From: Gigantopelta aegis
Taxonomy: Eukaryota > Mollusca > Gastropoda > Neomphalida > Peltospiridae
Length of the DNA stretch: 64,000 nucleotides
Direction: 5' to 3'
Assembly: GCF_016097555.1 (NCBI RefSeq)
Contig: NC_054701.1
Span: forward strand, 66,585,598-66,649,597
Under the pieces are notes generated by a model that saw only the letters and a list, made by a program, of their open reading frames with translations, was not told the origin of the DNA and made no database searches. The first letter of the stretch is position 1; each line of letters begins with the position of its first letter. Below are positions 1 to 64,000 of the stretch, piece after piece. Position numbers and translations under genes: made by a program.

Positions 1-127
1 TCTAAGTGTATCTATTATCACATGGTTGACACACAATATCCTATGATTAATAATTAAATGTGATTTAGTGTTTTCATTAAAACACAGAAAGAAAGATAGA
101 AAGAAAGAAAACAATCAAAACAAAACA

Positions 128-2000
128 TTATTTTTTATTAGATAAACCGTCTGTTGACCTTTACAATTATGAAGACTATTCGGTTATAGACGGGTTTTTT
201 TAATGGCTTAAGTTTCCCGTTTTGGGCATCGTTCTCTGGACCCTGGTGGGTCAGAATGATCAAATTCGCCATGCGCTTAAAAACCTTCGCACCAAATTTG
301 ATAGTGCTTAAGGAAAACCTCAGATTCCGGTAAAAACCATATAGCTATTCACACAAAATGTGCTGACCTGCAATCTTTTTACCATGTATTTCCATCATTC
401 TACTCTAAACTTAGTTGTAATCCATGTAAAGATGCAACCCTATGTAGCTCGTTAAACATCCATTCATTCATTCATTCATTCATTCATTCCCTATATAGCT
501 CTTTGGTAGAAATACGAATAAATGTTGTTATCCAGATTCGGGCATATTCGCCCCCTTACAAACATGGCAGCTCGTACGCATATGATTACAATATTAGTAA
601 ACTTCAACACCAGCCCGGGGATGGGTCAGGATGACCTAATTTATAAAGTTGTTTCTTCATGTTCCAAAGAAGTTTCAAAAACTATTTCCTTGGAGAAAAA
701 GTTGAAGAAATTACACTTATAATGCATACAACTATTATAGTAAAGTTCACCATCCGGGGACGAACAGTGGATCCAACGTCAGTGACATTAACACATTAGA
801 CAAACCATCTGTTGACCTTTACAATTATGAAGACTATTCGGTAATTGCATTTCTGGAAGTAGAGAAGATGAATCATTTTAATTGGCTTAAGTTTCCCATT
901 TGGGTACCATCCTCAGACACCTGGTAGGTCAGAATAACCAAATTCATAAATCTGGTTCTCCGTGTGTCTAAACATCTTCCCACGAAATTTGGTTGAAATT
1001 GGTCATGTAGTTTTTGGGGGGAAAGTAAAAACAAATACTGCTTAAATGTATTTTCTCTCTATTAAACTTCACCCCACCGCATCCCTTCGTCCCAAAAACA
1101 GCTACCCTACAAACTATAGCTCAGCCGGCAAATATAATACATTTCATCTACAATCAACTAAAGAACTGACAGACAGTCTGACCTATTTTCTAATAGATAT
1201 ACTTTACTAATGATTTTTCAACATGTCCTCAATATTATAACCATTATAGATTCTATTTAATAATTAATGAACTGTGAAGTTATTAGAAACCAATTAAATA
1301 TATGTTGTCAAACTACTATAGCCACAAAATTCATAAATAGCTATAAAATATCCATTATAAATAATATAACTATCCAATACAATATCAATAACAACCAAAA
1401 CCAATCTAATTTCGTTTATATTTCAGCTTCATTTTCCCTATATGGGTCCTACCTTTCAGGTCCCTGTTGGGGATCAGAATGTCCAATTTCATAAATTCAG
1501 TTTTGAATATGCCACGGAAGCTTGTAACAAACTTTAGTTGGAATTAGTCAACTAGTTTTGGAGAAGACGTTGAACATATTACAGTTTAAATGCATTTCTC
1601 TAATTCAACTGTAGTAAACTTCAACACCACCGCCATGGAATCGTGGGTTGGCGAAGTCAGAACCCGAGTCCACGGTGGGCGTGCCTGAACCGTAAGGATG
1701 TGGGCACGTGAATACAGTTCCCTTCCCTTCCCACCCCGGGGAGGGGTCTGAATAACCAAAGTTATAAATTCATTTCTCCATGTGCCAAGGAAGCTTCAAA
1801 CAAAATTTGCTTGGATTGGTCAAGGAGTTACAGCTTAAAATGCATACAACTATATTACACCCTCCGGGGACATGTGGGGACCCGACATTAATGGCAGTAA
1901 CAAATTAGGTAAACTATTTGTTGACCTCAACATATATAATATGAAGACTATTCGGTTATAGCATTTCTGGAAGTAGAGAAGATTTTTTTTTTAAATTGGC
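128..2000. repeat. Array of degenerate dispersed repeat units
   Basis: Three imperfect copies of one non-coding unit lie head to tail. A shared core (acctttacaattatgaag) occurs near 158 and 817, with a decayed version near 1925. The phrases that follow (actattcggt, then ggaagtagagaaga) recur in the copies near 817 and 1925. Another copy lies on the opposite strand near 44970-45310. No frame is kept open between copies, so short ORFs here (for example 1267-1494) are chance. A CATTC-type tail at 460-489 follows a cgttaaacatc motif and looks like the 3' end of an old SINE. Confidence 0.6.
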
Positions 2001-2056
2001 TTAATTTTTTAGTTTTTGGGCCTTGAAAAGTTTACACACGACGGACGAAAAAACCA

Positions 2057-2302
2057 ATACCACTAAAGCACATTGATTTATTCATCATCGGCTACTGGAT
2101 GTCAAACATTTGGTAATTTTGATATATAGTCTTAGAGATAGATTTTTCTTTTAGTAGCAAGAGATCTGTTATATGCACCATCCCACAGACAGGATAGCAC
2201 ATACCACGGCTTTTGATATACCAGTTGTGGTGCACTGTCTGAAGCGAGAAATAGCCCAATGGGTCCACTGACGAAATTCGATCCCAGAACGACCGACTCA
2301 TT
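2057..2302 (-). mobile_element. tRNA-headed SINE, minus strand, partial
   Basis: Read on the minus strand this matches the body shared by most SINEs in the window: a segment near cccattgggctatttctcgc, then a ctggtatatcaaaagccgtg segment, then the conserved catataacagatctcttgct segment. The tail is of the type ending in an aatgtgctttagtggt motif. The tRNA-like head is only partly kept at 2275-2302. The ORF on this strand is SINE sequence, not a gene. Confidence 0.8.
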
Positions 2303-2465
2303 AGTTTCAACGAGAGCGTCTAGACTGGATGCATGCGATGCGTGCGTCTACTAAATGCATGAGGCGGCCGGAACGCAGTTGGTGTATATTCGCTAAACGC
2401 AAGCAGCAGACGTATTAGACACAACAATAAGACCGCACACACACGCAGCATCTAGTCTGTATGCG

Positions 2466-2846
2466 CCTTTATTTTCGGATTTTTCTTGTTACTTCTCATT
2501 TAGACTTTATTTTCGGATTTTTCTTATTACTTCTCATTCAGACTTTATTTTCGGATTTTTTTTATTACTTCTCATTCAGACTTTAGTTTCGGATTTTTCT
2601 TATTACTTCCAATTCAGACTTTATTTTCGGATTTTTCTTATTACTTCCCATTCAGACTTTATTTTCGGATTTTTCTTATTATTTCCCATTCAGACTTTAT
2701 TTTAGGATTTTTCTTATTACTTCCCATTCAGACTTTATTTTAGGATTATTTTTTTTTTTATTACTTCCCATTCAGACTTTATTTTAGGATTTTTCTTATT
2801 ACTTCCAATTAAGACTTTATTTTAGGATTTTTCTGTTTACTTCAAA
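2466..2846. repeat. 38-bp tandem satellite, about 10 copies
   Basis: Ten or so head-to-tail copies of a roughly 38-bp unit containing ctttattttcggatttttct followed by tattacttc(t/c)cattcaga. Later copies carry a ttttagg variant in place of ttttcgg, and one copy has a longer T run. A single degenerate copy with the same 3' neighbour (caaacattaaaccttgtttg) is found near 55785-55832. The array therefore appears to have expanded from a sequence that was already dispersed. Confidence 0.9.
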
Positions 2847-2889
2847 CATTAAACCTTGTTTGGACATACCCATTTCTGTTTCTTTCTTT

Positions 2890-3265
2890 CTTTATACTTA
2901 TTTTTATGCATATATCCAGTTATGGTTCAATCATGCCATTGTGGGAACAGTCCTCAGCTATATGAGCTGTTTGTCCAGGACAGTAGCACTTTCTGATTGT
3001 CAGTCATTTTCATTTCATTCATTTGTAGTTGTTTTCGTGCTTACATCCGATTGCGGTTCAAGCACGCTGTCCTGGGCCCACACATCAGTTATTTGGACCG
3101 TCTATCCAGAGCAGCGGGTTAGTGGTTATTTGTTCGTGATTATGAGAAAGAAGTAATTCGTTGTAGTGGCCTTACATCTACCTACCTAGTCGATAAACTT
3201 GCTCTGGGTGACAGTCGGTACCGGGCGACGAACCCAGTACCTATCAGTCTTGAAGTCGCAGACTC
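2890..3265 (+). repeat. Dispersed repeat with tRNA-like 3' segment
   Basis: The 98-codon open frame at 2860-3156 shows no domain. Its sequence contains two imperfect copies of a module (gttcaa..cacgctgtcctggg.. and a diverged copy about 130 bp upstream), which marks a repeat and not an exon. The distal part (ggtaccgggcgacgaaccca) resembles the GGTTCGA-type B box seen in the SINE heads near 12240 and 41710. Confidence 0.5.
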
Positions 3266-3365
3266 TAGTTTCAACCCGTGAAAATGTACACCAAGTTTGA
3301 TTAATATACAAACCTGTAACAGATCTGGATAAAGTTACAATAATGTAAAACAAGAGAATGTGACG

Positions 3366-3625
3366 TTAAATCGGGAAATACCCTGTACAAATAGATTGGT
3401 GCTCATCTCCGTAACTGCTACTTTTCAGAGGTACGTGCGTTTTTAGAATTATGAAAAATGTATTTTGTAGTATGTAAAACACCAGGATGACCAGAAACAC
3501 TTCGGATATACGGAAATAGATAATCTAAACAAACTATAAACAATGTCTGATTTCAGTTATCAAAAACCGACTATAATAGTGAAAAATACGTTGTAGTGTT
3601 TAAGAACTAGGGTCTGTCCCTTTAA
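3366..3625. mobile_element. TTAA-flanked MITE, diverged
   Basis: A roughly 260-bp non-coding element starts with TTAAATCGGGAAATACCCTG. It ends with a sequence whose reverse complement is TTAAAGGGACAGACCCTAGT. An internal segment (gatgaccagaaacac) is shared with the better preserved elements at 17335-17717 and 37980-38368 (gacgaccagaaacac). TTAA ends and inverted termini suggest a piggyBac-type non-autonomous family. This copy is older than the other two. Confidence 0.6.
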
Positions 3626-3824
3626 TCCGGTCGCCTAACTTGTTAGTCCTCGATATACAGTATTTCAATTAGTTGTTATGGTATAGTTAATATACTACAC
3701 AATTAACCTATTAATTATTCACTTTTAAAAGTCTGCATTGGTGAATACCATTAATAATATATGAATTCCACTCGGTCAATCTTCAATCTAGATTACAGTA
3801 TAAAGTTGAGAACTCCCTTGAATA

Positions 3825-4290
3825 TTTTCACTTTCTTTTGGTGATTCAACCGCGTTCTTTCGTAAATCATAAACTCAGGTAAGTCTTGTTGTTTTTAAAA
3901 ATTCAACCACATTCATTCTTAAATCTGCTACTCGGGTAAATGTTTTTTGGAGATTCAACCACATTCATTCGTAAATCTGCGACGTGGGTAAATGTGTTTG
4001 GAGATTCAATTGCGTTCGTTCGTAAATCAGCGACTGAGGTATGTGGTTTTGGAGATTCAACCACATTATTTCGTAAATCAACGACTCATGTAGGTGGTTT
4101 TAAAGATTTGAATCAGGTGTTTTCGAGATTGAACCAGGTAAGTGTTTTTGCAGATTTAATCGAATTCATTCGTAAATCAATGACTTAGGAAAGTGTTTTT
4201 GGAGATTCATCTGGATTCTTTCATAATTCAGTGACTCAGATGAGTGTTTTTGGACATCCAATCGCATTCTTTCTGGTGTAAATGATTTTG
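3825..4290. repeat. About 57-bp tandem array upstream of the PAN-type gene
   Basis: Seven or eight imperfect copies of a unit around gagattcaaccacattcatt, then cgtaaatc..cgactcaggtaa, then gtgttttt. Individual copies contain GT-rich donor-like steps (caggtaagt). A single copy is present at 17888-17935 in the second copy of this locus, so the array has expanded only here. The 82-codon frame at 3940-4188 is a by-product of the repeat. Confidence 0.8.
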
Positions 4291-4479
4291 GAGGCTGTCC
4301 CCACGACGTGATTAAATCTCCAGTGGATATACTTGTCAAATGGTTTTATTGATTCGTTGTTTTTGGAATTTGTTAAAGATGAACCTGTACAATGTCACAG
4401 AGATTTACCAATGCATGTAATAAAATGAAATATCTGAGCATGAGGATGATTGATTTGATTGCATCTGATTGCAAGTAAC

Positions 4480-5185
4480 ACGGTTAACTTCTTGGTGATC
4501 CTGTGGATGAGGATTTTGATTGCAGCCGACTTCCAGTGACTCAGTTGATACTGTGAATGAGGATTTTGATTGCAGCGGACTTCCAGTAACTCTGTTGTTA
4601 CTGTGAATGAGGATTTTGATTGCAGCGGACTTCCAGAAACTCGGTTGTTACTGTGAATGAGGATTTTGATTGCAGCGGACTTCCAGAAACTCGGTTGTTA
4701 CTGTGAATGAGGGTTTGGTTGCAGCTGACTTCCAGTAACTCGGTTGTTACTGTGAATGAGGGTTTTGGTTGTAGCTGACTTCCAGTAACTCGGTTGATAC
4801 TGTGAATGAGGGCTATGGTTGTAGCTGACTTCCAGTGACTCGGTTGATACTGTGGATGAGGGTTTTGGTTACAACTGACTTCCAGTAACTCGGTTGATAC
4901 TGTGGATGATGATTTTGATTGCAGCAAACTTCCAGTAACTCGGTTGATACTGTGGATGAGGGTTTTCATTGCGGCTGACTTCCAGTGACTCGGTTGATAC
5001 TATGAATGAGGGTTTTGGTTGCAGCTGACTTCCAGTGACTCGGCTGATACTGTGAATGAGGGTTTTGGTTGTAGCTGCCTTCCAGTAACTCGGTTGATAC
5101 TGTGAATTAGGGTTTTGCTTGTAGCTGACTTTCAATAATTTTAATAACCTGGTTAACTTCATGATACTGTGGATGAGGGTTTTAG
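4480..5185. repeat. 50-bp tandem array with a TTGCAG step in many units
   Basis: About 13-14 copies of a 50-bp unit (gactccagtaactcgg-like segment, then ttgatactgtgaatgaggg, then ttttggttgcagctgacttc). The array ends about 180 bp before the first coding exon at 5366. Many units contain a T-rich run followed by CAG, which resembles a 3' splice site. The two minus-strand open frames (4598-4969 and 4869-5162) are repeat translations with a 50-residue (three-unit) period and are not called as genes. Confidence 0.9.
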
Positions 5186-5365
5186 TTGCAGTCAGTATAA
5201 TTTGCTATTATTATTTACGTGTTCCCTTATTTCTTTCCATCAGTATATACGGGTTGAAATATAGAAACAGAGATCCTGACATTCACAAAGATAGATAGAC
5301 AGACAGACAAACGGATCGATAAACTGATTGTATATATGCACATCTTTATAATATTTTACAGAAGA

Positions 5366-8344
5366 ATGCCCGTGATGCTTGATCAACTTTGGTTTGTGGT
5401 GATCATTATCAATCTTGTCAGTGGGGAACTGATCAGCCGCCACGATGACTTCCGTCTGACAACGTGCAGCTCGGACAAGTTGTCACGATTACAGGCGGTC
5501 AGACGGTTTGATGACGTCAGCACTCTTGTGACATGTGCGGTTTATTGTACACACGGAGAATCCTGCAGCGCCATTGCATATGACGTAGTTTCAAAAGACT
5601 GTCAACTTTATGTCGCAAGATCACACAAGGTAAGGAGCAAATTCCATCCGTCCGTAATTCGTATGCGTATATGTCTACCTAATTAATTAACGCATAGAAA
5701 CCCACACTGTACGGAAACGCATAAATGGACTCTTCTCAATCTGTTTTCAAACAAAGTAATACGCATTGCGGATAAAGTATAGGCAAACATACGGATTAAA
5801 GAGCAATGGAAATTTCCCAAAAGGGTACCAAAATATGATCTTTTCAACGAATCAGAGCCCCGTTCCACGAAAGAATCGTTGCTAAGTTTAATTGTAGTGA
5901 CTTACGGATAATTTTACATCTGGCACCGTAACTTTTACATCCATTCAACAAAGCAACCTTACGGTAGTCACAGTGCCCCTTTGACGATTAAAATGTTCTT
6001 AAATAATAAGTTAAATAATACATTGGTTACCGACTACTCGGAACATCTTGGATGTATTCAATGGTACAAACATCCATGCAGTAACTTTGACAGTTTATTT
6101 GTTAAGCGATAATTATCAAATATATAAGACATGAGAGTTATCTCCCATATTTTCGTATGAAGGTCGTATTGCCTAGAACTTTTTTCATCGAGGATACCCG
6201 ATGTTTGGAGTAACGTATACGAATAATTGTCAGCATTCGTGTTGTTCCAAACATTTCATTCCTTCCAAGGCTGTTTAACTTAGCCCGTTTGATTCTGATG
6301 TCTGCTAAATCTTTTCTGCACTCTTGTAGCATGTTAGTTGGTACGGGCACCGTTAAGTTATTTTTTCTATTACCTTGATGTTGTTTAATTTTAAATTTGT
6401 TTCTCTTTACAGGTAGATACGATTGGTCACAATGTAACACATCAAGTCAGATGCTGGGTACGGACCAACACTGCTCCATCTGAAAAAGAAATTAAACCAA
6501 AAGGTAATGAAATGTCTGGGTTGTTGCACACGTTGACTTTAAAGACGTAATACAAATGACGCGGTATAATGTTTAAACAGTGAATATGAAGGTGTTGTGC
6601 CATGCTAAGTGTGATATCATCACTGTTTTGACAGTGGTTCATGAGTGCATACTATCACAGTTGTGTATATGCCATCAGTCTCTGTCCTGTGCATGTTTCG
6701 GTTTTCTAAGCTAGTCTTGGGAATGGCAGTCCTCCTACAGTCATAATGAGATAACACATGTAGGTAAGCATGTTACTGTTTCAAATGCAGGTCAGAACCA
6801 ACATTAACACTTAATATATACTGTATTGTTCACATGCAGTGAATACGTCACTTTTATTGAATGCAGGTTATATACGTTGATCATTTGTACATGAGGCGGA
6901 GTCTGAGTGCAGAATGTCATATTCTATATTTAAATTATTCAAAAGATCTTTATTAATAGTAAGAGTTGTATACCTTGCTTGGATCACAGATCATTGATCA
7001 CTTAACTGAACCAAAATTTAGTTAAGTATGTATATCATATATTTGTTATATAAAGTTAGTGTAAGGTAGTGCTATCAGAACCCCAATCCTGACACTACCA
7101 AATTTGTTTCTGGGGTTAATAAACTTTATTTTTAAAACATAATAATAATTTTAACCAAATTAATAATAATAAATATATAATAAGATCTTTTGGATTAATA
7201 AACCTCTCATCACTTTACCTTTTTCTGTCTGTAAAATGATTTCAACCAACGCCATAATAATTAACTCTGTGCTACTCTTACTATTCTCTTCTTCTTCTTC
7301 TTCTTCGTGTTTCTCTTCACTTTCAATTTGTCCTTCCAGTTAGCTATAGTGAAAATGGTTTACTTATAAATTAAAATCTTGATCTATAAAAGTATGTATA
7401 TTTCTAAAATAAAAGCACAGTTCTTAATATAGGCATTTGCCTTTTGGCCAATCCCAAACCACTTTATTTTGTATTTACGACAATAATATTATTAAACCAA
7501 CCAAAACAAAAATTAAACATTTACTTTATTTGTAGCGAAAAAGGTGCGAATACATGACTACAAATCGCCACTGTTGACAAGACGATTTAAACCTATAAAA
7601 TACTCCAAGACTGAGGTGCCTTGGTTTGGTAATATCATCACGTTCCTAGCCGGGCAGGTCAGCTATCTAGTCACGTTTGATTGGGGAGTTCGACCGAATA
7701 TCTTTCGTATAAGATGCTTCAAAAAAGAAGTGTCATCAGAATCTCTAAAACTGAAATACTTGGCTAGAGACGTCGAGAGGTTGACGGACACACAAGTCAT
7801 CGCCTCAGTGGAATGGAGCAAAGCCGTCATCGTCATAGATGTCTTTCCAACCCTAAAGCTGAACCGAACCATCCAACTAGAGAAAGGTTTCGTCCACATC
7901 GGCGTCCTCAGTGAGGAGCTGGTAGTTCTGGGAGATGGGACAAGACTTTTCCTGCTCAACATGTCTTCATCGGAACTAAGTCCTTCATTTCGTCCGAACA
8001 TTACGTACATTCAGGGCATCGCGATTTCGCCTGACAACAATCTATTGTTGGCTAACAACAAAACATTAATACTGTACTCTATGTCTGGGGATATCATATG
8101 GAAGTACTCATCAGAGATTTACACTGAATATTGCAGGTTTGATGGGATGGGGAATATTGCCGTGGCCAGTTTTATTAGCAAGTATGTTGCACTAATTTCC
8201 GGACAAGGTACCTTCTTAAAAATTATTTTGAAGAAGAATTCTGGGTGGTATAATCGTCCCTCGTATCTAACGTTTGATGAGCTGGGTGATATATACATCT
8301 CGGACATGAAGTCCAATTTAATTATAGCTTACCATTTTTCATGA
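5366..8344 (+). CDS. Secreted PAN/apple-like plus beta-propeller-like protein, three exons
   Basis: Exons are 5366-5629, 6413-6503 and 7536-8344. The introns (5630-6412 and 6504-7535) have GT-AG borders (AAG|gtaagg, ttacag|GT, AAAG|gtaatg, tttgtag|CG). The phases (0, then 1) join without a break to give about 387 residues. Residues 1-20 form a signal peptide (hydrophobic LWFVVIIINLVSG). Residues about 33-85 contain five cysteines in a PAN/apple-like spacing (TCAVYC, ESCSAIAYD, KDCQLY). Exon 3 encodes about 268 residues of NHL/WD-like blades (GDIIWKY, FDGMGNIAV, FDELGDIYISD), suggesting an extracellular recognition protein. The start codon at 5366 is preferred over an in-frame ATG at 5336 because it follows a conserved ttttacag acceptor-like step that is also kept in the decayed copies at 18634 and 58690. 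An upstream non-coding exon is therefore likely. The exact function is unknown. Domain calls are by eye. Confidence 0.72.
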
Positions 8345-10185
8345 TGATTAGTAGCTACTTAAAGGTACAGAGTTCTCTTAAAACAGTTTATGGTATTTTT
8401 GTGGTTAGAATTGTTCATTGCTTAGTCAAGTTTACATATGGAGGGTTTTTTCGTTTCTCTAAAGTTAATAATTTGTTTTGATTAACGACACCACTAAAGC
8501 ACATTGTTTAACTAGCATCGGCTATTGGGATTTAGTGTTCGGTCCGAATATTCGAATATTCGCTCGCTAATTTGCAATTCAAAATATTCTAATAGTATTT
8601 TCAAGCATTCGAATATCTTGTTTTGTTTAGGTCATAGGTGTAAAATGATTGTAAATGAGATGGATAATGCGGTTTCTGTGAGTTCTAAGATCGGTCTTAC
8701 AGATTGTTTGCCACGTGCATTTAGTCGTAGTGCACGGGGCACATTAAGGCAATACTTTTCTTAACGTGCACGGCGAGTTACTTGTTTCTATGTAGCAAAT
8801 TTAAAATAGCCCGGACATTTTTTATGTTTAGTGAGTACAGTAGGATATATATTTTTGGTTTAAATACCAGTTATATATAGAGTATGCAACAAGATCCGGA
8901 CGTAGTAAGAACCACACTAACTACGTCCCTTCGGTAACATAAAGCATGTCTCGAGTTTCACAATACAGTATTTTCTATTTGTAGTGATGGATGATGCGGG
9001 TGAATGAAATTAATAAAACGTGTTTAAATCTACACAAATCAATATGTCGATTTCAAATCCTATAAACAAGAATTAAAACAGAAATTCTAACTTTCTAAAA
9101 TTGATTCATTCAACAGTTGTTGTTTTTTGCAGATATTACAAACTCTTATTAGTCCAGGAGCATTAGGTCCAAACCTGGAATAAATTAGTAACAAACTGAA
9201 CCTTTCAGGAAAGTTGCCCAAGTGTATGTTAAAACACATACCAAACGTTCCCGCAAATCCACGAATAGCTAACTCTGAAATTCAAGATGGTGTCCAAAAT
9301 GGCCACCATTATCTTTTGATCATATCTTTGCAACCATTCATAATAAATATGCTTGTGTCTGAAAACCTATGTTTGGTAATTTTTAAGCTATTACTCCTGT
9401 ACTATCTAAGGGCCATATCCGACGACTAACAAATCAATGTGTTCTAGTGTTGTCGTTAAACAAAACAAACTTTAACTTTAACTGTGTCTACGGGCCAATT
9501 TTATACATTACCAAAAACGAAATTTTGTTTCGAAACCTATTTGACGAGATTATCTTACCAAAATAGATACTGGATAACTAAATTGCCTACGTCAGTTTTA
9601 AGATTGTTTAACATTTCTAGAGAAATCATGCTATGTAAACTTTGTAATACTAAAATTACTGACTGGACATGTTCAAAAATTTAAATATTGAAAATATTAG
9701 ATTTAAAAAAAAAAAAAATCCTTTTTATTTTAGCTTTTGTGAATTGAAAGGTATAGTGTTTGTTTAATACACCATTATTGAAAAACCTCGCTTTATTTAT
9801 TTTTTAAAATATATCTAGTCTTCTGAAATGATAATTCTGACGGCACCTAGTGCAGCTAGAATTAAATGTTTACCCTTCACGATAACGGTATCGGCGAGTG
9901 ATGAGAGATAACTACTTACGGTGATGAGAAGCAATAGGGATTATTAAACAGTTAGGTACACAGGTTGTTTAATTGTCAGTGCAAACAAACTTAATACAAA
10001 CCTATCTCTTTTTCCAGAGTCTTTGGCCCAGATTTTGCTGAGGTTTATCTCTGTTTTTTAGAGCGAGGTTAATAAAGGTGTTGTAGAAGTTTTTAATTGT
10101 ATTATAGATATTACGTATATATGTCAAAAAGGTGAACGTTAATTGATATGTGTTAATTAACTTGTGTTAATTAACGACGAATGTA
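7220..10185 (+). repeat. Tandem duplication, first copy (intron 2, exon 3, 3' flank)
   Basis: This stretch aligns almost throughout with 10633-14850. It covers the end of intron 2 (with a TTC microsatellite near 7290), exon 3 and about 1.8 kb of 3' flank. The 3' flank contains short old repeats: SINE tails at 8485-8520 and 9432-9470, and a TTCGAATATTCG motif block at 8540-8620. No second gene is visible in it. The frame at 9214-9429 is non-coding repeat because the matching frame in the second copy is broken. Confidence 0.85.
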
Positions 10186-10432
10186 TGTGAATATATAAAT
10201 TGTGACCCAACCCAACGCATTGAGACGAACTCTCGCCCTCATGTAAACGGTGGTCAGGTGTCATTTCCCCCGGCTTTCAATAATGTAAATACAACACCGA
10301 TGATGAACACTGCCTCAGCTGGTAACCTACAGTATGCACAACAGATGCACAACTAGAAATCGAAGATGACTTGCCAATTCAGGTAACTGACAGATTAGGA
10401 CCATATAGACCGTAAAACCAAAGACCACGAAC
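10186..10432 (+). other. Unique sequence before the gap with a short Q/N-rich open frame
   Basis: At about 10190 the first copy of the duplication stops matching the second. A frame open from about 10204 to a TAG at 10356 encodes about 50 residues rich in Asn, Gln, Thr and Pro (for example PAFNNVNTTPMMNTA). The compositional bias is unlike the flanking AT-rich DNA and recalls the start of a retroelement gag, but there is no motif to name it. The sequence then runs into the N gap. Confidence 0.3.
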
Positions 10433-10632
10433 NNNNNNNNNNNNNNNNNNNNNNNNNNNNNNNNNNNNNNNNNNNNNNNNNNNNNNNNNNNNNNNNNNNN
10501 NNNNNNNNNNNNNNNNNNNNNNNNNNNNNNNNNNNNNNNNNNNNNNNNNNNNNNNNNNNNNNNNNNNNNNNNNNNNNNNNNNNNNNNNNNNNNNNNNNNN
10601 NNNNNNNNNNNNNNNNNNNNNNNNNNNNNNNN
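10433..10632. other. Assembly gap, 200 N
   Basis: Exactly 200 undetermined bases. A round number usually marks a scaffold gap of unknown or estimated size. The gap sits at the junction of the two tandem copies, so missing exons 1 and 2 of a second gene copy could be hidden here. Confidence 0.98.
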
Positions 10633-10951
10633 GTCTGCAATATGATTTCAACGAACGCCATAATAATTAACTCTTTGCTGCTCTTTTATTTTATTTTTTC
10701 TTCTTCCTCTTCTTCATCTTGTTTTTTCTCTTTACTTTCAGTTTGTCCTTCCAGTTAGCTATAGTGAAAATGGTTTACTTATAAATTGTAATCTTGATCT
10801 ATAAAAGTATGTATATTTCTAAAATAAAAGCACAGTTCTTAATATAGGCATTTGCCTTTTTGCCAATCCCAAACCACTTTATTTTGTATTTACGACAATA
10901 CATATTATTAAACTAACCAAAACAAAAATTAAACATTTACTTTATTTTTAG

Positions 10952-11760
10952 CGAAAAAGGTGCGAATACATGACTACAAATCGCCACTGTTGACAAGACG
11001 ATTTAAACCTATAAAATACTCCAAGACTGAGGTGCCTTGGTTTGGTAATATCATCACGTTCCTAGCCGGGCAGGTCAGCTATCTAGTCACATTTGATTGG
11101 GGAGTTCGACCGAATATCTTTCGTATAAGATGCTTCAAAAAAGAAGTGTCATCAGAATCTCTAAAACTGAAATACTTGGCTAGAGACCTCGAGAGGCTGA
11201 CGGACACACAAGTCATCGCCTCCGTGGAATGGAGCAAAGCCGTCATCGTCGTAGATGTCTTTCCAGCCCTAAAGCTGAACCGAACCATCCAACTAGAGAA
11301 AGGTTTCGTCCACATCGGCGTCCTTAGTGAGGAGCTGGTAGTTCTGGGAGATGCGACAAGACTTTTCCTGCTGAACATGTCTTCATCGGAACTAAGTCCC
11401 TCATTTCGTCCGAACACTACGAACATTCATGGCATCGTGATTTCGCCTGACAACAATCTGTTGTTGGCTTACGACAAAAAATTAGTCCTGTACACTATGT
11501 CTGGGGATATCATATGGAAGTACTTATCAGAGAGTTTTACTCATTATTGCAGGTTTGATGGAATGGGGAATATTGCCGTCGTCAATTTTGTTAGCAAGTA
11601 TGTTTCACTAATTTCTGGACAAGGTGTTTTCTTAAAGATTATTTTGAAGAAGAATTCTGCGTAGTATTATGGTCCCTCGTATCTAACGTTTGATGAGCTG
11701 GGTGATGTATACATCTCGGACAAGAAGTCCAATTTAATTATAGCTTACCATTTTTCATGA
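10952..11760 (+). pseudogene. Second copy of exon 3 with premature stop
   Basis: Aligns codon for codon with exon 3 of the upstream gene, and the splice acceptor is intact. A TGG codon has become TAG at 11662-11664, removing the last 32 residues. The frame continues open after it to a normal TGA at 11758-11760. Residues 1-150 differ from the first copy at four positions, and the next 85 differ at about 19. It may be a decayed duplicate, or an alternative last exon giving a slightly shortened protein. No exon 1 or 2 is seen immediately upstream, but the gap prevents a firm conclusion. Confidence 0.7.
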
Positions 11761-12199
11761 TGATTAGTAGCTACTTAAAGGTACAGAGTTCTTTTAAAAC
11801 AGTTTATGGCATTTTCCATTGCTACAGTCACGTTTACATATGGAGGTTTTTTCCCCGTTTCTCTAAAGTTCATAATTTGTTTTGTTTAACGACACCACTA
11901 AAGCACATTAATTAACTAGCAGCGGATTTAGTGTTCGATCCGAAAATCTGAATTTTCGCTCGCTAATTTGCTAATCGAAATATTCGAATAGTATTTTCAA
12001 GTATTCGAATATCTGGTTTTGTTTAGGTCATATGTGTAAAATGACTGTAAATGAGATGCATAATGCGGTTTCTGTGAGTTCTAAGATCGGTCTTACAGAC
12101 TGTTTGCCACGTACGTGCATTTAGTCGTAGTGCACGGGGCACATTAAGGCAATACGTTTCTTAACGTGCACGGCGAGTTACTTCTCTCTATCTAGTAAA

Positions 12200-12580
12200 C
12201 CGGCCTCGGTGGCGTCGTGGTTAGGCCATCGGTCTACAGGCTGGTAGGTACTGGGTTCGGATCCCAGTCGAGGCATAGGATTTTTAATCCAGATACCGAC
12301 TCCAAACCGTGAGTGAGTGCTCCGCAAGGCTCAATGGGTAGGTGTAAACCACTTGCACCGACCAGTGATCCATAACTGGTTCAACAAAGGCCATGGTTTG
12401 TGCTATCCTGCCTGTGGGAAGCGCAACTAAAAGATCCCTTGCTGTTAATCGGAAAGAGTAGCCCATGAAGTGGCGACAGCTGGTTTCCTCTCAAAATCTG
12501 TGTGGTCCTTAACCATATGTCTGACGCCATATAATCGTAAATAAAATGTGTTGAGTGCGTCGTTAAATAAAGCATTTCTT
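12200..12580 (+). mobile_element. SINE, full length, 13-bp target duplication
   Basis: The element has a tRNA-like head (A box near gtggcgtcgtggttaggc, B box gggttcggatcccagtcg), the common SINE body (catggtttgtgctatcctgc, then aaaagatcccttgctg) and the tail gtgttgagtgcgtcgttaaa. It is flanked by an exact 13-bp repeat (tctatctagtaaa at 12187-12199 and 12581-12593). The first copy of the tandem duplication lacks it near 8790, so it inserted after the duplication. Confidence 0.95.
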
Positions 12581-13463
12581 TCTATCTAGTAAATTTGAAA
12601 TGGCGTGGACATTTTTTATGTTATTGGTGGAGGATTTATTTTGTTAATAATGATGCAAGTACTTCAATCGGGATTTCGTGAGTACAGTAAATTATACATT
12701 TTTGGTTTGTGTGTCCATTTGTTGCACTATTTCGGTTTAGAAACGATTGAAACATGGTGCCACAAGTTTTGAATACCAGCTATATATAGAGTATGTAACA
12801 AGATCTGGACGTAGTAAGAACCACACTAACTACGTCCCTCTGGTCTAATGTAGTCGGTAACATGAAGCATGTATCGAGTTTCATAATACAGTATTTTTAT
12901 TTGTAGTGACGGATGATTGCGGTGAATGAAATTCATAAAACGTGTTTAAATCTACACAAATCAATATGTCGATTTCAAATCCTATAAACAAGAATTAAAA
13001 CAGAAACTCTAAGATTAATTAATTCAACAGTTGTTGTTTTTCTCAGATATTACGAACTCTTATTAGTCTAGGTGCATTAGGTCCAAACCTGGAACAAATT
13101 GGTAACAAACTGAACTTTTCTGGAAAGTTGCCCTAGAGTATGTTAAAACACATAACAAAAGTCCCCGCAAATTCACGAATAGCTAACTCGAAAATTTAAG
13201 ATGGTGTCCAAAATGGCCACCATTATCATGTGATCATATCTTTGCAACCATTCATAATAACTATGCCTGTGTCTGAACACCTATGTTTGGTCATTTTCAA
13301 GCTATTAACCCTGGACTATCTAAGGGCCATATCCAATGATTAACAAATCAACATGCTCTAGTGTTTTCGTTAAACAAAATAAACTTTAACTTTGTCTTGG
13401 GGCCAATTTTATACATGACCAAACACGAAATTTGGCTTCGAAACCTATTTGACGAGATTATCT

Positions 13464-14207
13464 CCTTTTTTTTCTTCTTTTTTAAAATTTTATTGTCCAC
13501 AGAATATAAAAAGGCAGTGTCAGGGTTGGGGTGCCCTGAGTTCACTGTCTCACAATATTTTTTTAATTTCATATGATATACACAGTTTTATATACATACA
13601 TATAAATGGCAAAATATATACACACGAATAGATATAATCCACACATTTTATGTATATTGTTGTTGTTGATATTTTTTTTTTTTTTTTTTTTTATTAATTT
13701 TTTTTAAATTATTATTTTCTGGGTCCAAGAAGGAAAAAAAAAGAAAAAGGAGAAGATGTTATGTATGGAATTAGTATTGATACAAGAAAGTATTATAAAA
13801 AGATGTGTGAAGGAGTATAAAGTGCGAAGAAGGTATTTTAGAAATAAATATATCTCAATATTTAATAAACTTTTATGATGTTTGAAATAAATTATACCAC
13901 TGCTCCCATACTGTCTTGAAATCTTCATAATTACCATTTTTATATAAGATACATTTTTCAGTTTCCAACTTTTCTTTAATTATAGTTTTTAAGGCAGAGA
14001 AGTTTAATTTTTGTTTTTGTATTTTCATGGAATAAATATAATATTTTATGTTAATAATTAACCAATTTATTGCATATGTATTTGTTGTTTTAAGCAGACC
14101 CAAAATGGCAATATGTTTATATAAAATTATGCACTCTTCTATAGTATTGAATATCCAGTTTGTAATATCTTTCCAAAATTCTTTAACATAGCAACAATCA
14201 TAAAATA
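13464..14207 (-). mobile_element. 5'-truncated L1/Tx1-type LINE, minus strand
   Basis: The flanks are gacgagattatct (13451-13463) and gacgtgattatct (14208-14220), a 13-bp target-site duplication with one mismatch. On the minus strand the first part is open and encodes the C-terminus of a LINE ORF2 (LFYDCCYVKEFW, INWLIINIKYYIY), ending at 13873. It resembles the end of the LINE at 49047-54985 (LFYYYNKVTDLW, INWLLINIKYYMY). A 3' UTR of about 400 bp with a cagggcaccccaaccctg-like segment and an A-rich end follows. Both LINEs share this 3' segment, so they belong to one family. Confidence 0.85.
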
Positions 14208-14998
14208 GACGTGATTATCTTACCAAAATATATACTGGATAACTAAATTTTCTACGTCAAGTTTAAGATTGTTTAACATTTCTAGAGAAATCATGCTATG
14301 TAAACTTTGTAATACTGAAATTACTGATTGGATACCATTATTAACCAATTGTAAAAATTGAAATATTGAAAATATTCGAAGAATTGTTTTTTTTTTCCTT
14401 TTTATTTTAGCGTTTGTGAAATGAAAGGTATTGTGTTTGTTTAATGCACCATTACTGAAAAACCTCGCCTTATTTATTTTTAAAAATATATCTAGTCTTC
14501 TGAAATGATAATTCTGGCGGCACTTAGTGCAGCTAGAATTAAATGTTTACACTTCACGGTAACGGTATCGGTGGGTTATGAGAGATAACTACTTAAGGTG
14601 ATGAGAAGCAATAGGGATTATTAAACAGTTAGGTTCACAGGTTGTTTAATGGTCAGGTGCAAACAAACTTAATAAAAACCTATCGCTTTTTCCAGAGTTT
14701 TTGGCCCAGATTTTGCTGAGGTTTATCTCTGGGGTTTTAGAGCGAGGTTAATAAAGGTCTTGTCGCAGTTTTTAATTGTATTATGGATATTAGGTATATA
14801 TGTCAAAAAGGTGAACGTTAATTAATGACTAATGTATGTGTTGTTAATTAGCTGCTGAATAAACGCTGTTCACACCAAAGATAGTACTGTTGTAAATAGT
14901 TTACAGTGGTGATCAAACCTTGTAAACTGGTGTTTTTTCGTTACACTTTTTAGCTATTTTTATATTCTTTGTTGTTGTGTGTTATTGTCATGTATTTG

Positions 14999-15667
14999 TT
15001 AACTATGTATTTGTATTGTCCCTTTGTTACATATTGTAATGTGTCTAACTGTTGTTAACTATGTATTTGTATTGTCCCTTTGTTACATATTGTAATGTGT
15101 CTAACTGTTGTTAACTATGTATTTGTATTGTCCCTTTGTTACATATTGTAATGTGTCTAACTGTTGTTAACTATGTATTTGTATTGTCCCTTTGTTACAT
15201 ATTGTAATGTGTCTAACTGTTGTTAACTATGTATTTGTATTGTCCCTTTGTTACATATTGTAATGTGTCTAACTGTTGTTAACTATGTATTTGTATTGTC
15301 CCTTAGTTACATATTGTAATGTGTCTAACTGTTGTTAACTATGTATTTGTATTGTCCCTTTGTTACATATTGTAACTAACTGTTGTTAACTATGTATTTG
15401 TATTGTCCCTTTGTTACATATTGTAATGTGTCTAACTGTTGTTAACTATGTATTTGTATTGTCCCTTTGTTACATATTGTAATGTGTCTAACTGTTGTTA
15501 ACTATGTATTTGTATTGTCCCTTAGTTACATATTGTAATGTGTCTAACTGTTGTTAACTATGTATTTGTATTGTCCCTTTGTTACATATTGTAATGTGTC
15601 TAACTGTTGTTAACTATGTATTTGTATTGTCCCTTTGTTACATATTGTAATGTGTCTAACTGTTGTT
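14999..15667. repeat. 56-bp tandem satellite, about 12 copies
   Basis: The unit is ttaactatgtatttgtattg, then tccctttgttacatattgta, then atgtgtctaactgttg. Copies are almost identical. One is shortened by about 8 bases near 15375, and two, separated by four units, share a cccttagttac variant (near 15300 and 15530). Low divergence implies recent expansion or homogenisation. The array abuts the SINE at 15669. Confidence 0.95.
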
Positions 15668-15668
15668 C

Positions 15669-15987
15669 AGGGGGCGGGATTTAGCTCATTCGGTTGAGTG
15701 TTCGCTTGAGGTACGTCCGTCGCAGGATCGAACCACCTCAGTGGATCCATTCAGTTGACTGGATTTTTTCTCGTTCCAACCAGTTCATCACAATGGAACA
15801 AAGGCTGTGGTATGTGCTTTCGTGTCTGTGGGAAAGTGCATATAAAAAATCCCTTGTTGCATTGGGAAAACTGTAGTGGGTTTCGTCTAAGGACTACGAG
15901 TCAGAATTACCAAATGTTTGACAACCAATAGCCAATGACCAATTAATCAATTTGCTCCAGAGGCGTCGTTAAACAAAAAAAAACCCT
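15669..15987 (+). mobile_element. SINE with a different tRNA-like head
   Basis: The head reads gatttagctcattcggttga (A box) and ggatcgaaccacctc (B box), unlike the heads at 12200 or 58995. The body (tggtatgtgctttcgtgtct, aaaaaatcccttgttgcatt) and a tail with caatagccaatgaccaatta and a gcgtcgttaaac end follow. A reverse copy of the same SINE type with the same downstream neighbour occurs at 41810-42530. Confidence 0.9.
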
Positions 15988-16560
15988 TTAAAGTGTTGTT
16001 AAATAAATCCATCCGAATCCGTTCAGTCAGTAATTCAAGAAGCGTCTTGAAATTGTTTAAAGTTGAGCACGGTCAGAATGTTATATTTTCTGGATAAAAA
16101 AACAACAACAAACAAAACACAAAAAGAAGAAACACCCCCCCACCCCCCCCCCCCCCCCCCACCCCCCCCCCCCCCCCCAAACAAAACAAAACATAAAAAA
16201 CACACATACAAACACACACAAAAACAAACAACAAAGAAACAGACAGACAAAATAATAATAACAACAACAACAACAAATAAACAAAACACACACAAAACGA
16301 CCAAAAAACACCGCCAACATGCAATATGATCTGGCAGTCTTCTGAGTTCCCGCCACATATTTGAATCTGGTCATATTGTTTATTTCATGAATATTAGACT
16401 AAGTATTGCATTATGATTTTTATTTAATTTCTGTTGTAACTTGCTTTTTGTGGGTTATTCAAAGTTGTTTTGTTAGTATTCGAATATTCGCTCGTAATTT
16501 TTATCGAATATTCGAATACTATTTTCATACCAAATACATTAGTAATATGTTGCATACTTT
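15988..16560 (+). repeat. Composite repeat with poly-C/poly-A simple sequence
   Basis: A gcacggtcagaatgttatat segment is followed by A-rich, poly-C and (AAC)n tracts (16120-16330) and a TTCGAATATTCG block (16480-16525). The same order occurs on the opposite strand at 41860-42330. The four overlapping open frames here are all low-complexity translations. No gene is seen. Confidence 0.7.
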
Positions 16561-17096
16561 TTCCACTATTCAATTCCAAAAGTGAGACGTTTCTGTTGAG
16601 TTTTTTTAATCTCTCGTCGGGCGATATATAAAATTTAATTTTGAGATAGGGCAAGTTCATATAGGAATGAGTTGCTTTTGGTGGACGGTCTGGAATTTAT
16701 TTGTCTAAAAGATAATTATAACACCGTATCTGATTATATCTGTGCAGTCGGTTCACATCACCATAGGTTGTGGGTTTTTTGTGTGTGTTTTATTTGAAAT
16801 TTAAAAACAATGAATTCGAACCAGGAATTAAATGACGTACAGGCCTATTCGATATCGCCTTTAAAATATATGAAACACTGAACCGTGACTTCTCCCAGAA
16901 TTAATTGCGCTAAAAAGAAAATAATCGGATCTCCGAAGGCTTTATTCAACAACATTTGACAAATGGTGCATATATGTTGACAACGTAAGTATGATACATT
17001 TTAACGATATTTCCCAATATATTACATCGTTCATTTTCGTTTTGAAAAGTCAATAATTGCGCAAGTTTAAACACAGATGGTTTGCGCCAGTAGTCA
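16561..17096. other. Intergenic sequence, nothing recognised
   Basis: AT-rich sequence with no convincing exon, RNA gene or intact mobile element. Confidence 0.5.
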
Positions 17097-17225
<129 letters not shown>

Positions 17226-17334
17226 TTTACTTGTGCGTGTATATGTTCATATATTATGTGTTTATATGTGTGTGTGTCATTGGTAATGCAAATATCAGGA
17301 CATCTGCTTAGATGGCTATCGTTATACGCTACCA

Positions 17335-17717
17335 TTAAAGGGACATTCCTGAGTTTGCTGCAATGTTTAAGATGTTATCGACTGACAAACTTTTAACGAT
17401 TGTAATTAGATATTAAATATATTTTTCTGCATAAAATATTAGTGACTGTATATTAATCGTTCTAATATTTGTACTAGGTTAAATTTTATTTTATATCCTA
17501 AAGATGCTGTTGTTGTTTTTTCGTACGTACGAAATTATTTGAAGATAAAATCCAGTTTGGGCTTCTTACAAATATTAAGACGACCAGAAACACATTAAAT
17601 ATACAGACATTGATATTCTAAATAAGAAAATATATTTAATATGTAAGTTCAATGGTATAAATATTTTATTAGTCGGAAACATCTTACAATGCAGTAAACT
17701 CAGGAATGTCCCTTTAA
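17335..17717. mobile_element. piggyBac-type MITE with TTAA target site
   Basis: The left end reads TTAAAGGGACATTCCTGAGT. The right end is its reverse complement, and similarity of the two arms extends to about 40 bp. The element is non-coding, 383 bp including both TTAA copies. The paralogous locus at 55190-55205 carries a single TTAA at the equivalent point (tctattattaatggtaacgt on the + strand), giving a direct empty-site proof of TTAA duplication. A sister copy lies at 37980-38368. Confidence 0.92.
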
Positions 17718-18633
17718 TAATAGATGAATGCTAATTAATAACGTGTTTCTCAAAGTTACTCGGTGCATCGTAAATTAAGCTATAGCTTACCATATAACGC
17801 TGATCACTCCCTGGATCTCGGTCAGCACACACCCTACCCCCCCCCCCCCCCCCCCTTCCCCCAATGTCTATTTACTTGCTCGGTGCCTGTTATGGAGATT
17901 CCACCACGTTCTTTCTAACTCCGGTAAGTGTTTTTACATACAATTATGTTCTGTTCTGGAGACTGGGTTCATAACAGGCGTGATTAAACGGTGAAGAGGT
18001 GTAAGCACCTGTCAAATGATTGATTGATTCGCTGTCTGTTTGGAACAAAGCATGTAAAAGACGTACCCGCCGCGCTTGTAGACGGTAATTGTTATTCAAG
18101 ATGTTCTTTACAGAAAGTTCAACTAGTTATACATTATCTTAAATGAAAAAAACACCAAGATTAACGTTTCATGTCAAAACTGAAGAAGTTGGTTAAACAG
18201 TTAAAGTTAAGAACATATTCGACTATGACATGCGTATGTGTGTGTCAGTCTGTTTGTCTGTGTGTGTGCATGCGTGTGTGTTTGTGTGTTTTAAAATGGT
18301 GTTTTCGCTCTCATGAAGAGCTGGGTTTTAATCAGATATAACTGATAATTAAATTAGTGTCTAACCATAGTTTAGTTAAAGACGTAATATTTTATTGTTA
18401 GCTGGATTAATTAGCCTAAGCTACCTGGAAAATGTAAAGAAGCTGAATTAATTTCATGTATTGTATCCAGAACTTTAATATTATTAAGTAACACATCATA
18501 TAACACTAATTTCGAATTATCAATTTATATATAAATGTGTTGCGAAAGCCGTTGTCCGTGAATATCGTCCAGTCAGACAGACAGACAGACAGACGAAGTG
18601 ATTGATTATGTATTGACTGTATTTTACAGAAGG
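17718..18633 (+). repeat. Second copy of the region upstream of the PAN exon
   Basis: This segment parallels 3700-5365 in the intact gene. It has a single unit of the 57-bp array (17888-17935), a shared stretch cctgtcaaatg..ttgattcg near 18008-18032, a (CAGA)n run and then the ttttacag step before the ATG. It also matches 57328-58689 (third copy) and the minus strand of 46170-46455 and 48991-49040 (inverted copy). Confidence 0.75.
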
Positions 18634-18890
18634 ATGTCATTGATGTTTAGTTCACTTTGGTTCGTGATGATGGCTGTCATCTTATCTTGTCAGTTGCGAA
18701 CCGACCAAGCGTCGTGAATACGTCCGTATGACAACGTACACCCCGAACACATCGTCAGGGTTACAGGCTGTCCGACGGTTTGATGACGTCAGCACTCTTC
18801 TTTCGTGTGCACTTTATTGTACACACGAAGACAACTGCAGTCGATGACTATGACGTAGTTTCAAAACACTGTCGACTTCATGTCGTAAGG
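18634..18890 (+). pseudogene. Decayed copy of PAN-type exon 1
   Basis: The ATG at 18634 follows the same ttttacagaagg context as the intact exon at 5366. The hydrophobic signal segment (SLWFVMMAVI) is kept. Several indels follow, so the frame breaks at a TGA near 18715. Matches to the intact exon resume out of phase: cggtttgatgacgtcagcac near 18774, then ttttattgtacacacgaa-like and gacgtagtttcaaaa segments. The sequence is cut at about 18890 by a DNA transposon, before the exon's donor site. It is a pseudogene fragment and no downstream exons were found for it. Confidence 0.85.
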
Positions 18891-19832
18891 GGCCGTTCAA
18901 ATATTTTTCAAACGCTATTTTTGTCAACATTAGACGCCCTGTCTCCCCCTGTAACGTTCCGTAACGCTAGACCTTACACCCACCCACCCACCCAAAATAT
19001 TAGGCCAAGAGAATGAAAGTTATAGATTTGCGTCCGAACAATTTTAAAAACACGTGAGGCTTTTTTTCATTTTTCATTATTCATTATTTTTATTGATCTA
19101 TTATTTCCATAGTAGATTCAAGTCCAAATGAGGTCTTTGACATGTTTGAAGGTGGAAAGTATTGAATTGTGTTTTTTTTTTTTCATTTTAATTGAGCTCT
19201 AACTAGCTAGCTAGAGCCTATATGATTCAGTGTCTCCTTTGGATTGGTGAAGGACCAATCACATCGTTCGACACATCAAGAGTTCGGAAATGTTCGTCAA
19301 TGTTTGGGATATACTGCTTCCTGTTTGTGGATGCAATGCTCTACTGGGATACACTTAAGAATTTATGACGGATATGGCCGTTTTGGCGCGAAGGACCTCG
19401 TAGACATTGCCACTATTGACGATTTGGAACTTGAATTTGTGTGATGATCATTAAGTGCCTTTTTAGTGCAAATAATGATTTTTTTTGTAAATAATGAAAA
19501 ATTTCAGCGGTACCTTTCACGGCATGCGGGCGGTGGACACAAATCTATAACTTTCATTCTCATGGCCTTACGTAACGTTTGAAGACCCCCAACCCCGACC
19601 ATTCACAAACAAGTTATACGATGGGTTTAATGTAATTTTAACGTACTGTTTCGCAATAATGTAATTTTAACGTACAGTTTTGCAATTTGGGAAATCACAG
19701 ATACGGATTATTATCCACATAGTTCAAGATAAACAGGGAAATATAACCAGTCGGACAACGTGTCACAATGATTTTACCGGCACATCAAATCATGTCATTT
19801 TGGGAAGCGACGTCATAACATAATTATGTTGG

Positions 19833-20083
19833 GATGGATTCTCGTCAGTGGGCCTATTGGCCTATTTTTCGCTCCAGCCAGTGCACCACGACTGGCACAT
19901 CAAAGGCCGTGGTATGTGCTATCCTGTCTATGGGTGGTGCATATAAAAGATCCCTTGCTGCTAAGCCCATGAAGTGGCGACAGTGGGTTCAATATATGTG
20001 TGGTTCTTAACCATATGTCCGACGCCATCTAACCGTAATTAAATGTGTTGAGTGCGTCTTTAAACAATTTCCTTCCTTTCCTT
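19833..20083 (+). mobile_element. SINE, head partly missing
   Basis: Contains cctatttttcgctccagcca, then accacgactggcacatcaaa, then the body and the tail gtgttgagtgcgtctttaaa. A short repeat (tcataaca) is found on both sides (about 19812 and 20084) and may be the target duplication. It lies inside the transposon at 18891-20892. Confidence 0.85.
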
Positions 20084-20357
20084 CATAACAATGCTTCTTC
20101 CCCAGTCTCGCTCTGTGTAATCGCTTATCAAAATGACGTGTGAAACGTTTTGACATGGTCCTTGTTTTTCATAAAAAAAAAATATTATGGATAATGTGGA
20201 TAATAAATCATTTATTACACGCGAATCGCACTGGTCTTGCTTGGGCAATACAAGAATCCTGACACTCGTTTCGTAAAATCAGTACCACACACAAGCTCGT
20301 GTAATAATCTTTATTTGTGTGTAATAATCTTTATTTGTGTGTATACGTCTAGCTATA

Positions 20358-20680
20358 AGGAAGGAATGTTATATTTAACGACGCACTCAACACATTTTAT
20401 TTACGGTTATATGGCGTCAGACATATGGTTACGGTCCACACAGATATGGAGAGAGGAATCCCGCTGTCGCCACTTCATGGTCTACTCTTTTCGATTAGCA
20501 GTAAGGGATCTTTTATATGTACCATCCCAGACCGAATAGTGCATACCACGGCCTTTGTTACACCAGTTGTGGAGCATTGGCTGGAACGAAAAATAGCCCA
20601 ATGGGTCCACCCACGGGGATCGATCTCAGACCGACCGCGCAGCAAGCGAACGTTTTACCACTGGGTTACGTCCCGCCCCT
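20358..20680 (-). mobile_element. SINE, full length, minus strand
   Basis: On the minus strand it begins gggcgggacgtaacccagtg (A box), carries a gatcgatccccgtgg-type B box and the common body, and ends at the gcgtcgttaaatataacatt tail. Flanks gtctagctata (20347-20357) and gtctaggtata (20681-20691) form an 11-bp target-site duplication with one difference. The 100- and 151-codon plus-strand frames are antisense SINE. Confidence 0.93.
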
Positions 20681-20892
20681 GTCTAGGTATAATAACTACC
20701 GTGGCATACGTTACACAGTGTCACCGTGACAAAGAGTTTATGAAAAAAAATAGTAATATTTTTTTTAATGTTTTAAAGTGCGTTACTAACTCGGTTAAAT
20801 ACACCCACCCATCGCCTGTAACGTTACATAACGTTTTTATCTATACCTACCCACCCCCTCGAGCGTTACGTAAAATTTGAATGACCCCCAAG

Positions 20893-21320
20893 TCTACACA
20901 CGGTAAACGTACCAAAAACATGATCTTTTTAACGAATCAGATTTTTTTTTTTTTTTTTTTTTAAAGAATATCTCATAGTAATTTTTTTATATCATTTCGT
21001 AATTTCCATATGTCAAAAACTTAATAGTGCTGATTAAATAATGTGACGGTCAGTGGTGATGACTGGGTGGGGGCTCTTTAAATAAAACGTGTTATCATGC
21101 AACCATGCTTCCTATTGACCTGATAACCCCTACCTAATAACTGGAAGTGTTAAGTCACTAGGGAATGAGTAGTGTGCATGGCGGATGTTTCCTCAATTTC
21201 CAGAGGTCTTTTTCTCATTTTTCAAACATCCATTTACAGCTATAATTGTTGAACTGCATAAATAAATATAATATTAACACTTCCTGTAACGTCAAATTAC
21301 CTCTTATAGTTTAATTCTCC
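20893..21320. other. Remainder of a paralogous intron, no gene seen
   Basis: The first 55 bases match intron 1 of the intact gene. The rest has a long T tract (20941-20963) and AT-rich DNA. No exon 2 equivalent could be found. Confidence 0.45.
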
Positions 21321-21329
21321 ATTATTTGC

Positions 21330-23194
21330 TCCTATTCGGAACTAGACAGCGTTTTTAATTAAACATTTTGAAATAAAAAAAGCAAGTAGCTTCCTGCAAA
21401 GAATGTTTACATTGGAACAGCGTCTGACGTAAGTCACTGGCAGCCAGTGATTTATCTTCTTCAGGTCACACATACTCGTAAACTTGAGTTTATATTCACA
21501 GTAAAAGGTTCAAAAATTGTAATCTTGTGACACAACAGACTTTGTGATATAATAAAAGTATTTTATTTAAAGGTCAACATTTATCAAAAACGTAATTCAC
21601 TATTGTTTGGTATCTACGTATACCTTTTACAATATATATATGAAATATCCATAAAATAAATTTTAAAAAATGTACCCGTTTTTAATATATTCGCAATAAA
21701 AGTCGCGTTTTTCCCATCGCTTGCCAAAACGCCTGTCAACTCGAAGAGCCAAGTCACGTGACCCCGTGACGCGCTAAGCGGCATAACATTAAAGCGTGAT
21801 TTGCAGTCTTTCAAACATTTTACTGGGAAGGTGGAACACGTGTATTTTTAAAACACGGAAATGTTATTATATTGAATTGAATTGTATGGATGGAATATTC
21901 CTTTGGAGATAGTTTTCAAATGTAAAATATGGTGAACCATTGTTTAGTGTTTGGATGTATCAAAGTAGCAGTTTTTCCGAACTTTAAACAAACCGACAAT
22001 GACAGGGTTTGCATGGAAGTGGTTCTTAAACAGAACCCGTGCGTAATGGAAAGGACCATCACGATGGGATAGGATCTGCAGTGACCACTCCATCCCTGGG
22101 GATTACGACAATTATTTAAGGTGGTCGATAAAATCTTTTAATATGACACCTAATTTTAACATATCTGTTCCAAGCCTGTATCCCCACCGGCACATGTTCT
22201 ACGATTGCGCATAATACAACAAACAAGAAACCACGACGAGCACGAGCTAAACTAGAGATCAAAAGGGGGAGGGGGAGGAGGCGGGGAGGGTACCAGAGCA
22301 GGGCCGGCAGTGTAAAATATAGTGGTACGACTCTTCTTTCAAATTCAATTAAAGACATTTTCACAGATACAACAAATATAACCCACAAACGTGCCTCTTT
22401 GAAAAGTGTTAGTACGGGAACCCACCCCATCCCCATCAAACTTCTTTTTTTTTAAACTATTAAATTTTATAAAATCATATATACACATGTATATACATAG
22501 TGTGGGTTCCTTCCCCCCTCCCTCAATCCCAATATAAAATCCTGCCTACGCCAGTGGAGGGTACAAACATTTTGTGCGTGCGGGCATGTGTGTGTATATA
22601 CGAACTGTCTACACCGGCGCGCGATCTTGCCCCTATACTGGCTATACCGGCATGCGATCATACCTACTGTCTGCCAGTGGTCACCTTTTAACAATGAAGG
22701 CAGTAATTAGGACACCACAGAAAGTGTTATAAAATAATCGCGCCTCTTTGAATGCTTAACAAACAACGAACAACACCTGTAGTAACGGGTGTAGGTAGCA
22801 AGAGAAATCGCATTATTATTTGTATATGTTCATACCTGCATTGCATCATACCGGTCTAAGACAATAAATTCAGATCCCTGTTTTATGTAATATTTTTTTA
22901 TTACAGTCAAATGTTAACATCCCACTTTCAAAAGTCGGGACTGAATTCGAGTCCTGCTTTTCACAGGTAAGTAACTAGGTTAACGTGCTTAGATACCACT
23001 TCCTCACCAATCGAGGTACCATTAGAGTAGATGTACAAATGTTTTAAGACCAAAATGTCCAAACTAGCGTCTGTTAAGAATGAGCTGTTTTTCGGCATGT
23101 TTCTACACGATAACACTAATAGTTTTTCGGCATGTTTCTACACGATAACACTAATAGTTTCTACACCGCTTTTGACTGAAACCTATTACAAAAA
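21330..23194 (+). repeat. Mobile-element-like repeat, left part (paralogue of 60600-61320)
   Basis: The segment tcggaactagacagcgtttt and the following 250 bp match 60610-60980. Another match (actaatagtttctacaccgc and onward, 23149-23194) corresponds to 61080-61120. Between them are a decayed THAP exon (21929-22120), a G/A-rich stretch near 22260 and no intact frame. A 48-bp tandem doublet (ttttcggcatgtttctacac) lies at 23089-23160. This is probably an old transposon remnant of unknown type. Confidence 0.5.
21929..22120 (+). pseudogene. THAP-type zinc-finger fragment with frameshift
   Basis: A frame starting at 21929 reads MVNHCLVFGC with a following FPNF motif, the usual beginning of a THAP C2CH DNA-binding domain. 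One frameshift later the continuation supplies WKWFLNR and RICSDHSIPGDY, matching the second half (C-x2-H and the terminal residues before the domain's AVPTIP box). A premature TAA also occurs. THAP domains are typical of P-element-type transposases and host THAP proteins. The surrounding repeat favours a transposon origin. No catalytic domain is visible downstream. Confidence 0.55.
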
Positions 23195-23300
23195 TATACT
23201 CTGTCAAAAAAGAAACGCATAGGCGAAATATTCATGGAATTATCTCTTTAATACAAAGTGGCATAATTTCGTAAATTATGATCGTATCAGTCAAATTTGA
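23195..23300 (-). mobile_element. Terminal fragment of a Tc1-like transposon
   Basis: It begins tatactctgtcaaaaaagaa. The reverse complement of the right end of the Tc1-like element at 40190-40215 starts with the same 20 bases. About 100 bp of non-coding subterminal sequence follow and stop at the SINE head at 23302. Together with the element at 39000-40215 it may represent the two ends of one transposon (see findings). Confidence 0.65.
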
Positions 23301-23301
23301 C

Positions 23302-23352
23302 TGGGCGGGACGTAGCCCAGTGGTAAAGCGTTCGGTTGATGCGCGGTCGGTT
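23302..23352 (+). mobile_element. SINE head fragment
   Basis: Only the tRNA-like head remains (gggcgggacgtagcccagtg, aaagcgttcggttgatgcgc). It stops abruptly at a ttgtgaattctgcc junction with the zinc-finger fragment. Confidence 0.7.
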
Positions 23353-23543
23353 GTGAATTCTGCCTTTTTTAATAGTTTCCGTCCACACAAATGACATTTA
23401 AACACACACACATTCAACACATGGTACATTGCCCAATGCCTCATAAATGACCGGTACGTAGAATACACCTTCGTATCACACGCAGGAACTGGACAACTCG
23501 TACCCTCTCTAGGAAACACTAGCTCAAGTTCAGTGCAAATCAC
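23353..23543 (-). pseudogene. C2H2 zinc-finger-like coding fragment
   Basis: On the minus strand a frame from 23543 encodes CPVPACDTKVYSTY, then RHWAMYH: Cys-x4-Cys-x13-His-x4-His, a plausible C2H2 finger. A second half-finger follows (FKCHLCGRKLL), and the frame then runs into SINE sequence. It lies between the Tc1/SINE fragments and the Gypsy-type element. It may be a retroelement passenger, a captured exon or a host pseudogene. Its origin was not recognised. Confidence 0.45.
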
Positions 23544-23853
23544 ATGCTTCCAATGAGAATCTTAAGGGAAGTAGACAAACTACCCTACACTTCTATTTTT
23601 AAAAAAATATTACAAAAACCTAATAATAATAATATTTTAATATTCTTAATTACTTCTTACATTGAATTATTTTACTACCCCCTTTAACTATCTTTACAAA
23701 TCAAACTTTCTTTATACTAAATTCTACATTATATTCAAGGTGAATACCTCGAGGGTATACGTATCCTACGACCACAACGATATCTCTTTTCAAAAACATG
23801 TGAATCAGTCAACTCAACATCTAATTCATGCTCAGCCAAACAATCATCTGTAT

Positions 23854-25305
23854 CTACTTCCGGACTCCTAGAATCCAAACCCCCTCTTCCAAATGATCAC
23901 GATTCTGGACAACCCAACTTTCAGGAATCTCCAACCACTCATACAATTTTAAATGATCAACATGAACCACGATTGGTTTGTTTCTCGGTGTTTTCTGAAT
24001 CTGAACAGTGACATCACACAACATACCCAACACTTTATAGGGACCTGTCCAATCCATCCCCATCCCCAACGCCAAACAAAACTATCTGTAACAAACTTTC
24101 GTGATTTTAACCCACGGTCATAATTTAACTTTTGCCTGAGGGTACTTTTACCTAAGTGTTCTTTTGCAAACTAGAAAGAGTTTCTCAAACTATTCTCCAG
24201 CCATGCCATATACTGAACCTGACAAGGCTGAGTTTCTTTATTTGGAGGATTTCCAACCATCAAGTCAATTGGAAACGTTATTTCATGTCGAAACATAAGA
24301 AGATTAGGACTACAGCCAGTACTGTCATAAACCGACGCTCGATACACCATCAAAACATATGGAATATGATCATCCCAATCATCACGGTTTTCATTAACAA
24401 AAACAGATAACATTTGTTTTAAAGTTCTATTAAACCGCTCGACTAAGCCATCTGACTGTGGTCGATATGGACATGTTCTCGTTTTTTCTATGCCAAGTTT
24501 TTCACAAAGATGTTTAAATAAATGGGAGTCAAATTCAGCACCCTGATCTGTGTGAATTTGAAGAGGAACTCCAAAACGACAAACGAATTCGTTCACAAGC
24601 TTGTCCACAACTGTTAAAGCATTATGACAAGGAATAGGATAAGCCTCCTTCCATTTCGAAAAGTAGTTGGCTATAACCAAAATATATTCATTTCCATTTT
24701 CTGTTATTGGACAAGGACCAATAATATCAATTCCAATCCTGTCCAAAGGAGCTCCCACTTCGGACTGTTTCAGAGGTGATTTGCCTAAACCTGGACCTGG
24801 CTTACTCTTTGAACACTGATCACACAAACGACACCATCTTCCTACATCAGTAGACATACCAGGCCAAAAAACCTTCTCTAATAGCTTCTCGACCCAAATG
24901 ACCAGCTATACGACTGTTATGTAATAGTGTCATAATCTTTGAGCGAATTTCCCGAGGAGCAACGAACTGTAATATCTCCTCACCCTCATTTCCTTTACTC
25001 CATTTATGATATAAAAAACCATCCTGTACAATTATAGATTCCCAACGACTCCAAAGTGACCTAACAGCCGGGGAATTACCAGCAATGACAACTGCTGGTG
25101 GCTTGTTTTCATATCTAGACTTTAATTGTACTATATCATTTATTTCATCACCATTTGTCTGCCAACTTCTAATTTGTTTTGGATTCCATACATGAAGCCA
25201 GTTTGGTAAAACATCATCATTCACCAAATCATTATCAACAGTTTTGTCAACTGAATTTGAATTTAGACTTCTATTTACAGTGTTACCAAAAACAACTGGG
25301 GCCAC
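23854..25305 (-). pseudogene. Gypsy-type integrase
   Basis: The HHCC zinc-binding domain is split between two frames (LHNSRIAGHLG near 24920, then WCRLCDQCSKSK near 24825), with a frameshift at about 24850. The DDE core is in 24171-24857: IGIDIIGPC, IHTDQGAEFDS and GLVERFNRTLK supply D, D and E. A C-terminal GPYKVL..VVHVDHLKLYE segment at 23854-24075 is the usual post-core domain. It would insert the DNA copy. It is broken by at least two frame changes. Confidence 0.88.
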
Positions 25306-25363
25306 AAAAGAAACTTTGTCCCCTTTACAATGGTGTTTAAGACAATCAGGACAATTATCTCTT

Positions 25364-27504
25364 TTACACTTTCTGAAAGGTCTTCTCGACTAAATAAGTA
25401 AAGTCATAAGTCTCTTGTACTGTTAACCAACAAGCTAACATTCCTTCTAGCTCTTTAAAAAATTTAAGCCATGTAAGAGCAGCTTGGTCAGTTCTTACAA
25501 TAAACTGTCGATCCCAAAGAAAATGTCTGAATTGTTTCACAAATGTTACTACAGCTAATAACTCTCGCAACGTTGTGCAATAACGTTGTTGAGTCCTGCT
25601 AAGAGTTTTCCTAGCATAAGTAATGACATGTTCTTCTCCATTTTGAACCTGAGACAGAACAGCACCAATACCATGCAAGCTAGCATCTGTGTCTAAAACA
25701 AAATACCCACCCGTTTCAGGAAACGACAAAATCGGTGCTGTTATCAATAAATGTTTAAGTTTCTCAAAAGCTTCCTGACACTCAGAACTCCAAACAAACT
25801 TCTTTGATTTACATGTAAGATCAGTAAGTGGTCCACTGACACTGGAAAAGTTAGGAATGAACTTCCTGTAGTATCCTGCTAAACCAAGAAAACTCTTAAT
25901 TTCAGAGACAGAAGATGGAATAGGCCAATCCCTAACAGTTTGCACTTTTACTGGGTCACACTTAATTCCTTCCCCAGAGATTACATGACCTAAAAAATTA
26001 ACTTCGGTTTTAAACAGGAAACACTTTTTTGGCTTTAACTTTAAATTTGCTTTTTTAAATCTGGCAAAAACCATTCCAAGATTTTCCAACTTGTGTTGTC
26101 AAAATCTGACCCAAACACTATGATATCATCAAGGTAACACAGACAACGTTCCCACTGTAACCCACGCAATACAAGGTCCATAAGTCTTTCGAAACATGCT
26201 GGTGCATTGGATAAACCAAATGGTAAGACTTTAAATTGATATAGACCATTCTGGGTTACAAAAGCTGTTTTCTTTTTATCCTTCTCAGCCATGGGACACT
26301 GCCAATACCCTATTGCTAAATCTAATGTGTTAAACCACTTTGCCCAGATAATGCTTCAAGACAGGAATCTATCCGAGGCAATAGATATGCATCCTTTTGG
26401 GTAATTGCGTTCAGTTTTCTATAATCAACACAAAACCTAACAGACCCATCCCGTTTTGTGACTAATATTATCGGAGCAGCCCAAGGAGTATCACTGGGTT
26501 CTATTATGTCATCCCATAACATTTTCTCAATTTCATCCTTAGCCACTTTCTTTTGTGTTTGTGTTAATCTGTGAGGTGGAAGTTTAATTGGTCTCGCTGT
26601 ATTTATAGTGTGTTCAACTAAATCAGTTATCCCCAACTTTCTATCTGAACCAACAAAAACATCCTGATTTTCAATTATGAAATCTTTCATCTTGTCCGAA
26701 ACATTATTGAGCAAAGACTGTAAATGTTCAGGTACTTGCTTCGAACTAAGCTTATTTCTTTCAGTACCTCTAACAGCCATGCTATACGTCGAACTATCAT
26801 TACTGATTGATTGAACAACTTGAACAGAAGCTATTCTAGCATGTTTCTTGAGGTGTATTGGTTTATCGGTGATATTTATAACCGACAAAGTGAGGTTTTC
26901 CTTATTTTTGACACTTATCAAGGTTCTTGTCAACAACAATCCCCTTCTACCTAGACTTGTATATGGTTCCACCAAACCATCCACACTGTTTCCTAGATTT
27001 CCCTCAACACAACCAGAGATAAACATCTCAGACTCGGGAGGAATAACTACATGTTTTATTTTTATTCTAGCACAGGTGTACGTTTTTCCATGTCAGTTTC
27101 ACTATCTGTCCTGACATACTCAAAATACCTCTTAAAATGTTAATCATTATATCATTTTCCTCAAAGAAATCCATTCCAAAAATGCCATCAAGATTTCCAA
27201 GTATAGCCATCAAGACCTCTTGTTCACAAACAAAATTTCCTAACACAAAAGGTATTGTTATTTTACCCAACACATCCATGTCTCTACTATCAGCGGTGTT
27301 AAGCACTGTCTGAACCTCTTGAAGAGGTGGCCTATTTTCTCCCAGGTTATTGTACACCCTCTCTGAGAGTAAACTTACTGAAGAACCTGTGTCCACTAAC
27401 ATTAAAATAGACATATTCTCCAGTAGTGTTGGGGCAAACAAACACGGCTGTGTAATACCATCTGTGTTACATTTTGGCCTTTTCTCCTGTCCCCTATCTT
27501 TCAC
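25364..27504 (-). pseudogene. Gypsy-type pol: protease, reverse transcriptase, RNase H
   Basis: The protease is at 27067-27504 with the aspartic active site VDTGSSVSLLS and a later GIFGMDF. Reverse transcriptase runs from 27026 (PWAAPIILVTKRDGSVRFCV), through YQFKVLPFGLSNAPACFERL, to the catalytic YLDDIIVFG near 26120. The thumb follows with FLGLAGYYRKFI. RNase H (25720-25400) has DTDASLHGIGAVL, RELLAVV and RTDQAAL. Frameshifts near 26335 and 26090 make it non-functional as it stands. It copies the element's RNA into DNA and removes the RNA strand. Confidence 0.88.
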
Positions 27505-27599
27505 CTGGATTGGGTTTTCGGCCTTAAACTCAACCCTCTCTAGTTTTCCTGCTGCTGACTTCCCCTCAAATCCATTTTATCATAACCCCTTTTAGGAGA

Positions 27600-28066
27600 T
27601 TTACTTCGGTATCTACCTTTCTTTGGACAATCATACATGCCTATAGTGCCTTCTGAACTCAAAACGATAAGCTACCTCTCTCTCCTTTGAATTAAACCTT
27701 TGTGACAGTATATTTTTAGTTCCTCATAACTATTTAGTTGATCTCTACTAAGGTCACCTAACAGTTTTTGAGTAGAACCACGTAAACTCATATACAATTG
27801 TTGAGCCATCTCCCTCTATCCCAATCATTCCAGTGAGCAACTTCCTCAAACTGAACAATATAATCTTTCCAGTCTACACTTTTACCATCAAACCGATCAG
27901 GTTCTTTTTCCTTTCTCGTTATTCTGTGGGGATTCGGAAATCGGTTACTGCACTGACAACTCCCGATATTATAATAACCACCATCTCTGCAAAATACTGG
28001 ATTAAAATCTCTGATTTTGCTCACCAGGTCTAACCTGAAAAGAATCATTGCCAAATGAATTCCCAT
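27600..28066 (-). pseudogene. Gypsy-type gag fragment
   Basis: A frame from 28066 contains PDRFDGKSVDWKDYIVQFEEV, the usual start of the gag capsid region in many Gypsy elements (a Phe-Asp-Gly, Trp, Tyr, Phe-Glu pattern). A stop at about 27788 ends it. Downstream minus-strand sequence near 27700-27790 still reads as capsid (MSLRGSTQKLLGDLSRDQL) in another frame. It would have formed the particle shell. It is broken here. Confidence 0.7.
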
Positions 28067-28120
28067 AGTTTCTCACACCCGGGGTTACATTGTCCCTATT
28101 GGCACTTTGGAAATGTCCCC

Positions 28121-28880
28121 GTCTCCCTAACGTATAATTTTGGTGAATATCTTTATACCTGTACGATCTCCCAAACTTCTGATTATGTTGTGTATTAAGC
28201 TAAAATGATTGTGTGACAATAATTTTTGTCTGTGCAGGCACATACCCATCTCCTGTACAAGAATTGTTTTTTTGTGATACATTTTTCGGAGAACATGTCT
28301 CAACCCCTCACCGTAAACTTCGCTCGCCTCCGTGTAGACCCCTTCCCCGTGCTAAAATCCCTGCACACGCATCTGCAGTGGTACTGTGTACGGAGCTCCG
28401 TAAGAAAACAAAACAAAAACAAACAAACAAAAAACCAACAACAAAATAACCCTCGCTCCCCTCTCATACCCTCAAAATAAATAAAATAAAAATAAAAATA
28501 AATAATAATCGTTTGCTGAATCCCCTGCGTAAGCAAAAAAAAAATAGTTTTCTGGGGGTTTTTGATAATTGTCCGGCAGAGCGTGTCACCCCCTATAAAC
28601 GTTACTCACCTCAGTCTAGACACCCCTTGCTAAAATTCCTGCACACGCGCCCGCAGTGGTCCTGTGTACGATAACTCCGTAAGCCTTCCCCCCCCCCCCA
28701 AAAAAAAATACCCCCCCCCAAAAAAAAAAAAAAAAAAAAAAATAATAATAATAAAAATAATAAAAAATAAAAATACCCCCCCCCCCCAAAAAAAAAAATA
28801 AATAAAAAAAAATAATAATAATAATAATAAAAAAATCGTGGGTTTATGTTCCCACTATTATTTTATTTCAGCGTATTCGC
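28121..28880. repeat. Two-copy 110-bp repeat and A/C-rich simple sequence
   Basis: A segment containing ctaaaatccctgcacacgca and tactgtgtacggagctccgt (28290-28405) recurs with about 85-90% identity at 28580-28690. Poly-A, (AAT)n and poly-C tracts fill 28405-28520 and 28690-28840. All ORFs here are low complexity. No gene is seen. Confidence 0.75.
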
Positions 28881-29567
28881 CGGTGTGGTTTTTTGTGTGG
28901 GTTTTTGTGGGTTTTTGTTTTGTTTTTTGTTGTTGGTTTTTTTTGGGGGAGGGGGGCGGGTGTGTGTGTGTGTCAAGACATAATATATTTTAAATTATTT
29001 TAAAGTCTCTACGGCGGCCGTACACTGTATATACAATTCAAAGGTACTTTACACGGCTGTCGTATATATAGCCTCATCAATACTCGGTTTTGTCGTACGT
29101 TTCAGACTCCTAATAAAAGAGTTACATTTTTTTTTTAATGAAGCTGCTCACAGGTTGTCATGGGATTCCCTCAATCATGGTTCAATTAAAATGTTTTGGG
29201 TGATACAATAGCGAGGTTTGGTATTCCAAATTAATGTAATTGTCATTTATAATCCATATTTATAGAAACAAGGCCCACTAAATCTGTGATTGAGCGCCTT
29301 TAAAAAAAAAAAGAGTACAGAGTGGTTATTCTATACCATAACTAAAAAATAAACCCCAAATATTTAACCCACTAACCCAACTTCGAAAAGATGGTGAAGC
29401 AATGAGTGAAGTTTACTCACCCTCTGCCAACTCGAAAATAAACCCGGCAACGTCAACGGCAAAAGAATTAACGTGCACATTCAGAGCAAGCTGTTGTAGC
29501 GCACGGCTGTCCTGGGCACAAGAACCGGCCTCCAGACTAAACTTAATTAAAAACTAATAATGCATAC
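28881..29567. repeat. T/G-rich DNA and dispersed repeat (gtgcacattcagagcaagct family)
   Basis: A block at 29470-29545 (gtgcacattcagagcaagct, then gttgtagcgcac, ctgtcctgggcacaagaacc) is repeated in the same orientation at 38617-38680 and partly at 62380-62425. The rest is simple TTTG-rich DNA and unremarkable AT-rich sequence. Confidence 0.6.
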
Positions 29568-29850
29568 AGGGGCGTAGCGTGATCTGGAACTGGAGGGGGG
29601 GGGGGGGGGGGGGGTCGAATATGAACCAAGAGGACCTTTTTCTATTTTGTTTTTGCACCACCAGAAACTCCATATGTATAAACCTATATGTTTTAGTTCT
29701 GAAAGCGGACCATTTGCTTCAGCGGGGGAAGGGGGGGGGGGGGGGAGGGATACACCCCTCTCCTCAGATTTTGTTAAAGAGTGATAACACAACCTCAAGG
29801 GTTACGTCCGGCATATGCTTAAGTAATGTATAGCTTATTTTATCTGAACC
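29568..29850. repeat. Poly-G-bearing degenerate repeat, no gene
   Basis: Two poly-G tracts (29595-29614 and 29731-29746) frame about 120 bp of non-coding sequence beginning ggggcgtagcgtgatctgga. It resembles the neighbouring MITE in layout but its ends do not pair well. Confidence 0.45.
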
Positions 29851-29931
29851 TGTTGCTGTACGTTTTTTTTGCTTTAAGAGTAGCTTTAAGTTCGGCTAGA
29901 GTTATTGGCTGATTAAATTCTAGTTTATCCA

Positions 29932-30137
29932 GGGCCGTAGTTAGCGGGGGGGGGGGGGGGGGGGGGGAGCACAAATTCTGAAAAAAAAACCTGAAAGCAT
30001 TATAGAAACTTAAATAAAATTCTCTTCTTAACTGTTTAAGGAGTTTTAGACTATTAACTACTCAGTTACACCCCCCCCCCCACTCCCCCCCCCCCCCCCC
30101 CCACCAAACAAACAAAAAATCCTAGCTACGGCCCTTT
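29932..30137. mobile_element. Short MITE with gggccgtagctagg termini
   Basis: The left end gggccgtagttagcgggg and the reverse complement of the right end (gggccgtagctaggatttt) pair as inverted termini around 200 bp rich in G and C homopolymers. It splits the LINE reading frame: the minus-strand codons on the left (AELKATLKAK) continue the ORF2 that is open on the right. Confidence 0.7.
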
Positions 30138-31381
30138 TATCGTTATTTGGTTGTTTGGCTTCGGTTGAGTTATTAGTGGGTAAGGAGTTATTTTTAAGTT
30201 TTTCAAAGAAATGCTTAGGATAGTTTTCATTACTGCTATTTTTACTAAAGGTTTTACTGAGTAGGTTGACCTTTTCAAGGACTGTGGATTTGACGCGTTT
30301 CCCTTGAATAGCTTTAACTTTTTTCCACATTTCGCCAATGGAGGTTTTATTGTTCATTTCGCCGCAGAATTTGTGCCAACTGGCTTGTTTGGCATTAATT
30401 ATTAATTTGCTTACTTCACTTTTGGCTATTTTATATTTGGTGTGGTATTCAGGTTTACCTGGGGTTTTTTTTAAAGATTTGGCGCCTCCTATTGCGTAGA
30501 CTGTATTTAGCTTTAATTTCATCAGTCCACCACTTGACTGGTTTATTTTTACTGCAGGGTTTGGTTTTAGGTATATTTTTCTCGGCTATTTTTAAAAAGA
30601 CAAGTCTGTTAAATCAGTGGTGGTGTCATCAATGTTTAGGTTGTCGTCGAGTTAGATATCCTGGCAATCTTTAGTGAAGCCGGCCCAATTGGCGTTTGAG
30701 AATTTGAATTTAGGAATGAATATTTCATGTTCTGAGAAGGTGTTATTATTTTTATATCTGGTTAATATAGGTAGGTGGTCGCTGTTGAGGGCTTCCATAG
30801 TTTCCCATCGGCTATTGGCTCCTATATTGTTTGAGGTAATAGTTAGGTCAATGGTGGAGGTGCCAGCGTTGTGATCAGAGATATACGTTATACTACCGTT
30901 GTTTAAGCAGACTAGGTTGTTATTATTGATGCAGGTTTCAAGTACATCTCCCTGTGGTTCTGTGAGTGAACAGCCCCACAAGGTGTTATGACAGCTGAAA
31001 TATCCTACTAGAATTATGTTATGTTTTTTATTGATAAGTTTATTATAGTCTTCTAAGGTTAGTTTGCTGTGGGCAATTCCTGGTGGGCTATAAACATTAA
31101 TGACGTCAATAGACATTTTCCCGTTCTGAACTGTAAAGGTTGATTCATACTTCAGTCGCCGACGTCTATGCCGAACGGAAATTCTGGTCGCCGCAAAGTT
31201 GCCGACAAAAAAAATCCGTCGAACAAACTCGCGCGTAAAGCGCACGCAAAATGACGTAGCAAAGCGAGTGAAAGTGACATGTTCTTCACGTGCGCACGCT
31301 CGATCCGTCTCCAATCCGCCTGAGATGAATTTTTTTCATCTTTTTGCGCGTTGCGTTTCACTTTTGTAGAGGAATATTAAG

Positions 31382-32175
31382 ATGGCTGGCGCTAAAAAAG
31401 TTCCATTTTCTTCAACAGAAGACGAACTTCTCATTAACGAAGTTCGCAAATACCCAAACCTGTATGATACTGGTTTGGTAGAATACAGGGACCATGGACG
31501 GACAGAACAATCGTGGATAGCAGTGGGCAGTATTTTAGAAAAAAGATCGTGGAGGGAAGTAAAAGATAGATGGAAGTATTTACGTGATCAGTACACCAAA
31601 TGCAAACGATCACAAGTGGGAAGAAGTGGAGATCCAGCTGTAAAAAAACACAAATGGAAATACTTCGATTTATTGAACTTCCTGTCTGATCATGTCAAAC
31701 ATAGAGAAACAGATGGGAACTTAAACAGGTATAATATGTATGTATATCAGTTCATTTATTATTAATTAAAATCAGTGGCGGGTCCATAAATTCCATCGGG
31801 GGGTGGGGGTGATGGCAATAATATGATGCCGCCAACGTCTAATAATAATAATAATAATAATAAAATTTAAGGGGGAGCTGGGTCCTTCCCCAGATACTCC
31901 ACTGATAAACCTTTTTCGTATGGAACTACATTGTAGTCCAGTACCATTGGCCTATACCTCGTTGAAGCCAGCACTCTATGGGATGATTCATTTAAAATAG
32001 CCCTTGCTGCTAATCGAAAAGAATCGTCCATGTGGCGGCAGCGGGTTTCTACTCTCACTATCATAACGGTCCTTAATCATAATATCTCATACCATATAAC
32101 CGTAAATGTCTTGGGTGCGTTGGTAAATAAAATATGTCTCTCTCTCTCTCTCTCTATCTCTACCCCTCCCCCCCC

Positions 32176-32211
<36 letters not shown>

Positions 32212-32920
32212 TAAACATACATGCATACATATATGTATTATTTTATAATTTTTATTTAACGACGCTCTCAACACATTTTTATTAACGGTTATATTGGCGT
32301 CGGAAATATTTTAATCAGAAAAATCCATAGTGGCTACCTGACAAGGATCGATCTCAGGCGGGCGCTACATACATACATACATACATACATACATACATAC
32401 CAAAATTACGTCAATCAGTAAATCTTTTCAAACAATTTTAATTTTAAAAAAAATAATAATAACAACATCCTATAGTTATAGAGAACGCACCTCAATCTAT
32501 TGTTCGTAAATCTTTTACGTTTTTAGGTCAACATGTTCACCAAAAGAAACATTGCGTGAAGATATCAAGGATAGTGACACTGATGGGGAGCCAGATACAC
32601 AAGCTGATAAAGAGTCCCTTGATGATCCGCAATCAAAGCCTTCTGCTTCATGTTCTGCAACTGATCCACAAACCCAGCGAAAGAAAGTTACTAGTAAACC
32701 TAAGGATACGTGTGTTGATGAAGCTCTCATCAGTTATTTGAAAAATCGTTCTACAGCTAGAGAACCCGATAATGCTGATACTCTGTTTGGAAAAATGGTT
32801 GGTGCATCTCTGGAAAAATTATCAAAAAGAAACCGATCTCTGGCTAAACTGAAAATACAACAAGTCCTGTATGAAATGGAAGAGAAAGATATGGAAAATT
32901 CAGGTGTTGACAATATATAA
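31382..32920 (+). CDS. MADF-BESS protein of the Harbinger element, two exons
   Basis: Exon 1 is 31382-31728 and exon 2 is 32527-32920. The intron borders are AACAG|gtataa and ttttag|GTCAAC, and the phase joins exactly to give 246 residues with no stop. Residues about 10-105 form a MADF/Myb-SANT-like domain (EDELLINEVRKYPNLYD, SWIAVGSIL, VKDRWKYLRDQY, KHKWKYFDLLNFL). The C-terminal 70 residues contain a BESS-like motif (NADTLFGKMVGASLEKL, RSLAKLKIQQVL). In Harbinger elements such a protein helps the transposase reach DNA and the nucleus. The frame is intact although the transposase is broken, so the protein may be under selection or the element may be young. The intron holds two SINE fragments. 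Confidence 0.85.
31930..32130 (+). mobile_element. Diverged SINE in the MADF-BESS intron
   Basis: The body (ccattggcctatacctcgtt, aaaatagcccttgctgctaa) and tail (cttgggtgcgttggtaaata) are recognisable but the head is absent. It runs into a CT-rich microsatellite at 32138-32212. Confidence 0.75.
32250..32362 (-). mobile_element. SINE fragment with internal deletion, minus strand
   Basis: The tail (tttatttaacgacgctctca) is joined directly to head sequence (aaggatcgatctcagg) with the body missing. A (CATA)n microsatellite follows at 32366-32400. Confidence 0.75.
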
Positions 32921-33540
32921 CATTGTAATTCACTATTGTATGTTTTCAACTGTTGTATATTAATCACCATTTACACCATTCTTAGGTTACTATAGGTTGA
33001 GTACCACGTTTGACAACATCATCCTGCCAAGGTACCAGGCCATGGTTAGACTGGAAGTAGTTACAGAAGGTATCCCTAATCATGCCAGCGTGTCGTGTCG
33101 CAATGTTTGCACCAATTCTACCATATTTTTGTAAGTTTGTATCTTCTGATGTAATTTGCCTCCAATGACCTAGTCTGAGATCGCCATCTTCCCCACAGAA
33201 ATCAACTAAATTTGGAGGAACATACCGAACGGTTGGTTCAATCGATGGATCAAATGACAACAAATAGTTATGCAGCACTATCGCTGCTTTCACCATGTTA
33301 TCTACATTTTGCTGGTTTGACTTCTATTGGACGTTTGTAGATACGCCATCGAGCCGATAAAATACCAAAAGCATTTTCGACAATTCTTCTATTTCTGCTG
33401 AGACGATGAGTTCCTTAAATAAAATAAAAAAATAGTTGGAATCATTAAATAATATCAATTTGTTTTGTGTTCACAACAAATAATAAAACTGAATTATTTT
33501 CCACAGCTTTATATCAATAATGATGTGGGTTTTTTTGTTT

Positions 33541-33650
33541 TTTATTTATTTAACGACGCACTCAACACATTTTATTAACGGTTATATAGGCATCGAAAAC
33601 ATTGTCAGGGGTCGATCTTAGATCGATCTAGTGTCAGAGGAACTTATAAT
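33541..33650 (-). mobile_element. SINE fragment in the transposase intron, minus strand
   Basis: The tail (tttatttaacgacgcactca) and part of the head (ggggtcgatcttagatcg) are joined. It is followed by (CA)n at 33657-33695 and an oppositely oriented SINE. Confidence 0.75.
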
Positions 33651-33652
33651 GG

Positions 33653-33696
<44 letters not shown>

Positions 33697-33697
<1 letters not shown>

Positions 33698-33866
33698 GCC
33701 AGTTGTCAACGACTGGTGTAAGATTGACCGTGGTGTGTTATCCTGTCTATAGCATGGTGAATAAAAGATTTCTTGCTGCCATTTGAAAGGAGTAGCCTAT
33801 GTAATAGTCCTTTATCTGACGCCATATACTCGTAAATAAAAATGTGTTGGGTGCGTCGATACATAA
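33697..33866 (+). mobile_element. SINE fragment in the transposase intron, plus strand
   Basis: Starts in the body (ccagttgtcaacgactggtg) and ends with the gtgttgggtgcgtcgataca tail. With the preceding fragment it makes a head-to-head pair around a CA microsatellite. Confidence 0.75.
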
Positions 33867-35431
33867 AAGCTACCTACCTCTCTATTTGTGTTCAACAAAA
33901 TATATTGATATATTAATATTGGTAAATATATAATATCAGTACATGAAAGGTTAAACTTACCAGCATATGGTCTCAGAATGTTTGGTTTCAGTGGAAATGC
34001 TTCATCTGCAACAAAGACATAAGGAACTTTCGTGTTGGTTTCTGGAAGACAAGCAGGTTCTGGGATGTTTAATGTGCCATTTTCAAGTTCAGTGCCAAAT
34101 GATGATCTGCTGAATACGCCCCCGTCTGATTCTCTGCCATATGCTCCAATGCAAACTAATGTGAATTTGTATTTAGCATCAACTGCTGCCAACAGAATGA
34201 TTGAATGATATTTTTTGTAGTTGAAGTAATCACTTCCTGAACTAGGAGGTGCTTTGATGGAAACGTGTTTTCCATCTACAGAACCCAAGCACATTGGGAA
34301 ATTCCAATAACGCCAATTCTCCAAAGCAATACTGCGCCACTGTTCTGTTGATGGAACAGGCAGAAATTCGTCTTTAAGAACGGCCCAGAGTGCCTTGCAG
34401 GTTTCATACAGTATATTGTTAACAGTTGACTTCCCCAAACGGTAACTGTCGGCAACACTTTGTTAAGAATTTCCTGTTGCCAAAATAAGCAAAGTTATCG
34501 AGAGTCGTTCTGCAGCCGATACTGGCGTGTGATGTGTTTCATTGTGAGATATCAGTGGTGATATACGACGAAGCAAATCGTCGAATATGGTAGCATTCAT
34601 CCTGAATACCTATGATGTACATCAATGTCACTCAAGTATCTCATGTCGTGAACAAGTGAGTGAAATTCTCCGCTTACATTCCTACACATATTTATAGGTC
34701 TCACTGACCATTGTCTATTAAATTTTCGTTTTTTAGCCCTTCGACACCTATGTATTGCATATAATAGCACAGCTTCTTCTTCTGAGGAGGAGTCCATACC
34801 GGTATGTAGCGCGTGTCTCAACAACACCCAAAGTATGAATTGTCAGCCGTAAAAGAAACGCACGTGAATAGTACGTAATGGACTCGTTTGTTGCACGGCG
34901 AGTTTGAGAAAAGCGGACCGAGTATGAACACAGTCACGAAGGAGGGTTCCGAGTACACGTCGACCAATATCGGCGCAGAAGTATGAACCTAGCTTAAGTC
35001 CTAAAACTTCTAGATTATTGCTAGTTGGTTGAATTTTAATTTCTAGATGAGGAATATTATTCTTGATTAGTGTGGCTAGTCCACCTCGGGTGGTGTTGTC
35101 TCTGTTTTTAAAGTAACTAGTGTAGCCTGGTATTTTAAAGTTTTTAGTCGTTTTATTTTTGTTTGCTTTATTTTGTACGCCAGCTCCTAGCCATGTTTCT
35201 TGTAGGGAAATAATATCTGGCTTGTTGTTGTAGGTGCTAATTAGTTGAATGAGCTCGGCACCATGTCCCATTGAATGGAGGCCTTTAGCGTTCCACTGGA
35301 GAACGACGCTAAGGCCCTTATTTCCTATGTTGGATTTATTATTGGGGGCGTATGGAGACGTATCTCCCATGCCGCGGTCCCGAAGTTAGTTAGGGGTTTT
35401 TTCAGGGGTTTTTTATTTATAATACCTAGTA

Positions 35432-36960
35432 TTAGTTTATTGTAAGCTTAAGGTTGTTTTTGATGTTGGAGATTTTTAAGACTAGCGTTTCTATCAGAGA
35501 TTTTAGTTTGCTAACCTGGGTTTGTTCATTGGATTTTACTTCGTCTGCATAGGAGACATTTTTTGTCACTAACGTTGGTTTTATGGATTGATATACTGGT
35601 TTGTTTATGTTTACCTGCGGATTTCTGTTGTTTGGTTGCCGAAGCGCTTTTTGAAAGTGGTGGCATCGATTGTCATGGGCCATGTGCCGACTTAGGCAAT
35701 TGGGGCACTGGATGGGATTTGTGCTGGGTGAGTTGCGAGAGCTTCTCGCATGTTTTTGGCCACATCTATAGCAGGTGGGTAGTTTCCGGTCATTGCGGCA
35801 TCTGTTGGCTCCATGTCCCCACTGCTGGCAGTGGTGACATTTACTAGGTTTTCGCTCAAAAGGAAGAAGCGAGTATCGGCGGCCTTGTACAAATATGTGG
35901 TGGTCGTTGGTGGTGCTGGTAGTGACGAGTATGTACCCGTTAGTCCAGGTGGTGACATCGTGAAGTTTCAAGTGTGGGTTGTTGGCTGTCAAGGTAGTCA
36001 GGGCGGTGTCTTGGGATGGGAGGGGATAGAGTTTGACTAACCATTTGTCGGTAAGGTTAGGTCCTGACGTTTTGTCGTTAGGGGAGTTGAAGGGGCAGTT
36101 GGTGGGGGTGGGGTTTTGACTGTGGATTTGGGGCTGGCTGGCTGAAATACCAGTGGTTTTAATGGAGACTTCTTTGTAGAAAGGTCCCATTCCCGTGGGG
36201 GTAGGAGTGGATGAGGGGGTAGGGTTAGAGGCAGTGGTAGGAGCAGGGGTTGGGGAAGGAGGTGGTGATGGAGTGAGAGAAGGAGAGGGGACAGTGGTAG
36301 GGATTGGGGAAGAGGTAAAGATAGGCATAGTTTTGGAAGTGGTGGCTAGGGGGATGGTGCTGCCGAATTTAATGTTCTTGGGCGCTTCAGCGGGTTTGTT
36401 ATCTGGTTTTGTTCTTTTAGAGGTTGCTTTACTTTTTTCTTTTTTTTTTAATGAATTTAGCGGCTGTCGGGTATTTGGTGGATTGTATTGGGCTCCTGAG
36501 GTTTTTGTTAGCAAGACGTTTAATGACGGCTGTTCTGAGTGAAAGGTTAGCTGGGTAGATTAGGGGCAGTGCTAAGCCCTAGTCCCAGTTTACTATTAAG
36601 TCTGTTGTGTCTTTTTGTGCTTACCGGGATGTTCGTGCTGCTTGGTTGACTGTTGTCGTTTGCCAGTGGCTTGGCGGCGGACGTTGTGCCTTCGGTGGGG
36701 TCCGCCGCAGACAGCTGATTCTTATGGTTGCATTCCCAATCTGGAGCTCGACACGGTAAGACGTGTTTGTTTCGCTTGTACACACTGCACGTCTTTCGTG
36801 TGCTCGACTTGGGGATCCTTCGTTTTGGGGATTCTTTTTTAGCGAGATTCCTTGCCTCCACGTCATATCTCCCGCTGAGTATGTCGACTTGTTTTTTCGT
36901 GACTCGTATGAAGGCCATTCTGCATTCTTCATTCTCCGGAGTCGGGCCCGTCCGCACCAC
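35432..36960 (-). pseudogene. LINE ORF1, gag-like with CCHC zinc knuckles
   Basis: The first part (36960-36547) is basic and ends at a stop. A frame change near 36543 leads into 36514-35432, 360 codons. That part has a Pro/Ser/Thr-rich stretch (about residues 60-130) and then C-x2-C-x4-H-x4-C (CHHCQQWGHGANRC). A second and third cysteine knuckle follow (CYRCGQKHA, CPNCLSRHMAHDNRC). The product would coat the LINE RNA. The protein would otherwise be about 500 residues. It is disrupted by the frameshift. Confidence 0.8.
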
Positions 36961-37979
36961 TATACCAACCCATGACGACTGGACTATACCCTAGTCCGAT
37001 ACTCTCTCTCTCTCGTTTAGACGAATCCGGCTTCTCAAGATCTGTATTTCAGCACAGCACTACACCTTCTACCTCTAATGACTGTCAATCTAGGGGTTTT
37101 CTTGACGGGATGCAACCCATCTCGTCCCTAAAAGCTGTGCACCCAAACGGCCTTAACGAGGCCACTCACGTGGACATATCGGACTTTAAACTTTTAGATC
37201 TGCGTTCAAACTTTTATGTCGAAATTACTTAAATAGTCCGATCCTCTCTTCTTTCTCTCATTTAATTTTGGCTGTCCTTCTAAAATGCTCCAAATTATAT
37301 AAATATTCGGCCGAGCAATCAGTTCTTTTTTTGGGGGGGTTGTAACTTTTTTGTAACTTTTTCTCTTTTTTAAATTTATTCTATTAACTTTTTCACTAAT
37401 TGCTATTTTCAAAATTCTGCCCATTTTTTAACTGTCCAGAGACAAGCTCCTGGCTATCTAGAGACAGGCCCCGGGACGGACATGCTCGAAACTCTAGTGG
37501 TATATGAGCATATAAAAATTATTCGCACTCGCACTAAGGCTTCTACCAGGGGTGGCTAAGACTTTGAATTTATTGTTAAGTTTCACCTCTGGGTGGATAT
37601 CTACGTCTGAATCATTATCTGAACCTAGTTCTAGTTCTAATCTTTTGACTAAGGTTGGGAGAGCCTCTCCGTTTGATAGAGCTACGTGGGGTGGGTGGGT
37701 GGGGCAGGTCATTTGTTGAAATCTGGGGGGTCAAGCTTACAAATTCAACGTCAGGGTTGATGTTAGTAGAATTGGCTACTACTGCCGCCTTAATCTTGGT
37801 GGGTGGGGGTGGGGTGGGGGGGGCCTAGGGGAGGCTGATACCGTCTTATCGTCATCTGTTTCGGCCGTGTTTTGAACTTCCACATGTATTTCCGCTATGT
37901 TATCAGGGGTGTGTGGGTTAGGTCCGTTATGTTAGTTGATTTTGATATCGGGGGTCTCAACTTCCATTTTGGTAGGTTC
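36961..37979 (-). other. Leader region of the jockey-like LINE
   Basis: Lies 5' of ORF1 on the minus strand. Segments such as ggactttaaacttttagatc, ccttctaaaatgctccaaat and tatataaatattcggccgag recur at 61697-61860 and again at 62020-62190. Another segment, gaaactctagtggtatatga, recurs at 63926-63945. This fits a repeated LINE leader with promoter-like units. No coding capacity is visible. Confidence 0.55.
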
Positions 37980-38368
37980 TTAAAGGGACATTCCCGAGTT
38001 TTCTGCACTTTTAAGGTGTTATCGACTAATATAGCCTTTTTAACGATTGTAATTGCATATCAAATATATTTTTTCTGCATAAAATATTAGTGGCTGTATA
38101 TTAAACTTGTTTCTGATTGTTCTAATATTTTTAATAGGTTAAATTTCATTTTATTTCCTAAAATATTATTTTTTTCGTACGTACGAAATTATTTAAAAAC
38201 AGAATCCAGTTTGGGCTCCTTACAAATATTAAGACGACCAGAAACACATTGAATATACAGACACTGATATTCTAAACAAGAAATATTTAATATGTAAGTT
38301 TAATCGTAGAAATATTTTATTAGTCGGAAATATCTTATAACATAGCAAACTCAGGAATGTCCCTTTAA
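37980..38368. mobile_element. piggyBac-type MITE with TTAA ends, second full copy
   Basis: The ends are TTAAAGGGACATTCCCGAGT and the reverse complement of TTAAAGGGACATTCCTGAGT. The element is 389 bp and nearly colinear with 17335-17717 (tcgtacgtacgaaattattt and gacgaccagaaacacattga in both). It is inserted in LINE leader sequence. Confidence 0.92.
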
Positions 38369-38990
38369 TTAATCTATGGCTAGAGCTTTAAATATATGGG
38401 TGGGTAAGTTTTGCGGTTAGGCAATCGCAAGAGATAATGAACAAAGGAACAAAGGAAAATAACAGACCTAACATGTAATACAATATTGAGACTAAGAAGA
38501 ATTAAAAACACAACTGTGATAAGACTAGAACGAAAAATGTAAACGCCTACCATTATGTAAATGCGGGTTTTTAGTCGAGAGTGAAATAAACCAAGGTCAG
38601 GTCATAGGGCTTTACGTGCACATTCAGAGCAAGCTGTTGTAGCGCACACCTATCCTGGGCACAAGAGCCGGCTCCTCCGTCCAGGACAGGAAATCAAAAT
38701 AAACCCACCAAACTAAACTTAATATACCCCTTAATGCAAAAACTCAATAGTGGTGTCTAGACTATAAATAATTTAAAACCAATAATTAAAAACTAATAAT
38801 TCAAGACCAAACCCAACCTAATTACTTTCCCCACTAATAACTACCATTTATAAACTTAATATTACTCCAATTAGTTAATTACTATAACCAGCTTTAATTA
38901 CCTAACACTAACATAATAATAACATAATGATATGAGACTTATACAAATAGAGTTATTTCCCTTACATCACTTATATAATTCAAATCCATT
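38369..38990. repeat. AT-rich repeat including the gtgcacattcagagcaagct block
   Basis: 38617-38790 matches 29470-29560, in the same orientation and on the other side of the LINE. The rest is AT-rich without genes. Whether the pair marks a duplication flanking the LINE or two separate insertions is unclear. Confidence 0.5.
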
Positions 38991-38999
38991 TCCGCTACA

Positions 39000-40215
39000 A
39001 CGGCAGTGGAGGCGTTTTCGTCACCAAACGACGTCGCACGAAGGCGCTGAAATCAGTACCTTGTGTGGCCACTAGCGGCAGCAATTTCTGCGTGACATCT
39101 CCTTGGCGTAGACCGAATGAGTCTCTGAATCCGGGCAAGTGGAATTCTAGCTCATTCTTCCTGCAGTGTATGTGACAGTCACGCTGGCGTACACGTCTGT
39201 CCAGTTAGTCCCATAGATGTTCAATGAGGTTGAGATCTGGCGATCTTGATGGCCATGGCAGCACATTAATGTTCTCATTCTGTAGGAAATCCATTGTTAC
39301 ACGTGCCGTATGCGGCCTGGCATTGTCCTGCTGAAAGAGCTCTCTGTCGATCCAAAATGGGAAGCATGTGACGGCAAAGAATTTCATCCCGGTAGCGTAC
39401 AGCTGTCAGGTTGCCTTGTACGAACACAAGTTCACTTCTGTCGGTGTACGAGATGGCTCCCCACATCATGACACTCCCTCCACCGAATCTGTCAACTTGG
39501 GCGACGCAGTTGTTGGCAAAGCGTTCATTGCGGCGTCTGTAAACACGTTGTCGTCCATCACGTCGGTGTAGAAGGAAACGTGACTCGTCGCTGAACCATA
39601 CACGCCGCCAGTTTCCCAAGTTTCACCCCTGTACATTCGTACATCAGCGAACACGTAAATGTCGATGTTGACGTCGCAGGACCTGGACGGGGCCAACATA
39701 CGGTCTCCTAGGCCGTAAACCAGCTTCTCGAAGTCAGTTCCAAATGGTTTGTGCAGACACCCTTCTCAAACCAGGTATGCGTCCAGCAGTGTTCGTTGCT
39801 GTGGAAGTTCAGTGACGCAAGTGCAGAACCCGGATGTAGCGATCTTGTGCTGCAGTTGTTATGCGAGGTCTTCCACTTCTGGGCCGGTCTTCAGCTGATT
39901 GAAACTGCTGGTACCTGTCCCAGAAACGTCATTGCGAGCATTGCAGCTTTAAATACCCATCACTACCCCCAATCTTGTTCCCGAATTTCACGTGCATTCG
40001 CCAAAATCTGACCATTTCACGCCGATTTCCTGCAATTGTCGCACAACGTGCGTTAAATTTGTTTTAGGGTGCATTTGGGCATGCTGTCCATTCCAGGAAC
40101 ATTAACAAACATGGTCATTCAGCAACATTGTAATAAAAAACCACGATATTTTGTAAAATCAAACACTTTTCTTCTTTCCCTATCACCTATGAATTTCTTT
40201 TTTGACAGAGTATAT
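39000..40215 (-). pseudogene. Tc1-like transposase, degraded, minus strand
   Basis: The minus-strand frames give FSDESRFLLHR (first Asp), then RFGGGSVMMWGAI, then QQDNARPHTARVTMDFL (second Asp), and SPDLNPIEHLWD (Glu), a DD34E catalytic triad spread over two frames (39619-39275 and 39387-39205) with a frame change near 39310. The N-terminal DNA-binding part (39700-40130) is decayed. The right end (40190-40215) carries a TIR, tatactctgtcaaaaaagaa on the minus strand, next to TA. No TIR is found at the left end near 39000. Its missing end may be the fragment at 23195. Confidence 0.8.
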
Positions 40216-40310
40216 AACTTGAAAGGGGTTGCAAGATAAAAAGCTCGCTTGTTACATCGTTATCTAAACCTCGCGAAATAACCACGATATCAAAACGTAT
40301 TAACCTGATA
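40216..40310 (+). repeat. Right half of a palindromic repeat (paralogue of 61122-61305)
   Basis: acttgaaaggggttgcaaga, then agctcgcttgttacatcg, then ataaccacgatatcaaaacg match 61130-61300, but only one arm of the palindrome is kept. It lies between two Tc1-like elements. Confidence 0.75.
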
Positions 40311-41349
40311 TTCTATATATACTCTTCAAAAGAAGAAACACAAAACCACATTGTCGTAACATTTGGAGAATTGATTTAATTATTGAATGGTGAGTCCGAT
40401 AATTACCAAATGTTGCAGGATTGTTCACAATTCACTCTAGTCCATTGTGAGTAAGTGATAGGACACACCACCAAGGTCAAGGTCATCTGGAGTCAATACG
40501 CAGTTTGCCGCATAACGTTCACCACGACACCTATACACGCGACATCTTCCATCATGACGTCGGAGCAGAAATCGGGACTCGTCACTGAACCACACCTGTC
40601 TCCATCGCAGTTGAGGCCATTGTCGATGAATCTGGCACCACTGCAGTCGGAGTCGACGGTGTTGTGGTGTTAAGATGACACCTCGAACTGGACGTCTGGC
40701 ACGAATTCCTACCTCACGTAGGCGGTTCCGTACGGTCTGGTCGGATATCCTGCGCAAACCTGGTATTGCTGCGGCTGTGGAGGTGGCAGTAGTCAATCGT
40801 TCCCGAAGGTGGCGTACCCGGATGTAGCGGTCCTGCCCGGGGGTAGTGACCCGTGGTCGACCGGATCTAGGGAGGTCACGTGTTGATCCATGTTGCTGGT
40901 AACGGTCCCACAGTCTGGAGATGGTGCTTGGGGACACATGGAATGCCCTGGCAACGGCCGTTCTGGATACGCCTGCGTCTAGTCGGCCGATGGCATTGTT
41001 TCTCTGCGGTTCACTGAGACGTGGCATGTTCTGGATTGTCAACTGTCGGCCAGATACAGAGGCCAGGCAAGCGAACACCCTGCACTTTTATACTGTCGGT
41101 GTTCATGTTGCACGTGCAGACAACGCACGTGCAGTGGTGACATGGTTTGCACGTGGCTGCGTTTTTGCGAATATTCACATTTTGGAACTTTATTGTACAG
41201 TAGCTGCGTTTTATCGAATGTAACCGTGGGAATGTGTTTGGGACATGCAATGACCTTATATTCACAAAGCATGAACCGGTAGGAAACATAAAATCGGAGT
41301 TATAACCCATTTGTACCCTTTTGCGTTTCTTTTTTTTAAAGAGTATATA
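40311..41349 (-). mobile_element. Internally deleted Tc1-like element with intact N-terminal half
   Basis: The TIRs (tatatactcttcaaaagaag at left; tatatactctttaaaaaaaa on the minus strand at right) sit next to TA on both sides. The minus-strand frame 41078-40437 keeps the paired helix-turn-helix DNA-binding region (VARAFHVSPSTISRLWDRYQ; SDQTVRNRLREVGI) and the first catalytic Asp (FSDESRFLL). After residue about 195 the frame passes into deleted sequence and stops at 40437, so the second Asp and the Glu are missing. It could bind TIRs but not cut DNA. Confidence 0.85.
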
Positions 41350-41361
41350 TCGCCCGAGTGA

Positions 41362-41761
41362 AAAAAAAGTAAAGTTTGTTTTATTTAACGACGCCACTAG
41401 AGCACATTTATTTTTTTATCTTATCATCGGCTATTGGACGTCAAACATATGGTCATTCTGACACTGTTTTTAGAGGAAACCCGCTGTCTCCACATAGGCT
41501 ACTCTTTTACGACAGGCAGCAAGGGATCTTTTATTTGCACTTCCCACAGGCAGGATAGCACAAACCATGGCCTTTGTTGAACCAGTTATGGATCACTGGT
41601 CGGTGCAAGTGGTTTACACCTACCCATTGAGCCTTGCGGAGCACTCACTCAGGGTTTGGAGTCGGTATCTGGATTAAAAATCCCATGCCTCGACTGGGAT
41701 CCGAACCCAGTACCTACCAGCCTGTAGACCGATGGCCTAACCACGACGCCACCGAGGCCGG
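41362..41761 (-). mobile_element. SINE, full length, minus strand, 12-bp target duplication
   Basis: It has the same head type as 12200-12580 (on the minus strand ggtaggtactgggttcggat), but the tail ends with a ctctagtggcgtcgttaaat type. Flanks tcgcccgagtga at 41350-41361 and 41762-41773 are identical. It inserted just beyond the right end of the Tc1-like element. Confidence 0.95.
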
Positions 41762-41773
41762 TCGCCCGAGTGA

Positions 41774-42384
41774 TTTACAAAAATAAACAATCCCGAAAAG
41801 CCCCAACCCTCTCACTTTTGGAGTTGAATAGCAGGGAAAATATGCAACATATTACTAGTGTTCGGTATACGGTCTGAAAATAGCATTCGAATATTCGATG
41901 GAAATGACGTGGGAATATTCGAATACTAACTAAACAACTTTTAATAACCCACAAAAAGCAAGTTACCACAAAAAACAAATAAAAATCATAATGCAATACT
42001 TAGTGACTGGTAGCCAACCTAGCTACACAGTTTGATTTTTCGTCTTAATATTCTTGAAATAAACAGTATGACCAAAAACAAATTTGCGGCAGGATCATAT
42101 TGCATGTTGGCGATGGGTTTGTTTGTTTTCTTGTGGGGGGTTTTGTGTTTCGTTTGTTTGTTATTATTTTGAAAAATGTATTTGTTGTTTGTTTTTGGGG
42201 TGGGTTTTTTGTATTTTGTGTGTGTTTTTTGTTTTGTTGGGGGCGGGGGGGAGGAAGGGGGGTCTTTTTGTTTTTTGTTTGTTGGAGGTTTTTATTCAGA
42301 AAATATAACATTCTGACCGTGCTCAAGACGCTTCTTGAATTACCGACTGGACGGATTCGTATGGATTTATTTAACATTTTAAAG
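41774..42384 (-). repeat. Composite repeat, reverse copy of 15988-16560
   Basis: The segments TTCGAATATTCG (41885-41925), a T/G-rich tract (42110-42290) and gcgtcttgagcacggtcaga (minus strand, near 42320) occur in the same order as at 15988-16560 on the other strand. There is no gene. The 105- and 119-codon frames are low complexity. Confidence 0.7.
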
Positions 42385-42530
42385 GGATTTTTTAACGACG
42401 CCAATGGAGCAAATTGATTAATTAATCATTGACTATTGGTTGTCATACATTTGGTAATTATGACTCGTAGTCAACAGAGGAAATCCGTTACATTTTGCCT
42501 AATGCAGCATGGGATCTTTTATATGCACTT
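42385..42530 (-). mobile_element. SINE 3' half, minus strand, cut by an LTR
   Basis: The tail (tttaacgacgccaatggagc) and body (gggatcttttatatgcact) are typical, but the copy ends exactly where the LTR begins at 42531. The retrotransposon therefore inserted into this SINE. Confidence 0.85.
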
Positions 42531-42995
42531 TGTTACAGTACGTGGGTTCTAAATATTAAAATTGCTTAACTATACTATCAAACTAACTAATAGTAACTGT
42601 GGAAAGAAAAACAAAAATAATTTAACTGGTTTCACTAGTGATATTTTAAACCATTACTTAATTTTACAATGTATACAGTTCAAAACAATACTTGTGTACG
42701 AATGCCACCATTATTAAGTCCAGTCCATAGGCATCACACAACAGTTCACAAGTCTGTTCCAATAACAAAAACCACCACATGTCGAACACAAACATGGCCA
42801 CTGTCCTCTACTCCGCAACGCACTGCACGAGCTTGCACGATTTCCTCTTCCCTTTATCCACCAGTTGCCACCGACTCTCCGCACTTCAGTTACGCAGTAA
42901 CATAGCTAGAAGAAACTAGACTATTCATTAATAACTGGTTAACCCCTTATATTCTAGGGATAACACAAATGTTGACATGCGGTAATTATATAACA
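42531..42995 (-). repeat. 3' LTR of the Gmr1-like retrotransposon
   Basis: The block of 465 bp starts TGTTACAG and ends TATAACA on the plus strand (TGTTATAT..CTGTAACA on the minus), with the inverted TGTTA/TAACA ends expected of an LTR. A minus-strand TATA box-like segment (gaatataagggg near 42950) fits an LTR promoter. A purine tract (tgggggagggggt on the minus strand, 42996-43008) lies immediately upstream as the polypurine tract. The 5' LTR is missing. Confidence 0.75.
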
Positions 42996-43008
42996 TACCC
43001 CCTCCCCC

Positions 43009-43014
<6 letters not shown>

Positions 43015-43068
<54 letters not shown>
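43015..43068. repeat. (TA)n microsatellite
   Basis: About 26 AT steps next to the polypurine tract of the LTR retrotransposon. Confidence 0.95.
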
Positions 43069-43070
<2 letters not shown>

Positions 43071-43197
43071 TTTTTTACCAAAATCTAATATATGGAGTAA
43101 AAACAAAAAACAACCCCACAAATATATTGCTATCTGTAAATCATGTACATACTAGTATATTCTATTATTACCTAAACTCTCGACAAAGTATCGGCGA

Positions 43198-44440
43198 TCA
43201 GATTGTTTTTTCCAGAGACATTATGTTTAGGTCATAAGGCTGTAAAATTAAACTCCACCTTAATAATCTCTGATTCTTAGACTTAAATTTCTTCAAAAAA
43301 ATTAATGAATTGTGATCAGTTTTAACTGTCACATTGCCTGTACCACAAGACACGTAAACCTCAAAATGCTGAATTGCAAGAACTAACCCTAAGGCTTCTT
43401 TTTCAATAGTTGAATAAACGTTTTGGTGTTTGTTTAATTTCTTGGAAAAGTAATCGACCCCTTTTTCATCAACCTGTAGCAAAACTGCTCCTACACCAAC
43501 ATCACTGGCATCAATCGCAAGCTTAAATGGCTTTTGGAAATTTAATGCCATCAAAACAGGTTCACTAGACAGAACTGCCTTTAACTGATCAAAAGCATGC
43601 TCACAAGATTCTGACCAATTAAATTTTACATTCTTTTTCAGCAAGTTCGTAAGTCGTTCTGCTAAATCAGCAAAATTTAGCACAATTTTGCAATAGAACC
43701 CACACATGCCTAGAACGTGTAACAATTCCCTTTTATTGGTAGGATCGGGTAACTCAACTATAGCTTTAATTTTTGCAGACCGAAGGAACACCTTTCCTTG
43801 ACCTACGATGTGCCCTAAGTAGCACACATGACCTTGAGCAATCTCACTCTTAGCCAAATTAATCACCATCTTTGCACAAGTAAGTCTCTCAAAAAACTGC
43901 ATAAGGTGAGTTTTCCAGTCATCACTGAAAACCACCACATCATCAATATATGTAACACAAAAATCTAAGTCCTTAGTCACTTGATCCATTAACCATTGAA
44001 ATGTGGCGGGAGCATTCTTCATACCAAACAGCATAACCTTACTTTGATACAAGCCGTTTGGAGTTAAGAAGCTGACACCTCCTTTGCTTTATCTGTAAGG
44101 GGTACTTGCCAGTAACCTTTCAACAAATCAAATTTAGTTACAAATTTTGTATTACCTATTTTATCTATGAATCTTCTATTCCGGGAATGGGGTAAGAATC
44201 AGTTTTACTTACAGTGTTTACCTTTCTGTAATCGATACAAAATCTGGATGTACCATCTGGTTTTGGAATCAAAACAATCGAAGAACTCTAACTACATGAA
44301 CTCGGTTCAATGATGTTGTGATCTAGCATGTACTTAATTTCCTTTTGAACGTGAGCACACCTTTCTGGATTCATTCTGTAAGGATGTTTTTAATGGGACG
44401 ATTATTGTCAACATCTACATCATGAACAACAAGAGGCGTA
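43198..44440 (-). pseudogene. Gmr1-like reverse transcriptase and RNase H
   Basis: The N-terminal RT part near 44400-44060 is readable in several frames (VLIPKPDGTSRFCIDYRKVN, KFDLLKGYWQVPLT), with stops near 44288 and 44180 and a frameshift near 44070. The open frame 44052-43198 carries MKNAPATFQWLMD, the catalytic YIDDVVVFSDDW, the thumb (LHVLGMCGFYCKIV), and RNase H with LAIDASDVGVGAVL, EKEALGLVLAI and KTDHNSLIFL. The C-terminus ends within a few residues of the RNase H domain, as expected if no integrase follows. Confidence 0.85.
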
Positions 44441-44444
44441 CATC

Positions 44445-44960
44445 TTAATCCATCCGACATTCAGTTGGAACAGCAGACTGCACATTAACAAAACCTACAC
44501 ACATTTCTTTTGGACGTTCAAAATATTTCTTTAACATATTCACATGGCACAACCTTTTAGACGTTCTGTGATCTGGAGTACTTACAATATAGTCAACATC
44601 ACTGAGCTTTCTGTCAATCTGATAAGGTCCAATAAACTTTGCTTTTAATGGTTCACCCTGAATTGGTAACAATACTAAAACTTTGTCACCCACATTAAAT
44701 TTCCTTAGTTCACTTTTTTGGTCATGTTTTCATTTTCACCTATGATGCTTTTAAATGATCTTTAGCCAACTCACAATGCTTTTGCAAGTCTAAACTTAAA
44801 TTCTGAGATTGGTCTCAGTTTGATCACCTAGGAACTGTTCCTTAATGAGTTTTAAGGGACCCCTAACACTGTGACCAAACACTAGTTCAAACAGACTGAA
44901 TCCAGTAGATTCATTTGGTGTATCTCTAGTGGCAAACAAAAGAAATGGGATGCCCTTATT
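44445..44960 (-). pseudogene. Gmr1-like integrase, C-terminal part
   Basis: The minus-strand frame 44693-44445 reads GDKVLVLLPIQG, AKFIGPYQIDRKL and LCHVNMLKKYF, the GPY/F-type C-terminal module. Just upstream (44950-44830) another frame shows TPNESTGFSLFELVFGHSVRGPLKL, the end of the integrase core. The HHCC finger and the first two catalytic residues are missing. The module runs directly into the RT leader (HDVDVDNNRPIK) with no intervening LTR. Confidence 0.8.
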
Positions 44961-44969
44961 TCAATAATA

Positions 44970-45310
44970 TAGAGAAAATGCATTTAGGCAGTAATTTCTT
45001 TGACTTCTCCCTCGAAAACTACATGACCGATTTCAACCAGATTTCGTGGGAAGATGTTTAGACACACAGAGAAACAGATTTATGAATTTGGTTATTCTGA
45101 TCCACCAGGTGCCTGAGGGCGGTGCCCAAAGTGGGAAACTTAAGCCAATTAAAAAGAAAATCTTCTTCTTTACTTCCAGAAATGCAATAACCGAACAGTA
45201 ATCATAACTGTAACGGTCAACAGATGATTTGTCTAATTTGTTAATGTCACTGACGTTGGGTCCACCGTTTGTCCCCGGAGGGTGAACTTTACTGTAATAG
45301 AAAGTTAGAA
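44970..45310 (-). repeat. Dispersed repeat, reverse copy of 735-1025
   Basis: The minus strand contains ccatctgttgacc-like, actattcggt and ggaagtaaagaagaa segments and gtttctctgtgtgtctaaac in the same order as the array at 128-2000. Confidence 0.75.
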
Positions 45311-46169
45311 ATGCACATCAATGATTACTTCACGCTACTACCTTCAACTTGAGTTATATGGCATTATGTTTCCACTACCTTTAAATGTTGGAAATTCCGA
45401 AAAACCTCAATATCACAAAGGTCGAGCCATTATTTTTTTTGTCGGAAAAAGTTGACTAAACATGAACTTTTCCTCTTCTATTTGTCCAGAAGTATACAAA
45501 AACTGTTTTAAAAATATGATAAATCACATTTTATAGAAATAATAGAGTAATCTGATCAAAGAAAAATGGCCCAATTGTAAGCGTCAGTTAAACAGTGACC
45601 TAATTAATGAACCAACCATGTAAAAATGGAGATCAATGATTACCTCCTGTTATCACTTTCATTGTGAGTGGTAATATGTAATCCTTCCGTTAACACGTTC
45701 AGAGTTATGTGCCATTATAATTTCCTTATCCTTAAAAGTATACAAAAATAGTTTAAAAGATTTGATCAACCACATTTTACAGAAATGCTAGAGACGTTTG
45801 ACTAAACAATGGCCCAGATTTTAAGCGCCAGTCCAAATTGGTGACCTTTTGACCTCTGCTGACCTAATTAAAATATTGACATTGTTTGAAGTTTATGAAT
45901 TGATAACATAGACCAGTAAGGGTCATTTGTTATTATATCGTGTATATTGACTGAACTACAGACATTTTAGTTATCACTAACCCTAATTCCTCCATGGCGC
46001 AGATTTCAACACTGTTATTAAAAACATCAAAATTTTGAAAAATCGGAATAGATTTGGCAACTAAGAACCCCAATTCCATAAACTACATATATTAAGGTAT
46101 TCAAAAATACCCTCAGACCTTTTGGACCTTTGGGGTTAAATAAGCACCCACTAGCTCTTGAACCAATAC
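45311..46169. repeat. Non-coding sequence with a two-fold internal repeat
   Basis: Two related blocks (45310-45560 and 45625-45850) share atcaatgattac, tatggcattat/tatgtgccattat and atacaaaaa..gtttaaaa segments at about 300-bp spacing. No frame or known element is seen. Confidence 0.45.
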
Positions 46170-46455
46170 ATAATCAATCACTCTGTCTGTCTGTCTGTCT
46201 GTCTAATATTCACAGACAGTGGCTTTGGCAACACATGTATGTATTAATTGATAATTAATTCAAAATTATCGTTATATGATGTGTTATGATGTATAGTTAC
46301 TGATATTAAAGTTATGGCTTAAATACATGAAATTAATTCACCTCCTTTACATGTTCCATGTAGCTTAGGTTAATTAATCCAGCTAACAATAAAATATTAC
46401 GTTTTTAACTGAAATATGGTTAGACACTAATATAATTTAATTATCAGAGTTATAT
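46170..46455 (-). repeat. Inverted copy of the PAN-locus upstream region, part 1
   Basis: The minus strand matches 18340-18620 and 58420-58660 (acatgtaaaggaggtgaatt, aatattttattgttagctgg, the CAGA run). It is interrupted at 46456 by the composite element and continues at 48991-49040. Confidence 0.8.
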
Positions 46456-46456
46456 A

Positions 46457-48986
46457 GGTTGCACTATACCAATTAATTTCCGGCTGGGTCGAAGTTCGAG
46501 GTGTACCGAACTTTTGATACAGAAGTTAACACCACAAGTCCTGTGATTGGTTATAAATGTGAGTTTGTTGGTTGTAAAAAAAATTAGTTTCATCTGGGCT
46601 AAAAATGTATGCAATTTTATTTGATGTAGTACCACCGTGTCAAGTAGCCTTGTGCTTGGAACATGTATGGGGTACCTGTAAAAAAAAGTACTAAAATTTT
46701 GTGCGAAACTAGGGGTGTTGCAGAAACATCTGGTTATACCGAAAATGAGCCATGAAAGGTACCATTTTCTGCAGTTAATACTTTGAGGTAGGGGTTGTAG
46801 TACTGATATTTATGGGTCACAGTTTGGTTGATATATTGCATATAGTGTTTTTAAACACAAACGTTAACATGGTCGCCTATGGGATTTGAATTGGTATAGT
46901 CCAACCTATAGCACATATTCAGTGCATAATAAAAAAGCGTTATGATTTTTGTGATTTAATTCAATTAAACTACACTATTTGATTAATTAGCCGTCACTCG
47001 GCCATGCAAGTTCACAATGACCTTGACCTTGACAATAATTACTGTACATAGCTCTGAATGGAGTTTGAACAAAAATTAGCACTGAGGAAAAGTTGGTTTT
47101 GGCCTATAATTCATACTATACAGATTTGAATGTTCTTATTTACATGGTGTTTGACTTGCCATATACAACTGCTCTTAAATATGTTAATATATCTAGGCAG
47201 TCTGAACTTAGATTTTAATAGCAATTTATTTTTATATTAAAAATAACATGTGCCAATATTGGGGATAATGTCTTTAACTTCTATAAACATAGTTAATGTT
47301 TCATGTGTGTACTTCTGATAGCTTAACTTTTTAAAGACCTTGATTTTTATTGTCCTTTTGGCATATTTATAGGGTGCTAAGTCATATTTTAGACAAATTT
47401 GTAGTTTTAGGGGAAACATTTTTTTACTTTGAAGAATTTTTTTACCAAAGCCATAATTAAAAATTTTGTCACTATTGTGCCTTCTGTTCTCATTTATACA
47501 TAACAATAAGCTTGTTAAAACATATCTTTAGGTCTCCAGATCAAATCTTTTTTTAAAATAATCACTTAGTTTGCTCCCATGAAGTGTATTTTAAGTGTAT
47601 ACTAGATTTGGAACCAATTTTTCCAGATTTGATTATCTACCTTGGTGTAATTTGATGATTTATTTTATTGTTAATGCTGTATTATCCAATGTTAATAGCT
47701 AAATGATATGCTGGATTACAGATTGTAGGAATACATCCAATATACATATTGTATTGATCTGGATTAGAAAATAATGCAATAAAATAGATGTTCGGGTAAT
47801 TATGTCACTTAAAAAAAACAGTTTTTTTTAGTAATGAATCAAAAATAAATATGCGAAAGCTGCATGATAATTCCAGATATCACAAATTTTTAAAACCTCC
47901 AACTGCAGTAGGGTATACATAAAATATAGTCAGGAATATTGGTGGCTGCCAATGGTTTTGATGGTCCAATTTGAAAATCTGCATAGCTGATGGATTTGAA
48001 ATTCCCGCACATGGTAACTTGAAGATGCCCACACTCAGCATACAGGATTTTCTTCCAACAGTGATGTGCAGGACATTAAGTCATTACTTCATACAGATGC
48101 AGTCATGTTGGTTTTTTCCTTCCTCAGACATTGTATTTTTTTAATACTGATATTTCTTTGATGTGCCTATTGAGGTCTTCATAATCTAGGGGTCAGTCAA
48201 GTACATGTGTTTCAATGGAATAAGTTTAAGGAGTTGAGGTACTCTGAATAGCCATGCTGTCTCTACATATATAGCTGAGCACACACACACATCTGACAAT
48301 AAATATCTTCAGGAGTATTATTTTTAAAAAAATTATTTTTTCAAATATGACATATTGCATTTGTACAAAACTGTACAAAATACATGTGTTTTTGTGAGGT
48401 GTACATTAAATTAGGTTGCACTGTAGAAACAACAGTTTCAGTGAGGTTGTCAGTTTATGTCAGAAGACACCAGATCCTGGTTGTCATAAAAACACATGAT
48501 TCACCACCTTTTGAAACATGTATGTTATCAGTATAGGTTGCACTATACCAATTAATTTCCGGCTGGGTCGAAGTTCGAGGTGTACCGAACTTTTGATACA
48601 GAAGTTAACACCACAAGTCCTGTGTATTGGTTATAAATGTGAGTGTGTTGGTTGTAAAAAAAATTAGTTTCATCTGGGCTAAAAATGTATGCAATTTTAT
48701 TTGATGTAGTACCACCGTGTCAAGTAGCCTTGTGCTTGGAACATGTATGGGGTACCTGTAAAAAAAAGTACTAAAATTTTGTGCGAAACTAGGGGTGTTG
48801 CAGAAACATCTGGTTATACCGAAAATGAGCCATGAAAGGTACCATTTTCTGCAGTTAATACTTTGAGGTAGGGGTTGTAGTACTGATATTTATGGGTCAC
48901 AGTTTGGTTGATATATTGCATATAGTGTTTTTAAACACAAACGTTAACATGGTCGCCTATGGGATTTGAATTGGTATAGTCCAACC
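46457..48986. mobile_element. 2.5-kb element bounded by two direct 450-bp TIR-bearing repeats
   Basis: The left unit 46457-46906 and right unit 48536-48986 are nearly identical (about three differences seen by eye) and in the same orientation. Each unit begins GGTTGCACTATACCAATT and ends with AATTGGTATAGTCCAACC, inverted ends with one mismatch, and is bordered by TATA on both sides. Between them lie about 1.63 kb of AT-rich DNA. Comparison with the paralogous site in the copy at 58125-58150 shows the whole unit sitting at a single TATATA point in host sequence. The units themselves are non-coding. Confidence 0.75.
46909..48533. other. Cargo region between the two 450-bp repeats
   Basis: AT-rich and mostly non-coding by eye. 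The longest ATG frame (47506-47237, minus, 89 codons) has no recognisable domain. A separate minus-strand frame without ATG (about 48072-47890) is open for about 61 codons and Cys/His-containing (AECGHLQVTMCGNF). It could be an exon remnant or chance. Confidence 0.35.
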
Positions 48987-48990
48987 TATA

Positions 48991-49040
48991 GGGACTTCTG
49001 ATTAAAACCCAGCTCTTATGTGAGCGAAAACACACATACA
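48991..49040 (-). repeat. Inverted copy of the PAN-locus upstream region, part 2
   Basis: The minus strand reads the agagctgggttttaatcaga segment found at 18316-18335. It ends where the LINE begins at about 49047. Confidence 0.8.
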
Positions 49041-49872
49041 CACACGTCCATTATGTTTAATTATAACTGAATACGAAATACACAAAATAGAAAAAGACAA
49101 TTCGGGCAACTTCATATTGATAGATATCACTATAGAAGGAGAGAGAATTATTCTTACGACCTTATACGGACCAAACGGAGATAATCCTAAATTTTATGAA
49201 AATATTTGTAACAATTTAGAAGATTTCCAAACTGATAAATATATAATTTGTGGCGATTTTAATTTAGTACTGAATCAGAATTTAAATACCAAACACTATA
49301 AATATATTAATAATCCTAATTCATGTAATACAATTATAGAAACAGCAGAAATGTTAGATTTAAAAGATTCGTTTAGAGAATGTTATCCAAATTTAAAACG
49401 ATATACATGGAAGAAGAAAACTCCAGCAAAACAAGCCAGATTAGACTTCTTTTTACTTTGAAATAATTTAATACCATACGTACAAAAAATTGTAATCGAA
49501 AATAGTTACCGATCTGACCATTCTGGTGTAGTTGCCCAATTGAAAATAAGTGAGGTTGAAAAAGGAAGTGGACTTTGGAAATTTAACAACGCATTGTTAA
49601 GAGATAAAGAATATGTAAAAGTTATTAAAAATACAATTGAAAATGTGAAAACGCAATACGCAGTTCCTGTCTATTTAAGAGAAAGTATAAGTACAATACC
49701 CAATGAAGCGATACAATTCGTAATAAATGACCAACTTTTTATGAAACTTTATTAATGGAAATAAAGAGGCAAAACGATTTCATATTCTGCTTACAGAAAA
49801 AAAGAAACAAAATGAATTAGAAAAACAAATATGTGACGAAATTAGAATGTTAGAATGCAACGAAGAAATGAC

Positions 49873-49875
49873 TAT

Positions 49876-49945
<70 letters not shown>

Positions 49946-49946
49946 T
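49873..49946. repeat. (TA)n microsatellite at left border of a Tc1-like element
   Basis: About 36 TA steps lie between the LINE sequence and the Tc1-like TIR. A matching run is at the other border (51477-51543). Confidence 0.95.
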
Positions 49947-51475
49947 GAACAAAAAAAGAAACTTCCGATTTGTACATATAGTATTTGTTGTGTTAAAGAA
50001 TTCATTGTGTAATGAAATTATATAGGTAGTATTAGCCTTGAGCTGTATTATCAGGATTCATGAATTTTATCGATTATTTTTGCACTGTTAATCGTCGACA
50101 ACGTGAAATTCAATTTGCACATGCATGCATGGTTCGACATGTCCCGTGTAGTATTCGGTCAATTTGTTTTACTTGTCTTACTGACATTGTTGTCAAGTGA
50201 ACGAAAACGCTTCAAAATTTGTAAATAAATTAACGTTTTTTACATTGTAGCATTTTTAGTATGCAAAGAATACCCAATAATTTACGCGAACGGGCGATTG
50301 GCATGCTTGATGCTGGCATGTCGACACAAGACGTTGCAAGGCATGTTGGGAGTTCTACTCGAGCGATACGAAATCTTCGCGTAAGATTTCAAACGACAGG
50401 AAGCACCAACGACTTGCCACCTCGTGGACGTACGCGTGTTACAACACATGGTCAAGACCGCTATATCATGAACACGCATTTGCGCAATCGATTCCAAACT
50501 GCCACTGCTACTGCTGCTAACACACCTGGGCTTCGCAATAACCGAATCAGTGGGCAAACTGTTCGTAATCGTCTGCGGGAGAACGGTTTACATGCACGAC
50601 GTCCTTACGTCGGATGCGTTTTAACGCAACGTCATCGTCTAAATCGTCTTAATTGGGCACGTGTACACACTCGTTGGATACGGCGACGCTGGAATACCGT
50701 TTTTGTTTCGGATGAATCCCGATTTTCTTTACAACGTGGTGATGGCAGGGTGCGCGTCTACCGTTGGAGAAATGAACGCTATGCTGACTGTTGTGTTCTT
50801 GAACGAGATCGTTTCGGGGGTGGGGGTTCTGTCATGGTCTGAGCAGCCATTGCCCATGGTTATCGTTCACCACTAGTCGTCATTGATGGCAATTTAAATG
50901 CTCAACGTTACCGCGATGACATTCTCGCTCATCACGTCATTCCTCTGTTCCATAACAACGCCAACATCTCGATTTTTTAGCATGATAATGCCACCAGCTA
51001 GAAACACTGTAAATTTCCTTAGGACAAATAACATTGATTTCATTGATGACTGGCCCTCTAAAAGTCCTGATCTCAACCCCATCGAGCATGCCTGGGATAG
51101 TCTAGACAGACGATTGAGGCGTCGTCCCAACCCACCCGCTAACGTCAACGAACTTCGTCAAGCGCTCATTCAGGAATGGAACAATATTCCACAGGCAGAA
51201 ATCAACACTTTAGTCAATTCTATGCGCCTGCGATGCACTGCAGTGGTCAATTCAAGAGGTGGTCATACCAGTTATTAAGTGGGTGTTTTTATTTTTATCC
51301 CCTACCACACTTGGTCAAAATTTCTCCCAGTTTCTGTTAACCTATGGCCATGATTTTTGCACCAAACGATGCATCATGGAACACTCTTTAAACGCATATA
51401 TAACACTTATTCCCCTGGTTTGTTTTCATCAAGTTATGTTCAAGCAAAATTAGCGGAAGTTTCTTATTTTGTTCA

Positions 51476-51479
<4 letters not shown>
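49944..51479 (+). mobile_element. Tc1-like DNA transposon inside the LINE
   Basis: The left TIR is tatactgaacaaaaaaagaa and the right TIR reverse complement is tatactgaacaaaataagaa, both followed by acttccg. The element is about 1.54 kb, the usual Tc1 length, and is flanked by TA repeats on both sides. The LINE reading continues on either side, showing the insertion point. Confidence 0.92.
50261..51278 (+). pseudogene. Tc1-like DD34E transposase, disrupted
   Basis: Starts at ATG 50261. The helix-turn-helix region has DVARHVGSSTRAIRNLRVRF, followed by SGQTVRNRLRENGL. The first catalytic Asp is in FVSDESRFSLQR. A TGA at 50840-50842 replaces a Trp codon after GGGGSVMV. Further stops lie near 50980-51000, and a frameshift leads to 50898-51278, which supplies NFLRTNNIDFIDDWPSK and the catalytic Glu in SPDLNPIEHAWDSL. 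The second Asp is in a decayed HDNA context near 50980. The length of about 340 codons matches the family. It is inactive. Confidence 0.9.

Positions 51480-51543
<64 letters not shown>
51477..51543. repeat. (TA)n microsatellite at right border of a Tc1-like element
   Basis: About 33 TA steps. The pair of TA tracts on both sides of the element suggests expansion of the TA target duplication, or insertion into an existing TA tract. Confidence 0.95.
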
Positions 51544-51547
<4 letters not shown>

Positions 51548-52949
51548 GAAGAACAAAAACTACAACTAGAGAAATTAAGAGAAGAAAAATCAAAGGGGCA
51601 TTATATAAGATCAAGAGCGAAATGAGTTGAAGAGGGAGAAAAGCCAACGAAATACTTCTGCAATATGGAATCGAGAAATTATTACAACAAGTTGATATCA
51701 AGACTAGAGTTAGAAAATGGTGAAGAAATAACAAATCAGAAAGAAATACTTTTAGAAACCCAAACATTTTATAAAAAAACCTGTATTCTGCGCCCCCAAG
51801 TGAAGTAAGTGACGAGATTATAGATAAATTAAATGGACTTAATTATAATAAGCTAACTGACGAGGAAGCAAATGCACTGGAAGGAGAAATAAAATATTCA
51901 GAAGTGCTATCATTTTTTTTTAAATATGAAAAATGAAAAAAAAACCTGGGTCTGATGGATTCACTGCTGAATTCTTCAAGTTCTTATGGATTGATTTAGA
52001 TTATTTTATCATTAGATCAATAAATTATAGTTACATTGTCAAAGAAATGTCTGAAGTCCAAAAGCTGGGTATCATTACCTGTATTCCCAAACCAAATAAA
52101 CCAAAACAGTTTTTTAAAAATTGGAGACCTTTAACATTGCTTAACTGTACTTATATAAACTAGCTTCAGGCTGTATTGCCAATAGAATAAAAACAGTACT
52201 TGATAAAATAGTTAGTAACGATCAAACTGGTTTCATTAAAGGTAGATATATTGGTGAAAACATTCGATTAATATATGATATCATACACTTAACAGACGTC
52301 CACGATATTTCAGATCTCCTGCTTTTGGTAGATTTTGAAAAAGCTTTCGACTCTGTATCATGGGTATTTATTGAAAAATCATTAGATATTTTTAATTTCA
52401 AAGCCTCAATTGAAACCTGGATTAAAACTCTATATAATAATTCAATGTCGAGGGTGATTCAAAATGGCTTTCTGTCAGACACATTTAAATTAGAAAGAGG
52501 GTGTAGACAAGGCGATCCACTTTCTCCTTATATTTTATTATTTGCGCTGAAATTCTAGCTATATTAACAAAATAAAAAAATAACGAAAAAATAAATGGAA
52601 TAACAATCAATGGTGAACAATATTTAATATTTCAATACGCAGACGATACAACTTTTATATTGGACGGAACTCCTGGATCTCTGTTTAATACTTTAACACT
52701 ATTAGAATATTATGCCACAGTATCTGGATTAAAAATAAATTATACAAAATCAAAAGCTATTTGGATAGGCAGTAAAAAAACCTCAAAAGATGTTTATCAC
52801 CATTCAAGATGGAAATTGGAATGGAATTCAACAGAATTTAAGATGCTGGGAATAACGTTTACAATAAATGTACAATTAATTGTTAAAGCGAATTACCCCA
52901 CAAAAATTAATGAAATTAAACTATTGATAAAAGTATGGTTAATAAGGAA

Positions 52950-53234
52950 TGAATGAATGAATGAATGAATGTTTAACGATACCCCAGCACGAAAAATATA
53001 TCGGCTGTTGGGTGTCAAACCATGGTAATGCAAATAAATAAAGCGATGATCAACATCAATATAAAAATTCAAGACCTAAACAAACACAGTGTAAAGAACT
53101 GTGCAAAAACACAAATATCACAGAATTTTACGGATACTGAATTTTAATCAAAACTTAATTTTGTGCTGTATTGGCCATTCTCAAAGAGAATGTTACACCC
53201 CTGCACAACGGTGAGGTTACAGCACACGCAGGGG
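52950..53234 (-). mobile_element. SINE-like element with ATTC tail, minus strand, in LINE ORF2
   Basis: Flanked by an exact 13-bp repeat (ggttaataaggaa at 52937-52949 and 53235-53247). On the minus strand it ends gtgctggggtatcgttaaac followed by a CATT-repeat tail. Related tails occur at 57897-57977 and 455-489. Removing it restores the LINE frame. The head (plus-strand right side, 53190-53234) is not a clear tRNA. Confidence 0.88.
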
Positions 53235-54421
53235 GGTTAATAAGGAAGTTAACTGTCTTAGGAAGAATAATCGTATTAAAAACACTAATAATACCTAAAA
53301 TTACATATTTACTAACTGCACTACCAAATTCATCCAAAAAAGAAGTTGACAATTTGAATAGATTATTTCATAAATTCATTTGGCAAAATAAACCCGATAA
53401 AATAAAACGACTCTTATTAGCTCAAGAAGGCGGATTACAAATGTTAAATATATATAATTTCATGATTAGAGACCTTGTAATAAATGGAGATTATTATTTG
53501 AATATAAAAAGAAAGAAATTAAAAAACATGTTTTGGAAAGATGTTTTATACAGTTGGGACTTAATTCAACAAAAACAAATTTGGAAAAAAATAGAAGACA
53601 TTTTAAGCTCAAATATTTGGTACAACAGCAATATAACAATAAATACAAAACCATTCTGTTATAAAAATTATCTAGAAAAGGGAATAATATTTATAAACGA
53701 TCTTCTTGATGAAGATAGAAATGTCTTTACATTTGAGAAATTAAAAAATATATATAACGTAAACTCACACTTTTTAGAATATTCATCGTTTATAAACAGC
53801 ATTAAGACATTTATAAATAAAGCAGACAATGTTAGAAATGACCACTTTACATTGCTAACTAATCCTGTATTTCCGGTAAAATTTAATATTATTCTTAAAA
53901 GTCAAACAGGTATTAAAGACAGATATAAATTATTAAATCACGAAATTATTACACCACCATCACAAATAAGATGTAGAAATCAAGGTTTTGCTTTTGACTC
54001 AAAAGAATGGGGAAACTATTATAAGGTGCCTTTTATAAGTCTCAAACATACAACTTTGATATGGTTTCAATACAGAATTATACACCAGATACTAACAATT
54101 AATACTTTTTTACATAAAATTAAATACATAAATACTAATGAATGTACGTTCTGTGGCAGTTCACCAGAAACATTAACACATTTATTTTACTATTATAATA
54201 AAGTGACTGATCTGTGGCATGCTGTTGTAAATTGGATTTTAAATAAAAAAGGAATTCGAATAAAATTAAATAAAACAATTATTTTATTTGGACAAATAGA
54301 CGATATGAAAGACATATTTATAAACTGGCTGTTAATAAATATTAAATATTATATGTACAAGACAAAAATAGAAAAAAATGAAATAAATATAATAGCTGCT
54401 CAAAATTTTTTTGCAAAATAA

Positions 54422-55084
54422 ATACAAAATAGAAAAATATATTCTTTCTAAAAAAACTGTAAATATTAAGAGTATAATACAATCTGGGCACCATGGAAAC
54501 GACTCTTCAGTCAAGAAAGTAATTTGATGGAAGAAAATAGAAACAATTATCAAGCGAGCGCTTGACGTGAATTTTGACATTATTACTTATCACTATAATT
54601 ACTACTATAGCTTTTCTTTTTAACAATCCTTCTTTCTAAACGTATATATTTATTTTATGTCCCCATTACATCAACCAGCCTATTTAAATATATTTCTATT
54701 AACTAGCCATTTATAATGTGTTATTAATATTACTATCTACAAGTACATATGCATTAATATTAAATATATCATCATCTACATTATTTGTAGAAGTATTACT
54801 ATTACTATAATCAGCATACCACCACAATATGTATGTACGCCTAGTATTTAGCGTGTATAATTTAATTGATATTTTGCGAGGTGATGAATCAGGCACCCCA
54901 ACCCAGGCAACGTCAAAATGAGCTGGGGACAAAATATTTAAATAAAAAAACAATTATTTTTTTTTTTTTTTTTTTTTTTTTAAACAAACTTTAACGGCGA
55001 ACACAGGAAGTCTCTGGTGTCAAGGCTTGGCAGCATAGGTTGTATGGTTGGTCTGGCTAACAGCTTTGCGACTGTAGTACCATA
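54422..55084 (+). other. LINE 3' end and unassigned flank
   Basis: 54870-54985 holds the 3' UTR segment (caggcaccccaacccaggca) shared with the truncated LINE at 13464, then a 25-base T run. Beyond 54986 no feature was recognised until the inverted copy begins. Minus-strand frames at 54332 and 54711 show no domains. Confidence 0.5.
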
Positions 55085-55260
55085 AGAAAGAGAAAAACTT
55101 AAAGGAGTGATCAGCTTTATATATATAGGCTATAGCTAAATTTACGATGCACCGAGTAACTTTGTGAAACACTTTATTAATTAGCATTCATCTATTATTA
55201 ATGGTAACGTATAACGATAGCCATCTAAGCAGATGTCTTGATATTTGCATTAACAAATCA
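55085..55260 (-). repeat. Inverted copy of 17280-17810, without the MITE
   Basis: The minus strand reads gtgatcagctttat.., then ttagctatagcctat-type, cgatgcaccgagtaac, gattgatgctaat-type and ggtaacgtataacgatagcc segments in the mirror order of 17810 to 17280. The TTAA where the 17335-17717 MITE sits is single here (55198-55201). Confidence 0.85.
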
Positions 55261-55261
55261 C

Positions 55262-55316
55262 ACACACAGGAACACACGCACACGCACATGTAAACGTACA
55301 CGAACACACGCACACG

Positions 55317-55397
<81 letters not shown>
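55262..55397. repeat. (CA)n(GA)n compound microsatellite
   Basis: A CA/CG-rich run is followed by about 36 GA steps. It is the mirror image of 17097-17222. The ORFs in it are artefacts. Confidence 0.97.
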
Positions 55398-55400
<3 letters not shown>

Positions 55401-55960
55401 ATTACAGGTATTTTCCATAGACTTGAGTTCGATGTCCGTGTTGGTTTTTGTTGGTTTGTTAACACCCAACTGCCAAGCATATTCCATTGGATTCATTACG
55501 ATAAAGATACTGAAATATGCTGGTGATTTGAGATGCAAATAGCACATCATTTTTAATTCTACCAGGATTTCCTCGGCAGAGCCTTTCTTGTACAGTTGTC
55601 TGGATACATCTGTTGTCCATCAACTTTTTCTTTAAAGTCTTCTCCTAGAGTTTTAATTGACTATTTATGAAACTACAAACTGGGACTTTTCCAAGCAGGT
55701 AGTACATTCTTTCAGTTCATTCTACGAACGTTCAGCAAGATAAAAATATAATGATAATTTGAAATTAAGTAAATAAATTTGCTTTATGTTCGGATTTTTT
55801 TTCATTATTATGTCAAACATTAAACCTTGTTTGTATTTATGAAAATTTGATGTAATATTCAGTGTTATCTAAGAGCCCATTAGTGGTTATGATTATGGTT
55901 AATAACACTACAGAATATATATTTTTAATTATATAGGCCTATTTAAAAAAGCGCATTGAT
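55398..55960. other. Intergenic sequence, one satellite-unit relic
   Basis: No gene seen. 55785-55832 resembles the last unit of the 38-bp satellite plus its 3' flank (caaacattaaaccttgtttg at 2846-2865). Confidence 0.5.
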
Positions 55961-56083
55961 GACTATCGTTATACTATACCATTAATAATGCCTGAATGCT
56001 AATTAAACACGTGTTTCTCAAGTACCACAATATTTATTCTTTTATATATGTTTTTTAAAAAGTCTGCATTGAAGGCTATTGTT

Positions 56084-56270
56084 TCACAACTGGTGTAACA
56101 AAGGCCGTGGTATGTACTATCCTGTCTATGGGATGGTGCATATAAAAGATCCCTTGCTGCTAATCAAAAATAGTCCATGAAGTGGCGACAGCGGGTTTCC
56201 TCTCTAAATATCTGTGTGGTCCTTAACCATATGTTGAGTGCGTCGTTAAATAAAATATAACCTTCCTTCC
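56084..56270 (+). mobile_element. SINE, 5' truncated
   Basis: Starts in the body (cacaactggtgtaacaaagg) and ends with the gttgagtgcgtcgttaaata tail and an accttccttcc run. It is inserted in one unit of the surrounding repeat: tgaaggctattgttt lies before it and tgatggctatcgttatacga after. Confidence 0.88.
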
Positions 56271-56500
56271 TGATGGCTATCGTTATACGATACCATTAAT
56301 AATGCATGAATGCTAATTTAAAGCAGTCTGCATTGATGGCAGTTGTTAAACGATACCATTAATAATGCATGAATGCTAATTTAAATCAGTCGGCATTGAT
56401 GGCAGTTGTTAAACGATACCATTAATAATGCATGAATGCTAATTTAAAGCAGTCTGAATTGATGGCAGTTGTTAAACGATACCATTAATAATAGACTAAT
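56271..56500. repeat. About 64-bp tandem repeat, 3.5 copies
   Basis: The unit contains ttgatggcagttgttaaacg, ataccattaataatgcatga and atgctaatttaaagcagtct. A single related copy is present in the paralogous regions (17310-17345/17718-17740, and 3730-3760), so this is a local amplification. Confidence 0.9.
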
Positions 56501-56512
56501 ACTAATTGTGTT

Positions 56513-56516
<4 letters not shown>

Positions 56517-56584
<68 letters not shown>
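56517..56584. repeat. (TA)n microsatellite
   Basis: About 34 TA steps, bordering a Tc1-type MITE on its right side. Confidence 0.95.
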
Positions 56585-56587
<3 letters not shown>

Positions 56588-57082
56588 TCTTCAAAAAAGT
56601 AGGGGAACTCTAATAACATTGTACGGTATAACAGCTGTGGGGAATGGTTATATGTAATAGTGAATTAATTGGGCAAACAATACAATCAGTTTTTCAGTAT
56701 TACAGTAGGTTTTATGACCACCAAAGATCTTGAAGGACTATTGGGGTCAGAAGTGAAATTTGAAAGTTGACGTTTTTTATCACTAAATCGCAAATTCAAA
56801 CAACAAAAATGACTAAATCAAAACAATAACAACTGCATGATCAACAGAATGAAAAAGATTGACAGAAATAATGTTCCACAGTGATTAATGAACCTTCCTG
56901 GAAATTGTCAAAATCGAGAATGATACCCCACGCACGTGTACGGGGAAACTGCGTGATGCATGCACAAGCTATGGAATGTGTTTCGGTGTGTTGATAAACA
57001 GATCTGAACGTTCTTTACTAGGATGTCTGTGGTCAAAACGTATGTTTTAATATTTCAGGTTCCCTACTTTTTTTGAAGAGTA
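56585..57082. mobile_element. Tc1/mariner-type MITE with TA borders
   Basis: The ends tatactcttcaaaaaagtag and the reverse complement of the right end (tatactcttcaaaaaaagta) form TIRs of at least 20 bp. The element is about 500 bp and non-coding. The first bases of the TIR (tatactcttcaaaa) are shared with the deleted Tc1-like element at 40311-41349, which may indicate a related transposase source. Confidence 0.88.
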
Positions 57083-57327
57083 TAATATGAAGATCAAATA
57101 ACCTTTGAGAAATCTAGATATGGTTTTAGCCGATATAAAATGAAGATCAAATAACCTTTGAGAAATCTAGATATGGTTTTAGCCAATATAAAATGAAGAT
57201 CAAATAACCTTTGAGAAATCTAGATATGGTTTTAGCCAATATAACATGAAGATCAAATAACCTTTGAGAAATCTAGATATGGTTTTAGCCAATATAATAT
57301 GAAAATAACCTTTGAGAAATCTAGAGA
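57083..57327. repeat. About 52-bp tandem repeat, five copies
   Basis: The unit contains atgaagatcaaataaccttt, gagaaatctagatatggtt and ttagccaatataa. The last copy is shorter. It immediately abuts the MITE. Confidence 0.93.
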
Positions 57328-57685
57328 TTAAAGACGTACCTGTCGCGCTGGTAGACGGTAATTGTTATTCAAGATGCTCTTTACAGAAAGTTCAACTATT
57401 TTTCTTACACACCCGTTGGTGAGAACACCATGCGTTATTTTTGATACGTCTTTTAACAATTTCAAGACGATTGGATGCTCCTAGGTAAAGACCAGGTCAC
57501 CACTGCCATACATCCAATGAAAACCTACACGATGGAAATCGATTATATTGTGACGTATAGTTAACCTGACAATCATGGGTCTGTGACGCGTAAGTTAGCT
57601 ACAAGTGCAATGGCTGTAAATAACTTTTAGTCGAAAAAGATGTTAAAACTTGCGTAAAATCTGGTTTTTGACGATATGTAAGAAA

Positions 57686-57834
57686 TAGAATAATACATTC
57701 ATGTTCGTTAGATACCATTTATCTCACAACTCGTTGTTTAAAAACGTATCAAACGCACTTTCGCTCGTTAGATACATTTTAAAACAACTCGTTGTGAGAT
57801 AAAAGGTATCTAACGGCCACCCATGTATTATTCT
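57686..57834. mobile_element. Palindromic MITE, about 150 bp
   Basis: The left arm agaataatacat..gttagataccatttatct and ctcacaactcgttgttt pair with a right arm (aaacaactcgttgtgagat, aaaggtatctaac.., atgtattattct). The inverted arms are about 45 bp or more. The second copy of the locus lacks it near 18130. Confidence 0.8.
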
Positions 57835-58153
57835 CTATGTACATTATCATAAAAGCAAAAAAAACATTAAGATTAACGTTTTATGTCACAATTTACCATT
57901 TGTGACACCCAATAGCCGATGTGTATTTTTGTGCTGGGGTGTCGTCAAACATTCATTAATTCATTCATTCATTCATTTTATGTCACAACTGAAGAAGTTG
58001 GTTAAACATTTAAATTGATAAGAACATATTAGACTATGACATGCGTATGTGTCTGTCTGTCTGTGTGTGTATGCGCGTGCGTGTGTTTTAAAATGGTGTT
58101 TTCGCTCTCATAAAGAGCTGGATTTTGATCAGAAGTCCATATATAACTCTAAT

Positions 58154-58420
58154 GGGCGGGATGTAGTCCAGTGGTAAAGCGTTCGCTTGATGCGCGGTCG
58201 GTCTAGGATCGATTCCCGTTGGCGGACCCATTGGGCTAGTTCTCGTTGTAGCCACTGCTCCACAACTGGTGTAACAAAGGCCGTGGTATGTACTATCCTG
58301 TCTGTGGGATGGTGCATATAAAAGTTCCCTTGCTCCTAATAAAAAAAAGAGTAGCCCATGAAATGGCGACAGCGGGTTTCCTCTCAACATCTGTGTTTAG
58401 TGCGTCGTTAATTAAATTAG
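58154..58420 (+). mobile_element. SINE in the third PAN-locus copy
   Basis: Head gggcgggatgtagtccagtg (A box), B box ggatcgattcccgttgg, common body, and the tail shortened to tagtgcgtcgttaattaaa. The second copy of the locus is uninterrupted at 18335-18345. Confidence 0.93.
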
Positions 58421-58689
58421 TGTCTAACCATATTTCAGTAAGACGTAATATTTTATTGTCAGCTGGATTAATTAGCTTACGCTACCTGGAACATGTAAAC
58501 AAGCTTAATTAATTTCATGTATTTTAACTCCAACTTTAATATTAGTTTAAGTAACACATCATATAACACTAATTTTGAATTACCAATTAATATATAACTG
58601 TGTTGCGAAAGCTTTGTCCGTGAATATCGTCCAGTCAGTCAGACAGACAGACGGAGTGATTGATAATGTATATAGATTATATTTTACAG

Positions 58690-58742
58690 AAGGTTCATGG
58701 TGATGACTGTCAATGTTGTTTGTGGAGAACCGATCAACCCAC
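58690..58742 (+). pseudogene. Remnant of PAN-type exon 1, third copy
   Basis: The short match ttcatggtgatgactgtcaa.. and gtttgtggagaaccgatcaa aligns with the signal-peptide codons of the exon at 5366. The rest of the exon is gone, and unrelated sequence begins at about 58743. Confidence 0.75.
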
Positions 58743-58928
58743 ATTTACATTTACACCACAAAACCTATATCAGTCGATTCCTAGAATGATAATCTTTCTA
58801 CCTATATCGTTTGATGGTATTCACTGAATAGTTTTCATGCCATATTTACCAAAAACTTGCGCAATTTCAACTAAAACTCCACTTGGTTCCATCAAAAGTG
58901 AGTTTAGGCTCCGTCCACCGATCTTTCA

Positions 58929-59726
58929 ATGATTGACCTAGATTTCGTCCCCTTTGTGGATGAAGTAAGGTCATTTCGTTATTATTACCATAACGGGGAG
59001 GGACGTAGCCCAGTGGTAAAGCGTTCGCTTCATGAGCAGTCGGTCTGGGAACGATTCCCGTCGGTGGGCCCATTGGGCTATTTCTCGCTCCAGCCAGTGC
59101 ACCACGACTGGTATATCAAAGGTCGTGGTATGTGCGATCCTACCTGTGGGATGGTGCATATAAAAGATCCCTTGCTGCTAATGAAAAAAGAGTAGCCCAT
59201 GAAGTAGCGACAGCGGGTTTCCTCTCTCAATATCTGTGTGGTTCGCAACCATATGTCCGACGCCATATAACCGTAAATAAAATGTGTTGAGTGCGTCGTT
59301 AAATAAAACATTTCCTTCCTTCCTTATTACTATAAAGCCCAATGTCGGTCTTCAACTGGAATGGTCGAATATGCTTCAACAGAACACCCTGAGGGTGAAT
59401 TCGATTACAGACGTCATGTTCTGGATGGAAGAGATGGAACTTTCAAATACCAAGGTGAAGGACAGACATTAAGTGTTCTGTCAAACTTCAAAGTTTTAAA
59501 ATTGTATATCGTGACGCAAAAAAAAAAGGAAAACAAAATCACGGACGAAAGATGGTGCACCAGTGATTCAGACTATAATTTCGAAAAATACAATTTTATT
59601 AAAACAAATTCGACCAAACTTTCGATCATTTACTCCAATTTAGTAAAAGTAGGACAAAAAGACACGATTTTTTTAGTTTTTGGAAACGGTTGGCAATCGT
59701 TACAAATGATATTTTCCCTTGGATAA
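58929..59726 (+). pseudogene. Unassigned coding-like frame interrupted by a SINE
   Basis: A frame from 58929 (DLDFVPFVDEVRSFRYYY) is cut by the SINE at 58995. After the SINE, the same frame phase resumes at about 59325 (KAQCRSSTGMVEYASTEH, DYRRHVLDGRDGTFKYQ) and stays open to 59726. The residue composition up to about 59457 looks protein-like. After that it becomes Lys/Asn-rich and less convincing. A possible donor, CCAAG|gtgaag, lies near 59453. The family was not recognised. It may be an exon of an unknown gene or transposon. Confidence 0.35.
58995..59322 (+). mobile_element. SINE, full length, 12-bp target duplication
   Basis: Head ggagggacgtagcccagtgg and gcgttcgcttcatgagcagt, B box gggaacgattcccg, common body, tail gttgagtgcgtcgttaaata with cattTCCTTCC. 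Flanks ttattaccataa (58981-58992) and ttattactataa (59324-59335) differ at one position. Confidence 0.93.
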
Positions 59727-59866
59727 CAGTACTTACATTTTGGTTCTGGGTGTTGTCAATTGAATGTAGTATTCGTATAATACTACCACACAGATGCGAT
59801 TCAGTGATGCAGTAATCAAATTTTGGACAGTTGCTTGCAGACTCTTTCATGTAAAACTTTTACCGT

Positions 59867-60112
59867 TCAACTCAACACATTTTATTTACATTTATACGGC
59901 GTCGAACATATAGTGAAGAACCACACGGTTCATGGGCTACTCTTTTCGATTAGCAGCAAGGGATCTTTTATATGCACCATATAAGTACATACCACGGCCT
60001 TTCATATACCAGTCGTGGTGCACTGGCTGGAACGAGAAATAGCCCAATGGGCCCACCGACGGGATCCCACACCGACCGCGCGCTGTACCACTGGGCTACG
60101 TCCCGACCCTGG
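59867..60112 (-). mobile_element. SINE, minus strand
   Basis: On the minus strand: gggacgtagcccagtggtac, then gcgcgcggtcggtgtgggat (B-box region), the body cgtggtatgtacttatatg and catataaaagatcccttgct, and a truncated tail (aaatgtgttgag). The middle is slightly deleted. Confidence 0.9.
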
Positions 60113-60599
60113 TACCAGTTGAAAAAGAAAGACACAAACTGAATCGAATGTGACAAAACACACCGCACTGTGTTGGCGCGAACTGCAAATCTGGCAGCAA
60201 AAGACATAGAACATGCTTTATATTTTGACTTTATATTTTAAAGCTGCAGTCCCTGGAATATTTTTATTATTTAAGCATACAGAATAGATGATTCATTTCT
60301 GTTTGGTACATAAAAGGTCCACCACATCGCTATAGTTTCGTAATGCTCGCTTATCTACATTATCTAGGTCAACTACAAACGCATTGACCAGCTTTGTTTT
60401 TCTTCATTTAGCGGGACTCCAATACAACTGGGACTTTACGTGATTTGCGCAGGCGCTGAGCTTCTCGCGTGATTTTGAACAAATTTAACTGTCTGGATCG
60501 AGGGGTCGTCTCATATCTCCAAAACATATTTATATCCATAGAGGTATGGTACAACACCTTTCCAGGGGTCGGTGGGGGATTTGACTTCAAATGTTTCGC
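60113..60599. other. Intergenic sequence, nothing recognised
   Basis: No frame with a domain and no repeat shared with the rest of the window was seen. Confidence 0.45.
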
Positions 60600-60731
60600 T
60601 CTCATTCGGAACTAGCCAGCGTTTTGAATTAAACATCTTGAAACAAAAAAACAAGTAGCTTCTTGCAAAGAATGTTTACAAAGGAACAGCGTCTGACGTC
60701 ACAGTCACTAGCAGCCAGTGATGTAGATCTT

Positions 60732-60896
60732 GTTCTGGGCTTATAAAACTTGAGTCCAGACTCAATCTCTAATGACGTCACACGAATGCAATTTGTATGT
60801 TGTTGTCAAGACATTAGTGTCTCAGACTCTTAGAGTCTCGAGTCTAGACTCTAAAAGTTTTATAAGCACCAGGCCAGAGCACACATAAACTTGAAT
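60732..60896. mobile_element. MITE with ctgggcttataaaactt ends
   Basis: The left end (tctgggcttataaaactt) and the reverse complement of the right end (ctggtgcttataaaactttt) are inverted. The interior contains repeated agagtct/gagtctag motifs. The paralogue at 21450-21475 lacks it. Confidence 0.75.
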
Positions 60897-61170
60897 TTAT
60901 TTTCACAGAAAAGGGTACAAAAATTGTAATGTTGTGACCCAACAGACTTTGAAATATAATCAAAGTATTTTATTTAAAATTTGGAAACACATAACTTTTA
61001 GGCTAGTTATGCCATTCCCAAGATGTTTTCGGGCACCTGCTATTGTCCCGACTCCCGGTAGTAGTTTTTACACAATAAAACTAATAGTTTCTATACCGCT
61101 TTTGACTTAAACATATTACAAATAATATTACTTGAAAAGGGTTGCATGATTTAAAAAATACATAAGGTTA

Positions 61171-61290
61171 CTACGTTTTGATATCTTGGTTATTTGGCAC
61201 GGTTCAATAACGGTGTAACAGGCGAGCTTGAAACTCGCCTGTTACACCGTTATCTATACCTCGCCAAATAACCAAGATATCAAAACGTAG
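61171..61290. repeat. Near-perfect 120-bp palindrome with nested hairpin
   Basis: The outer arms (61171-61198 and 61263-61290) are perfect 28-bp inverted repeats. Inside them, a 20-bp perfect stem (61207-61226 with 61234-61253) encloses a 7-base loop (cttgaaa). One arm is present at 40245-40305. It would form a strong cruciform or RNA hairpin. Confidence 0.9.
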
Positions 61291-61320
61291 AAACCTGATA
61301 TCCTATATTCATCAGTTATA

Positions 61321-61690
61321 GATGAATTATTCAAAAATTTAACTTATTTTTTCAATCATACTATGGAAGACTGTCACTTTTGGGTAGTACTATCACTTAC
61401 ATCAATAATAAATTAAGCTTAAACACAAAAACAACACGTTTCTAGGATTACTCCAGAGTGCTTCAGAAGCTTCTGTGTCGTATTTTATCTCCAACTTTAA
61501 TATGGACTCTACAGACAAGGAGTTCTCTTCTGAGAAACGGACAACACCGTCCATAGAGTCCTGAAGATCATCGCCGGCGCCCATTACGTCCAGCTAGCCA
61601 AGACCTTGCTAGCCCACCGGTGGAGGAAACTGGTTCCGCAGTTCGACGCGAAGCACTTCATCTCGTCCCCGTAGTTGCCAACCGTTCCAA
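61321..61690. other. Unassigned sequence with a short minus-strand frame
   Basis: A 60-codon minus-strand frame (61584-61402, GAGDDLQDSMDGVVRF) is GC-richer than its surroundings and may be an exon or LINE leader piece, but no domain is evident. Confidence 0.3.
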
Positions 61691-62360
61691 GGGCTTAGTT
61701 GGACTTTAAAACTTTTGGCCGGCATTCAAAATTTTATTCCATTTTATTTTTTAATTTAATTTTATTTATTTATTTATTTATTTGTAAACAGTCCGACGCA
61801 CTTTATTTTGGCAGCCCGTCTAAAATGCTCAAATCACCTTAAAACCCTTTCGGTCGAGCACTCTAATTTTATTATTTGGACTTAATTTTTTGTCCAAACA
61901 TGAGTAGTATGAAATTAGCTCATTTTGGCTTTAGGTCTTTGACCTAACAACTAAATTCGTATTCCAAATTCCGCCCACCTTAAATCCCCCCCACCCCTCC
62001 TGGCCTGGACCATATAGATTGGACTTTAAACTTTTAGACCTCCGTTCATAATTTTATGTCGAAATTACTTCTTTTTTTTTAATATTATTAAATAGTCCGA
62101 TCCTCTCTTCTTTCTCTTATTTATTTTTGGACGGTCCTTCTAAAATGCTCCAAATTATATAAATATTCGGCCGAGCAGTCAATTCTTTTTATTTTTGAAT
62201 TGTACATTTTTTTTTTTTTTCTATTCTATTAACTTTTTTACTAATTTTTATTTTCCAAATTCTGCCCATTTTCAACTCTATCCCCCTCCCTCCCCCCCCC
62301 CATCCGAGTCAGGCCACCGATCTTATCGGAGGTCGGACTCTGGATGGGCAGATCAGGTCA
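61691..62360 (-). repeat. LINE leader repeats, two copies
   Basis: ggactttaaa..ttttggcc and tctaaaatgctcaaatcacc (61697-61860) and a closer copy (ggactttaaacttttagacc, tatataaatattcggccgag, 62023-62185) match the leader of the jockey-like LINE at 36961-37430. They stand in tandem here, so they may be promoter-type monomers. Confidence 0.65.
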
Positions 62361-63250
62361 GGTCATAGGGTTTTACGTGCACATTCAGAACAAGCTGTTG
62401 TAGCTCACGCCTGTCCATGACAGGAAAGGTGTGGGGGGGGGGGGGTTGGAGGGACCGCCTACACTGGCAGGTGCAAGGGAGCACCAGCAGCCCGATTGAA
62501 TCGGTGGCAGGCGGGTGGGGGTGGTGGTGGTGGTGGTGCTATGGAATTGTGAATGGAGCCGTTAATGCCAAAGAAAAAAGGTGCGCAGTTTTGTTGAGTA
62601 ATTTTGGCGCAAATTTGAACGGTCAGTCGAAAGGTAAATGATCGAGCTAGTATAGGTTTTTGAATCGAGAGTAACTCGTTAGTGAATCGAGAGTAGCTCC
62701 TTAATTATAGACCTTCATGATGCTGGTTGTCTCCCTAGGTTGTCCGTAGGGTCCTTTAAGGACCTGACCTCTTCTGGTCGTGGCATGACAACCCAGAGGA
62801 GACTCGTGCAATTGTGTAGACACTGGCAGGCAAGGCGGTTTGTTCCGGGGTGGTCGACGTGCTGATGTTGGCATGGTCCTCCGTTTCCTCCTTAGTGACA
62901 CCAAGTACATTTTCCAGCAGCAAGTATTTGGGGATTGGGTGGGGGAGGCCGATATTTTTTGGTTCGGCCTCCTCCGGGTGCATTGCAATTGTGTACTCGG
63001 AACCGGTATTCTTTTGTCCGGGTCCTTATTAGAGCACGTGCTGGGCCATTAAATGGGGGGCGGATGCATTGTTATCATTAGTCAATGCATCCTGTGTACT
63101 GTTGCGGTGAACGTGTAGTCTGTGTGTAAATCCTAGTTTGGTGTTTAGGTTGTACTTATTGTCTTACGTCCCTATTCTAATGGTTCCAACGGTCATCATG
63201 ACCCCCCCTCCCCCCCCCCCGTCCTTGTGTAGCGTTGTGAACACAATGGC
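62361..63250. repeat. Dispersed-repeat and simple-sequence DNA, no secure gene
   Basis: 62372-62425 belongs to the gtgcacattcagagcaagct family. Poly-G and (GGT)n tracts are at 62429-62444 and 62515-62540. The GC-rich stretch 62700-63060 has overlapping frames on both strands without motifs. It lies where ORF1 of a LINE copy would be expected, but similarity to 35432-36960 was not seen. Confidence 0.4.
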
Positions 63251-63442
63251 GGGGGGGGGGGAATTACTCTATTCTAGTTATCTAATTTGAAGGGCGAGCC
63301 CTTATAGTGTAAGTATTGGTTAAAAAGCCTAGTGCTTAACATAGTTTTAACTTTATTACTAATGAACAATCTAGTCACAGGTAACACAACTTTCAGCCAC
63401 ACACACAACCCTAGCGTACTAGTTAATTTTGATTCCCGCCCC

Positions 63443-63474
<32 letters not shown>

Positions 63475-63900
63475 AAAAGATGAATTGACTGGTGAAATGA
63501 ATAATATCTATATGTCAGCAATTGTATAGAGTAGTTTGTTGGGCTTACGCCCCTGTAATATACTGGCTTATTGTCTTACTTGGTCTATCTTCAGTTCTCT
63601 GACTTTCAGCTGTTCTTCTGTGCCCTAAGTGACTTACCGTGGTCTGCCAATTTTATTCACTAATAATAAAGTGCATGCTGCGAGTTCATGAATTGTGCGA
63701 TATATACATGTGGTTTTTCCTGGATCGTGGTTGGCTGGATTGGACCAATGGGCGTGCTGTAAAAAAGGTGGTAATTAATGATCTTATCCTGGTTGATTGC
63801 TTGGCTAGGTTGATTGGTTAATTGCTTATCCAATTGGTTTGCTGCAATCTCAATCCTATCTTGGGGGATAAAAAGGGTTGGAGATTGTTAATCGGTGTTC
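63251..63900. other. Intergenic sequence with poly-C/A tract
   Basis: A poly-C run at 63439-63463 is followed by poly-A. No gene or mobile element was recognised. Confidence 0.45.
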
Positions 63901-64000
63901 AGTACTGTACTGATGGGCGTGTTCGAAACCCTAGTGGTATATGGTCACGTTAAACTAGTTATCTATCTATCTATCTATCTGTGTCGTATAAAGCTCACAC
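63901..64000. repeat. LINE-type 3' motif and (TATC)n microsatellite
   Basis: gaaaccctagtggtatatgg is shared with 37488-37507. It is followed by six TATC steps (63959-63980) at the window edge. Confidence 0.6.

What the first reader, a model, noticed from the sequence alone, without database searches (positions are those of the whole stretch)
7536..11760. Duplicated last exon with a sharply bounded block of amino-acid-changing differences
By eye, exon 3 copies differ at about 10 of 456 bases in 7544-8000, with four replacements. They differ at about 29 of 250 bases in 8001-8250, where only about five changes are silent. The last 93 bases have four differences, and the flanks right after the stop are again nearly identical. 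An excess of replacement changes confined to the C-terminal blades suggests diversifying selection, or conversion of the 5' half, in a secreted recognition-type protein. This is the pattern expected of immune or gamete-recognition loci.
Basis: seen in the sequence. Interest (0 to 1): 0.85.

Follow-up and report, generated by a model that had tools for sequence, protein, structure and literature searches.

The report
Broken second copy beside assembly gap
Two copies of a snail gene's last exon do differ unevenly, but the more different block changes at the neutral rate, one copy has an early stop codon and the pair straddles an assembly gap, so this looks like an ordinary broken duplicate or an unmerged second haplotype and not like an arms-race gene.

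Summary
The counts are right; the headline reading is not supported. The window is Gigantopelta aegis, a vent snail. Copy A (exon 3, 7536-8344) ends a three-exon gene for a 387-aa PAN plus NHL-propeller-like protein. Copy B (10952-11760) is exon 3 only, has an in-frame TAG at 11662-11664, and follows a 200-N run (10433-10632); A/B similarity starts at the first base after it. In 8000-8250 there are 21 replacement and 8 silent differences; ML omega is 1.01 (0.5-2.5 inside the 95% interval), NG86 omega 0.69. The block differs at 30 of 251 sites, like the 3' flank (169 of 1795, p = 0.21). The odd stretch is the similar one, 7329-7982 (14 of 654), which reaches into the intron (0 of 2000 shuffles as low), as expected of gene conversion or recombination. 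Against LOC121391875 the block is not the faster part (omega 0.37 against 0.55). Whether B is a broken tandem paralog or a second haplotype left unmerged cannot be settled without reads.

The parts
5366..5629 (+). Exon 1 of gene A: hydrophobic N-terminus (signal peptide not tested) and PAN-like domain
   Evidence: Joins in frame with exons 2 and 3; PAN_1 22.8 bits, cut-off 21.4; matches LOC121391875 at 68% aa
6413..6503 (+). Exon 2 of gene A
   Evidence: Frame and splice signals; matches LOC121391875
7536..8344 (+). Exon 3 of gene A (copy A), NHL-propeller-like, intact
   Evidence: NHL 16.4-17.4 bits, below the cut-off of 20; TRIM2 NHL chains E 3.7e-6 with the two-sequence profile
7329..7982 (.). 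Low-divergence tract (end of intron 2 and 5' half of exon 3), 14 of 654 differences; counterpart in B about 10744-11398
   Evidence: Best-fitting tract, 2dlnL 51.3 against at most 16.0 in 40 shuffles; 0 of 2000 shuffles as low
8000..8250 (+).
   Evidence: 30 of 251
10433..10632 (.). Run of exactly 200 N between the copies, the only N run in the window; read as a scaffold join
   Evidence: a second 200-N run in the 264 kb examined
10952..11760 (+). Copy B: exon-3-like, AG acceptor kept, no exons 1-2 seen
   Evidence: exon-1 search of the assembly finds A itself at 100% and then 83% and less
11662..11664 (+). In-frame TAG in copy B where A and LOC121391875 have TGG; cuts off the last 32 residues
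8345..10189 (.). 3' flank of A shared with B (11761 to about 14838); ends in a dispersed repeat (9826-10189)
10190..10432 (.). A-only end of the left contig; leaves the dispersed repeat in mid-element; most of it (10255-10432) has 96-97% copies on other chromosomes
12182..12575 (.). 394-base insertion present in B only, with flanking target-site duplication read by eye
13456..14212 (.). 757-base insertion present in B only, with flanking target-site duplication read by eye
18620..18889 (+). Exon-1 relic of a further family member, frame broken
   Evidence: 77.7% DNA identity to exon 1 of A over 274 columns; protein match in two frames

Best explanation
Copy B is a broken second copy of the last exon of gene A and its 3' flank. 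A and B have drifted apart at about the neutral rate, and a gene-conversion or recombination event made about 650 bases (end of intron 2 and 5' half of exon 3) alike again. The block 8000-8250 is the part of the exon outside that tract and shows background divergence with replacement and silent changes in neutral proportion. Shown: uneven divergence, omega near 1, block equal to flank, stop codon in B, tract crossing into the intron, 200-N run between the copies. Inferred: that conversion or recombination made the tract, and that B is non-functional. Open: B is either a true tandem paralog whose 5' exons are lost or lie in the gap (about 55%) or a divergent second haplotype left unmerged at a contig join (about 40%).
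For: Omega in the block 1.01 by ML, 0.69 by NG86. Block 30 of 251 against flank 169 of 1795, p = 0.21; 10 of 64 overlapping 251-base flank windows are at least as different. Low tract 14 of 654, 0 of 2000 shuffles as low. Intron end 3 of 149 against flank, p = 0.0008; intron end and exon silent sites together 9 of 261 against flank, p = 0.0006. TAG in B. No second exon 1 near 90% in the assembly. Two other broken relatives nearby. A against LOC121391875: omega 0.37 in the block, 0.55 in the 5' part.
Against: The 5' exon part taken alone shows purifying selection (4 replacement, 6 silent, p = 0.017; omega 0.26, p = 0.044), and its silent sites alone are not significantly below the flank (6 of about 112, p = 0.18), so constraint may explain part of the low exon divergence. 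Replacement:silent ratios of 5' part and block do not differ clearly (p = 0.12; 0.055 with the exon end added). Changes that can be placed with LOC121391875 fall on A at 13 sites and on B at 10, in the block 10 and 5 (my recount; 21 of 44 sites cannot be placed and that relative is only about 50% identical), so the drift is not confined to broken copy B. Omega up to 2.5 is not excluded.
Confidence: 0.8

Rival explanations
1. False duplication: A and B are two haplotypes of one locus, left as overlapping contig ends joined by 200 N. The tract is then allelic recombination and B a stop-bearing allele. This is one of the two origins allowed under the best explanation, and it would remove the duplication itself.
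For: Similarity to A begins at the first base after the gap. A matches B up to 10189 and then leaves a dispersed repeat in mid-element, which B and the six loci compared (L011-L016) continue, and ends 243 bases later. Both of the two 200-N runs in 264 kb have like sequence across them, the other at 97.6% reaching both contig ends. No second exon 1. Assembly by Canu and wtdbg2, 3D-DNA in diploid mode; the word haplotig does not occur in the main text (PMC7895826, passages). Gaps between the pair are a listed sign of false duplication (PMC9516828, passages).
Against: 9.4% flank divergence against a reported species diversity of 0.0025 (PMC7736800, passages); insertions of 394 and 757 bases in B only. 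At the other 200-N run part of the sequence has a further copy about 7-8 kb before the gap (95.5%), so that match may be a repeat. The neighbourhood holds other true relatives.
Confidence: 0.38
2. Diversifying selection on the C-terminal blades of a recognition protein.
For: 21 replacement to 8 silent changes in the block; 11 of 19 replacements in the block cross rough physico-chemical classes of my own; dN above dS in 1 of 15 windows; the last 90 bases have 4 replacement and no silent changes (p = 0.37).
Against: Omega about 1 or below; replacement rate equals flank rate, p = 0.52; N excess test p = 0.85; B is truncated; family comparison shows no excess in the block.
Confidence: 0.05
3. Purifying selection alone: the 5' half of exon 3 is constrained in both copies, the 3' half is not, and no conversion took place.
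For: Omega 0.26 in 7538-7999, p = 0.044; silent sites there not significantly low, p = 0.18.
Against: The intron end is low as well, 3 of 149; against LOC121391875 the 5' part is not the more constrained one (omega 0.55 against 0.37).
Confidence: 0.08
4. Alternative last exon: exons 1-2 of A are spliced to exon 3 of A or of B, giving a second, shorter protein.
For: B keeps the AG acceptor and the phase, so exons 1-2 of A read in frame into it.
Against: Stop 32 residues early; omega about 1; the 3' flank is copied along with the exon. No transcripts were available to test it.
Confidence: 0.03

Closest known systems
LOC121391875 of Gigantopelta aegis (P0001, uncharacterised)
   Same: Same gene family and exon order; 54% identity to A over the whole protein; lies about 55-62 kb downstream of A
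   Different: Exon 3 intact with an extra upstream exon; about 50% identical in exon 3
NHL beta-propellers (TRIM2, TRIM3, TRIM71, Thin) and PAN domains
   Same: Profile of A and P0001 matches TRIM2 NHL chains at E 3.7e-6 over profile positions 319-431; PAN_1 just passes its cut-off
   Different: NHL repeats stay below the Pfam cut-off; pairing of PAN with a propeller and secretion are my reading, not tested
Heterotype false duplications in genome assemblies (PMC9516828, abstract and passages)
   Same: Pair adjacent on one scaffold with a gap between
   Different: Read depth and k-mers not available here; divergence is high for this species
Tandem duplicates with gene-conversion tracts and pseudogenes (general knowledge; listing only)
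   Same: Mosaic divergence, broken copies in a local family
   Different: Nothing that sets it apart was found

Membership tests
Locus under diversifying selection | dN/dS clearly above 1 in the block | tested here: not met
   ML omega 1.01, NG86 0.69; 0.5-2.5 inside the 95% interval, 0.4 and 3 outside
Locus under diversifying selection | Block faster than neutral flank | tested here: not met
   30 of 251 against 169 of 1795, p = 0.21
Gene-conversion tract | Sharply bounded low divergence that also covers non-coding sequence | tested here: met
   7329-7982, 14 of 654, with intron part 3 of 149 next to the exon
Gene-conversion tract | Direction and donor, or tract variation between individuals | not testable with these tools
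   One assembly only
Pseudogene (copy B) | Disrupted reading frame | tested here: met
   TAG at 11662-11664
Pseudogene (copy B) | No functional transcript | not tested
   No RNA data were at hand
False heterotype duplication | Gap between the pair on one scaffold | tested here: met
   200 N at 10433-10632
False heterotype duplication | Half read depth and one-copy k-mers | not testable with these tools
   No reads
PAN domain protein (gene A) | PAN_1 above its curated cut-off | tested here: met
   22.8 bits against 21.4
NHL propeller protein (gene A) | NHL repeats above the cut-off or a propeller fold | tested here: inconclusive
   16.4-17.4 bits against 20; TRIM2 E 3.7e-6; model mean pLDDT 44.1

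The most novel reading that the evidence does not exclude
A and B are deeply divergent haplotypes (about 9% in non-coding flank, in a species of low average diversity) of a PAN-propeller gene, kept apart by balancing selection, one allele being truncated.
Probability: 0.04. Interest if true: 0.5.

Novelty: new member of a known kind. Interest (0 to 1): 0.1.

Why it matters
Mainly as a caution: when two copies share one low-divergence tract, the untouched remainder looks like a selected hotspot, and in this assembly 200-N joins can separate apparent duplicates. A claim about selection or gene-family growth at this locus needs a check with reads first.

Tried and rejected
Diversifying selection was tested by NG86, by a pairwise ML codon model and against the non-coding flank, and is not supported. 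Purifying selection alone is not favoured because the intron end is low too. Scattered sequencing error is not favoured, since the block has the divergence of the long flank and no indels. More 200-N joins could not be sampled, so that argument rests on two joins. The structure model of A, made from two sequences, was poor (mean pLDDT 44.1, pTM 0.41), and I ran no fold search. Protein searches gave LOC121391875 alone or nothing (exon 3 only); one search missed even LOC121391875, so its silence, and with it the apparent lack of relatives in other species, is weak evidence. The 2296-base search scored 40 of 3187 candidates, mostly dispersed repeats, so I rely on the exon-1 search (15 of 15 scored). 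The paper search for Gigantopelta with PAN domain or NHL listed three papers, none on this gene by title; the search on conversion of tandem duplicates was seen as a listing only.
Full report
What the sequence is. The protein search returned one relative, LOC121391875 of Gigantopelta aegis, on a contig of 96,789,575 bases, the length of the scaffold that holds this window. The paper on that genome reports 1.15 Gb and 15 pseudo-chromosomes (PMC7895826, passages); G000 has 1,149,253,464 bases.

The gene. Exons 5366-5629, 6413-6503 and 7536-8344 join in frame to 387 residues. PAN_1 passes its curated cut-off narrowly. Exon 3 matches NHL repeats below the cut-off, and the two-sequence profile with LOC121391875 matches TRIM2 NHL chains at E 3.7e-6. 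The AlphaFold model is poor, with a strand-rich C-terminal part as the better region. A signal peptide is my reading of the N-terminus and was not tested. The gene belongs to a small local family: A, B, an exon-1 relic at 18620-18889, LOC121391875 about 55-62 kb downstream, and a degraded copy some 25-30 kb beyond that, with a truncated exon 3 and a stop in its first exon.

Check of the observation. The unevenness is real: 0 of 2000 shuffles have a 654-column stretch as similar as 7329-7982 (14 differences; lowest shuffle 26). The best-fitting tract gives 2dlnL 51.3, against at most 16.0 in 40 shuffles.

What is unusual is the similar part. The non-coding 3' flank differs at 169 of 1795 sites and the far intron at 19 of 160; the block, at 30 of 251, is like them (against the flank p = 0.21). 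Ten of 64 overlapping 251-base flank windows are at least as different as the block. Outside the low tract all 2000 shuffles hold a 251-column window at least as different as the block, and the most different real window has 37 differences (reached by 475 of 2000 shuffles). The low tract covers the end of the intron as well as the 5' half of the exon, which points to conversion or recombination more than to selection on the protein. Some purifying selection in the 5' exon part is also indicated (4 replacement to 6 silent, p = 0.017; omega 0.26, p = 0.044), and its silent sites alone are not significantly low (p = 0.18); with the intron end added they are (9 of 261, p = 0.0006).

Selection test. 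In 8000-8250, NG86 gives 21 replacement and 8 silent changes, dN 0.116, dS 0.168; the ML codon model gives omega 1.01, kappa 2.56. On a grid, 0.5 to 2.5 lie inside the 95% interval, 0.4 and 3 outside. B's stop codon was left out. In 1 of 15 sliding windows of 150 bases dN exceeds dS (7988-8137, 0.129 against 0.101); I did not test the windows for significance. In the last 90 bases there are 4 replacement and no silent changes (p = 0.37). Replacement:silent ratios of the 5' part and the block differ with p = 0.12, or 0.055 with the exon end added. Against LOC121391875, dN/dS is 0.37 in the block and 0.55 in the 5' part for A, 0.38 and 0.51 for B, with silent divergence of about 0.8-1.0, close to saturation. 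So the family gives no sign that the block is a fast region.

Copy B. It has TAG at 11662-11664 where A and LOC121391875 have TGG. Exons 1-2 were not found for it: in the assembly the exon-1 stretch matches itself at 100%, then LOC121391875 at 83% and the relic at 75%. By my recount, 13 of the 44 differing sites can be placed on A and 10 on B, in the block 10 and 5; 21 cannot be placed, and the outgroup is distant. A and B are equally far from LOC121391875. So A has drifted in the block as well, which does not fit a picture of drift in the broken copy alone; a recent stop in B, or weak constraint on both, would fit.

Real or assembly? The right-hand sequence starts at its first base with similarity to A at 7227. 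The left-hand one matches B up to 10189, then leaves a dispersed repeat in mid-element, while B and the six loci compared (L011-L016) continue, and ends 243 bases later; most of that end has 96-97% copies elsewhere. This is the layout of two overlapping contig ends with an insertion in one. Both of the two 200-N runs in the 264 kb examined have like sequence across them, the other at 97.6% reaching both contig ends, though part of that sequence has a further copy 7-8 kb before the gap. A 5,000-N run directly upstream of the window was not followed. Against two haplotypes stand the 9.4% flank divergence and B-only insertions of 394 and 757 bases with target-site duplications read by eye, in a species with reported diversity of 0.0025 (PMC7736800, passages). 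False duplications are said to concentrate in more divergent regions and to show gaps between the pair (PMC9516828, abstract and passages). I put a true paralog at 55% and haplotypes at 40%; the conclusion on selection does not depend on which.

Verdict. An ordinary broken second copy with a conversion tract, or an unmerged haplotype; no evidence for an arms-race locus.

Noticed in passing
G000:C3:66732853-66733052 (window position 147256): Another 200-N run: the last 1776 bases before it match the first 1781 after it at 97.6%, so the contig ends overlap or share a repeat.
   Followed up: partly
63913-64000: The first exon of the LOC121391875 protein model matches at the end of the window and runs past it.
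   Followed up: partly
14869-15680; 4396-5215; 2429-2914: Three minisatellite-like arrays with spacings of about 56, 50 and 38 bases.
   Followed up: no
9826-10189 and 14503-14918: Dispersed repeat present at many places in the genome (54 matches listed for the stretch); intact in B, cut off in A.
   Followed up: partly
24171-26089, 40437-41078, 43198-44052, 50261-50842, 53171-54421: ORFs that by eye look like integrase, reverse transcriptase, transposase and LINE-type fragments (not searched).
   Followed up: no
L005 and L006 (G000:C2303, 19,872 bases): Two more distant relatives (27-28% identity) on one short unplaced contig; the L005 frame passes the NHL cut-off (24.4 bits against 20).
   Followed up: partly
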